Position numbers and translations under genes: made by a program | The notes under the pieces: generated by a model | What the model was told of the DNA's origin: nothing | Databases searched by the model: none | Seen by the model: only the letters and a program-made list of their open reading frames with translations | Assembly: GCA_018457135.1 (NCBI GenBank) | Contig: JAGGDU010000069.1 | Location: 1-43,778 of the forward strand | Direction of reading: 5' to 3' | Length of the DNA stretch: 43,778 bases | From: Trichodesmium erythraeum GBRTRLIN201 | GTDB lineage: Bacteria; Cyanobacteriota; Cyanobacteriia; Cyanobacteriales; Microcoleaceae | In this document: piece by piece, positions 1-43,778 of the stretch | Numbering within the stretch: position 1 is the first letter of the stretch | Layout: each line of letters begins with the position of its first letter

Positions 1-342
1 TCTCATCCTTATTATTGGGCAGGGTTTACTATGGTTGGTAGTCCTTGGTAATAAAAATGGCCAACTAATATTCAACATCACCAACAATGTCGACCCCGAC
101 GAGGATGGCAATAAGGCCTTTACTATTGATGGCGATCGCCTCCTAGTTAACGACAGTGACGACCTAAATTATGAAACTAACCCCATTCTCAATATTACCA
201 TTGAAGCTAGTGATAGGGAATTGACTGATGCAGCTTTATGTCTGGACTAGCAATTCTGAGGGTGTGGAAATCTGGGGATGCTCTGTTACCTCTGGAACAG
301 GAATTTAATATTGACCTGAATGGAGACGATATAATTTTCTAG
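1..342 (+). pseudogene. decayed C-terminal end of a cadherin-like/VCBS surface protein
   Basis: The first open stretch, ending with a stop at 248-250, encodes a cadherin-like segment: a GNKNGQLIFNIT motif, then DPDEDGN, FTIDGDRLLV and DLNYE, as in repeated adhesion domains of large cyanobacterial exoproteins. After the stop the match continues in other frames: QLYVWTSNSEG in one, then a segment ending LEQEFNIDLNGD in another, stopping at 340-342. Tryptophan-rich repeats ending in a DLNGD-like motif are common at the tails of such proteins. At least two frameshifts are therefore needed to read it. The 5' part lies outside the window. Family assignment is by motif only; I am fairly sure that it is broken, less sure of the parent family. 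Confidence 0.6.
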
Positions 343-505
343 TACTCATTCCTATGCACATAGGTTAGGCGATTAAAAAATTATAATGCACAAAAGGGGG
401 TAATATCATCTCCAGATAATCAGTGATCAAAAAGTATATGGTTTGTAGTAGGGCAAGGGCCTTATCTGCACTTAGGGCTTTGACCTTATTACAAACTTTA
501 ATTAT

Positions 506-1454
506 ATAGTTATTTTAAATAAGAATGAGACACTATTTGGCACAATAATTACGAATAATTTCATCAATAGATGTATTGATAGGTGAATACATTCTAGCTT
601 TTTTTAATGCATTAAAATCATGTTCTTAGTCATTTAAATCAGGAGAGTTTTTTGACAAAAATAGTAATTGATGACCCCCTGCTTCTACTAATTCTCTAAT
701 AACCTTTTTTCGTTAGAATTGGTTAATTCTCCATAATTAGTAAACTGAGAATTTTTAATAATGGCAAGAAATGTTTATCTAACCATTGTTCAAATACCAC
801 GGTATTTAGGGTTCCTTTAAATATAATTGGTGCTATTGAATTTTTTTCCTTTTTTATTCTCCCAGCTACTAAATTTTCTCTTTTACCTCGTTTTCCCTCT
901 TACTCAGCATCAACTTTTTTCCCTTTTTTTGACCAGGCATAAATATAGTATTGATTATCTTCAAATCTTGATTCATCAATAAATATAAGGCTTTTGCCTC
1001 AAAATTTTTTGATGAAATCTCGTAGTTTATGAATAATATTTTATCCTTTATTCTCTATTTATTTCCCTATAACGAAGTTGTTTTTTTTAAGGAAAATTCA
1101 TTTTTTTCAAAGCATAAAATATAGCTGTAGGATTAACTCCAATTTTTTTATCTCTGTCTACCAATTTAAACTCTGGATTTAGTTTGATATCTTTTTCTAA
1201 TTCTTTCTAATCTAATTTTATTCGACGAAATTTTACCTTATTTGCTTCCAATTTTGGGCGAGATCACTATCTATATATCGAAGTTATTCCTATCCCAAAT
1301 ACATGAGCTGCTTCGGTAATAGTACCACCATTTTCTACAAAATTTATGACTTTTTGTCTGAAGTCTAAATTGTAAGGCATGGTTAAAAATAGTTTCTACT
1401 TTACTTAAAATTATTATACTCAATTTTTGTCTCAATTTTAATTAAAACAACTAT
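506..1454 (-). mobile_element. degenerate IS630-type insertion sequence with terminal inverted repeats
   Basis: Imperfect terminal inverted repeats are visible: 506-531 and the reverse complement of 1429-1454 agree at 22 of 26 positions. Between them lies a decayed transposase on the minus strand. Flanking sequence is TA-rich, in keeping with TA-targeting IS630/Tc1 elements, but I cannot fix the target duplication. The element is about 0.95 kb, a normal size for the family, and is inactive. Confidence 0.75.
533..1380 (-). pseudogene. IS630-family transposase, multiple stops
   Basis: Reading down from an ATG at 1378-1380 gives MPYNLDFRQKVINFVENGG and then an HTH (EAAHVFGIGITSIYR), typical of IS630 OrfA-type N-termini. 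Two stops follow directly where W-L is expected before SRPKLEANK. Further stops follow after KFRRIKLD and after ALKKMNFP. The DDE half is recognisable in other frames: IIFKGTLNTVVFEQWLDKHF, then SKNSPDLND followed by a stop, then DFNALKKARMYSPINTS, ending in a stop at 533-535. The gene is clearly dead. Confidence 0.8.
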
Positions 1455-1850
1455 AACTATTTAACCGGACACGATATGACCGGAAATTACCCTTTTAAAG
1501 CAATGGTTTATAAATATCTTTTTTAGCATAAAACTTGACAAAAAAGAGAATTTATAAATTTGCTATTAAATGGATATTTTGAAAGAGTAAATGTGTTTAA
1601 AAATATATTTTTTTTCTACCAGATGTAGTTTTGAGATAATTCTCCCCCCCCCCATCCCCTTCCAGGTCAGGTAGAAAAAGTTTTAGACATTCCTGATCAA
1701 GGATAGCCTTTTAGAAGGAATTTAGGGGCTAACTACTGAAGCCGAATAAGAGCGACAAAGTGGGAGAAATATTAAGAAATTTTGTCCTTGACATTATGAC
1801 AATTCTAAGCTGTAAAATTATATCTAAAAATCTTAGAGAAAGGTAAAATT
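1455..1850. other. spacer after the IS remnant, no gene seen
   Basis: AT-rich, with a run of C at about 1645-1655 that is unusual for this window. I see no coding signal. The promoter of the downstream gene at 1851 probably lies in the last 100 bases, but no clear -35/-10 pair stands out. Confidence 0.4.
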
Positions 1851-2453
1851 ATGGGTTCTTGGCAAGATAGGTTAAATAAATTTACAGGTAAAACTCGATT
1901 TGTTGTCTCTCGTTTATTCATTCACTTAGCAGGTTCAGAGGTAACACCCTTATTAGGTGTTTTAAACAAAGCTGCTAGGGAAGCCGTTGGATCAGAAGGT
2001 GACTTACAACAAGTAGGAGAAGAACTTGTGGAAGTCTGTAAAACTCTACTACAATACGACACCTACTGGCAGTCCGCCGCTAATGAAGGTGATGTTGTTT
2101 GGGACGAGGCAGAAGCAGGAGACTTTTTTGATGAACTGTTTACAGACTCTGCCCAACGCTATCTAAGTTCTGGGGAAAATGAAGACTACGGAGAAAATAA
2201 TGAACCTTTAACCTTACCTCCCACCGGTAATTTAGTCGTAATGATAACAGCTGCTTTTGAGGGAGAAGTGCCAGACATTGAAACTGACCTTGCGAGTATA
2301 GAAGCTATGACTCAGGCATTAAAAGCTTTAATTAATTTACATTATCAAGAAAAATTACGGGGTATTCAAATACATTTTTCACCAGCACGTTTAGGAGATG
2401 AGTTAGATAATGAACAACTATTAGTCAATTTTTCTGAATTAATTCCCTTGTAA
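1851..2453 (+). CDS. DUF1517-like conserved cyanobacterial protein
   Basis: A 200-residue protein without signal peptide or membrane segment. The N-terminal part (MGSWQDRLNKFTGKTRFVVSRLF) leads into a helical acidic region. The C-terminal half has the LVVMITAAFEGEVPDIETDLASI pattern and ends near IHFSPARLGDELDNEQLLVNFSELIPL, resembling the DUF1517 C-terminal domain found in cyanobacteria and plastids, where a strand like 'LVVTLLVAxEG' is followed by 'W(T/S)P...GDxLSxxEL'. Its function is unknown. The ATG is preceded by GAGAAAGG (about 1836-1843), a plausible ribosome site. It stands alone between an IS remnant and the minus-strand Rieske gene. I am confident that it is a real gene and moderately sure of the family. 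Confidence 0.8.
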   Translation: MGSWQDRLNKFTGKTRFVVSRLFIHLAGSEVTPLLGVLNKAAREAVGSEGDLQQVGEELVEVCKTLLQYDTYWQSAANEGDVVWDEAEAGDFFDELFTDSAQRYLSSGENEDYGENNEPLTLPPTGNLVVMITAAFEGEVPDIETDLASIEAMTQALKALINLHYQEKLRGIQIHFSPARLGDELDNEQLLVNFSELIPL

Positions 2454-2652
2454 TATCAAGCCAGTTGAATACTTATTAGAGTTGTTGGAGGAGGTGGGGA
2501 GGTCTGATACTAAAAATAGTAGGGACTTTATATACAAAACCCATAGGTCAGACCAAAGTTGGAAAACTAAAGTTAGAGTAAATATTCAAAAAAAAAAGGA
2601 ATAAACTATAGAGATAACTGTCTTAAATTAACAGAACTTACACACCTAAACA

Positions 2653-2717
2653 AGAAACCAGGTTTATGACCCTGACCATTATTGTTCAAACCAGGGAGTT
2701 TCCTCAACCCGGTTTCT
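2653..2717. repeat. inverted repeat of the AGAAACC/GGTTTCT type
   Basis: The arms at 2653-2664 and 2706-2717 are complementary at 11 of 12 positions, with CCCTG/CAGGG nested inside. Short AGAAACCNGGTTTCT-like palindromes are widespread interspersed repeats in filamentous cyanobacteria. This spacer (2454-2773) holds nothing else obvious. The hairpin could serve as a bidirectional terminator between the convergent genes, though it lacks a T tract. Confidence 0.45.
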
Positions 2718-2773
2718 ACATAGATCATGACTATATAGCATCAATTTCCGGGATTCAATTTATACTAATTTGA

Positions 2774-3745
2774 TCAAGCAGAATTTTCGGAGTAGAATTG
2801 ACTTGCCCAACTTCGAGACTGACGCACAGGGCCATCATTTTGATATAAAAGTGGATTACGAATATTTTTTTTATTCTCTAAAATACTCACATCTTGTTCA
2901 AAAGTTTCTAAAACATCCTGTTTTAACATCTTATTTAAAATCAAGCTTAAAGGAAAAGGTAGAACTTTTTTCACACTATAAAATATAGCAATATCAAGAT
3001 ACTCATTATTTATTGGTGTTCCTGTAAAAATAGTTAGCAAACCTAGCTTTAACTTTCCTTCTGTCCAGTAAAAACTCACATCATAAGCAGGTCCATAATA
3101 AATAGTAGTAACTGAGCCATCTTCCAATACTAATTTTCCCGCTGCTAAAGAAGATAAATTATATTTCTGGGACATTCTATGAGTTAACATTGGTCCGTCA
3201 ATTTCTACACCATAACTATGAGCGCTTTTAAAAGTACGGCTGTGCAAATTATATAAGTGAGAGACATCTACACTATTGTCCATATAATCTTGAAGAGTAG
3301 TGCGTACTTTCCACTGACGGACTAAACGTAGAGGAGTCCATTCCTCAGACATTAGTTCTGGTATTTGCGGTATTTCCCAGTCTGGTAATTTTCCTTGGTG
3401 GTGATGATACATCATTATTAGACCATTCAGCTCAAGTACAGGCCAATTTTGTATTTTGACTTGAGGTTTTGCTTTATTCGGATAAGGAGTCGCAGCACAT
3501 TGTCCATTTGTATCCCAAAACCAACCGTGGTAGGGACATCTTAGAGTCTGGCCTTCTATTCTACCCCCATGAGCAAGATGAGCCCCTAAGTGAGGACAAT
3601 GGGCATCAAAAATATGGGGTTTGCCATCTTCTGTACGAAACAGTACAAAGTCTTTTCCAAAATAATGAAGTGGTATAACTCCTTTGGTAGATAAATCTTC
3701 ACTTCTAGCAACACGAAACCAGCTATTAGGCAAATTTGAATACAT
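2774..3745 (-). CDS. Rieske non-heme iron oxygenase (Neverland/KshA-like)
   Basis: 323 residues, a normal length for a Rieske oxygenase alpha subunit. The N-terminal [2Fe-2S] Rieske domain shows C50-P-H52...C70-P-Y-H73-G-W. The catalytic domain has DNSVDVSHLYNLH (D160, H163, H168), the usual mononuclear-iron site, with D285 in FEQDVSILENK a candidate third ligand. The tail DGPVRQSRSWASQFY resembles the sterol-acting Neverland/DAF-36/KshA branch rather than classical ring-hydroxylating dioxygenases. It would take electrons from a ferredoxin or a reductase; a ferredoxin gene lies about 3.5 kb away, but nothing proves pairing. It is divergent from the HisS-like gene with about 90 bp between their likely starts, suggesting a shared control region. 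The substrate is unknown. Confidence 0.85.
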   Translation of the reverse strand: MYSNLPNSWFRVARSEDLSTKGVIPLHYFGKDFVLFRTEDGKPHIFDAHCPHLGAHLAHGGRIEGQTLRCPYHGWFWDTNGQCAATPYPNKAKPQVKIQNWPVLELNGLIMMYHHHQGKLPDWEIPQIPELMSEEWTPLRLVRQWKVRTTLQDYMDNSVDVSHLYNLHSRTFKSAHSYGVEIDGPMLTHRMSQKYNLSSLAAGKLVLEDGSVTTIYYGPAYDVSFYWTEGKLKLGLLTIFTGTPINNEYLDIAIFYSVKKVLPFPLSLILNKMLKQDVLETFEQDVSILENKKNIRNPLLYQNDGPVRQSRSWASQFYSENSA

Positions 3746-3835
3746 AATTATTTTTTTTTGAATATAGACAAAAATCAGCTATTAGTTTATTTGGATAGCG
3801 ATCGCTTACCAAAGCTAAAAATTAAAAAATATTTT
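3746..3835. promoter_or_regulatory. short divergent intergenic region
   Basis: Ninety bases separate the Rieske start (ATG on the minus strand, ending at 3745) from the preferred ATG of the HisS-like gene at 3836. Both promoters must lie here or inside a neighbour. I see no convincing -10/-35 pair or operator palindrome. A HIP1 site sits at about 3798. Confidence 0.4.
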
Positions 3836-5389
3836 ATGCAAACTATCAAAGTAGAAAGAGTCACAGGAGTTAACGACATTCTCCCAAGTACCTACCAGAT
3901 AGATCAACAAATCAAAAGTATACTGAGTAGCAATTTTGAGTCCTATGGATATCGACCCATAGATGTACCACTCATAGAATATACCGAACTCTATCTAAAA
4001 AAATCTGGTGAGGATATTATTTCTCGTCTCTACGACTTCATTTACCGCAACCGTCGCCTCTGTCTAAGACCAGAATTTACAGCTTCAGTGGTCCGTGCTT
4101 ATTTAGACAATTTACAAGAACTACCCCTGCCAGTGCGACTTTATTATATGGGGCCAGTATTTCGTTATGAACAGCCCCAGAAAGAAAAATATGGACAGTT
4201 TACTCAAATGGGAATAGAGTTAATAGGTGCCACAGGAGCGATCGCTGATGGGGAAATTATTTCTATGGCCTGTCAAGGTTTAGATCGTCTAGGTTTAACT
4301 GAATATCAAACATTTATCGGCCACGTTGGAGTCCTCAATAATTTTCTTGACCATCTTCAGCTAGACACTCGTCTTCGTAGTTTTCTACTTACTCAGATGG
4401 AAACTCTAAGAATAGAAGGTAAAGAGATAGTAGAAAGTCGACTTTCTGAAATCTATCCTGCTTTTAAAAAAAATAATTTTTTGGCAGAACAACTAGATAC
4501 AAATACGACAACAAAAAAAATCACAGATATCCTACAAAATTTAGAAGAAAATGAGGCAAGAACAGCAATTTTTAAGTTGCTGGAAAGTATGAATATAGAA
4601 CTTACAAGTACTCGTACACCAGAAGAAATAGTTGACCGTTTGTTAATTAAAATTAAACATCAAGATCAAACTAAAGAGCTAAATCAAGCATTAGAGTTTA
4701 TGACAGAATTGAGTCAACTCAAAGGAGAGCCTCAAGCCATATTCAAAGAAATAAAAAAACTACTTTCGGCTTATGGTATTGATGATTATGGTTTAGCAGA
4801 ATTACAAGATATTTTGAAAAGTTTAGAAGCTTTTAATATTGACAAAAATCGTATTAGTCTTGACCTGGGAATTAGTCGGGGTCTTCAATATTATACAGGT
4901 ATGGTTTTTGAGATTTATGACAGCAAGTTAGGAGTAGAAAGAAAATTATGTGGTGGAGGTAGATATGATGATTTGGTTGTCAGTTTAGGAGGTAAACAGG
5001 AAACTCCTGCCACTGGTTTTTCCTATCTCATGGAAGAACTCAGAAAAGAATTAACAGAAAAAGCTCATTTGAGTTTCAATAATTATCAATTTGTTGAAGC
5101 TCTAGTAGTTGGTTTGACTAGAGAAGATTATAGTGATTCTGTGAGAGTTGCTGAAAAATTAAGAAGCCTAGGCTTGCGAATAGAAACTGATGTTATTGGA
5201 AGAGATATTCAGAGTAATATTGAGTATGGAAATCAGCAGAAAATTTCATTTTTAATTATTGTAAACTCTACCGAAAAAAAAGGTGGTAAGGTGCTTTTGC
5301 AAAATCTAGATTCAGGAGAACAAAAAAAATTAGAGTTGCATGAAGTAGTACATCAAGTTAGAAATATTAAAGATAATACCAATTGTTAA
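3836..5389 (+). CDS. hisS: HisS/HisZ-like class II synthetase homologue
   Basis: I choose ATG 3836 (517 residues), because homology begins at its VERVTGVNDILP; a TTG at 3758 would add 26 unrelated residues. The fold is class II HisRS: RPEFT at 78-82, motif 2 GPVFRYEQPQKEKYGQF at 106-122, RGLQYYTG at 348, CGGGRYD at 372, then a C-terminal anticodon-binding-type domain (about 425-510). Oddities: RPEGT is RPEFT, the motif 2 loop GRYRQF is EKYGQF, and RGLDYY is RGLQYY. The stretch ELIGATGAIADGEII...IGHVGVLNNFLDHL reads like HisZ, the regulatory subunit of short HisG. A roughly 100-residue helical insert (about 200-330) makes it longer than usual HisRS (about 430). It could be a true HisRS, a HisZ-like regulator with an added domain, or a repurposed enzyme. 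It lies upstream of a long HisG and is divergent from the Rieske gene. Confidence 0.75.
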   Translation: MQTIKVERVTGVNDILPSTYQIDQQIKSILSSNFESYGYRPIDVPLIEYTELYLKKSGEDIISRLYDFIYRNRRLCLRPEFTASVVRAYLDNLQELPLPVRLYYMGPVFRYEQPQKEKYGQFTQMGIELIGATGAIADGEIISMACQGLDRLGLTEYQTFIGHVGVLNNFLDHLQLDTRLRSFLLTQMETLRIEGKEIVESRLSEIYPAFKKNNFLAEQLDTNTTTKKITDILQNLEENEARTAIFKLLESMNIELTSTRTPEEIVDRLLIKIKHQDQTKELNQALEFMTELSQLKGEPQAIFKEIKKLLSAYGIDDYGLAELQDILKSLEAFNIDKNRISLDLGISRGLQYYTGMVFEIYDSKLGVERKLCGGGRYDDLVVSLGGKQETPATGFSYLMEELRKELTEKAHLSFNNYQFVEALVVGLTREDYSDSVRVAEKLRSLGLRIETDVIGRDIQSNIEYGNQQKISFLIIVNSTEKKGGKVLLQNLDSGEQKKLELHEVVHQVRNIKDNTNC

Positions 5390-5943
5390 AATTAATGCTA
5401 TACTTAGGTAATACTTCAATTATTAAGTAATCAACATCTGCTCAATAACTCTTTTGAGAATAATGAGCTAGTAGTACGTTAATTATTATTAGATGAAAAT
5501 TATACGTAAAATCCTAACTATTATCAATAAAATGTAGATTGTTTTTGATAGATTGTATCAGCATTCAGCTATCAGCTTGATAACAATTTTTGGGTTAATA
5601 AACTAGATTCAAAAAAAAAATATAATGATGCAAAACTATTTCATTTGATTCAAATTTATATTGGTTCATATAGTGAGTTTAAATCTTATCTGTTACTCGC
5701 TTACTACCTTCATTAATTAGATATTCAAAACACGAATTTCTGGTTAAAAAAGTAGTAGAAATTAAACTAATAATTGCTGGATTCATGAAAAAGCCGATAG
5801 CTGAATTATTAGTAAATATCCTTAAGCAAAACCACCAAAAAATTAGATTTCAATTTACCCCCTTTCAAGGGATGAGAAAAATATTAAATTCAGTATTTGA
5901 ATACTTATAATTTAGCAGGTAATACTAATAACTAATAACTGAA
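5390..5943. repeat. spacer with an inverted repeat pair flanking about 215 bp
   Basis: Arms 5563-5577 (ATTCAGCTATCAGCT) and 5792-5806 (AGCCGATAGCTGAAT) are reverse complements at 14 of 15 positions. The 244-bp unit between the HisS-like gene and hisG could be a small non-autonomous element. A weak hairpin, CTCAA/TTGAG near 5440-5457, may end the upstream transcript. No coding signal otherwise. Confidence 0.35.
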
Positions 5944-6960
5944 ATGACAAAAGATCAAACTTTAAGAATAGCCTTACCAAGTAAAGGTGCTTTGGCAAAG
6001 GGAACAATGAACTTATTGTCAGCCTGTGGTTTGGGTGTATCTAGACCCAATGAAAGACAATATTTTGGTTCAATTCCTGCTTTACCACAAGTAAAAGTTT
6101 TATTTCAAAGAGCAGCAGATATTTTTACAAAGGTAGAAGAAGGAAGTGTAGATTTAGGAATTACAGGTTATGATGTGGTTTGTGAAGAAGGTCAATCACA
6201 TGATGATGTAATAGTAATTTGGGATAAGTTGGGTTATGGTAAATGTAAATTAGTCTTAGCTGTTCCTGAAAGTTGGGTTGATGTTTCTTCTATAGAAGAT
6301 TTAGCAGAGTTAACTCTCTTATTTAGAGATAAAGGAAAAAATTTGAGAATTGCGACTAAATATCATCATCTAACTCAAAAATGGCTCTATGAAAAGTTAA
6401 TTGTACATTTTTCTTTAGTGGCAGTTCAAGGTGCAATGGAAGCCGCACCAAGTATGGGATATGCTGATATGATTGCTGATATAACTAGCACTGGTACAAC
6501 TCTCAGAGAAAATCGTTTAAAACAAATTGAAGGAGGTACACTTATAGAATCTCAAGCTTGTTTAATTGGTAATAAACGCTTGTTACAAGAAAATAAAATT
6601 AAATTAGAAACAACTCAAGTATTTTTAGAGTTGCTCGAGGCACAAATGGAGTCGAAAAAGTATGTTTCAATAACAGCAAATGTAGATGGAAAATCACTAG
6701 ATGAAATAGGCGATCGCCTCATGTATAAAAGTCAATTAACTGGTATTGCTGGTCTACAAGGACCAACTATTGCTAAAGTATATTCTAGGGAAAAAAATAG
6801 CTTGTATGCTGTGACAATTGTAGTTAAACAAAGTATGTTATTGCCAGCAATTAACCATCTGAGAAATGTAGGTGGTACAGATATGACAGTTTCTTCTCCT
6901 AGTTATGTTTTTGGTTCCCAGTCTCAAATTTATGAGTCATTTTTGTCAAAGCTAAAATAA
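5944..6960 (+). CDS. hisG: long-form ATP phosphoribosyltransferase (plant-like HisG)
   Basis: Catalyses ATP + PRPP to phosphoribosyl-ATP, the first step of histidine synthesis, if active. At 338 residues it is the long form: an N-terminal catalytic part (LPSKGALAKGTMNLL at 11, LGITGYDVV at 71, PRPP loop DITSTGTTL at 179-187) plus a C-terminal HisG_C regulatory domain (about 235-338) with the feature GIAGLQGPTIAKVY and ending NVGGTDMTVSSPSYVF. GLQGPT, VGGxxxxVSxxxYxF and LRENRLKQIEGGTLIESQA resemble plant ATP-PRT. Cyanobacteria generally use short HisG plus HisZ, so this is unusual and may be a second, transferred copy. It follows the HisS-like gene after 554 bp on the same strand, probably under its own promoter. 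Start ATG 5944 fits homology; no strong Shine-Dalgarno. Confidence 0.85.
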   Translation: MTKDQTLRIALPSKGALAKGTMNLLSACGLGVSRPNERQYFGSIPALPQVKVLFQRAADIFTKVEEGSVDLGITGYDVVCEEGQSHDDVIVIWDKLGYGKCKLVLAVPESWVDVSSIEDLAELTLLFRDKGKNLRIATKYHHLTQKWLYEKLIVHFSLVAVQGAMEAAPSMGYADMIADITSTGTTLRENRLKQIEGGTLIESQACLIGNKRLLQENKIKLETTQVFLELLEAQMESKKYVSITANVDGKSLDEIGDRLMYKSQLTGIAGLQGPTIAKVYSREKNSLYAVTIVVKQSMLLPAINHLRNVGGTDMTVSSPSYVFGSQSQIYESFLSKLK

Positions 6961-7282
6961 TCTTTTATCCCTGGATAAATGAGCTCTTTTTAAGGAAAAA
7001 TATTTACTTGATCTAGCCTATCTTTCATACCATTTATAAAAAAATTCTACATTTTATTTAGCTGAGGATATGGCAGATGAGGTAGTAGCGTTGCATATAA
7101 TTTTCACACAAACAAAATAAGAATAATTAATACCCACTCTGACTAATAATAATCATAAAGGTTATTTACCCCATGTTAATTCTTAATAATTAAAGCCTTG
7201 TTTAAGTATAGTATTATTTTTTTCATCCTTTGGTATAATATAATTTTTGAATTAATAAGTTTAAACTTTTAAATAAACTAAA
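6961..7282. other. AT-rich spacer, nothing recognised
   Basis: No coding signal. TATAAT-like strings near 7235-7245 could be the -10 region of the ferredoxin gene, but in such AT-rich DNA they carry little weight. Confidence 0.3.
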
Positions 7283-7510
7283 ATGCCACATACAATTGTT
7301 ACTAATATTTGCGAAGGTGTTGCTGACTGTGCTAATGCCTGTCCAGTTGCTTGTATCCATTCAGGGCCAGGTAAAAATAATAAGGGAACTGATTGGTATT
7401 GGGTTGATTTTGATTCCTGTATTGACTGCGGAATTTGTTTGGAAGTTTGTCCTGTAGAAAAAGCAGTACTTGCTGAGGAAAGACCTGAATTACAGCAGAC
7501 TCCAGAGTAG
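7283..7510 (+). CDS. bacterial-type two-cluster ferredoxin
   Basis: 75 residues, soluble electron carrier. Cysteines C10, C16 and C20-P form the first half; C46-x2-C49-x2-C52-x3-C56-P the second. This is the arrangement of 7Fe/8Fe ferredoxins: C20, C46, C49 and C52 would hold a [4Fe-4S] cluster, while C10, C16 and C56 suit a [3Fe-4S] or second cluster; C24 is an extra cysteine. The sequence start MPHTIVT and the segment GPGKNNKGTDWYW closely recall a short cyanobacterial bacterial-type ferredoxin of about 75 residues (Synechocystis Ssr3184-like, from memory). The N-terminal pattern makes ATG 7283 the certain start. It is monocistronic. The partner enzyme is unknown; the Rieske oxygenase is the nearest iron-dependent consumer but is not linked transcriptionally. 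Confidence 0.92.
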   Translation: MPHTIVTNICEGVADCANACPVACIHSGPGKNNKGTDWYWVDFDSCIDCGICLEVCPVEKAVLAEERPELQQTPE

Positions 7511-7903
7511 CTCTTAGATGGGAAGAATTTAATTAAAAAATAGGGATAAACTTAGTGCTAGTTTGCGATCGCTATTTGATATTATAACAACCATTATCCT
7601 ATAATAAATTATATGTAAAATTTGACATTTATACATAATTGAAATTTGTAGAAATTTAATCTCCAAATCTCTACCTAGTAAATAGATTAGTTTAATTATC
7701 TGAGCTATATTTCCTGAAAGCAAAAAATAATAATTAGGGCAATAGACCCAATTTCTTTTTTTGTACTTAATATCATTTATCTTTGAATACCCACTTTGGA
7801 AAACTCTAGGGAATGGGGAATAGAAAGTAAAACGAATAATTTTTGCTTTCTAACCCACCCTAAAAAAATCTATAAACAAATTCTTAACTGAACCGTATTG
7901 ACT
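7511..7903. repeat. spacer holding one copy of a dispersed repeat
   Basis: The segment about 7776-7820 (TTTGAATACCCACTTTGG, then AGGGAATGGGGAATAG) matches the 5' half of repeat copies near 13088, 35276 and 37781. The rest is AT-rich with one HIP1 site at about 7566. No gene seen. Confidence 0.4.
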
Positions 7904-8488
7904 TTAAATTCGACTTAACAATTTACTGGCATAGAGTTCTTTTGGCATATCCTCAACTCTAGCTCCTTGCTGGTGCAGCTCTAGCTTCATATCCTTGGAC
8001 AAACCGATAGCAAGAGCAAATTTTGTCTCAGTCACATTCACTTTAGTTATCTTTATATCTCTGAGGTCAGCACCACTTAAATTGGCACCACTCAAATTAG
8101 TACCAATTAAAGTTGCTTTATGTAAATTAGTACGACTCATGTCAGCATAACTGAGATGAGCATAACTTAAAATTGCCCCACTCAAATCTGCAGCACTTAA
8201 GTCAGCCCCACTTAAATCTGCACCAGTTAAATTTGCACGAGTTAGGTTAGCACCACTCAAATTTGCACCACTCAAATTTGCACCATATAAATTAGCACCT
8301 ATCAAAGTAGAATTATACAGATTAATACCAATCAAATTCGCTCTAAATAGATTAGCTCGGAACAAGTTAGCACGAAACAAATTTACACCAGCTAAACTAA
8401 CATTATTAAGGTTAGCTCGAAATAAATCAGTATCTCGAAAATTTCGTTCTCCGGCAGCATAACGTTCTAACAACCGTTCAACTTCCAT
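7904..8488 (-). CDS. pentapeptide-repeat protein
   Basis: 194 residues. After a short helical lead (MEVERLLERYAAGERNF) come roughly 24 pentapeptide units of the A(N/D)LXX type between residues 17 and 145 (for example ANLFR, ANLSG, ADLSG), which should fold into a right-handed quadrilateral beta-helix. A non-repeat C-terminal cap (VNVTETKFALAIGLSKDMK, then QQGARVEDMPKELYASKLL) follows. No signal peptide, so cytosolic. Such proteins are very numerous in cyanobacteria; some inhibit DNA gyrase but most have no assigned role. Nothing nearby tells its job. The gene is certain, its function unknown. Confidence 0.92.
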   Translation of the reverse strand: MEVERLLERYAAGERNFRDTDLFRANLNNVSLAGVNLFRANLFRANLFRANLIGINLYNSTLIGANLYGANLSGANLSGANLTRANLTGADLSGADLSAADLSGAILSYAHLSYADMSRTNLHKATLIGTNLSGANLSGADLRDIKITKVNVTETKFALAIGLSKDMKLELHQQGARVEDMPKELYASKLLSRI

Positions 8489-9314
8489 AATTTTTTTCTC
8501 TTAATATTTTATTCAAGTTTTTACCTTAATATTTGAAATAGACTTCTCTTATTTCAAACTTTAAAAACAAAAGACTTATATTAACCATTGTGGAACGTTG
8601 TGAAAAGTTAACCTAACTTTTATAATATTTTTTTATAAAAATTAAGATATCTTAAATAAATTGATAAATATCAATATAACAAAACACTATAATTGAACCA
8701 TATTTTCATGGTCTAAAAGTATTTTTAGAAAATAACTATAAATTCTATAATTGGTCAGTTTATTAATTAAATATAACTAAATTTTTATTGAAAACAAGAT
8801 AAGTATTAAGGCAAATTTTGCCAACAATTATAAGTAAAAAATTATCTTATTTTGATAATAAATGGGAATAGTATTATAAGCAAGTGAATCATAATCATAT
8901 ATCTCAATACTATCCATTATAAATCTTATTATTAAGCTTATTAAAGCCTTATTATCATTTTCCTAAGTATGTATTTTTGGAGATATATATTGTGTATTAA
9001 AAGACAGAAAAAAATTGCTATTTGCGAAATATGCCTTAGGAAAAAACATTATATTGCAGCAATTATAGTTATGTGGAACAATCATAATGTAGGCACTACA
9101 AAAGTGATTAAAAATAGAACTTTAATAACAGTAGAGCAAACTGTTAAATAAAAAACTTGTGGAGGTGGTATAGTAGAAGTACAACTCAACTTGTTTAATT
9201 CCTTATCTAGTTAATAATCTCTTAAACAAGAATCTCCCATGATAATTAATCTTATTTAATGTTTAATGGTGAGAGTATTAAAATTCAAAATTTTCTATTA
9301 TTGAGAAATAATTC
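8489..9314. promoter_or_regulatory. trpB leader region with two hairpins
   Basis: Most of this 826-bp spacer is AT-rich and featureless. Close to trpB are two stem-loops: arms 9190-9198 and 9222-9230 (CTTGTTTAA/TTAAACAAG, 9 bp perfect), and arms 9233-9240 and 9266-9274 (8 bp with one bulge). They end about 40 bases before the GTG start. They could form a leader control structure. I find no run of Trp codons that would make a classical attenuator, and a 60-codon open frame at 8969-9151 has only two tryptophans and no family resemblance. Confidence 0.35.
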
Positions 9315-10544
9315 GTGACTATTACACCTCTAAATCCAACTTCCACTCAACAACCAGATTCTCTAGGCAGATTTGGCAAGTTTGGCGGTAAATATGTCCC
9401 AGAAACATTAATGCCTGCCCTATTGCAGCTAGAGACAGCCTGTAAAAAATACAGTCAAGACCCTACTTTTAAACAAGAACTTCAACAACTATTACGAGAC
9501 TATGTAGGTCGCCCTAGCCCTCTTTACTTCGCCGAACGTTTGACAGCTCATTACACCAAACCTGATGGTACAGGGCCACAAATTTACCTGAAAAGGGAAG
9601 ACCTTAACCATACAGGAGCCCACAAAATCAACAATGCTCTAGGCCAAGCCTTATTAGCCCAGAGAATGGGCAAACAACGCATTATTGCTGAAACAGGTGC
9701 AGGTCAACATGGTGTGGCCACCGCTACAGTTTGCGCTCGGTTTGGCTTGAAGTGTGTCATTTACATGGGCATTCACGACATGGAACGTCAAGCTCTAAAT
9801 GTATTCAGAATGCGACTGATGGGGGCGGAGGTGCGACCAGTAGAAGCTGGCACCGGTACCCTCAAAGATGCAACTTCGGAAGCTATTCGCGACTGGGTGA
9901 CTAATGTGGAGACAACCCATTATATTCTAGGCTCCGTTGCTGGGCCCCATCCTTACCCAATGATGGTGCGTGATTTTCATGCTGTCATTGGGGTCGAAAC
10001 CCGCGCTCAATGTTTGGAAAAATGGAATGGTTTGCCTGACATTTTGATGGCTTGTGTTGGCGGGGGGTCTAATGCCATGGGATTATTCCATGAGTTTATT
10101 AATGATCCGTCGGTGCGGATGATCGGTGTGGAAGCTGCTGGTAAGGGAGTTGATACGAATAAGCATGCTGCGACTCTGACTCTTGGTCGAGTAGGTGTGT
10201 TGCATGGGGCAATGAGTTATTTGTTGCAGGATGAGGAAGGTCAGATAATAGAACCCCACTCTATTAGCGCTGGTTTAGATTATCCTGGAGTAGGACCTGA
10301 GCATAGCTTTTTAAAGGATAGTGGTAGAGTCGAATATTATAGTGTGACCGATAATGAGGCGGTGGCAGCTTTTCAACGTTTGTCTCAGTTAGAGGGTATT
10401 ATTCCAGCTTTAGAGACTGCTCATGCGATCGCTTATCTAGAAACTCTTTGCCCACAGTTAAGTGGTAGTCCCCGCATTGTCTTTAATTGCTCCGGCCGTG
10501 GGGATAAAGACGTGCAGACAGTAGGGAAGTTTTTGGAGGGGTAA
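9315..10544 (+). CDS. trpB: tryptophan synthase beta chain
   Basis: 409 residues, a normal length. Makes L-tryptophan from indole and serine with PLP, as partner of TrpA. The PLP lysine is K104 in [13 protein letters not shown]. The glycine-rich phosphate loop GGGSNAMG and the serine-binding EDLNHTGAH and [10 protein letters not shown] segments are intact. Starts at GTG 9315; homology begins soon after, at [17 protein letters not shown], and no upstream ATG fits. It stands alone, as is usual in cyanobacteria where trp genes are scattered. Two leader hairpins lie upstream. A broken copy of its last codons sits at 12945-12990. Confidence 0.97.
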
Positions 10545-10552
10545 TTAATTCT

Positions 10553-10577
10553 TAGAGGTTTGGACACCAAACCTCTA
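10553..10577 (+). terminator. hairpin after trpB
   Basis: A perfect 11-bp stem (arms 10553-10563 and 10567-10577) with a 3-base loop begins 9 bases after the trpB stop. There is no T tract, so it may act as an RNA-stabilising 3' end or be one of the GGTTTGG/CCAAACC repeats common in cyanobacteria. A related but imperfect hairpin follows the trpB-tail copy near 12996-13019. Confidence 0.5.
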
Positions 10578-10895
10578 CCCATAACAGAAATTTCAGATTA
10601 AAGGCACTTATGCATTTACAGCAGATTTCAGGCCAATGATGTACAAAGTAAATAGTAAAAATTATCTACTGCCCGCATCTTGTCCCCGTAGCTGTATCTT
10701 ATAACAACGGAAAGCGCCGTATGAGTAAAACATAATCAAGACTTACCCAAGCATGCTATGTATAGAGTACTGTCATATTTAATTTTCAATACTATAATTA
10801 GTTATTTTTCGGATAGATATTACTTTGAAGATATATAATTGCATTTAGCCATATTCCCATCAACTAATTAGTGAGCTACTCCATCAGAAAATTTT
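10578..10895. other. spacer with a GC-richer island
   Basis: Around 10668-10730 the base composition becomes noticeably richer in GC than the surroundings. A minus-strand frame there reads THTALSVVIRYSYGDKMRAV and onward to a stop, with no start and no family I recognise. It could be a small remnant of an inserted element. The rest is AT-rich. Confidence 0.3.
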
Positions 10896-12191
10896 ATGAT
10901 ATTAACTCAAAAGCCTTTACTAAAGACTATAATCTTTGCATTTGTTTATCTTAGCTTAATTCCTTTTGCCAAAGCTTTGCCTGTAGCTAAAACTCCCGAA
11001 GAAATTGGACTTTCTTCATCTAAACTAGAAGCAATTACAGAAGAACTGGAGCTACTTGTAAATACCAGGCAAATTGCTGGAGGAGTACTCACAGTAATCA
11101 GAAATGGTAAAGTAGGTTATCGTAAAACAGTAGGCTTCAGAAACTTAGAAACCGAAGAGTTAATACAAGTGAATGATATCTTTCGGATTGCTTCTATGAC
11201 CAAGATTATAACTGGTTTTGCAGCTTATCTTTTAAAACAAGATAACTTGATTGATTTTAATGATCCGGTCTCTAAATACATTGAGAGTTATGGGAGTCTG
11301 AAAGTGTTGATTCCTGGAAAATCTGGAGAAGCAAGTGATTTCACTACAGTTACTGCTAAAAACCAAATTACTATTCAGCATTTACTAAACCACACTTCTG
11401 GATTAAAAGCAGGAATTTCCAATAGCATCTCTGGTAACTCTGCAACAATTGGTGAAGCAATGGAGAAACTTGTAAATATTCCCTTGCAATTTGAACCAGG
11501 AAGTGCTTTTCTCTACAGTAACTTAAACTCGGATTTATTAGGCTATTTAATAGAAGTAGTATCAGAGCAGACACTAGCTGAGTTTTTTGAAGCTAGAATT
11601 TTTCAACCACTAGAGATGAAGGATACTTCTTTTTTTGTCCGTGAAGAAAAATTAGACCGTCTCACCACTGTATATACTCCTAAGAATAATAATTTGAAAC
11701 CTCTTGTTAACAATGCTGACGTTTTTAAACAGACCTATTTCTCTGGAGGAGGAGGTTTATATTCTACTATTAACGACTATTCTCGTTTTCTCCAAATGCT
11801 TCTCTCACAAGGCCAGTTAATTAGCAAAGATGGTCAAACAGTAATTCAGGTGGCTGACGCAAAAACAGTAGAAGAATTTCTTTCAATTAAACCCGAAGAT
11901 TTAGAAATTAACCCATTTTTTCAACAATTATTAGGTGGGGCTAGCTATCGTTTCACTAATGGTATGGCCGTTAAGTCAGCACCTAGTGAAACAGTAGCTT
12001 CAATAGGTGCCTTCAAATGGTTCGGTGCCTACAGTACTTATTATTTTGTTGATCCAAAAAAAGAGTTGATTGGTATATTAATGACACAAATTCCATTTGC
12101 TCCATTTCTATTGCAAACTAACTTGATAAATAAATTTGAATCTCTTATTTACAATTCGCTTTGTAATAATTGTCAAGATGTAGAACCTTAG
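10896..12191 (+). CDS. exported serine hydrolase, beta-lactamase class C / EstB-like
   Basis: 431 residues. An N-terminal signal peptide (KTIIFAFVYLSLIPFAKA, cleavage near residue 27) directs export. The beta-lactamase-fold domain has the nucleophile motif S100-M-T-K103 and the YxN motif Y208-S-N210; the third KTG-like motif is not obvious, as in EstB-type esterases. FSGGGGLYSTINDYSRFLQML and AFKWFGAYSTYYFVDPKKELIGILMTQ are typical of this family. Likely an esterase or D-aminopeptidase/cell-wall hydrolase rather than a true lactamase. ATG 10896 immediately precedes the signal peptide. Downstream lie transposase fragments, so the gene sits in a rearranged segment between trpB and its duplicated tail. 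Confidence 0.88.
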   Translation: MILTQKPLLKTIIFAFVYLSLIPFAKALPVAKTPEEIGLSSSKLEAITEELELLVNTRQIAGGVLTVIRNGKVGYRKTVGFRNLETEELIQVNDIFRIASMTKIITGFAAYLLKQDNLIDFNDPVSKYIESYGSLKVLIPGKSGEASDFTTVTAKNQITIQHLLNHTSGLKAGISNSISGNSATIGEAMEKLVNIPLQFEPGSAFLYSNLNSDLLGYLIEVVSEQTLAEFFEARIFQPLEMKDTSFFVREEKLDRLTTVYTPKNNNLKPLVNNADVFKQTYFSGGGGLYSTINDYSRFLQMLLSQGQLISKDGQTVIQVADAKTVEEFLSIKPEDLEINPFFQQLLGGASYRFTNGMAVKSAPSETVASIGAFKWFGAYSTYYFVDPKKELIGILMTQIPFAPFLLQTNLINKFESLIYNSLCNNCQDVEP

Positions 12192-12207
12192 GCGTATTAG
12201 TCAAGTA

Positions 12208-12258
12208 GGGCGAAAGAAAAAGAAGCATGAAAGTGGCTACTATCGATACCCCTTATCT
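12208..12258 (+). pseudogene. small IS5-type transposase fragment
   Basis: Seventeen bases after the hydrolase stop, one frame reads GRKKKKHESGYYRYPLS, matching the GRKKWKxxSGYHRRSLSET block near the end of IS5-family transposases. The same block occurs on the opposite strand within 12645-12917. Too short to be certain. Confidence 0.45.
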
Positions 12259-12448
12259 ATTTACGCAGAATTCCACAAGGAAAACAACTTTTTATTTTTC
12301 CATAAACTAATGCTTAGAATTGTCCTAATTTAGTTCAAAATTATTATATTCTGAGTTTTTGTTCTGCCTCATATCATGGGCGTTAGATGATGTTAAAAAG
12401 CAGTTGAATCTCTATAGGAAGCAATTAACAATTAATCAATAGAAATCA

Positions 12449-12634
12449 GTGTTAGAAGTAGAGAAAGCTTTATTAGCAGAAAAAGAAAAATTTGATGAGG
12501 TGGTAAAAGCTAATGAAACATATAAAAATAAACTTATAAAATACCTTTTGCTGATAAATTCTCTAGGATCTGAAAAGGCTTTGTTGTATAAAAGTAAAGT
12601 TGCGATCGCAGCAAACCCCCCTTGTGGAAGTTAA
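12449..12634 (+). CDS. possible small coiled-coil ORF, doubtful
   Basis: A GTG-initiated open frame of 61 codons encodes a lysine/glutamate-rich helix (EVEKALLAEKEKFDEVVKAN). It has no ribosome site and no family I recognise. It lies between two transposase fragments in opposite orientation. A coiled-coil fragment of a larger, lost gene is as likely as a functional small gene. Confidence 0.25.
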   Translation: MLEVEKALLAEKEKFDEVVKANETYKNKLIKYLLLINSLGSEKALLYKSKVAIAANPPCGS

Positions 12635-12644
12635 CTAGAACTAA

Positions 12645-12917
12645 ACCCATGTAACTTTTGAGTTTACCTGTTTGAATCATACCTTTCAACATGGCACATT
12701 GCATGAATAACTCTACTCCCTAAGCATCAAATTTTCCTCGCCGCAAATTACCTCCAAATGTTACTTTTAGCCTAAACATAGTAGTTTCGGATCAGGAGCG
12801 TCGATGGTAGCCACTTTTACCCTTCCACTTCTTTTACCCACAGATATGAATACCTCTGAGATGTTCATCTCTAGGATGATGAGCCCCTCTACAATTGCCA
12901 TAATGCCAGATAAACCC
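12645..12917 (-). pseudogene. C-terminal part of an IS5-type transposase, three stops
   Basis: Reading the minus strand gives FIWHYGNCRGAHHPRDEHL, RGIHICG, stop, KKWKGKSGYHRRS, stop, SETTMFRLKVTFGGNLRRG, KFDA, stop, GVELFMQCAMLKGMIQTGKL. The order SGYHRRSxSETxMFRxK...FGxxL...ALNxM is the C-terminal signature of IS5-group transposases. In-frame TAA, TGA and TAG show that it is dead. Confidence 0.75.
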
Positions 12918-12944
12918 ATTTTTTTTCTGGCAGACAGACCTTAA

Positions 12945-13020
12945 GGATAAAGACGTGCAGACGGTAAGGAAGTTTTTTGGAGGGATAATTTATTGTAGGG
13001 GTTTACTCTCTAAACCTCCA
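12945..13020 (+). pseudogene. duplicated trpB 3' end
   Basis: From 12945, 18 bases are identical to trpB from 10502 (codons for DKDVQT), and similarity continues with scattered changes through the stop and into the downstream hairpin. One extra T in the run of T breaks the frame. The direction is the same as trpB. It marks a partial duplication now separated from its source by about 2.4 kb. Confidence 0.7.
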
Positions 13021-13087
13021 CTGAAATTTTAGCAAAATTTATAGTGCACTGACAAAATTGAAATTCAGAATCACTATGGTATATCTT

Positions 13088-13170
13088 TAAATAACAACTA
13101 TAGGAAATTGGGAGTAATTTAAAATAGAAAAATATTCTTATTATGGCTAACTAATTAGACTTAATATTAT
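13088..13170 (+). repeat. dispersed repeat, copy A
   Basis: TTTAAATAACAACTATAGG followed, from about 13108, by GGGAGTAATTT, GAAAAATATTC, TTATTATGGCTAACTAATTA and GACTTAATA. It aligns with copies near 35276-35370 and 37781-37876; the 5' half aligns with 7776-7820. Confidence 0.5.
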
Positions 13171-13297
13171 TAAAAAATAGTCAAGTCTTGCCATAACAAG
13201 AATTATCAGAAAAAAGCTAATCCACTATTTTAGCTGTGTCGGCCTAGTAGCCAAATGAAGTTTTTTATTTAAGTGCTTACGAGAAGCAATACATAAA

Positions 13298-14647
13298 TTA
13301 AGCTGACTCCGGTTTAGGCAAAGACGAAGGATGCAATAACAACTCTGCAGTTGATCGCTTTTCCACCATTTCCTTAGTAATAGTGCAACGACTCACATCC
13401 TTCCGTGATGGTAGCTCATACATCACATCCAACATCAACTCCTCAACAATACCCCGCAAAGCTCGCGCCCCAGTCTTTCTCCTAAATGCTTCCTTCGCGA
13501 TCGCCCGTACAGCATCCTCCTCAAACTCCAACTTCACATTATCCATCCGTAACAGCTTTTGATACTGCTTCACCAGAGCATTCTGAGGTTTCGTCAAAAT
13601 TGCCATCAGAGTCTCCTCATCGAGAGGTTCAACGACAGCCACCATAGGTATTCGCCCAATCAATTCTGGGATCAAACCAAACTTCACCAAATCATTTGGT
13701 TCCATTTGCTTCATTAAATCTACAACTTTTTTCTCCTTAACCTGATAACTGTCCCCACTCTGGTGAATAAAGCCCATTGACTTTTTACCAATTCTTTGAT
13801 CTACTATCTTTTCTAAACCAACAAAAGCACCACCACAGATAAATAAAATATTACTCGTATCGATCTGAATACAATCTTGATAGGGATGTTTCCGACCACC
13901 TTGTGGAGGAACATTAGCAACAGTTCCCTCCAACATCTTTAATAAGGCTTGCTGCACACCCTCCCCAGAAACATCTCTTGTTATAGAAGGGTTCTCACTC
14001 TTACGAGCTATTTTATCAATCTCATCAATATATATAATTCCCCGTTGTGCTTCATCCACTTCTAAATCTGCTACTTGTAAAAGTCGTAGCAAAATATTCT
14101 CCACGTCCTCCCCAACATATCCAGCTTCAGTTAAAGTCGTCGCATCTGCCACGGCAAAAGGCACATCCAATAAATCCGCCAAAGTTTGAGCCAACAACGT
14201 TTTTCCACAACCTGTGGGCCCAATCAACAAAATATTAGACTTTTGTAATTCCACCTCATCTTGAGAGGACTTACCACTTTTTTTGGCCTCTAGAAAACTC
14301 AGACGTTTATAGTGGTTATAAACTGCCACTGATAAAACCTTCTTACCTTCCTCCTGACCAATAACATGAGCATCCAGATAATTCTTTATTTCCCTAGGCT
14401 TAGGTATTTGACTAATAGATAATCTCTTAGTACCAGTCCCTCGTTTTTGGGGTGCTGGTGCTGGACGTGGTATTGGTGGTTGTGCTCCTGTAGCATTGGA
14501 GTCAAAAAGCTCCTCATCCAAAATCTCATTGCACAACTCTACACATTCATCACATATATAAACTCCAGGTCCAGCTATCAATTTCCTAACCTGCTCTTGA
14601 GACTTGCCACAGAATGAACATTTTAGATGGGAGTCGTATTTAGACAT
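13298..14647 (-). CDS. clpX: ClpX, ATP-dependent protease ATPase subunit
   Basis: 449 residues. The unfoldase of the ClpXP protease recognises tagged substrates and threads them into ClpP. The N-terminal zinc-binding domain shows C10, C13, C32 and C35. Walker A is [14 protein letters not shown], Walker B is [10 protein letters not shown], the ClpP-docking loop is IGKKSMGF in the IGF position, and the sensor-2 region reads [11 protein letters not shown]. The length is normal. Its start lies 9 bases after the clpP stop, so the two are surely co-transcribed, the usual cyanobacterial order being tig-clpP-clpX. Confidence 0.97.
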
Positions 14648-14656
14648 AACTGCCTC

Positions 14657-15352
14657 TTATTGCATTGCAGGGACAGACTCTCCTGGTACAGGAAGATTCT
14701 GTCTAGTAATCACTTGATCAATCAGGCCATAGTTTTTAGCCTCTTCTGCGGACATAAAAAAGTCACGCTCTGTATCAACCTCTATTTTTTCTAGAGGTTG
14801 ACCTGTATGTTCTGCTAATAATTCATTTAGCTTACGCTTATGATAAAGGATTTCCTTAGCTTGAATCTCAATATCTACAGCTTGACCCTGAGCACCACCT
14901 AGAGGCTGGTGAATCATAATTCTAGAACTAGGAAGAGACATTCTCTTACCTTTTGCTCCACCAGATAGAAGAAAAGCCCCCATACTTGCTGCTAAACCAT
15001 AGCAAATTGTAACTACATCAGGTCGTACCTGTTGCATCGTATCGTATATAGCCATTCCTGCAGTCACTGAGCCTCCAGGAGAGTTTATATATAGTTGGAT
15101 ATCTTTTTCTGGGTCTTCAGCATCCAAGAATAACATTTGGGCTGTGATGGTATTTGCCAAATTCTCATCTACTTGAGTTCCCAGAAAAATTATTCTTTCC
15201 CGAAGTAGTCGTGAGTATAAGTCAAAAGCCCTCTCTCCCATGCCTGACTGTTCCACAACCATTGGCACAATATTACTAGGGCCGGAATAAACTTGTGACT
15301 TGCTATAACTACTATTAACTAAATTATCAGAATATTGAGATAGAACCATCAT
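14657..15352 (-). CDS. clpP: ClpP proteolytic subunit
   Basis: 231 residues; the serine peptidase chamber of Clp protease. The catalytic Ser is in [14 protein letters not shown], the His in [10 protein letters not shown], and the Asp in [15 protein letters not shown]. The oxyanion strand SPGGSVTAG is intact. About 30 N-terminal residues precede the conserved core at [16 protein letters not shown]. They may be a processed propeptide, or the true start may be the second Met. It is upstream of clpX by 9 bp and downstream of tig by about 1 kb, which is unusually far, because an independent RNA element and decayed sequence lie between them. Confidence 0.96.
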
Positions 15353-15981
15353 AAACTGGTTTATTTATCAATTTTAATTTTTGGCTCAGTATATTTCGAG
15401 CTAAATATCATTATGCCGTATTTTTACTAATTTTAGTAATCCAACACTTATCTTGCTCAAAGCTAGTGCTCAAGCCATCAACTTTAAATCTTCATGTCAT
15501 TAACAGTTAAAGCGATAACTGTTGGATACATTGTTTTGCTTAGAGTACTAAACCCCATCGCTAAGATTTTAAGGACCATTTGCTGACTTTAATCCGCACA
15601 GTGGTCACTCAGACCTCCATTATTTAATATCGCTTAACCTACGGCCGATACTATTAAGTACCAACAATTGTTAACAATGCACAGAAGGATTAACCGGGCT
15701 CAGAGGTTTCCCCTAATGTCTACAAGAGAACTTGTAGAAGCTTTTCAGAACTAGCATTGCCTTGCTTATCGACCCTCACAGAAGTTTCAATTACTTGATT
15801 ATGGGCTTAGGTACCTGATCAGGAATTCGGTTAAGCAGTGGCCAGGTTTGATACCAAAATCTACTTATCAAATTTTACCATAATCTATATTACTTAATAA
15901 GTATAACATAAGTATAACTATATCCCTGATATACAAGCTTATGTGAATAAACATTAGTAAATCAACAATAGTTAACTAACC
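15353..15981. other. structured or decayed spacer upstream of clpP
   Basis: Richer in GC than most spacers here. It holds perfect hairpins: 15502-15523 (8-bp stem, 6-base loop), 15719-15738 (8-bp stem TCTACAAG/CTTGTAGA, AGAA loop) and the palindrome CCTGATCAGG at 15814-15823. On the plus strand one frame from about 15684 reads MHRRINRAQRFPLMSTRELV, continuing to a stop after EAFQN, then on through QKFQLLDYGLRYLIRNSVKQ. I do not recognise the protein; it may be a remnant. Alternatively the hairpins belong to the clpP leader or an RNA gene. Confidence 0.4.
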
Positions 15982-16151
15982 TTGGCTCCCAAAATAAATT
16001 TTGTTTCTTGGCCTTACAGGAGTGTTATCTTGTCTAACAAGCTACTCACTATCCCAAGTATAGTTTACTTTTTGGCTTTTTTCTGTTTGATGCTAAATAA
16101 TTACCTAAAAATTGTGTTTAAAACCTCTCCCGTAAGATGGCTACTTTTTAG

Positions 16152-16181
16152 TTGTTTCTTTTTACATACATCTGTTATAAT
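16152..16181 (+). promoter_or_regulatory. promoter with extended -10 for the structured RNA
   Basis: A perfect TATAAT at 16176-16181 is preceded by TG at 16173-16174 (extended -10) and, 18 bases further up, TTGTTT at 16152-16157 as a weak -35. Transcription would begin near 16188-16190, about ten bases before the structured block. Confidence 0.6.
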
Positions 16182-16188
16182 AAGACTT

Positions 16189-16393
16189 AATTAACTACTG
16201 GCGGGGGCCGTTAGGAGTCAAATAGATTAAACGAATCTAGCAGATAATGGTTTGAAAATGGATCAAGTTTCCCTGTCGTGACTCTAATTGCAGTAGCATA
16301 TCTGAAACATCAACCCCCACAGGGATTTCACTCCCATTATATCTAACCCCGCGGCGGGAATAACCGTGGGTATATCAGTCAATCTTCTGCCTC
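16189..16393 (+). ncRNA. candidate structured ncRNA (HEARO/omega-RNA-like?)
   Basis: A GC-rich block in AT-rich DNA, with dense pairing: GGAGTCA 16214-16220 with TGACTCT 16279-16285; hairpin TAGATT/AATCTA 16223-16239; CAGATA 16241-16246 with TATCTG 16299-16304; GGGGG 16203-16207 with CCCCC 16314-16318; CCCTGT 16271-16276 with ACAGGG 16319-16324, crossing the previous pair (pseudoknot); and a strong hairpin 16346-16371 with loop CGGGAATAA. Two pairs rely on G-U and so only form in plus-strand RNA. A promoter sits just upstream. No protein follows on the same strand; tig ends convergently at 16394. The overall style recalls HEARO, the guide RNA of IscB-type transposons, but I cannot confirm the family. 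Confidence 0.55.
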
Positions 16394-17851
16394 CTATTCC
16401 TGAGAATTTTCTACAGTAGCTACTTCCTCTGCCTTTACTTCTACAATAGTTTCACTAGCTTGAGGTATTTCTGACTCTACCTCTGTTTCTAAGATTTCTG
16501 TAGTTTGAGGTGTTTGTGATTCTGTATGCAAAGTTCCTTCAGGGACTAATTCCACAGTGCCATTTGCTTCTAGCCATTTGATAGTTTTTTCTTTCAACAA
16601 TTCTTGAGTAACTACTTGTCTTAACCTATCTGAATCAAAATCTTTTTCTTTGAGCTGCTTCACTACTTTCTGTGACTCTGCTTTTATTTCTTCTTCGTCC
16701 ACGGTAATAGACTCTCTTTTTGCCACTGTAGCTATGACCAAATCCCTTTTTAATCGCTCAATTGCTTCAGGTCGTGTACGCTCTTGCATTTCCGGCAATT
16801 TCTCACTGCTGAAGAATTCTTTAACATCTATTCCATACTGACTCAAATCCATCGCACTTTGGGCTAACATTTGCTGAACTTCATTTTTAATTAAAGTTTC
16901 TGGAATTTCTACTTCTAGATGAGTCACCAGCTCGTCTATAATAGCCTTTTCCTTATTTTGTTTTGTTTTTTCCTCTTTTTCTTTAGTAAATTTTTGCTCC
17001 AAAAACTCTCGTAATTTGTCTATTGTTTCAAACTCACTAATCTCTTGAGCTAAATCATCATCTAATTCTGGTAATTCCTTTTCTTTGAGTTCTTTAAGAG
17101 TCACAGTAAATACCACTGGCTTACCGGCTAAATTTGCCTCACTATATTCCGAAGGAAACTGTGCAGAAATTTCCTTTGTTTCCTGTAACTTCATCCCCAC
17201 TATTCCCTCAATAAAGCCAGGAATAAATTGTCCTTCTTTTAAATCCATTTGGAAATCTTGAGCCTTACCCCCCGGCACTTCTTGTGCTTCTTCTCCTTCC
17301 GTCTCTGATGGAATTATACCTACAAAATCCACTATGGCCACATCTCCCATCTCAGCAGCTCTTCCTTCTATAGGAATTAATGTTCCCATTCGAGAGCGAC
17401 GTTCTTCAAGAAATTCATCCACAAGGGCTGAGTCATACTTAGCTTCTTCCGCCTGAACCAAGAATCCCTTATAATCCTCAACCTTGGCCTCTGGCTCTAC
17501 ATCTACCTTGGCCGAGAAAGCCATTTCTTTTCCTGGTTCAAAATCTTTTACTAACTCTTCAAACTCGGTTTTTAGTTCAAATTGGCCTATTGCTTTGATG
17601 CTTTCTTGTTCCCTTGCTTTTTCTAAGCAATTATTGATTAAGTCATCTAAGGCCATGGCCTTAATATAATTTTTTCCTAGTCTTTGGATCAAAATGTTTC
17701 TAGGTACTTTACCTTTTCTGAAACCAGGAATATTGGCCGAACGGATATATTTCTTAATTATCTGCTCATAAGCATTTTTGGACATTTCTGGTGAAATCTC
17801 AATTTCTAGACTTATTTGACTAGCTGGTAGTTTTTCCTGAGTAACTTTCAT
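16394..17851 (-). CDS. tig: trigger factor, ribosome-associated chaperone
   Basis: 485 residues. Binds the ribosome exit tunnel and shields nascent chains. The N-terminal ribosome-binding signature GFRKGKVP is at 43-50. The FKBP-type prolyl isomerase domain follows (about 160-250, with GDVAIVDFVGI and FIEGIVGMKLQETKEI), then the helical C-terminal chaperone domain. An acidic, low-complexity tail of about 50 residues (ESEIPQASETIVEVKAEEVA) extends it, common in cyanobacteria. It heads the conserved tig-clpP-clpX cluster, but the 1-kb gap to clpP makes separate promoters likely. Confidence 0.96.
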   Translation of the reverse strand: MKVTQEKLPASQISLEIEISPEMSKNAYEQIIKKYIRSANIPGFRKGKVPRNILIQRLGKNYIKAMALDDLINNCLEKAREQESIKAIGQFELKTEFEELVKDFEPGKEMAFSAKVDVEPEAKVEDYKGFLVQAEEAKYDSALVDEFLEERRSRMGTLIPIEGRAAEMGDVAIVDFVGIIPSETEGEEAQEVPGGKAQDFQMDLKEGQFIPGFIEGIVGMKLQETKEISAQFPSEYSEANLAGKPVVFTVTLKELKEKELPELDDDLAQEISEFETIDKLREFLEQKFTKEKEEKTKQNKEKAIIDELVTHLEVEIPETLIKNEVQQMLAQSAMDLSQYGIDVKEFFSSEKLPEMQERTRPEAIERLKRDLVIATVAKRESITVDEEEIKAESQKVVKQLKEKDFDSDRLRQVVTQELLKEKTIKWLEANGTVELVPEGTLHTESQTPQTTEILETEVESEIPQASETIVEVKAEEVATVENSQE

Positions 17852-18297
17852 CGGCTTTTATAATTTTAGTAAGTACTATAGGTTATGATTTTTTTTAAGC
17901 TATATGAATATCTATTGCTTAGGTAGTTTAGTATTTCCCTTTATTTATTTGTGCATATTATTATATTATTCCTCCATATTGGTCATTAAAACTTTAATCT
18001 TAGGACTTTTTTAACTTTATTTTTGTTGAGCAGAGTCAGTTTAAATGTTGTGTGTAAGTTATGGCAAGTATGATAAATAATATATGTAATATCAATTTCC
18101 TTAAATATAACTACACATTATGCTCAAGAATGAAATCATAATAATCTTATTAAGATTAAGTAATGTAGCCTAAGTTTATGAAATTGGTATAAATGTCACT
18201 AAAAATAGACATTTTGTAGCAAAATCTCATCAAGATATTTTTTCAATAGTTCAGTCCTGATAACCTTTTGTCCATAGCATTTTAAAGTGTGTATAGT

Positions 18298-18809
18298 AAT
18301 CCTATTTTTATGTAGTCCCAAATATTGCAATTTTGACAGGAATAGGGAATAGGAATCTGGACCATGGGCAAGAGTTTCAGAACTCATTTCTAGTTTTAGC
18401 AATTTTGAAAACCCAATGATAGGATTGCTATATAAAACTAACTTCCATCTAAAAAGAAGTATTGCCCTCTAAAAAAGTCCGGGAAATTAATGGCAAACAA
18501 CCTGTTTCATTTCTCAAATATCTGGTAAGCATTCTTGGTTAGATTAGTTGAGAGATATACTATACCCCTAAAAAAAATCATAATAATATATTATTATGAT
18601 TATAAATTCTGTTGATTTTATATAATAATTATAGGTTGAGGTTGATATATGCTTAAATCCTTAAATAGAAACCCTATTCTTAGGTAGCTCAAAATATTGT
18701 ATGTTTTGGTAAAGAGGAAATAGTAATCTGGGCAATAGTTTTGGAGTTTATTTCTAGTTGTTTGATTTTGACAACCGTTTGATTAGATTGCTATAATATA
18801 ATTAACTTA
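18298..18809 (+). repeat. two diverged direct copies of a ~145-bp repeat
   Basis: Copy 1 (18298-18444) and copy 2 (18670-18809) align over their length. Shared anchors in order are AATCCTATT or AACCCTATT, AAATATTG, AATAG-AATCTGG, GCAA-AGTTT, ATTTCTAGTT, TTTGA-AA-CC, GATTGCTATA and AACTT. Each ends near a run that resembles a promoter. Possibly a non-autonomous element inserted twice or a tandem duplication. Confidence 0.55.
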
Positions 18810-19514
18810 TTGATTGATCAGCTAAAAGATTGTAAAAACTGCTTCTGTATCTAAATAAAATTGTGGCTCTTGAGAAGAGAATCGTTAAAATCAATTCTGT
18901 CTGAGGCAGCAGAGTTTTTTTTAAACTTATTTATCGAGTACTCTAATAGATATTTTATTCAATCCATTAAAAACTTAATATTAATAAGTTAGATATGATG
19001 TCGTGTCATTAAAAAAAATGCACTTCATGGGGTAAGGTAAGATAGATTGATTTTTTAGGTATAAAGCAAGAAATAAGTACATAAGACATAGATGAAAATT
19101 TTGCTTGTATTTGAACTTGATTAAAACATGAAATATATATTATCAATAAGCAACTCTAAAAATAAACTTCTGAAAAAGAATATAGCATGATGGGTAAAGT
19201 GGAAATAATTATTATAGAATAATCTAATAATTATTAGAAGTGAGTATAGTTGATAAATATATATCAGTAAAAAAATGAAAATTTAAGGTAAAAATTAGTC
19301 GAAAAAATTGAGATTGACAGCAATTTTATTTGAGTTGCGTAAAAAAGTAGGCTAGTTTGAGGAAATACCCAATATTTAAGAAGATTTGCTAGAATTTTAA
19401 CTGTAATTACATAATCAACTCTTATATGAAATATAATTTTAAAATCTTATATAAAAAATTATTATATTTAGTTAAAAACTCTAGATTAAAATAAAACTGT
19501 TTAAAATTTAAACT

Positions 19515-19522
19515 AAAGGAGG
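19515..19522 (+). promoter_or_regulatory. strong ribosome-binding site deciding the asd start
   Basis: AAAGGAGG lies 8 bases before TTG 19531. It is the best Shine-Dalgarno in the window and fixes an uncommon TTG as the asd start codon. Confidence 0.8.
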
Positions 19523-19530
19523 AAAATAAT

Positions 19531-20568
19531 TTGTCAGATTCATACAGAGTAGCAATATTAGGAGCAACTGGTGCAGTAGGTACGGAATTACTAGAATTAC
19601 TGGAAACTCGGAACTTTCCAGTAGGAGAATTAAAACTCTTAGCTTCAGAATTTTCAGCGGGTAAGACCTTAAAATTTAAGGAACAAAGTTTACAAGTAGA
19701 AGCTGTAACAAATGATTCATTTAATAAAGTAGATTTAGTGCTAGCATCAGCAGGTGCATCTGTATCAAAAGTATGGGCAAAGAAAGCAGTAGAGGCTGGA
19801 GCTGTAGTTATTGACAATTCTAGTGCTTTTCGTATGGACTCCCAAGTACCTCTTGTAGTCCCAGAAGTTAACCCAGAAGCAGCGGCTTTACATAAAGGTA
19901 TAGTTGCTAACCCTAACTGCACAACAATATTAATGAGTGTAGCAGTGTGGCCATTGCACAAAATCCAGCCAGTCCAAAGGTTAGTAGTGGCCACTTATCA
20001 ATCAGCAAGTGGGGCCGGGTCAAGGGCTATGGCAGAAATGAAAATTCAGGCCCAAGAAATCTTAGATGGAAAAACTCCAACAACAGATATTTTTCCCTAC
20101 CCATTAGCATTTAATTTGTTCCCTCATAATTCTCAACTCAATGAGCAGGGATATTGTCAAGAAGAAATGAAAATGCTTGATGAAACCAGAAAAATATTTG
20201 GCTCTAAGGAACTGAGAATTACAGCAACTTGTATTCGAGTACCAGTATTAAGAGCTCATTCAGAAGCAATTAATTTGGAATTTGCTGAACCATTTAGTGT
20301 AGTTAAAGCACGGGAAGTATTAAGTCAAGCACCAGGAGTGACACTGGTAGAAAATTGGCAAGAAAATTATTTTCCTATGCCTATGGTTGCAAGTGGTAAA
20401 GATGATGTATTGGTGGGGAGAATTCGTCAGGATATTTCTCAAGCTGAGGGGTTAGAATTATGGTTAAGTGGAGACCAGGTAAGAAAAGGAGCTGCCTTGA
20501 ATGCAGTACAAATAGCTGAATTATTGGTGGCAAAAAATTGGCTGAGAATACCAGTAGGAACATTTTAA
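19531..20568 (+). CDS. asd: aspartate-semialdehyde dehydrogenase
   Basis: 345 residues. Reduces aspartyl phosphate to aspartate semialdehyde, the branch point to lysine/diaminopimelate and threonine/methionine. NADP-binding GATGAVG is at 11-17, the catalytic cysteine is C130 in GIVANPNCTT, and the substrate segment is TYQSASGAGSRAM. The length is normal. The start is TTG, chosen because of the AAAGGAGG upstream and homology from residue 5. It heads asd-dapA-rnj, the order known from other cyanobacteria; dapA consumes its product. The 465-bp gap to dapA suggests a second promoter. Confidence 0.97.
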   Translation: MSDSYRVAILGATGAVGTELLELLETRNFPVGELKLLASEFSAGKTLKFKEQSLQVEAVTNDSFNKVDLVLASAGASVSKVWAKKAVEAGAVVIDNSSAFRMDSQVPLVVPEVNPEAAALHKGIVANPNCTTILMSVAVWPLHKIQPVQRLVVATYQSASGAGSRAMAEMKIQAQEILDGKTPTTDIFPYPLAFNLFPHNSQLNEQGYCQEEMKMLDETRKIFGSKELRITATCIRVPVLRAHSEAINLEFAEPFSVVKAREVLSQAPGVTLVENWQENYFPMPMVASGKDDVLVGRIRQDISQAEGLELWLSGDQVRKGAALNAVQIAELLVAKNWLRIPVGTF

Positions 20569-21033
20569 TTCAGTATGCTAAAAAAAACAAAAAGGGGTCA
20601 TAATTGAGTGCCAATTTCTGATTTTTTATATAGATGGAATAGGTATACTGAAGAAAGTGATAACTTGAGGAGAATTATCCCAAGGTTACTTATGATCAAG
20701 TCCTGATTAAAGCTTAAATTCCAAGCTTTCTTAAAAGCTTAAGTTACGACCTACTAAAGTAGAATTAACTCTAGGGTTAGAGAAAAAAATTTTGGCAGTA
20801 CAGACTGTAAGGTGATATGAATCTAAAAAAAAATTAGGTCTATAACGTAAATACGGTTCATTAGTATATTTTTTTGCAGTTCTGTAACCTGAAGAGCTAC
20901 TCTCATGTTTTGATACCATAATAGTTTTGGCCTTATCTGAAGCGTATTAGTCCATAGTCCATCAATAACCCGAAAAACTAAAAATACTAAGCAAAAAAAA
21001 TCTAAATAATGCCGATCAAGGAGTGGAAATAGT
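20569..21033. other. spacer between asd and dapA
   Basis: AT-rich. The end carries AAGGAG at 21018-21023, ten bases before the dapA GTG. A 62-codon minus frame at 20731-20919 has no support. No terminator with a T tract is evident. Confidence 0.4.
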
Positions 21034-21924
21034 GTGGTAAACTTTGGTAGTGTTCTGACTGCAATGATTACACCGTTTAATCTAGACGGTAGTGTTAACT
21101 ATGAAGAAACAGAAAAGTTATCAATATGGTTGACAGAAAATGGAACAGACTCATTAGTGGTATGTGGAACAACAGGTGAGTCTCCGAGTCTGACATGGGA
21201 AGAAGAATATGAGTTATTTCAAGTAGTTCAAAAAGCAGTGGGAGGAAAAGCTAAAGTTATAGCAGGTACTGGGTCAAATTCAACAAAAGAGGCGATCACA
21301 GCTACTGAAAAAGCAGCTAAATTGGGTTTAGGAGGTTCATTACAGGTGGTACCATATTACAATAAACCACCACAGTCAGGACTTTATCGGCATTTTCAAG
21401 CGATCGCTCAAGCCACGCCAGATTTCCCAATCATAATATATAATATACCAGGGCGTACAGGTAAAAACATGGAGCCAGAAACTGTAGCTAGACTGGCGGA
21501 AATTCCAAATATTGTCGCTATTAAAGAAGCAAGTGGCAACTTAGACCAAGTAAGTCAGATTAGAAACTTGACGGCACCAGAGTTTAAGATTTATTCTGGA
21601 GATGACTACCTAACTCTACCATTAATGGCTATAGGTGGCAATGGGGTTGTTAGTGTAGCTAGTCACCTGGTAGGAAATAAACTACAGGAGATGATAGTAG
21701 CGTTTAAAACAGGTGAAGTACAGCGTGCGACAAAAATTCATTTAGAACTATTCAATTTATCTAGAACTCTATTTGCCACAACTAATCCCATTCCTATAAA
21801 GGAAGCTATGAATATGTTGGGATGGAATGTAGGTAAGACTCGCCTTCCATTATGCGATCCACCAGCAGAGATTACTGAAAAATTAAGGGTAGAAATGGAT
21901 AAATTAGGTCTATTAGCCAGATAG
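21034..21924 (+). CDS. dapA: 4-hydroxy-tetrahydrodipicolinate synthase
   Basis: 296 residues, a standard length. Condenses pyruvate with aspartate semialdehyde, the first committed step to diaminopimelate and lysine. Schiff-base lysine K164 is in [10 protein letters not shown], Tyr136 in [13 protein letters not shown], and the pyruvate-binding GTTGES at 45-50. GTG 21034 is preceded by AAGGAG; a GTG two bases earlier is out of frame. It lies between asd and rnj, and its neighbour asd supplies one of its substrates. Confidence 0.97.
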
Positions 21925-22174
21925 TTTCATAGACAAAAGATGATGACCATAACTAATATATTTATATTATTGATATATTTGTATTATCGAATTAACTCTG
22001 ACTTTTGAGTTTATGGTTCCAGCAACAACTTGAGAAATGATTACTGAATACTTATTGTTATTACGAAAATATTGTGTATAAGAGGTTAGTTTTCCTAAAT
22101 TTTAATAGGTATAAAGTATAATTAATAATTACTCAAAATCAAAAAAAGTAAAGAAAAATAAAAATAGGATAATT

Positions 22175-23965
22175 ATGATTAGAAAAAAATCATCCTCTGC
22201 CTTAAAAATTATTCCCCTTGGTGGATTGCATGAGATAGGCAAAAATACTTGTATATTCGAGTACGATGACGAAATTATTATACTTGATGCGGGATTAGCT
22301 TTTCCCACAGATGGAATGCACGGTGTAAATATAGTTTTACCAGATGTAACCTATCTGTATGAAAATCGTCATAAAATTAAAGGCATGATTGTCACTCACG
22401 GTCACGAAGATCATATTGGTGGCATACCTTTCCATTTGAAAAATATGGAAATTCCAGTCATCTATGGACCAAAACTGGCGATGGCTCTACTTTACCATAA
22501 ATTAGAGGAGGCAGGAGTTCAAAATCGTACAGAGTTGAAGACTGTTTGCCCCCGTGACATTGTTAAATTGGGTAGATATTTCATTATAGAATATATTCGT
22601 AATACTCACTCAATGGCGGATAGCTTTACTGTAGCAATCACAACACCAGTGGGAGTAGTTATCCATACAGGTGACTTCAAAATTGACCATACTCCTGTAG
22701 ATGGAGAAAAGTTCGATCTGCAAAAACTTGCGGAATATGGAGAGAAAGGAGTTCACTGCCTAATTAGTGACTCTACAAATTCAGAAGTACCAGGTTTCAC
22801 TCCTTCAGAAAAATCGGTTTATCCAAGTCTAGACCGAGTATTGTCTGAAGCAGCAGGACGTGTGATGCTGACAACTTTTGCCTCTAGTGTACATAGACTA
22901 CAAATAGTTTTGGAGCTAGCAAAAAAACATGGTAGGTTAGTGGCAATAGTAGGACGATCTATGCTGAATGTGATTGCTCATGCTCGCAATCTGGGTTACA
23001 TTAAGTGTGAAGATAGTTTGTTTGTACCTTTGCATACTGTCCGAAGTGTGCCTGATGAAAAATTGTTTATTTTGACTACGGGTTCTCAGGGGGAACCAAT
23101 GTCAGCACTTACTCGTATTGCTAAAGGTGAACATAGGCAAATAAAAATTCGCCAAGGTGATACAGTGATATTCTCTGCAAATCCTATCCCTGGTAATACG
23201 ATCGCTGTTGTCAATACTATAGATAAACTAATGATGCTAGGAGCAAATGTTGTTTATGGAAAAGACAAAGGCATTCATGTTTCTGGTCACGGTTGTCAGG
23301 AAGATCAAAAATTAATGTTAGCCCTAACTCGTCCGAAATTTTTTATACCATTTCATGGAGAGCATAGGATGTTGGTGAAACACAGCCAGACGGCTCAAGG
23401 TATGGGAGTTCCGCGAGAGAACATGGTTGTGATTCAAAATGGAGATGTGGTGGAACTGACTCAAGATTCTATTTATGTTGCAGATAAAGTATCTTCTGGT
23501 ATTGAATTGCTAGACTCTTCCCGTTCTGGTATGGTTGAAGACAAGATTCTCAAGGAACGCCAACAACTAGCAGAGGATGGTGTTGTTACTATAGCCCTGG
23601 CAGTTGGTTTGAATGGTAAATTGATTGGTCAACCTCAGTTACATTTGCGTGGTGTTGTGAGTTCTGTGGACAAAGTAGAGTTGCAAGAACTGGTGATTAG
23701 GGTATTAGAGAAAGAGTTGAGTTCTTACTGGTCTGAGTATGTTAACTCTAATGGTCATGACAATACTCAAGTTGATTGGTCTAGGTTGCAAGATCAGCTT
23801 GAATGTAGTGTTCAGAGAATGTTAAGACGAGAGTTTCAAGGTCAACCCTTATTGGTTTTCTTGATGCAAACTCCAGATGCGGAAGGTCAAGAACGTGAAA
23901 CAGATATTAAAGTGAAACCTGTGGGAAGACGGCGACGGAGATCTACTGCTAAGGTAGCATCTTGA
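22175..23965 (+). CDS. rnj: ribonuclease J
   Basis: 596 residues. Metallo-beta-lactamase/beta-CASP nuclease with 5'-3' exo- and endonuclease activity, a main RNA-decay enzyme in cyanobacteria alongside RNase E. The zinc motif is H75-G-H77-E-D79-H80-IGG; later come the beta-CASP motifs TGDFKIDHTPVDG, ISDSTNSEVPG, TTGSQGEP and ISAN-type FSANPIPGN, and FIPFHGEHRMLVKH. A C-terminal domain ends in a basic tail (KVKPVGRRRRRSTAKV), somewhat shorter than some cyanobacterial homologues. It is third gene of the asd-dapA-rnj cluster, 250 bp after dapA, and is followed by a good intrinsic terminator. Confidence 0.96.
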   Translation: MIRKKSSSALKIIPLGGLHEIGKNTCIFEYDDEIIILDAGLAFPTDGMHGVNIVLPDVTYLYENRHKIKGMIVTHGHEDHIGGIPFHLKNMEIPVIYGPKLAMALLYHKLEEAGVQNRTELKTVCPRDIVKLGRYFIIEYIRNTHSMADSFTVAITTPVGVVIHTGDFKIDHTPVDGEKFDLQKLAEYGEKGVHCLISDSTNSEVPGFTPSEKSVYPSLDRVLSEAAGRVMLTTFASSVHRLQIVLELAKKHGRLVAIVGRSMLNVIAHARNLGYIKCEDSLFVPLHTVRSVPDEKLFILTTGSQGEPMSALTRIAKGEHRQIKIRQGDTVIFSANPIPGNTIAVVNTIDKLMMLGANVVYGKDKGIHVSGHGCQEDQKLMLALTRPKFFIPFHGEHRMLVKHSQTAQGMGVPRENMVVIQNGDVVELTQDSIYVADKVSSGIELLDSSRSGMVEDKILKERQQLAEDGVVTIALAVGLNGKLIGQPQLHLRGVVSSVDKVELQELVIRVLEKELSSYWSEYVNSNGHDNTQVDWSRLQDQLECSVQRMLRREFQGQPLLVFLMQTPDAEGQERETDIKVKPVGRRRRRSTAKVAS

Positions 23966-24057
23966 GTGCTTTGAAGTCAAAACTCATCCATTCAAAGGTC
24001 AAAAGTAAGGTTTTTGATGGATGAAAACTTTGATAATAGTAGGAAGTTCTAATGGAG

Positions 24058-24084
24058 AGGGAAAAATCTTTTTCCCTTTTTTTT
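24058..24084 (+). terminator. intrinsic terminator after rnj
   Basis: AGGGAAAA and TTTTCCCT form a tight stem (24058-24077) followed by eight T residues at 24077-24084, about 90 bases after the rnj stop. The remainder of the 334-bp spacer holds no supported gene. Confidence 0.8.
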
Positions 24085-24299
24085 ATGTTTACTCTTTCTT
24101 ATTTCTTCCCTCTGGCTTTGAGCTTTTATATGGTTTCTGGTTGAATACTTACAGTTTCAAGGTTTTTGGCTGGAGGTCAGGATATAAAGTCAATATAAAT
24201 TATTGGATGAGGCTATGATAAGGGCACAGTTTATTAGAAATAAGGCTGTAAGGTATTGGAGCAACAACGAAGAGGTAAATAAGTCACAGTTTGACTTGG

Positions 24300-25688
24300 T
24301 TATTGCTGTAGCAAATATTCTTGAAAAATCGGTTTGACGACGAATAGAGTCGATTTTTGCACTTCAATTTTTTCTAGTAGCGATCGCTTTCCTAAAGACA
24401 TAATGGCATTCAAAATATTGGAATAGGAGCGATCGCTTCCCTCCTGCAACCAAGATATGGAAACTGGTTCTTTTTGATGGCTAATTTGTAGTAAAATTTG
24501 ACTCTCTAATTCCGATAGCCGACTTAAATGTTGTTTTAAGATAACTGTCAATTCTTCTGCTAAAAATAGAGGTTTGTACTGCAAATATTCTCCTACCCTG
24601 CCACCAAATAAATCTTTGATACCTGTTGCTGTAATTTTTAACCAGTGGGGGTTGCCTCCATAAATATTGATTAATTCGGACCATTTTTCTTGATCTAATA
24701 AATCTGCTTGTTGTAAAATTTTATTGGCGGCTTTTCCCAAACCTTCTAGTTGTAAGTAGGAAACAGGAGCATTTTTATTTTTTAAATTGAGAATTTCTAG
24801 GGGTAATTCCCAGGTATTGAAAATTATACAGCTTTGATGGGATAGTTCAGCAATGGTTTCAAACAGGTTTTTATAACTTTCGTATCCCGGTTGATAATGA
24901 CCAACTAATTTATCTTTTTCTAAAACTTGATGGAGGTCATCTAATATGATTAAACAGCGGTTATTTCGTAAGTATTCTATTATTAAAGATAGTTGCTCTT
25001 CTTCTTTTTGATTTTTGCGACTTTGGAAAGTTTGATCAAAAAATTGAATTAAAGATTTGAGGGTAGTTTCTGGAGTCGGGGCACCGCGAAGACTCCGCCA
25101 TATTATATGGTCGAATTCATCTTCTATTTGGGATAGTAATTGAAGGGCGATCGCTGTTTTCCCTATGCCGCTAATTCCGGAAATGGCTACTAGACGACTC
25201 CGTTTTTTGAGGAGCAGGTTTTTTAGGGTAGCCAGTTCTGCGGGGCGATCGCAATCATATTCTAGGTCTGGTGCTTCGGAGCGATCTATATGGGGTTTGC
25301 TGTTATTTGGGGGTTGAAAGCGATCGCTCTGTTGTTGCTTGATAACTGCTGGTCGATATGAGGTGTTTCCGCAGACGCTGACATGACTGATATGTGGGAT
25401 ATCTCTGAAATGTGAGATATTTGAAACTCGCCACCTTTGGAATGTCGAACGCAAATTTGATTTATTTATTTGTTTTCCATCTCCTAAACTTTGTGAGAGT
25501 GTTTTCCACAAGAGAGAAGCAACCTTTTTTACATGAACCTCAGTACAATGATAGGACTTAGCGATATGGGAGTATTTTTCACGTTCCCAGGTGCCACACA
25601 AAATAGCTTTTTGGAGGTCGTCTAAAGGTTTTCCAGTGTGGGCCAAAACCTGCTGCTCTGCCCAAGTTAATAATTCTTGGAATTCCAT
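24300..25688 (-). CDS. NB-ARC STAND ATPase with vMAP-type N-terminal domain
   Basis: 462 residues. Residues 1-85 (ELLTWAEQQVLAHTGKPLDDL then AILCGTWEREKYSHIAKSYH) form the helical/HTH domain typical of cyanobacterial vWA-MoxR-associated and WD40-linked NB-ARC proteins. A loose linker (90-145) precedes NB-ARC: Walker A GISGIGKTA at 171-179, Walker B LIILDD at 246-251, GLGKAA and GGNPHWLKITA as later motifs, and a winged-helix-like end. The usual C-terminal WD40 or TPR sensor is missing; the frame stops after FQEYLLQQ. STAND ATPases act as switches in signalling or defence. Five HIP1 sites fall in this gene, far denser than elsewhere. It stands alone on the minus strand. The family is firm; the role is inference. 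Confidence 0.85.
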   Translation of the reverse strand: MEFQELLTWAEQQVLAHTGKPLDDLQKAILCGTWEREKYSHIAKSYHCTEVHVKKVASLLWKTLSQSLGDGKQINKSNLRSTFQRWRVSNISHFRDIPHISHVSVCGNTSYRPAVIKQQQSDRFQPPNNSKPHIDRSEAPDLEYDCDRPAELATLKNLLLKKRSRLVAISGISGIGKTAIALQLLSQIEDEFDHIIWRSLRGAPTPETTLKSLIQFFDQTFQSRKNQKEEEQLSLIIEYLRNNRCLIILDDLHQVLEKDKLVGHYQPGYESYKNLFETIAELSHQSCIIFNTWELPLEILNLKNKNAPVSYLQLEGLGKAANKILQQADLLDQEKWSELINIYGGNPHWLKITATGIKDLFGGRVGEYLQYKPLFLAEELTVILKQHLSRLSELESQILLQISHQKEPVSISWLQEGSDRSYSNILNAIMSLGKRSLLEKIEVQKSTLFVVKPIFQEYLLQQ

Positions 25689-26285
25689 AAGAGTTTAGTG
25701 AGTCTGGTAGATGTGGTGGATGAGATTACTATATCCTACTTTATGCTACCTTCGACAACTGTAGCAATTTTTAAAGATCTTAGGCAAGACTTATACTAAT
25801 TTAATCAGTAAATTTTCTGACAAGACTTATCAAATTAATACTAACTGGGGTGCTCATGATCAAAGTTGTTTATTTAAATGGAAAAAATGAAAATAATACA
25901 AGGGCATAAAAGTTGAAATTGTTTGTTTATTTGGAAAGTTTAAAGTTTGGATAAACTTAGTTTTTCCTATTTGTTAAGTAAACTGATATGACCGTTTCCT
26001 TAAACATAACTTTTTCCTGCTTAGTAGGGCAAAACTCAACCTCATAAATTACCTACTAAATCCAACTTTATTCTACTGACAATATTAAGTTTTACCAATA
26101 AAATGCTTAACTAAACTGTGTAACAAGTATTTTACTTTTGCGCGAGTTAGTGTTTCTAAGTAGCAGGTAAAAATTAATTATACACCCTAAGACACAATAA
26201 ATATGTTCTCCAGGTAATTTAACGTGTAAATCTTTTTGTCTACCTACTTATTAACAAATTGCCAACAAAATAGATAGGGGAAACT
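25689..26285. other. divergent spacer, nothing recognised
   Basis: About 600 AT-rich bases between the NB-ARC gene and the large exoprotein gene, both reading away from it. GGGGAAACT directly before ATG 26286 is a plausible ribosome site. No structure stands out. Confidence 0.4.
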
Positions 26286-28727
26286 ATGCTGAATTTATCC
26301 AAAAATTGTTCGGTCGGTGAGGCTTCCTGCCTAGCTCCACCACCTCAAACTTTAGTGGCGATCGACTCCCGAGTTGATAACTCTCAAATATTACTTACAG
26401 GAGTTAAACCCGGAGTTAAAGCTGTAATTATAGATAGGGAGGAAGATGCTATTCCTCAAATTACTCTAGCTTTATCGAAATATCCCGCCCGTAATTTACA
26501 AATTGTTTGTCACGGCGAACCGGGTATTTTATATTTAGGCAAAACCCCTATTACTGCCCCTACTATGGAAGGATATTCCCATTTGTTAGCAGAGTGGGAT
26601 GTAGAGGATATTTTATTATATGCTTGTCAAGTGGCGGGTCTCTCCAACAATACCGTTAATTCTTTATTAGCTCGACTGCATCAATTAACAGGAGCAAATA
26701 TTGCTGCCTCAACCCACCGGGTAGGAAGTCAACAGTTAGATGGCAGTTGGGAGTTAGATACTTTTATCGGTCAGGTTAATTCTGAGTTAGCTTTGTTACC
26801 AGAAGTGGTGGAAAGTTATCCGGGGGTATTAGCGACATTTGGTGAACCTACTACTTATCCTACAGGTGGACTTGAACCTATCTACTTAAAAACAGGAGAC
26901 TTGAACAACGACAACATTCCTGATGTTGTGACTGGCAATGGTGAGTCAGATAATGTCTCTATATTTTTAGGTAAAGGTAATGGTACTTTTGAAGTAGCTA
27001 CCCGCATTCCAGCAGGAGATGGACCTACTGGCGTCAATATCGGTGACTTCAATAAAGATGGCTTTAATGATATTGTTGTTAGTAACTTTGATGAAGATAC
27101 TGTATCAGTCTTTTTAGCTGATGGTATGGGTAGTTTTTTAACTCCTCAAACCTTTGCCGGAATAGGCGCTCCTACTGAAATTCAAGTAGCAGACTTTAAT
27201 AAAGATGGAAATCAAGATATAGTAGTTACAACCCAGTCTAGAGGAAATAGCATCATTACGCTGCTAGGAAATGGGAATGGTGACTTTAATCAATTAACAA
27301 CTCAGGCGACAGGTGCTTGGTTGTCAGCTAAAGGGGATTTTAATCAGGATTCGATCCTAGACCTTGCCACTGTTCAAGCCATTGGTGGCGGTTTGACTTC
27401 TTATGTTTCCATCTATTTAGGCAACGGTATTGGCGGTTTTTCTACTCCTGCTCAATATAATACAGGTGGAAATTCTGGTGATGTGGAAGTAGGTAATTTT
27501 AATAACGATCGCTTCATTGACTTGGTTACCACTAACGAGGAGTCAGACAATATTTCTATCCTATTAGGTAATGGAAATGGTACCTTTGAGAACCCTCTCT
27601 TACTTGATGCCAGCGATGCGCCAGATGGTGTGGCTGTAGCTGATCTAAATAAAGATGGTTTTGATGATATTGCGGTAGCTCACAATAGCTCAAATAATGT
27701 TTTAGTGTTTTTAGGAAAAGGGAAAGCTAAATTTGCTTCACCTATTGATCTTCCTACAGGAGGCGCTGACGCCAGAATTTTAAAGTTATCCGACCTTGAT
27801 AGTGACAATGACTTGGATATTGTGGTGCCCAATAGAGACTCTTCCAATATCTCAGTGATACTAAATACATCCCTCATCGGTAACAACAAAAATAACACCC
27901 TCAAAGGAAATAACAAAGCCAACTTCATCAACGGTGTTGGTGGTAAAGATAACTTAAAAGGCAGTGGTGGTAACGATACCATATTAGGAGGAGGCGGAAA
28001 CGATCGCCTAGATGGCAACAGTGGCAATGACACCCTTACTGGTGAAGCAGGGAACGATAGCCTCAACGGTGGCAGCGGTAACGACAAACTCAACGGTGGT
28101 GGAGGCAATGACATACTCAACGGTGGTAGCGGAAGAGATAGACTTGATGGTAGTGGAGGCAACGATATACTTAATGGTGGCAGCAGCAATGACAAACTCA
28201 ACGGTGGTGGAGGCAATGACAAACTCAATGGTGGCAGCGGAAGGGATAGACTGATCGGCAATAATGGCAAGGACATCCTAACCGGCGGCAGTGGTAACGA
28301 TACCATATTAGGAGGCGGTGGAGACGATGAATTAATTGGGGGTAGTGGCAACGACCTACTAAATGGTGGATCCGGTGACGACAAATTTATCTATAGTAGT
28401 CGCAAAGCTTTTAACAGAAAAACCTTCGGCAAAGACAGAATAGCTAACTTTGCCCCAGGATCCGATAAAATTATCTTAGATAAAACAACATTCACAAGCT
28501 TAGATAGCACAGCCGGTGAAAGCTTCAGCAATGACAGCGAATTTGAGATAGTCACCAACAACTCTGCAGCATCCAGCAGTAGCGCCGAAATTGTTTACGT
28601 TTCATCTACCGGCAACTTGTATTACAACCCCAACGGTAGCGACGCCGGTTTTGGTGGTGGCGGGCAGTTTGCTAAGTTGCTCGGCAGACCCGCTCTAACA
28701 GATAGCGACTTTTTAATTGAAAATTAG
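26286..28727 (+). CDS. secreted DUF4347 / FG-GAP / RTX calcium-binding protein
   Basis: 813 residues. Residues about 22-185 are DUF4347, with H76-G in VCHGEPG and C114 in LLYACQVAG, spaced like the His/Cys dyad of caspase-like proteases. About seven FG-GAP/VCBS repeats follow (about 190-535; units such as GDFNKDGFNDIVVSN and VSIFLGKGNGTF), likely a calcium-stabilised beta-propeller. About 16 RTX nonapeptides (GGxGNDxLx) span about 545-695, and a typical RTX C-terminal domain ends LTDSDFLIEN. No Sec signal peptide is seen. RTX repeats plus a C-terminal signal imply type I secretion, but no transporter gene is nearby. Probably extracellular, adhesion or matrix related; proteolysis is only a possibility. 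The RTX region shows a recent 108-bp internal duplication. Confidence 0.9.
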   Translation: MLNLSKNCSVGEASCLAPPPQTLVAIDSRVDNSQILLTGVKPGVKAVIIDREEDAIPQITLALSKYPARNLQIVCHGEPGILYLGKTPITAPTMEGYSHLLAEWDVEDILLYACQVAGLSNNTVNSLLARLHQLTGANIAASTHRVGSQQLDGSWELDTFIGQVNSELALLPEVVESYPGVLATFGEPTTYPTGGLEPIYLKTGDLNNDNIPDVVTGNGESDNVSIFLGKGNGTFEVATRIPAGDGPTGVNIGDFNKDGFNDIVVSNFDEDTVSVFLADGMGSFLTPQTFAGIGAPTEIQVADFNKDGNQDIVVTTQSRGNSIITLLGNGNGDFNQLTTQATGAWLSAKGDFNQDSILDLATVQAIGGGLTSYVSIYLGNGIGGFSTPAQYNTGGNSGDVEVGNFNNDRFIDLVTTNEESDNISILLGNGNGTFENPLLLDASDAPDGVAVADLNKDGFDDIAVAHNSSNNVLVFLGKGKAKFASPIDLPTGGADARILKLSDLDSDNDLDIVVPNRDSSNISVILNTSLIGNNKNNTLKGNNKANFINGVGGKDNLKGSGGNDTILGGGGNDRLDGNSGNDTLTGEAGNDSLNGGSGNDKLNGGGGNDILNGGSGRDRLDGSGGNDILNGGSSNDKLNGGGGNDKLNGGSGRDRLIGNNGKDILTGGSGNDTILGGGGDDELIGGSGNDLLNGGSGDDKFIYSSRKAFNRKTFGKDRIANFAPGSDKIILDKTTFTSLDSTAGESFSNDSEFEIVTNNSAASSSSAEIVYVSSTGNLYYNPNGSDAGFGGGGQFAKLLGRPALTDSDFLIEN

Positions 28728-28840
28728 TTGTCCATACTAGAAATTCTAATAGTAGAAACTGGGGTCAAATGATAATTCTGTAGGGACGTTGCATGCAGCG
28801 TCCCTAATTTATGAAACGCTCCTACTGTTGAATTCCTTCT

Positions 28841-29884
28841 TTAATAAGGATTTGAATCTATTTTTCCATTCTCAACACTAACCTCATAATAATCATCATT
28901 TAATGCTCTATTTCTCAAATCAAAAGTTTCACCATTTCCCCTTTTCCAAATTTTAAACCTACTAAAAGTTAGTGGAGTTTGAGGTTCACATTTCTCTGGC
29001 AGATGGTCTCCTGAGACAAAATAAACAAACCCATCTCTTACCCCTACTACTTCGGCCAAACCATTTTGATCCACAATTAAGGAAGTATTTTCATCAACAC
29101 CAATACCTAAAGCATCAGAAGCCCTTCCATCCCTGAGTAAACGAGCAACAAACGTCATCAACCGACCCATGCGATCGCGTTCAGAGAAATGGGTATCTAT
29201 AATAGTATCCTGCAAATTCTCCCAATAAAAAAAATCTTGATTAAGAGTAATATCCTCGTATGGACTTTCCAATGCAGTTTCACTGATAACTTTATCAGAA
29301 CAAGCATTGAAGACAAAATCACTTTGAATCATTGCTCCAGCACTAGTCCCACCAACTGCTCCACCTCTAGCAATGACAGATTTAATAGCTCCATCAACTC
29401 CCGTGTTTAGATAGTTCCGCAAATATTGACACTGGTCGCCACCAGCAAAGAAAATTACTTCAGCATCCTCAATATCTTCTACAACATTCTCTCTTGTAGC
29501 CTCCTCTCGATCTGAAATAATCAAAGTCTTGGCCGAGCTTACCCCATCCATAGCCAGAATTGCTTCATTATAAGCATCACTACCGGAGTTACGAATTATA
29601 ACCACATCTACTTTCTTCTCACAAGAATAGCATCCTCGGACTTCATTAATCATCCACTGAATTGCTTCGTCCACATCACGACCACCACCACCTAGATCGT
29701 AAACTGGACCAGCATGTTGTAGACCAAGATCAGCAGAATTGTTCTCTAAATAACCGTAGCTTTTTACCTGGGGAAGAAAAACTAATACTGTAGCAACTAT
29801 TAAGAATAAAACTAATGTTGCTTTTAGTGATTTGTTAAATAAAGAAGTTAAAAACAAATTTAACAAGAAAAGAAACCTCATCAA
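28841..29884 (-). CDS. exported cyanophycinase-like S51 peptidase
   Basis: 347 residues. A hydrophobic N-terminus (about residues 20-40, KATLVLFLIVATVLVFLPQV) serves as signal or anchor. The peptidase S51 core shows GGTSAGAM with nucleophile S181, FFAGGDQCQYL before it, and DTHFSERDRMGRL after it, the family's conserved His/Arg block. Intracellular cyanophycinase (CphB) splits cyanophycin into beta-Asp-Arg dipeptides; this exported relative belongs to the CphE-like group and may act on external cyanophycin or other peptides. Two Met codons start it; either may be used. There is no cyanophycin synthetase nearby. The family is firm; substrate is inferred. Confidence 0.85.
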   Translation of the reverse strand: MMRFLFLLNLFLTSLFNKSLKATLVLFLIVATVLVFLPQVKSYGYLENNSADLGLQHAGPVYDLGGGGRDVDEAIQWMINEVRGCYSCEKKVDVVIIRNSGSDAYNEAILAMDGVSSAKTLIISDREEATRENVVEDIEDAEVIFFAGGDQCQYLRNYLNTGVDGAIKSVIARGGAVGGTSAGAMIQSDFVFNACSDKVISETALESPYEDITLNQDFFYWENLQDTIIDTHFSERDRMGRLMTFVARLLRDGRASDALGIGVDENTSLIVDQNGLAEVVGVRDGFVYFVSGDHLPEKCEPQTPLTFSRFKIWKRGNGETFDLRNRALNDDYYEVSVENGKIDSNPY

Positions 29885-30698
29885 TAGATTCCTAGATACT
29901 AATACTAAGATAATTTTATTTCAATCATTAGCTATCATCAACTATTTTCACCATTCATTTTTTTTACTTAAAGATAACCAAAATTTAACCAAAAATTTGT
30001 AATCTAGTAATTAGAAATAATTTATAAAAATTAAATTTTAGTGTTAATATTTATAGTGCAATTCCCATTATCTGAAGGGAAGATTAAAAGAAAAATATTT
30101 AGAGAAAACTATTTTATACAATTTGATATATAATAGTTGTGACAAGTTTTTTATTCATATTCATTTCAGCAATAAAAACCGTATATTGAAAGTTTATCAA
30201 AGCACCATTAACCTTAATTAATAAGTCCAAAAATCAGAAATATATTCAATGTAAAGACTCATCATTTATCAAGATTACCTAATTTATTTTTCTTCAGCAG
30301 CCACTTATAAAAATTAATTAGTTTGCATATTTTGATAGTATATTTTGATTGCAGTTATAAGCCTGAAGTTAGGAGTCAAGAGTCATAATTTCAAAGCTTT
30401 TTAGTAATTAATTAGATTAGATAAGGAAGGAACTCTGACACAAAGAAGGAAAGCTCATGAATAATAGACAGGAGGGAAAAAAATAAGCATAAATACTTAA
30501 ATATAAATACTTAAATATAAATACTTAAGTATAAATACTATAGCTAAAATAGACATAAAAATGTTATTCTAGACACGTGATGAGAAAATTTGTCAGCATA
30601 CTAGCAGCAAACAGTAAACATGAGCTTTGTAAAATAAGAACTAATATTACTCTTTGCAAAAAGTAAAGCTTTGTCGAAAAAATAAGAATTGAGCAGTT
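29885..30698. other. AT-rich divergent spacer
   Basis: About 0.8 kb with no gene. It contains the 14-bp tandem repeat listed separately and GTTAGGAGTCAAGAGTC near 30371, a motif frequent in cyanobacterial spacers. Confidence 0.4.
30489..30539 (+). repeat. 14-bp tandem repeat, 3.6 copies
   Basis: The unit ATAAATACTTAAAT repeats at 30489, 30503, 30517 (ends AGT) and partly 30531. It lies about 215 bases upstream of the lysine-rich gene. Short tandem repeats here may vary in copy number. Confidence 0.8.
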
Positions 30699-30752
30699 TT
30701 GATACTTGCCACTCTTCTCACCCATCAACTTTATAATAAATATAAAAAATAT

Positions 30753-31250
30753 ATGTCACAAGATATAAAAATAGTACCTTACTACCAAGGCTATCAAAAA
30801 ACAACAAAAAGCACAAAGATAACTATTATTAAGGATAATGGTAATGTTTACATTCCTTTTAAAGAGGAACTTGACAAAGTCATGAATAGCAACATAGTAA
30901 GTGATGCACTAAAAGAAGAAAAAGAGCTGAAAAAGAATCAGGAAAAACTTAGACCCAAAAAACCGACAAAAAATGTAAAACTAACGTCTTGCTACGAAGG
31001 TGATCAAAAAGCAGCAAAAAAGATGAAGACCAAAGAGAAAGTTAGTATTGGCATTGGTAATAATAACAATACACCGAAAAAACACAAAGCAGTGAATATA
31101 AATCAGGAACAAAAAGAGGGAAAGGACAATAGTAGATTAGTCTTTGAAAGTTATAAAGGTACGGGAACAGAAAAGGCCAAGAAGAAAGTACCTATGAATC
31201 TTACTCAAAGACCTACGTTCCGACAAGAGCGGGCAAATGCCTTAAGATAA
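30753..31250 (+). CDS. lysine-rich orphan protein with three internal repeats
   Basis: I prefer ATG 30753 (165 residues) to the upstream TTG 30699. The product is very basic and probably largely disordered. Three imperfect repeats of a Y-x-G-x-Q-K-x-x-K core are visible: IVPYYQGYQKTTKSTKITI, LTSCYEGDQKAAKKMKTKEKV shortened by divergence, and VFESYKGTGTEKAKKKV. No signal peptide or membrane segment. I recognise no family. A positively charged, repeat-built protein could bind nucleic acid or an acidic surface, but that is speculation. It stands alone, preceded by an 800-bp spacer with tandem repeats. No Shine-Dalgarno stands out. Probably real, because the repeats keep reading frame. Confidence 0.55.
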   Translation: MSQDIKIVPYYQGYQKTTKSTKITIIKDNGNVYIPFKEELDKVMNSNIVSDALKEEKELKKNQEKLRPKKPTKNVKLTSCYEGDQKAAKKMKTKEKVSIGIGNNNNTPKKHKAVNINQEQKEGKDNSRLVFESYKGTGTEKAKKKVPMNLTQRPTFRQERANALR

Positions 31251-31544
31251 TTGAGGGTGGTAGCTTATGTGAAAACAAAATTTCAAAACTCTTTCCTAAT
31301 TGTGCTTCGGCGCTCTATTAGCTAAAACAAATTGACCGACTATCCTTGCTAGTTCTTCTTGTTCAATTATCTGACAGGAGCCGAAAACAAATCAGGAAGC
31401 AAAAGTAAGATAATTGATGATTTCTGCTTTGTAGACTGATAACTTAGCCCATTAAAGGAAAAAGCAATACCTCCTAAAAGCTTGTTTTACCAGTAGCACT
31501 TTTCAGTTGTATGAGTGTTTTAACTTGTTTTTACTACAAAACTT

Positions 31545-31748
31545 TTATCTTTGTGGCCACATCCAGAGAGCTTCCTGGCTAATTCCAAGAAAGCTGAATA
31601 CTAAAGTATTATCATCTTTTTTGAGTTGAGCATAAGCTTCAGTTGGCCCAATAATATTTGCTACTATTTCTGGATTTCCTACCACAAAAGTTGCACTTTC
31701 TTTAGTCACAGGAAAATCATAAATAGAAGTAATATTGACAATAATTTC
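31545..31748 (-). pseudogene. C-terminal remnant of an unknown protein
   Basis: A minus-strand open stretch of 67 codons follows directly after a TGA (31749-31751) and contains no start codon. It reads EIIVNITSIYDFPVTKESAT, FVVGNPEIVANIIGPTEAYA, QLKKDDNTLVFSFLGISQEA, LWMWPQR. Composition and codon use look protein-like. I do not recognise the family. The best reading is the tail of a gene whose front has decayed. The rest of spacer 31251-31981 shows nothing. Confidence 0.4.
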
Positions 31749-31981
31749 TCAAAATATTTTCCCTTTAATCTAATTTTTTTGTAGCAATGCTACCCATGTT
31801 AAGTTAGTAAAAATAACTAGATAAATCACAGAAGTTTGTTAACAAGAAAATTATGTAAATAAACAGTATTTAGAAAGAAAAATTCCAAGTCGAGGAAAGT
31901 TTTTGAGAATTGTCTTAGAGGAAAAATTGGATTGCGGAGGTACAGTCAGAAGAAAAATCTGACTTCCTCATAAAGCTATAG

Positions 31982-33649
31982 CTACTTTTGTTTTTTCAAT
32001 TTCACAAACACATCATAATTAGTTGTGCGATTATTAAGGATAATAGATGTTACTCCAATAGACTCAATACCATCTACCCAAATTTTTTGATTAGCAGGTA
32101 ACTGGGGAAGAGAAAGATTTTTTTTGCTGAAAGTCCGACTAATATCAATGAAAAAATTACCATTCCAAGCTTCTCTCTCTAATGGGAGGGTTTTTTGTAA
32201 AAATACACTTTCCGCCATAGAATTTGTCGGAGCAGGCAATATTTGATTTTCCACAGATCCTCCTAAAGTGAAAAATACTACATTCCCATTCAACCAACCA
32301 CGAACTACAGTAAACCCACCAAATGGAGAAGTCCATTTTACCACAGGTCTTCCCCTAGCAATAGCTTCACCTACCTGAAATTTATTCCTCTTCATCACTT
32401 GATCTAATTTTTTCAGAGAGTCTTCAGCTACACGGCGATCGCTTGCCTTAACCATAAACACAAACCCCGCAAAAAATTTTTGTAACTGCTTCTTATCTTT
32501 AGAAACAGGCAGTAAAGATAGAGAATACTCTGCTCCCATCCAGTTGATAAATTCCTTATCTAAATCCATGCCAGTTGCATTTTTCATGTTTTGACGTAAT
32601 GTCTCTGGGTTAATAGGTGCTAAGGGATTAGCCACTGCACCCTTAACATAATCAGACCACATTCGCTGTAAATTACTGCCAGATAGCATCATTAAAGCAT
32701 TTCCAGGAACCTTATCTAACATTTCTGTAGCATTATTTTCTACAGTAAACTTTTTCTGGCTATTAGGTTTAAGCCAAGAAACTGCTTTTAAATTTATACC
32801 TTCAGGAACTAAGTTTAAAGTTGCTGCTATTCCCTGGTTATCCTCAAATTGTCTGAGATTTTCCTCAGAAAGAGAAGTAACAGATTTACTAGAGGTATAA
32901 GCAGCAGCAGCAGGGATATTCACATATACCTTAGCAAAAGATGGAGCAGTTTCCAATTTATTAATTGCTTGAGTTAAACCCGGAGCTTTTTCTAGAGAAT
33001 TGTCTCCTTTATATATATCAACCACTCGGTTTATTGCCCTTGGAGAATTAGTAACCACCAAAAATTTTTCTCCCAATGCTGCTACAGAAAAATCTTGGCT
33101 AGCTACTTCTTGAGTTTCTGTAATTTCAATACCTCTGTAGGTACGTTTAACTAATTTACCTTCATTAAGAGAGGGCGGTTTATCTAAAATTTTTTTAGCT
33201 GCAATTGGATCAGCGATCGGCAATACCACCATAGTTGCTTGTTGAGCCGGAGGGGGTGGTGAAGAACCGGGGATATTTTCGTTACTGGGTTCAAGAGTAG
33301 ATTGGCGTAAGAAAGCGATCGCTACTTCCTTGCCTACCCAAGGTTTAATATCTCGTTGATAATTATAACCATAAGTAGTTAGGAAGCGATCGCGCAAATT
33401 CCCTAAAAACTTTTGGAAAGCAGTTTTTGACTCAGAAGTACCAAACTCTTGTAATTTTTTCCATTGATTATAGTCAGTAGAAACATGTAAAGTTATCATT
33501 GTATCCTGGGGGAGAACCTCAGCACCCACAGGTAAATTTTTAACTGTTTCTTTCCTATACATTCCCATGTAGGCGGTGACACTACCGACAATTATTAATA
33601 TGGCTGATCCTATTATGGTTAAAGGTAAGATTTTATCTTGCTTTTTCAT
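31982..33649 (-). CDS. DUF3352 membrane-anchored protein
   Basis: 555 residues. A single N-terminal membrane segment (about 9-29, LPLTIIGSAILIIVGSVTAYMG) anchors a large domain outside the cytoplasm. The body matches DUF3352, widespread in cyanobacteria: LPVGAEVLPQDTMITLHVSTD at the front, AIAFLRQ, VVKWTSPFGGFTVVRGWLNGNVVFFTLGG near the end. A proline-rich stretch (NENIPGSSPPPPAQQ) interrupts the first third. Function is unknown. Start ATG is followed by basic residues (MKKQDK), a normal inside-positive lead. Several HIP1 sites. It is monocistronic. The downstream remnant at 31545-31748 is unrelated as far as I can see. Confidence 0.88.
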   Translation of the reverse strand: MKKQDKILPLTIIGSAILIIVGSVTAYMGMYRKETVKNLPVGAEVLPQDTMITLHVSTDYNQWKKLQEFGTSESKTAFQKFLGNLRDRFLTTYGYNYQRDIKPWVGKEVAIAFLRQSTLEPSNENIPGSSPPPPAQQATMVVLPIADPIAAKKILDKPPSLNEGKLVKRTYRGIEITETQEVASQDFSVAALGEKFLVVTNSPRAINRVVDIYKGDNSLEKAPGLTQAINKLETAPSFAKVYVNIPAAAAYTSSKSVTSLSEENLRQFEDNQGIAATLNLVPEGINLKAVSWLKPNSQKKFTVENNATEMLDKVPGNALMMLSGSNLQRMWSDYVKGAVANPLAPINPETLRQNMKNATGMDLDKEFINWMGAEYSLSLLPVSKDKKQLQKFFAGFVFMVKASDRRVAEDSLKKLDQVMKRNKFQVGEAIARGRPVVKWTSPFGGFTVVRGWLNGNVVFFTLGGSVENQILPAPTNSMAESVFLQKTLPLEREAWNGNFFIDISRTFSKKNLSLPQLPANQKIWVDGIESIGVTSIILNNRTTNYDVFVKLKKQK

Positions 33650-34560
33650 TCTTAGCTAAGTAGAAATTAGGGATTAGAAGTTGGCATAAAGATAATAATA
33701 TTTAATATTTTTACCAAACAAGGGCTATGGGCAAGGTAAAAGTCCAAAATACAAAAGTCAAAAATAATCTATTACTGAGCTTGATAATTTAGAACTGTTT
33801 TAACCTGTGCTTTAATTGCTATAGAAAACTGGATTGACACTCTCACTGTTAAATCAAAAATTATAAAGGGAGTGTCCTTAGGGCAACATTTATGATAGAT
33901 AATAATATCTTCATTGAACATTTTTTCAAATGGTATTACAAATATAATTTACTCTAGTCCATTAAGTTCTAACCTTTGACTTTTGACTTCTACGCTTAAG
34001 ATAACCGCTATAAAAGATTTTATCACTCATATTTGGACTGAATAATACTAGTAATCTCCTACAAATTTAACTTCTAACTTTTGACTTTCTCTAATTTTAT
34101 AGGGGTCTATGCTTTATAAACATTTTTCTTTAGGTAATACTTGACAAAATCTCAAAAAAATGTAGCGCATTAAAAGACTGTTTCTGGAAAAAAGTATATG
34201 AAAAAAAGTTTGTCTCTTAAACATCAGTACTTGTATTTAGTGAGAACAAACTATGACACTCTTATAATATAGTTAGATAAGTTTTAAATTAAATGTAGTA
34301 GTCATCAAGTCAAAGGAATAGACATTAATATTCTTGGTAAGGTAGCTCTAAATCTAGGAATTTGGGGACATTGAATTGGAGAGAATTGCCACTTACTTCA
34401 AAAATAGCTCTTGAGACTTTACTTCTATATTAGCATTTATCTGTTAGGGAATAAATTAATTTAGGCGCACAGTCCATTAAAACCACCTTAAATAGTTAGG
34501 AAAAAATCTCCCTTGACCTAAAATACTAATCAAGGGATAGGCGTTTTGCAGAGGTTAATT
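33650..34560. other. spacer with inverted repeats
   Basis: Two elements are visible: arms 33836-33844 and 33868-33876 (GACACTCTC/GGGAGTGTC, one G-U), overlapping a TTGACA at 33834; and arms 34509-34516 and 34530-34537 (TCCCTTGA/TCAAGGGA, perfect). Several AAAAGTCAAAA / TTTTGACTT strings, common cyanobacterial repeats, occur at 33740-33770 and 33975-34085. No gene of usual size. Confidence 0.4.
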
Positions 34561-34650
34561 ATGACAATAGCAATAGTTCTTGCAGCAATAATAATCAGTC
34601 TTATAAAGCCACAGCTATTCAAAAGTATACTCTCAACTTCTATCTATTAA
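34561..34650 (+). CDS. possible 29-residue membrane peptide
   Basis: ATG 34561 opens a 29-codon frame, MTIAIVLAAIIISLIKPQLF then KSILSTSIY. It is preceded by GAGG six bases upstream and by an 8-bp palindrome at 34509-34537. The first 15 residues would form one membrane helix, as in tiny photosystem or cytochrome subunits, but I match it to none of them. It ends 7 bases before the convergent stop of the GatB/YqeY gene. It could be chance in AT-rich DNA. Confidence 0.3.
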   Translation: MTIAIVLAAIIISLIKPQLFKSILSTSIY

Positions 34651-34657
34651 CCAACTA

Positions 34658-35113
34658 TTAATTTAGCTTAGTCTTAACAATTTCTTGAACTTTTTTACCA
34701 TCAGCTTTACCCCTCAACTGTTGCATTACCGGGCCCATAACTTTACCCATATCTTTAGCAGAACTAGCACCCACCTGGACAATAATTTCATCTATTACCT
34801 GAGCAATTTCATCATCAGATAACTGTTTTGGCAGATATTCCTCAATAATAGCCAATTCTGCTGCTTCTTGATCTGCTAGTTCCTGACGACCTACTTGAGT
34901 ATATTGCTCTATAGAATCCCGACGTTGTTTGGCCAGCCTTGCTAGTATGTCCATTTCTTGAGTTTCTGTCAAAGACTCCTTTCCGGCAGCCCTAGCATTT
35001 ACTTCCTCCTCTAGAATAACTTTTTTGATACTACGAACTGTCTCCAGACGCACCTTTTCCTTGGCCTTCATAGCTGCTTTAATATCTTCTGTAATCTTAT
35101 CCTTTAAACTCAT
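34658..35113 (-). CDS. GatB/YqeY domain protein
   Basis: I choose the ATG at 35111-35113 (151 residues, MSLKDKITEDIKAAMKAKEKV), because AGGA precedes it and homology starts there; a TTG at 35131 would add six residues. The all-helical fold is related to the C-terminal tail of GatB of the amidotransferase. Conserved parts are RLETVRSIKKVILEEEV, KQRRDSIEQY, EEYLPKQLSDDEI and the closing GKVMGPVMQQLRGKADGKKV. Stand-alone YqeY proteins are common and may help tRNA-dependent amidation or aminoacyl-tRNA quality, but the role is not settled. It is monocistronic; upstream lies a 1-kb spacer with the hairpin string. Confidence 0.92.
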   Translation of the reverse strand: MSLKDKITEDIKAAMKAKEKVRLETVRSIKKVILEEEVNARAAGKESLTETQEMDILARLAKQRRDSIEQYTQVGRQELADQEAAELAIIEEYLPKQLSDDEIAQVIDEIIVQVGASSAKDMGKVMGPVMQQLRGKADGKKVQEIVKTKLN

Positions 35114-35275
35114 AATTCCTATCCTGAGCAAAATGAACTAGCTATTAGCTTTTCAATAAGGAATGTTCCACAAAAAGCATTTAAAAAATTTAAGTGTAAC
35201 ATTTTACCCCAGTATATTTGAAAAGCCCGTGTTCCACGTTAATAGGTCTGTAAAACCAATACTGTATTATATCTG

Positions 35276-35370
35276 TTTAAATACCCAACAAAAAAAACTT
35301 TAGATAGTAGGGAATAGGGAGCAATTGATATGAGAAAAGCATTTTTATTATGGCTAATTAATTAAAGTAG
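35276..35370 (+). repeat. dispersed repeat, copy B
   Basis: TTTAAATACCCAACAAAAAA, then AGGGAATAGGGAGCAATTGA, TATGAGAAAAGCATTTTTAT and TATGGCTAATTAATTAA. It aligns along its full length with copy C at 37781-37876 and with copy A. Confidence 0.55.
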
Positions 35371-35537
35371 CAATAATTAACTAAAAACCTTAATAAAAGC
35401 TTTTAAAAGTCTTGACATATAATTATATAGCCTTAAAAATATTTTTTCGAAAATTTGGTTAATTCCTTAAGAAAAGATAAAAAGTAAAGTGGGGTCTTGA
35501 AGTGGGAACTTGTAGAGTTAGTAAATTATTTTAGCAA

Positions 35538-35758
35538 GGGAAGACTCCCATGCAACGAAGAACTAAAAAGCATCAAAATAGATAGCTGTTCATTAAGTTA
35601 AGGGAAATTAAAAAATGGACGCTGGTGTTGTTATATTGAAAGAAGCGAGGCAGGAAAGAGCCTCCAAAAAAAACAAGCGTCTTATCCTCAAACAATAAGA
35701 CAATGGCTGAAACAGCCCTAACTGTAATCAGTGATACTATGCAGATTAAATCTGCATA
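35538..35758. ncRNA. string of hairpins, candidate structured RNA
   Basis: Successive stems: GGGA/TCCC 35538-35549; GACGCT 35618-35623 with AGCGTC 35676-35681, enclosing GAGGC/GCCTC 35647-35664; GTCTTAT/ATAAGAC 35679-35701 (perfect 7 bp), which competes with the GACGCT pair for three bases; GGCTG/CAGCC 35705-35717; ACTG/CAGT 35721-35732; TATGCAGAT/ATCTGCATA 35738-35758 (9 bp, 3-base loop). The block is richer in GC than its surroundings. The strand is uncertain: on the minus strand TTGACA (35843-35848) and TAGAAA (35821-35826), 16 bases apart, could promote it; on the plus strand it lies upstream of prs. The 86-codon TTG frame on the minus strand here has no support. Confidence 0.5.
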
Positions 35759-35820
35759 ACGCAAAAAGAGGTTATATTTTCCACAGTATTCTCTGAGGAT
35801 ATTTATTAAATAAAGAAGTA

Positions 35821-35848
35821 TTTCTAAAAACAACTAGTAGCTTGTCAA
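35821..35848 (-). promoter_or_regulatory. possible minus-strand promoter for the hairpin block
   Basis: A perfect TTGACA (35843-35848, complement) is followed after 16 bases by TAGAAA (35821-35826). Transcription would start near 35814 and run through the hairpin block. The -10 is weak (4 of 6). Confidence 0.35.
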
Positions 35849-36194
35849 GATAGATTTAATGGGTAATCTATTGAGTTTTTCTTTTTGTCTAATTTCTTTC
35901 CTGGACCTCTTTAATCATGTTTTAACCCATCAGCATAAAAATTAATAAATTAATAAGTTTCTTTAGTATAAATCTTAATTTGGTCAGAAAAATAATATTT
36001 GTTTAAGAAATTTTGCTTTTTTCAAAGAGTTATTGAATTTTATTACTAAACATTCAATTATAAAATTTATATTAAGTAGGCAAAGAACAGTGTATTGAAG
36101 ATTAAATCATGTTTTTATCAACAAAAACACGGAGAGATATTTTGCTTTTAAGATGATAAGATCACCATGAATAAAGGTTCTACAAGGGGTTGCC

Positions 36195-37187
36195 GTGATC
36201 CATGCGACTTTACCAATACAGGCTCCTATACCTGCTATTGTTAACGATCATAATCGACTAAGACTGTTTTCAGGTTCTGCTAACGTTCCTCTCTCTACAG
36301 AAGTAGCTAGATACCTAGGTTTAGATCTAGGCCCAATGGTACGTAAGCACTTTGCTGATGGAGAGCTATACATTCAAATTCAGGAATCAATTAGAGGTTG
36401 TGATGTTTATCTAATTCAACCTAGTTGTCACCCAGTTAATGATAACCTGATGGAATTGTTGATAATGATAGATGCTTGTCATCGTGCTTCTGCCAGACAA
36501 ATTACCGCAGTAATTCCTTACTATGGTTATGCTAGGGCAGACCGTAAAACTGCTGGAAGAGAATCAATTACAGCGAAATTAGTGGCCAATTTAATTACTG
36601 AGGCGGGAGCTAGTCGTATTCTAGCAATGGATTTACATTCAGCTCAGATTCAGGGTTATTTTGATATTCCCTTCGATCATGTTTATGGCTTACCAGTAAT
36701 TTTAGATTACTTATTAAGTAAAAACTTATCTGATATTGTTGTTGTTTCTCCCGATGTAGGTGGAGTAGCAAGAGCTAGAGCTTTTGCAAAAAAGCTAAAT
36801 GATGCTCCTTTGGCAATTATTGATAAGCGTCGCCAAGCTCATAATGTAGCAGAAGTTTTCAATGTGATAGGGGATGTTAAGGACAAAACTGCTGTTTTAG
36901 TAGATGATATGATTGATACAGCTGGGACTATTTGTGAAGGTGGGCGACTATTACGGGAAAAAGGGGCACGACAAGTTTATGCCTGTGCTACTCATGCTGT
37001 ATTTTCCGGTACAGCTATTGAGCGCCTTTCAAATGGAATATTTGAAGAGGTAATTGTTACTAATACTATCCCATTCAATCAGGAAAATTCTTTTCCTCAG
37101 CTAATAGTTCTTTCAGCAGCAAATTTATTGGGTGAGACTATTTGGCGTATTCACGAAGACACTTCAGTTAGTAGTATGTTTCGCTAG
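36195..37187 (+). CDS. prs: ribose-phosphate pyrophosphokinase (PRPP synthase)
   Basis: 330 residues. Converts ribose-5-phosphate and ATP to PRPP, the precursor of nucleotides, histidine and tryptophan, and the co-substrate of the HisG in this window. Key segments: FADGELYIQIQESIRGCDVYLIQ, the catalytic Lys/Arg region ARADRKTAGRESITAK, DLHSAQIQGYFDIP, VVVSPDVGGVARARAFAK, and the ribose-phosphate loop VLVDDMIDTAGTI. The length is class I. Starts at GTG 36195 with AAGGGG about ten bases upstream. It is monocistronic. The about 1-kb upstream spacer carries the hairpin block at 35538-35758, possibly part of a long leader. Confidence 0.96.
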   Translation: MIHATLPIQAPIPAIVNDHNRLRLFSGSANVPLSTEVARYLGLDLGPMVRKHFADGELYIQIQESIRGCDVYLIQPSCHPVNDNLMELLIMIDACHRASARQITAVIPYYGYARADRKTAGRESITAKLVANLITEAGASRILAMDLHSAQIQGYFDIPFDHVYGLPVILDYLLSKNLSDIVVVSPDVGGVARARAFAKKLNDAPLAIIDKRRQAHNVAEVFNVIGDVKDKTAVLVDDMIDTAGTICEGGRLLREKGARQVYACATHAVFSGTAIERLSNGIFEEVIVTNTIPFNQENSFPQLIVLSAANLLGETIWRIHEDTSVSSMFR

Positions 37188-37288
37188 AATTAGCTATGTT
37201 TACCGCAAAATTGGGTCTCTATTCCCTCGCCCATAAGCAAGCAAAACCTGAGTTTATAGTGGGAAGACATAAACTATAGTATTATATC

Positions 37289-37441
37289 ACGGCTGGACTA
37301 TCTGAGACATTAAACGTACCTGGAGGGAAGAGAAGAACTACCGTCATCAAGATAGCAGCAACCAATAAAACGTCAACCCACTTGAGAGCTACGGCTCAGT
37401 ATAAATCTCCGTGCCTTCAGCCAAGAGAAAATCTCAGTTAA
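37289..37441 (+). pseudogene. TnpB C-terminal remnant and degenerate IS200/IS605 right end
   Basis: A short frame reads TAGLSETLNVPGGKRRTTVI then KIAATNKTS, closely recalling the TAGLxETLNACG end of IS605 TnpB proteins. The sequence ends near 37410-37430 in ATCTCCGTGCCTTCAG, the left arm and loop of a right-end hairpin seen in cyanobacterial TnpB elements; the right arm is degenerate. A stop lies a few codons upstream at 37277-37279. The right end is also where such elements encode their guide RNA. Confidence 0.45.
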
Positions 37442-37546
37442 TCTATATGTTTTTTCCTATTCTATATATTAGGAGGTCAGAATAGTCAGTATGAAATGTT
37501 GAGAAATATTTAATAGAGATTAAACTTTTGCAAGGTTAATTAGTTG

Positions 37547-37577
37547 ACAGTAGAGTTTGCTTCGGCAATTCTACTGT
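37547..37577. other. stable hairpin with UUCG tetraloop
   Basis: Arms 37547-37554 and 37570-37577 (ACAGTAGA/TCTACTGT) plus TTGC/GCAA (37557-37560 and 37565-37568) close a TTCG loop at 37561-37564, the C(UUCG)G form that is especially stable in RNA. There is no T tract. It lies 360 bp after prs and 320 bp before the DUF262 gene. Confidence 0.55.
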
Positions 37578-37780
37578 TACTGTTTATAGGTCTTGTTAGA
37601 CATCTGTGGGTTACAGTTTTATGGGCTATAAAAAAGTCTAAAATATACAAATAATCTATCTCCTAATTAACTATCTAATTATACGTATGCTACTGGATTT
37701 AATATTACTTATACTCACGATACTTTTGATTCCTATTTATTTAAAAACATTGTTAAGGATAAAATATTTTATCATTTCTC

Positions 37781-37876
37781 TTTGAATAACCACTGTGAAA
37801 AAAAATTGAGGGAATTGAGATAAATTGATATGAGAAAAATATTTTTATTCTGGATAATTAATGAGACTTGATACTA
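37781..37876 (+). repeat. dispersed repeat, copy C
   Basis: TTTGAATAACCACTGTGAAA, then GAGGGAATTGAGATAAATTG, ATATGAGAAAAATATTTTTA, TTCTGGATAATTAATGAGAC and TTGATA. It ends about 20 bases before ATG 37896, so it probably supplies part of the DUF262 gene's upstream region. Confidence 0.55.
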
Positions 37877-37895
37877 AAGCTATTGAGGTAATTAT

Positions 37896-39677
37896 ATGGC
37901 AACTATTGAATCTAAAGGCATGAATTTAGAAAAGTTATTTGATGAATTTTATGTTATTCCTGATTACCAGCGCGAATATGTTTGGACACAAAAAGAAGTC
38001 AATGAATTTATTCAAGACATCTATGAAGAATTTTCTGAACAAACTCAAAACTCTTACCCTGAGTATTTTATTGGCAGTATAATTGTTTGTGGTCGCGGGG
38101 AAAAATTTTATGAAATAATTGATGGCCAGCAACGAATTACTACTGCTTACCTTGTACTATGTGCAATTCGGGATTATCTATTAACTATTAATCCTAATGA
38201 ACCTATTGAAGCATTAAAAAATAAGATTGCTGCTTTGTATACGGATAACTGGGGTAATGACCAGTTTAGACACAAAGTAGAACTACAATATCAGGAAAGT
38301 CGAGGAATACTAGAAAATATAGCTCTACAAGCAAGTGTAGAGACTCTTAGTCCAACTCGCTCTGTTAAAAATATTCAGAATGCTTATACTGAAATTAGAA
38401 GTTTTCTTTACCAATATTTTCAAGTAGATGAACTTGTTGTTTTTAATATCAAAAAGTTTTACGCATATTTTCTTAAAAATGTTAAGTTAATTCGAGTCAA
38501 AACAGCTAGTGTTTCTCATGCTTTGAAAATATATTCAACTCTAAATCATCGTGGTTTAGCCCTAGATGATATGGATTTACTCAAAAATTTAATTTTTACT
38601 AAAGCTAAATCAACAGATTATGATCAAATCAAAGTAAAATGGAAAACAATGATAGACTTGCTTTATAATCATCAAGAAAAACCCATGCGTTTTTTGCGCT
38701 ATTTTATATTAGCCAAATACGCAAAAGATGGGAACTATATTTTGGAAAAAGAAGTCTATGATTGGTTCCTAAATAATGAACATATTTGTAGATATAAGAC
38801 TGAACCGATTCAGTTTGTGAATAATTTACTGAGCTCGGCTCAAGCTTATGTAGCATTTTTAATAGGTAATAATGTTGATGGTACTGTTAATCGGTATTTG
38901 GTAAATATTAGAAATCTTAGTATAAATGTTAGGCAGCATTTAATATTACTTTTAGCTGTTGATAAGTTGCCTAAAGCTTGTTTTGTTGATCTCTGTAGAC
39001 AGATAGAGAATTTATTATTTTTGGCAATGTTAACTAGCGATCGCCATAAAAAAGCATTTGATGGCATGATAATTAAGTGGGCAAGTGAGTTACGTACAAT
39101 TAGTTCACAAGAGGATTATGATATTTTTATTGCTCAGGAAATTATTCCTAGCAAACAGGGAGTAGCTGATAAATTTGAAAATACGTTCTATCGACTGAAT
39201 AAATTATCATTACAGCTATATCAAATTCGATATATTTTGGCAAAGATAACACAATATATAGATGAAATGGCCTGGGGAACTGTGGGAGGAATTGATGATT
39301 TAAGAAACTATGTTTTTAAATTAGAAGTAGAACAAATTTTATCAGAAAACCCTACAAAAGAAGTAGTTTTTGATTTTGATAAACCTACTGAAATAGTAAA
39401 CTATAGTCAACGTTTAGGAAATATGACTTTGTTAGAAAGTTCTATTAAATCTGCTATTTTAAATGCTAGTTTTACTGAGAAAAAATTAGGTTATACAAAA
39501 TCTAGATTTTTGTTAACTAGAACTATTGCTGAAGAAATTTCGGTGGGAAACAATACAACTATTAATTTGGCTGTCAAGGATTTAAAGACATTTGAAAAAT
39601 GGGATTCTCAAGCAATAGAAACTCGTCAAGAAATTTTAACTCAATTAGCTAAAAAAGTTTGGGATGTTCCTGAGTAA
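37896..39677 (+). CDS. DUF262/DUF1524 protein (GmrSD-like) with altered nuclease motif
   Basis: 593 residues. The N-terminal DUF262 has IPDYQREYVW (21-30) and DGQQRITTAYL (76-86), the ParB-like NTP-binding/hydrolysis motifs of GmrS-type proteins. A helical middle follows (NHRGLALDDMDLLKNLIF). The C-terminal DUF1524 resembles GmrD: LGNMTLLESSIKSAILN, FTEKKLGYTKSRFLLTRTI, FEKWDSQAIETRQEIL. Where the family has EHIxP, this protein has EQILSENP: the catalytic His is replaced by Q480 (codon CAA at 39333-39335). GmrSD enzymes restrict modified DNA; this one may be inactive as a nuclease, use another residue, or act as a regulator. It is monocistronic, next to a dispersed repeat and a TnpB remnant. 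The family is firm. Confidence 0.88.
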   Translation: MATIESKGMNLEKLFDEFYVIPDYQREYVWTQKEVNEFIQDIYEEFSEQTQNSYPEYFIGSIIVCGRGEKFYEIIDGQQRITTAYLVLCAIRDYLLTINPNEPIEALKNKIAALYTDNWGNDQFRHKVELQYQESRGILENIALQASVETLSPTRSVKNIQNAYTEIRSFLYQYFQVDELVVFNIKKFYAYFLKNVKLIRVKTASVSHALKIYSTLNHRGLALDDMDLLKNLIFTKAKSTDYDQIKVKWKTMIDLLYNHQEKPMRFLRYFILAKYAKDGNYILEKEVYDWFLNNEHICRYKTEPIQFVNNLLSSAQAYVAFLIGNNVDGTVNRYLVNIRNLSINVRQHLILLLAVDKLPKACFVDLCRQIENLLFLAMLTSDRHKKAFDGMIIKWASELRTISSQEDYDIFIAQEIIPSKQGVADKFENTFYRLNKLSLQLYQIRYILAKITQYIDEMAWGTVGGIDDLRNYVFKLEVEQILSENPTKEVVFDFDKPTEIVNYSQRLGNMTLLESSIKSAILNASFTEKKLGYTKSRFLLTRTIAEEISVGNNTTINLAVKDLKTFEKWDSQAIETRQEILTQLAKKVWDVPE

Positions 39678-39898
39678 TCTCCAACTTATTTTATGAAAAA
39701 CTCTTTATAGTATGGTTTAATTAGCAAAGGTCTACTATGCTACTTTATCTAAAATCTACAAAATAACTAGGATAAAGGGCAAGATATGTATTCCCAAATT
39801 ATTCTCTGGGAAAAAGCTAGTAATGGGTTCCCAAATTCCAGCAAAGCAACTATAATCTACATTAATTATCAATCAAACCTTAAACCCAATTATGGCAA

Positions 39899-42800
39899 AT
39901 GGACGAGGACTTCCAAAATAATACTCCATACTCTCCCGGGGAGAAAGACTGCCTCTTCCCACTAGAAATTAACTATCATACTGGTCTAAACCTGGACCCT
40001 GAAGTCGCAAGTCCCCTCATAGAAACTGCCTGGTCTCAGGTCAAAGACGAATTAGTTGACTTTATCTTGCTCCCAGAGTTTAAGGCCAATATTGAAATAA
40101 GCTTTGATGAAAAAGTAAATGTGGATTTGGTCAAAGATAACATCAAAGATATTCTGACTGGGGAAAATTTGCCTGGTATTCAAGTCTTGTCCGCAGCAGA
40201 CATGAATCCAGCGGTGGGTGCATATGACCCTTTGACAGGTGAGATTTATTTGGCTGATTCTTTATTAGGTGGAACTGCTCAAGCAAAAGAGCAGGTCTTG
40301 TCAGATCTATCTGGTGTATTGTTGGAAGAGTTGGGGCATCATTTGGACCCCCAGTTGCCTGAGTCGGACTCTCCTGGAGATGAAGGTGAGTTATTCCGAC
40401 GTTTGGTGAGAGGAGAGACGTTAGATGAGTCGGAGGTTTTACAACTTCGGGCTGAGGATGATTTTCGAGAAATTAGGGTATGGGGTGTTTTGGTTGAAGT
40501 TGAGGCTACTCAGAAGATAGATTTTGAGGAGTTTGGTCCATTTGAGGTAGATGAGAGACCTAACTGGGTAGCAGTAGGAGAATTTAATGGAGATGAATTT
40601 TTAGATTTGGCTGTGGCGAATGAGAACTCAGATAATGTATCAGTTTTACTAGGAAAAGCTTACAGTAGTTTTGGCCCAGCAACTAATTTTGATGTGGGAG
40701 ATAGACCTTGGTCAGTAGGAGTAGGAGAATTTAATGGAGATGACTTTTCTGATTTGGTCGTAACAAGTGGCCCATCAGGTCAAGTGTCTATTTTACTAGG
40801 AAAGGGTGACGGTGGCTTTGGTCCAGCAACTAATTTTGATGTGGGAGATTCACCTCGTTCTGTGGTAGTAGAAGATTTGAATGGAGATGGCTTTTCTGAT
40901 TTGGTTGTGGTTAACCCATGGTCAGATAAAGTATCGGTGTTATTAGGAGAAGGTAAGGGTAGTTTTGGTTTAGCTACTGACTTTAATGTGGGAGATGAAC
41001 CAGAGTCGTTAGTAGTAGGGGATTTTGATCGAGATAATATTCCTGATTTGGCTGTGGCGAATAAGTTTTCCGACAATGTATCGATACTATTAGGAAGGGG
41101 TAATGGTAGTTTTGGGCGAGCTAATAATTTTGATGGGGGAGATGGACCGAGTTCTCTGGCAGTAGGAGAATTTAATGGAGATAGTTTTTTAGATTTGGCT
41201 GTAGGAAACTATTTTTCAGACAATATATCAGTTTTACTAGGAGCTGGTGATGGTAGTTTTGGCTCAGCTACTAATTTTAGGGCGGGAGATGAGCCGACTT
41301 CAATAGCGGCAGGAGAATTTAATGGAGATGGTTTTTCTGACCTAGTTGTGGCAAATGAGAATTCAGATGATATATCAATATTATTAGGAAATGGAAATGG
41401 TGGTTTTGGTCCACCTACTAATTTTGACGTGGGAGATGAACCAGAGTCAGTGGCAATAGGAGATTTTAATGGAAATGGAATTGCTGATTTGGCTGTGGCG
41501 AATGAGTTTTCAGGGAACGTATCTATTTTGATTAACCAAACTTCTATCACTACTGTCCCTAACATTACTATCTCTGATACGAAAATTAAGGAAGGCAACA
41601 GAAATAAAACGGCGGAATTTACAGTAATTTTAGACAATCCTAGTAATGAAATAGTTAAAGTTAACTATACTACAGCTAATCAATCGGCAAAAGTTAATCA
41701 AGACTATAGACTGGCCAAAGGGACTCTGATTTTCCAACCGGGAGAAACGCAACAAACTATAACGGTTCCTATTTTGGGAGATAGGCGTGACGAAGCTCAG
41801 GAAAAGTTTAAACTTAATCTCAGTAGCCCCCAAAATGCAAATCTTAAAGATGCACAAGCTATAGGAACTATTCTTGATAATGACCCACTTCCGAAAATAT
41901 CTATCGGAGATGCTAAAGTGACTGAAGGAAATAGGGGTCAGAAAAAGATGACATTTGAAGTGAGGTTGAACAACCCTAGCGGTAAGACAGTAAGGGTTAA
42001 TTATGGAACTGTTGAGGGCAGCGCTAAGTCTGGAGAAGATTATCAGGAGAAAAGAGGGGTTGTGAAATTTAAACCAGGGCAGAAGAAAAAGATAATTAAT
42101 ATTCCGATCTTTGGAGATACTGAGGATGAACAGAATGAGCAGTTTCAGGTAATTCTTAGTCGTGCTAGAAATGCTAAGTTCTCAGATAAGAAGGCAGTAG
42201 GTATGATTCGGGATAATGATGAAGCGGTTCCCAAGGATGAAATAATGCCCCAAATATCTATCGGAGATGCTAAAGTGACTGAAGGAAATAGGGGTCAGAA
42301 AAGGATGGAATTTGAAGTCGAGTTGGATAGTGCTAGTCAGAAAATGGTAAAAGTTAATTACTCTACAGTAGATGGCAGCGCTAAGTCTGGAGAAGATTAT
42401 CGGAAGAAAAGTGGGGTGGTGACATTTAAGCCTGGGCAGACGAAAAAGATAGTTAATATTCCGATTTTGGGAGATACCCAGGATGAAGATAATGAGAAGT
42501 TTCAGGTACAACTCAGTGGTGCTAAAAATGCTAAGTTCTCAGATAGAAAGGGAGTAGGTATAATTGAAGATAATGACAGACCAGTACCAGAGGTTTTTGA
42601 GGATGCTATTGATCTAGGAGTTCTTTCCCGGGAGCCTATTTCAGTCGTTGATAAGATTGGGTTTACTGTTGGCCCTGTGAATCGCAATACGGAGGATTAT
42701 TTCCGCTTTGAGGTAGAGAAAGAGGGTTCGGTAAGTATTTTTGTGGATAGTTTTGTTCAAGATTTGGGCATTAAATTATACGATGAAGAAGAAAGTCTAC

Positions 42801-42937
42801 TTAATCAGTCAAATAAGGGAGGTGACTTAAAGGAAATTGAAACTATTTTAGAGTCTGGTGTTTATTATTTGAAAGTTGTCCCAGTGGGAGGTAGTAGAAC
42901 TAAATATAATTTGAGTGTCAATATTGTTGAGTTTTAA
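39899..42937 (+). CDS. large FG-GAP / Calx-beta / PPC exoprotein
   Basis: 1012 residues. Residues 1-205 resemble the metallopeptidase-like lead domain of cyanobacterial exoproteins: LLEELGHHLD (141-150) corresponds to HExGH, but the first His is E143, so zinc binding is doubtful. Seven FG-GAP/VCBS repeats (about 210-545; period about 54, units such as VGEFNGDDFSDLVV and VSILLGKG) likely form a beta-propeller. Three Calx-beta domains (about 550-895; TDTKIKEGN, DAKVTEGNRGQ twice) follow, and a C-terminal pre-peptidase domain (about 905-1012; TEDYFRFEVEKEGSVSIFVD). No signal peptide is seen; export route unknown. ATG 39899 overlaps an out-of-frame ATG at 39892 (MANGRGLPK, stop). Likely extracellular, calcium-dependent. 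Related in architecture to the protein at 26286. Confidence 0.88.
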   Translation: MDEDFQNNTPYSPGEKDCLFPLEINYHTGLNLDPEVASPLIETAWSQVKDELVDFILLPEFKANIEISFDEKVNVDLVKDNIKDILTGENLPGIQVLSAADMNPAVGAYDPLTGEIYLADSLLGGTAQAKEQVLSDLSGVLLEELGHHLDPQLPESDSPGDEGELFRRLVRGETLDESEVLQLRAEDDFREIRVWGVLVEVEATQKIDFEEFGPFEVDERPNWVAVGEFNGDEFLDLAVANENSDNVSVLLGKAYSSFGPATNFDVGDRPWSVGVGEFNGDDFSDLVVTSGPSGQVSILLGKGDGGFGPATNFDVGDSPRSVVVEDLNGDGFSDLVVVNPWSDKVSVLLGEGKGSFGLATDFNVGDEPESLVVGDFDRDNIPDLAVANKFSDNVSILLGRGNGSFGRANNFDGGDGPSSLAVGEFNGDSFLDLAVGNYFSDNISVLLGAGDGSFGSATNFRAGDEPTSIAAGEFNGDGFSDLVVANENSDDISILLGNGNGGFGPPTNFDVGDEPESVAIGDFNGNGIADLAVANEFSGNVSILINQTSITTVPNITISDTKIKEGNRNKTAEFTVILDNPSNEIVKVNYTTANQSAKVNQDYRLAKGTLIFQPGETQQTITVPILGDRRDEAQEKFKLNLSSPQNANLKDAQAIGTILDNDPLPKISIGDAKVTEGNRGQKKMTFEVRLNNPSGKTVRVNYGTVEGSAKSGEDYQEKRGVVKFKPGQKKKIINIPIFGDTEDEQNEQFQVILSRARNAKFSDKKAVGMIRDNDEAVPKDEIMPQISIGDAKVTEGNRGQKRMEFEVELDSASQKMVKVNYSTVDGSAKSGEDYRKKSGVVTFKPGQTKKIVNIPILGDTQDEDNEKFQVQLSGAKNAKFSDRKGVGIIEDNDRPVPEVFEDAIDLGVLSREPISVVDKIGFTVGPVNRNTEDYFRFEVEKEGSVSIFVDSFVQDLGIKLYDEEESLLNQSNKGGDLKEIETILESGVYYLKVVPVGGSRTKYNLSVNIVEF

Positions 42938-43264
42938 TTGGTGACTATATCAAATTTGCTAGAGTTTGAGTTTTTCAGTATTCAGGATGAAAAATTTATG
43001 GTCTATAATTCAGGACTAATGTAGAAAAACTATATATAGTCTATAAGTTTATTTTATATAAAAGTGGGTTTGCTTATTTATAATTTTTGTCGATAAATAC
43101 TTACGGTCAGAAGGTTTGGAATGTAAATATGCCAGATATAACTTACTACTTTATTTTAAAAATTACCCATTAAAACATTTTCTTAAAATTATTTAATGAT
43201 CATTATTTACTTTTTATAGTATAAGATTATAGTATAAGGTTCTAAATCAAAATCATGACAAGCT
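42938..43264. other. AT-rich spacer, nothing recognised
   Basis: No gene or strong hairpin. The palindrome ACTATATATAGT lies near 43028-43039. TATAGTATAAGATTATAG near 43216-43232 may hold the promoter of the next gene. Confidence 0.35.
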
Positions 43265-43778
43265 ATGAATTACGAAACAGAAAATTACGATCAAGATCAA
43301 GGTAGTCAAAACTATCAATATCAAAGTAGTGAAAACTATCAAGATCAAGGCAGTGACAACTATCAAACAAAGACAGTCAAAGAAAATCCAGTTGCCAAAA
43401 ATGTGGCTAAAAAGGGTAGGCTTCGTGGTTTAACACAAGCCGATGTGGACAGAAAAGCTGGAAAGGCTAAACGCCGTAAAGATATGTCAAAAAAAATTGG
43501 TGGTTATGAAGAAAAGGATGCTGAAAGGCGAGGTGAGTTGAAAAAGGATTATGAAAACAATACAGATCAGATAAAGAAAAACGAAGCTGAACGTCAACAA
43601 ATTGCTGAGGAAGACGCAATCAAACGTCAGGCTGACACGGAAAATAGGCGCAACAAAGTAGCAGCAGATCTGAAGGAAACCAACGAGGTACGTCTAGAAA
43701 ATTCTGCTGAATGGGACAGCACGCGTCAAGCTGAATATGCTGCACTAGTTCAAGCTGTAGCTGACAAAATTGCTGTTT
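43265..43778 (+). CDS. partial coiled-coil protein with N-terminal NYQ repeats
   Basis: Starts at ATG 43265 and stays open to the window end (171 residues seen). An ATG at 43256 is in another frame that stops quickly. The N-terminus is a tandem repeat of eight residues, NYDQDQGSQ, NYQYQSSE, NYQDQGSD, NYQ. A basic segment follows (VAKKGRLRGLTQADVDRKAG, then KRRKDMSKKIGG), then a highly charged helix rich in Glu, Lys, Arg and Gln (EEKDAERRGELKKDYE onward) predicting a long coiled coil. No signal peptide. I recognise no family; a structural or filament-associated protein would fit but is unproven. Confidence 0.75.
   Translation, partial: MNYETENYDQDQGSQNYQYQSSENYQDQGSDNYQTKTVKENPVAKNVAKKGRLRGLTQADVDRKAGKAKRRKDMSKKIGGYEEKDAERRGELKKDYENNTDQIKKNEAERQQIAEEDAIKRQADTENRRNKVAADLKETNEVRLENSAEWDSTRQAEYAALVQAVADKIAV

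Follow-up and report, generated by a model that had tools for sequence, protein, structure and literature searches.

The segment 16105-16377 (plus strand) of the window, by which we mean the whole analysed stretch of 43,778 nucleotides from Trichodesmium erythraeum GBRTRLIN201, is very probably a diverged copy of a non-autonomous IS200/IS605 element of about 255-275 bp, of the type of the palindrome-associated transposable elements (PATEs), which arose from a TnpB element by internal deletion. At the level of sequence, both ends and the RNA were shown to be homologous to those of intact tnpB elements, the insertion to lie after TTAC and the copies to be dispersed, with different 3' flanks. What goes beyond chance in this segment is its membership in a repeat family, not its fold. 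The preliminary description had taken it for an orphan omega RNA left behind by a transposon and provided with its own promoter, which was right in kind: the RNA of the family is joined to tnpB, and the promoter box is present.

Anatomy of the element

The element begins with a left end that contains a hairpin and an extended -10 promoter; an RNA of about 150-190 nt follows. The layout of the family is TTAC, a left end like C(G/A)AAAAATTGGGTTTAAAGCCTCGCCCATAAGCGGGCGACTTTTTAGTTG, the box TATGTTAT, then TTAATTAATTAG... and an end like GGGAGGATGTCAA; most full copies terminate in TCAA.

In the window the left boundary is the tetranucleotide TTAC at 16101-16104 (plus strand), assigned by its position, which would be an IS608-type insertion site and the TAM. 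The element begins just after it, so that the 5' limit given in the preliminary description was too short. The left end (16105-16181, plus strand) comprises an AT-rich start, an imperfect hairpin region (16120-16144), a T-rich stretch and the extended -10 box TGTTATAAT (16173-16181), the last of which had already been recognized. Independently of any model, blastn found this left end at about 25 other places of the genome (best E 3.1e-15). The left-end model R1 gave 68.2 bits (E 3.2e-18) for this copy, which is itself among the 20 training rows of R1.

The body, a diverged copy of a TnpB omega RNA (reRNA), extends from 16187 to 16377 (plus strand). The assignment was made with a profile of 32 copies that each scored at least 60 bits, this one excluded; the profile matched 16145-16350 with E = 1.2e-21, and the body-only part of this profile matched 16188-16340 with E = 5.6e-10. 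Since the profile match ends at 16350, the last 27 bases or so of this copy rest on alignment and sight. The identity of the copy to the consensus of 36 copies is 0.61, the second lowest value of the 36, and its right end reads TCAG rather than TCAA. The 3' flank (16378-16396, plus strand), which reaches into the last codon of tig, would be in the guide position if the RNA were used by TnpB, as judged from the layout of the TnpB reRNA described in PMC8612924.

A second copy of the element is present in the window at 37200-37436 (plus strand), with TTAC at 37200-37203 and the body at 37281-37436 (body profile E 9.4e-15). It is flanked by the genes of a ribose-phosphate pyrophosphokinase (36195-37187) and of a GmrSD-like protein (37896-39677).

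The repeat family in this genome and its relatives

The left-end model was built from alignment A1, which holds 20 copies (19 from this genome, the tig copy included; two copies without the anchor were dropped). R1 is a sequence-only model because RNAalifold gave no pairs on the left end. In this genome it yielded at least 151 matches at E <= 0.01 (150 of 11391 candidates scored) and at least 115 at E <= 1e-6. Many of the 20 repeat places that were fetched share the whole element, not the left part alone. Among 79 distinct left-end copies in the examined loci, classified with a profile that then still included the tig copy, 41 extend to the end of the RNA profile and 14 carry partial RNA; the remaining 24 match the promoter part only (2) or are without a profile match (22). 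Distinct body copies in the loci of this genome number 65, of which 43 are full.

The left-end model matched 12 of 24 genomes, this one included, and all seven of its genus, with 11 to at least 150 matches each, and every one of the 71 stretches with the exact 35-base left-end pattern came from Trichodesmium or Okeania. The loci of relatives, picked by left-end score or exact pattern and not as a random sample, contain 126 distinct left-end places, namely 71 solo elements, 3 elements with an intact tnpB and 52 other or broken ones. Most of the solo elements (63/71) end 250-265 bp from the left end. Blastn of the tig element against 58 other genomes gave no match at E <= 0.01 (0/58), blastn being weak at such divergence, and the plasmid collection gave no match. 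An 18-nt exact match on contig C30 was taken as chance, the surrounding sequence looking unrelated.

The target of IS608 is TTAC (PMC8612924). In this genome 48 of the 79 left-end copies have these as their first four bases; among the left-end matches of relatives 55 of 61 (59 distinct) do so. TCAA forms the last four bases in 27/49 bodies of this genome and in 53/55 representatives from relatives. The 16-nt 3' flanks are all different, both in this genome (49/49) and among the representatives (55/55); their use as guides is a prediction. For the terminal tetranucleotides and flanks, the 49 of the 65 bodies were counted that reach the end of the profile.

The second copy of the window stands after ...TTTAC. 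Two of six congeners (L308 and L312) have ...TTCTTAC followed by what is, by eye, the counterpart of the right flank, which reads as an empty site; the other four differ there. A target duplication is absent at the insertions, as judged by eye.

The link to tnpB

The family left end is followed by an intact TnpB gene in a locus of Okeania hirsuta (L292; 400 aa) and in two further loci, L180 of genome G013 (400 aa) and L181 of genome G007 (389 aa). The left and right ends of the solo element also flank the gene in these three loci, the 3' end of tnpB overlaps the family RNA, and the distance from the left end to the end of the RNA body is about 1.34 kb. None of the three elements was seen to contain tnpA. 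The TnpB proteins of L292 and L180 contain the domains HTH_OrfB_IS605, OrfB_IS605 and Cas12f1-like_TNB, and that of L292 matches 12 solved sequences, including TnpB 8bf8 at 4.6e-72.

When the body profile was applied to 30 loci with tnpB domains, six matched at E <= 1e-3: four distinct tnpB ends (L094, 2.1e-18; L083, 1.3e-16; L087, 4e-13; L071, 3.9e-7), one duplicate (L088, the same place as L083) and a solo element on the other strand (L084, 3.6e-18). Sixteen loci were viewed, six of which have the DRD motif. The DNA behind this motif continues into the family RNA in L071 and L083, in the latter as DRDTNAAINILVAGGQSET and ...NAAINILVAGGQSET..., and is not family RNA in L072, L073, L075 and L079. 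L072 and L075 (G000:C123 and C57) belong to a second lineage of TnpB, in which the motif is followed by a different and shorter sequence that also ends in GGGAGGATGTCAA.

Since the RNA is homologous to the 3' ends of tnpB, it is taken to be a TnpB omega RNA (reRNA) and not an IscB/HEARO RNA, and its guide would therefore be located at the 3' rather than at the 5' end. Judged from the layout of these loci, the solo element is a TnpB element that has lost almost the whole of tnpB, and the promoter of this gene now stands before the RNA.

In T. erythraeum GBRTRLIN201 a TnpB frame without stops is present at C195:76942-78033, which is 70% identical to the L292 protein over residues 1-364. The genome has 46 TnpB matches; the other long open frames (C21, C123 and C67) are less closely related, and all remaining matches are short or interrupted by stops. 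Y1_Tnp matched eight places, four of them without an internal stop.

We propose that an internal deletion of a TnpB element spared its left end, the promoter of tnpB included, its omega RNA and its right end, and that a Y1 transposase acting in trans mobilised the resulting element as single-stranded DNA. The promoter of young copies would then yield an RNA that is bound by TnpB in trans. With about 16 nt of 3' flank as guide, TnpB would cut the emptied TTAC-flank site, and repair of the cut site would copy the element back.

Extended to the whole lineage, this leads to a scheme that we offer tentatively and ourselves find rather doubtful: Trichodesmium and Okeania may harbor a swarm of solo omega RNAs, perhaps 100 or more guides per genome, every element with a promoter and a guide of its own, which share a few TnpB proteins in trans. 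If true, gene-less elements would be retained, and perhaps spread, by the RNA-guided nuclease of another element and would form a parasitic RNA layer.

Relation to known systems

PATEs are palindrome-associated transposable elements of IS605-type transposons, which were described from Haloquadratum walsbyi, with 177 and 194 PATEs in two Haloquadratum genomes (PMC3119063), and from Halanaerobium hydrogeniformans, where the PATE retains 28 nt of the left end, the final 58 nt of tnpB and a right end of 160 nt (PMC7290912). Like the PATEs described there, the Trichodesmium elements are internally deleted or gene-free relatives of IS605-type transposons with palindromic ends and without target duplication. 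Unlike them, the Trichodesmium element has in addition retained the promoter of tnpB together with a complete omega RNA and therefore reads as a solo guide-RNA gene; the PATE descriptions in PMC3119063 and PMC7290912 do not treat these elements as guide RNAs.

The reRNA of the TnpB of ISDra2 is made up of about 150 nt that cover the 3' end of the gene and the right end, followed by about 16 nt of flanking sequence that act as the guide (PMC8612924). The family RNA resembles the ISDra2 reRNA, as described there, in having about 150 nt, a 3' flank in the guide position and the target motif beside the left end. It differs in being detached from tnpB and in standing after TTAC, as in IS608, rather than after TTGAT, and its binding by TnpB is a prediction.

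Standalone IscB omega RNAs (HEARO, RF02033) carry the guide at their 5' end. The family RNA shares with them that it is a transposon guide RNA without a protein beside it; unlike HEARO it would serve another nuclease, has its putative guide at the 3' end and gives no Rfam match.

PATEs being already known, the novelty is modest; of interest is the swarm of solo omega RNAs that bear promoters. The literature that was searched contained no promoter-bearing solo TnpB omega RNAs in large numbers for Trichodesmium or Okeania; we make no claim of priority. The single tig locus matters little and the family more: here nature combines one or a few intact TnpB genes with a very large number of solo guide RNAs that bear promoters, which lets one ask whether TnpB serves non-autonomous elements in trans. 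Trichodesmium was described to have a large, mostly transcribed non-coding fraction (PMC4649490), of which the family could be one source.

Fold and covariation

The stems listed in the preliminary description were found in place. The closing stem (16203-16318, plus strand) pairs GGGGG at 16203-16207 with CCCCC at 16314-16318 (duplex -11.9 kcal/mol) and is by eye the counterpart of CGGG(C/T)GGG / AACCCGCC of the family. The crossing helix (16271-16324, plus strand) pairs CCCTGT at 16271-16276 with ACAGGG at 16319-16324 (duplex -11.7 kcal/mol in this copy). The closing hairpin CCCCGCGG-CGGGAATAA-CCGTGGG lies within 16347-16370. Together with the terminal TATATCA it forms the right end (16347-16377, plus strand), which was placed by MAFFT and by eye with a boundary uncertain by some bases; its stem has -14.2 kcal/mol, and its counterpart in the family is CCCCGTGCC..GGCCGGGGAGGATGTCAA. 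Also the higher GC content was borne out, with 0.43-0.45 in 150-base windows from 16200 on versus about 0.27-0.33 just upstream.

Of the structured pseudoknotted RNA that had been envisaged the stems thus exist, but the fold is no better than that of shuffled sequences. For the plus strand of 16187-16393 it is ordinary (z = -0.32; 67 of 200 shuffles at least as good), and for the minus strand of the same stretch z is -1.08 (22/200).

From the 65 body copies of this genome a set of 36, the tig copy included, was analysed with RNAalifold, which gave 0 pairs. The stems of these 36 copies were also compared in a duplex test of cognate against non-cognate partners, which was used in place of a stem comparison on MAFFT rows that suffered from misalignment. 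No stem paired better with its own partner, and three control pairings behaved similarly. The closing stem, too, showed no excess of cognate pairing across the copies of the genome, and the crossing helix, strong in this copy, was over 30 copies not above non-cognate pairing (z +1.3). Misalignment of old copies may conceal some covariation signal.

Of the 55 representative RNAs from relatives, 24 that are young or linked to tnpB were compared (alignment A3). Three of seven stems favoured their own partner in the cognate test, relatedness not being removed: the inner hairpin (z -5.4), 45-50/96-101 (z -4.1) and the right end (z -2.6). The other four showed no cognate excess in the same 24 RNAs. 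RNAalifold gave 32 pairs for this set, 9 of them with double changes, relatedness again not being removed, and the covariation term was small (-0.82 of -26.37 kcal/mol). When four parent or young RNAs were folded singly, three behaved like shuffles (z -0.88, -0.55 and -0.33) and the fourth had z -1.98. We read these comparisons as an indication that the RNA was functional in the parent element and in young copies.

The tig copy is most likely a drifting, inert relic despite its strong stems; it is read as inert because it is so far diverged. The alternative is that it is still an active guide RNA, which would be transcribed from its promoter and would serve the intact TnpB that another locus of the genome encodes. 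The box TGTTATAAT, the strong closing and right-end stems and the stop-free frame on C195 fit this alternative, which we nevertheless regard as improbable in view of the low identity to the consensus, the right end TCAG and the absence of covariation among the 36 copies of this genome. The suggestion of an independent RNA gene adopted by the host is not supported, the copy being among the most decayed of the family and the copies of the genome lacking covariation.

The tig-clpP spacer

The element is located between tig (16394-17851) and clpP (14657-15352), which is followed by clpX (13298-14647); the three genes, assigned by Pfam, are all on the minus strand. As noted before, the element faces tig, which is convergent with it and ends at 16394. 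It had also been stated that no protein follows, and indeed no open reading frame of at least 60 aa overlaps 16195-16393; the open reading frame 15982-16194 has no Pfam match.

The clpP-tig spacer has 1041 bp in the window (15353-16393). Spacer lengths were taken from 10 loci, including the window, out of 20 with both tig and clpP. The homologous spacers, whose comparison the preliminary description had called for, measure about 125 bp in three relatives (L014, L016 and L020), somewhat more in L023 and L025, and about 740-1085 bp in L017, L018, L021 and L022. The spacer of the window is composite. Its parts 15323-15552 and 15987-16103 match L018, and the region 16101-16198 is the third repeat of the spacer, with about 25 places in the genome. 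Several nested insertions occurred in this spacer, and the empty site of the tig copy is not clean.

Very improbable, in our estimate, is a domesticated host RNA acting on tig, either as antisense RNA or as tig terminator. In favour of it, the element runs towards tig and lies near the stop codon of this gene, and where relatives have a short spacer, tig is followed by a hairpin (CCGGTTATCCGGAC in L016 and L020), which is not seen here. Against such a role stand the blastn result of 0/58 other genomes, weak as it is at this divergence, and the tig loci L014-L042, in which the left end occurs only in L015, on the other strand, and in L022, with another body.

The stretch 15652-15982 is a separate dispersed repeat of about 330 bp; seven places of the same genome match most of it at 67-74% identity. 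The tig-clpP spacer gives the impression of an insertion hot spot: other insertions are present in relatives (L015, L017, L018, L021 and L022), among them the family left end on the other strand in L015 and, in L022, an element with similar ends (TTAC...GGAGAATGTCA) and a different body.

The search for HEARO and IscB

The preliminary description had assigned the RNA to an IscB-type transposon (HEARO), with a guide in the 10-15 bases before the structure. The scan that it had called for was performed with 4227 Rfam families, HEARO included, and nothing in the window reached the gathering scores; when E values up to 10 were admitted, the region 15400-16600 gave four weak matches, none of them HEARO. 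In 17 loci with family left ends Rfam found nothing except a tRNA, and 7 loci with strong copies yielded no match with E values up to 5. The bases proposed as 5' guide are family sequence (consensus AATTAATTAG), conserved among the copies rather than variable, and the RNA body adjoins tnpB, not iscB; an RRXRR domain was found at two other places of the genome only and none at the element. In our view the linkage to tnpB already refutes the HEARO/IscB reading, to which we give hardly any credence although it, too, posits a transposon-derived guide RNA without an attached protein. A resemblance to an IscB omega RNA was dropped, being unsupported by any search.

The genome-wide search for HEARO yielded three weak matches elsewhere, all below the cut-off, and 2 of 14 control genomes were also weakly positive. 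One match, on C105 (13.1 bits, E 8.4), lies about 160 bases behind a family left end, which might be cited in favour of HEARO and which we take as chance. Another weak match (27.6 bits), elsewhere in the genome, which might likewise be cited in favour of HEARO, stands just before a broken IscB-type RRXRR domain (L010/L102, G000:C179:96457-96956); this locus is probably a decayed true IscB locus.
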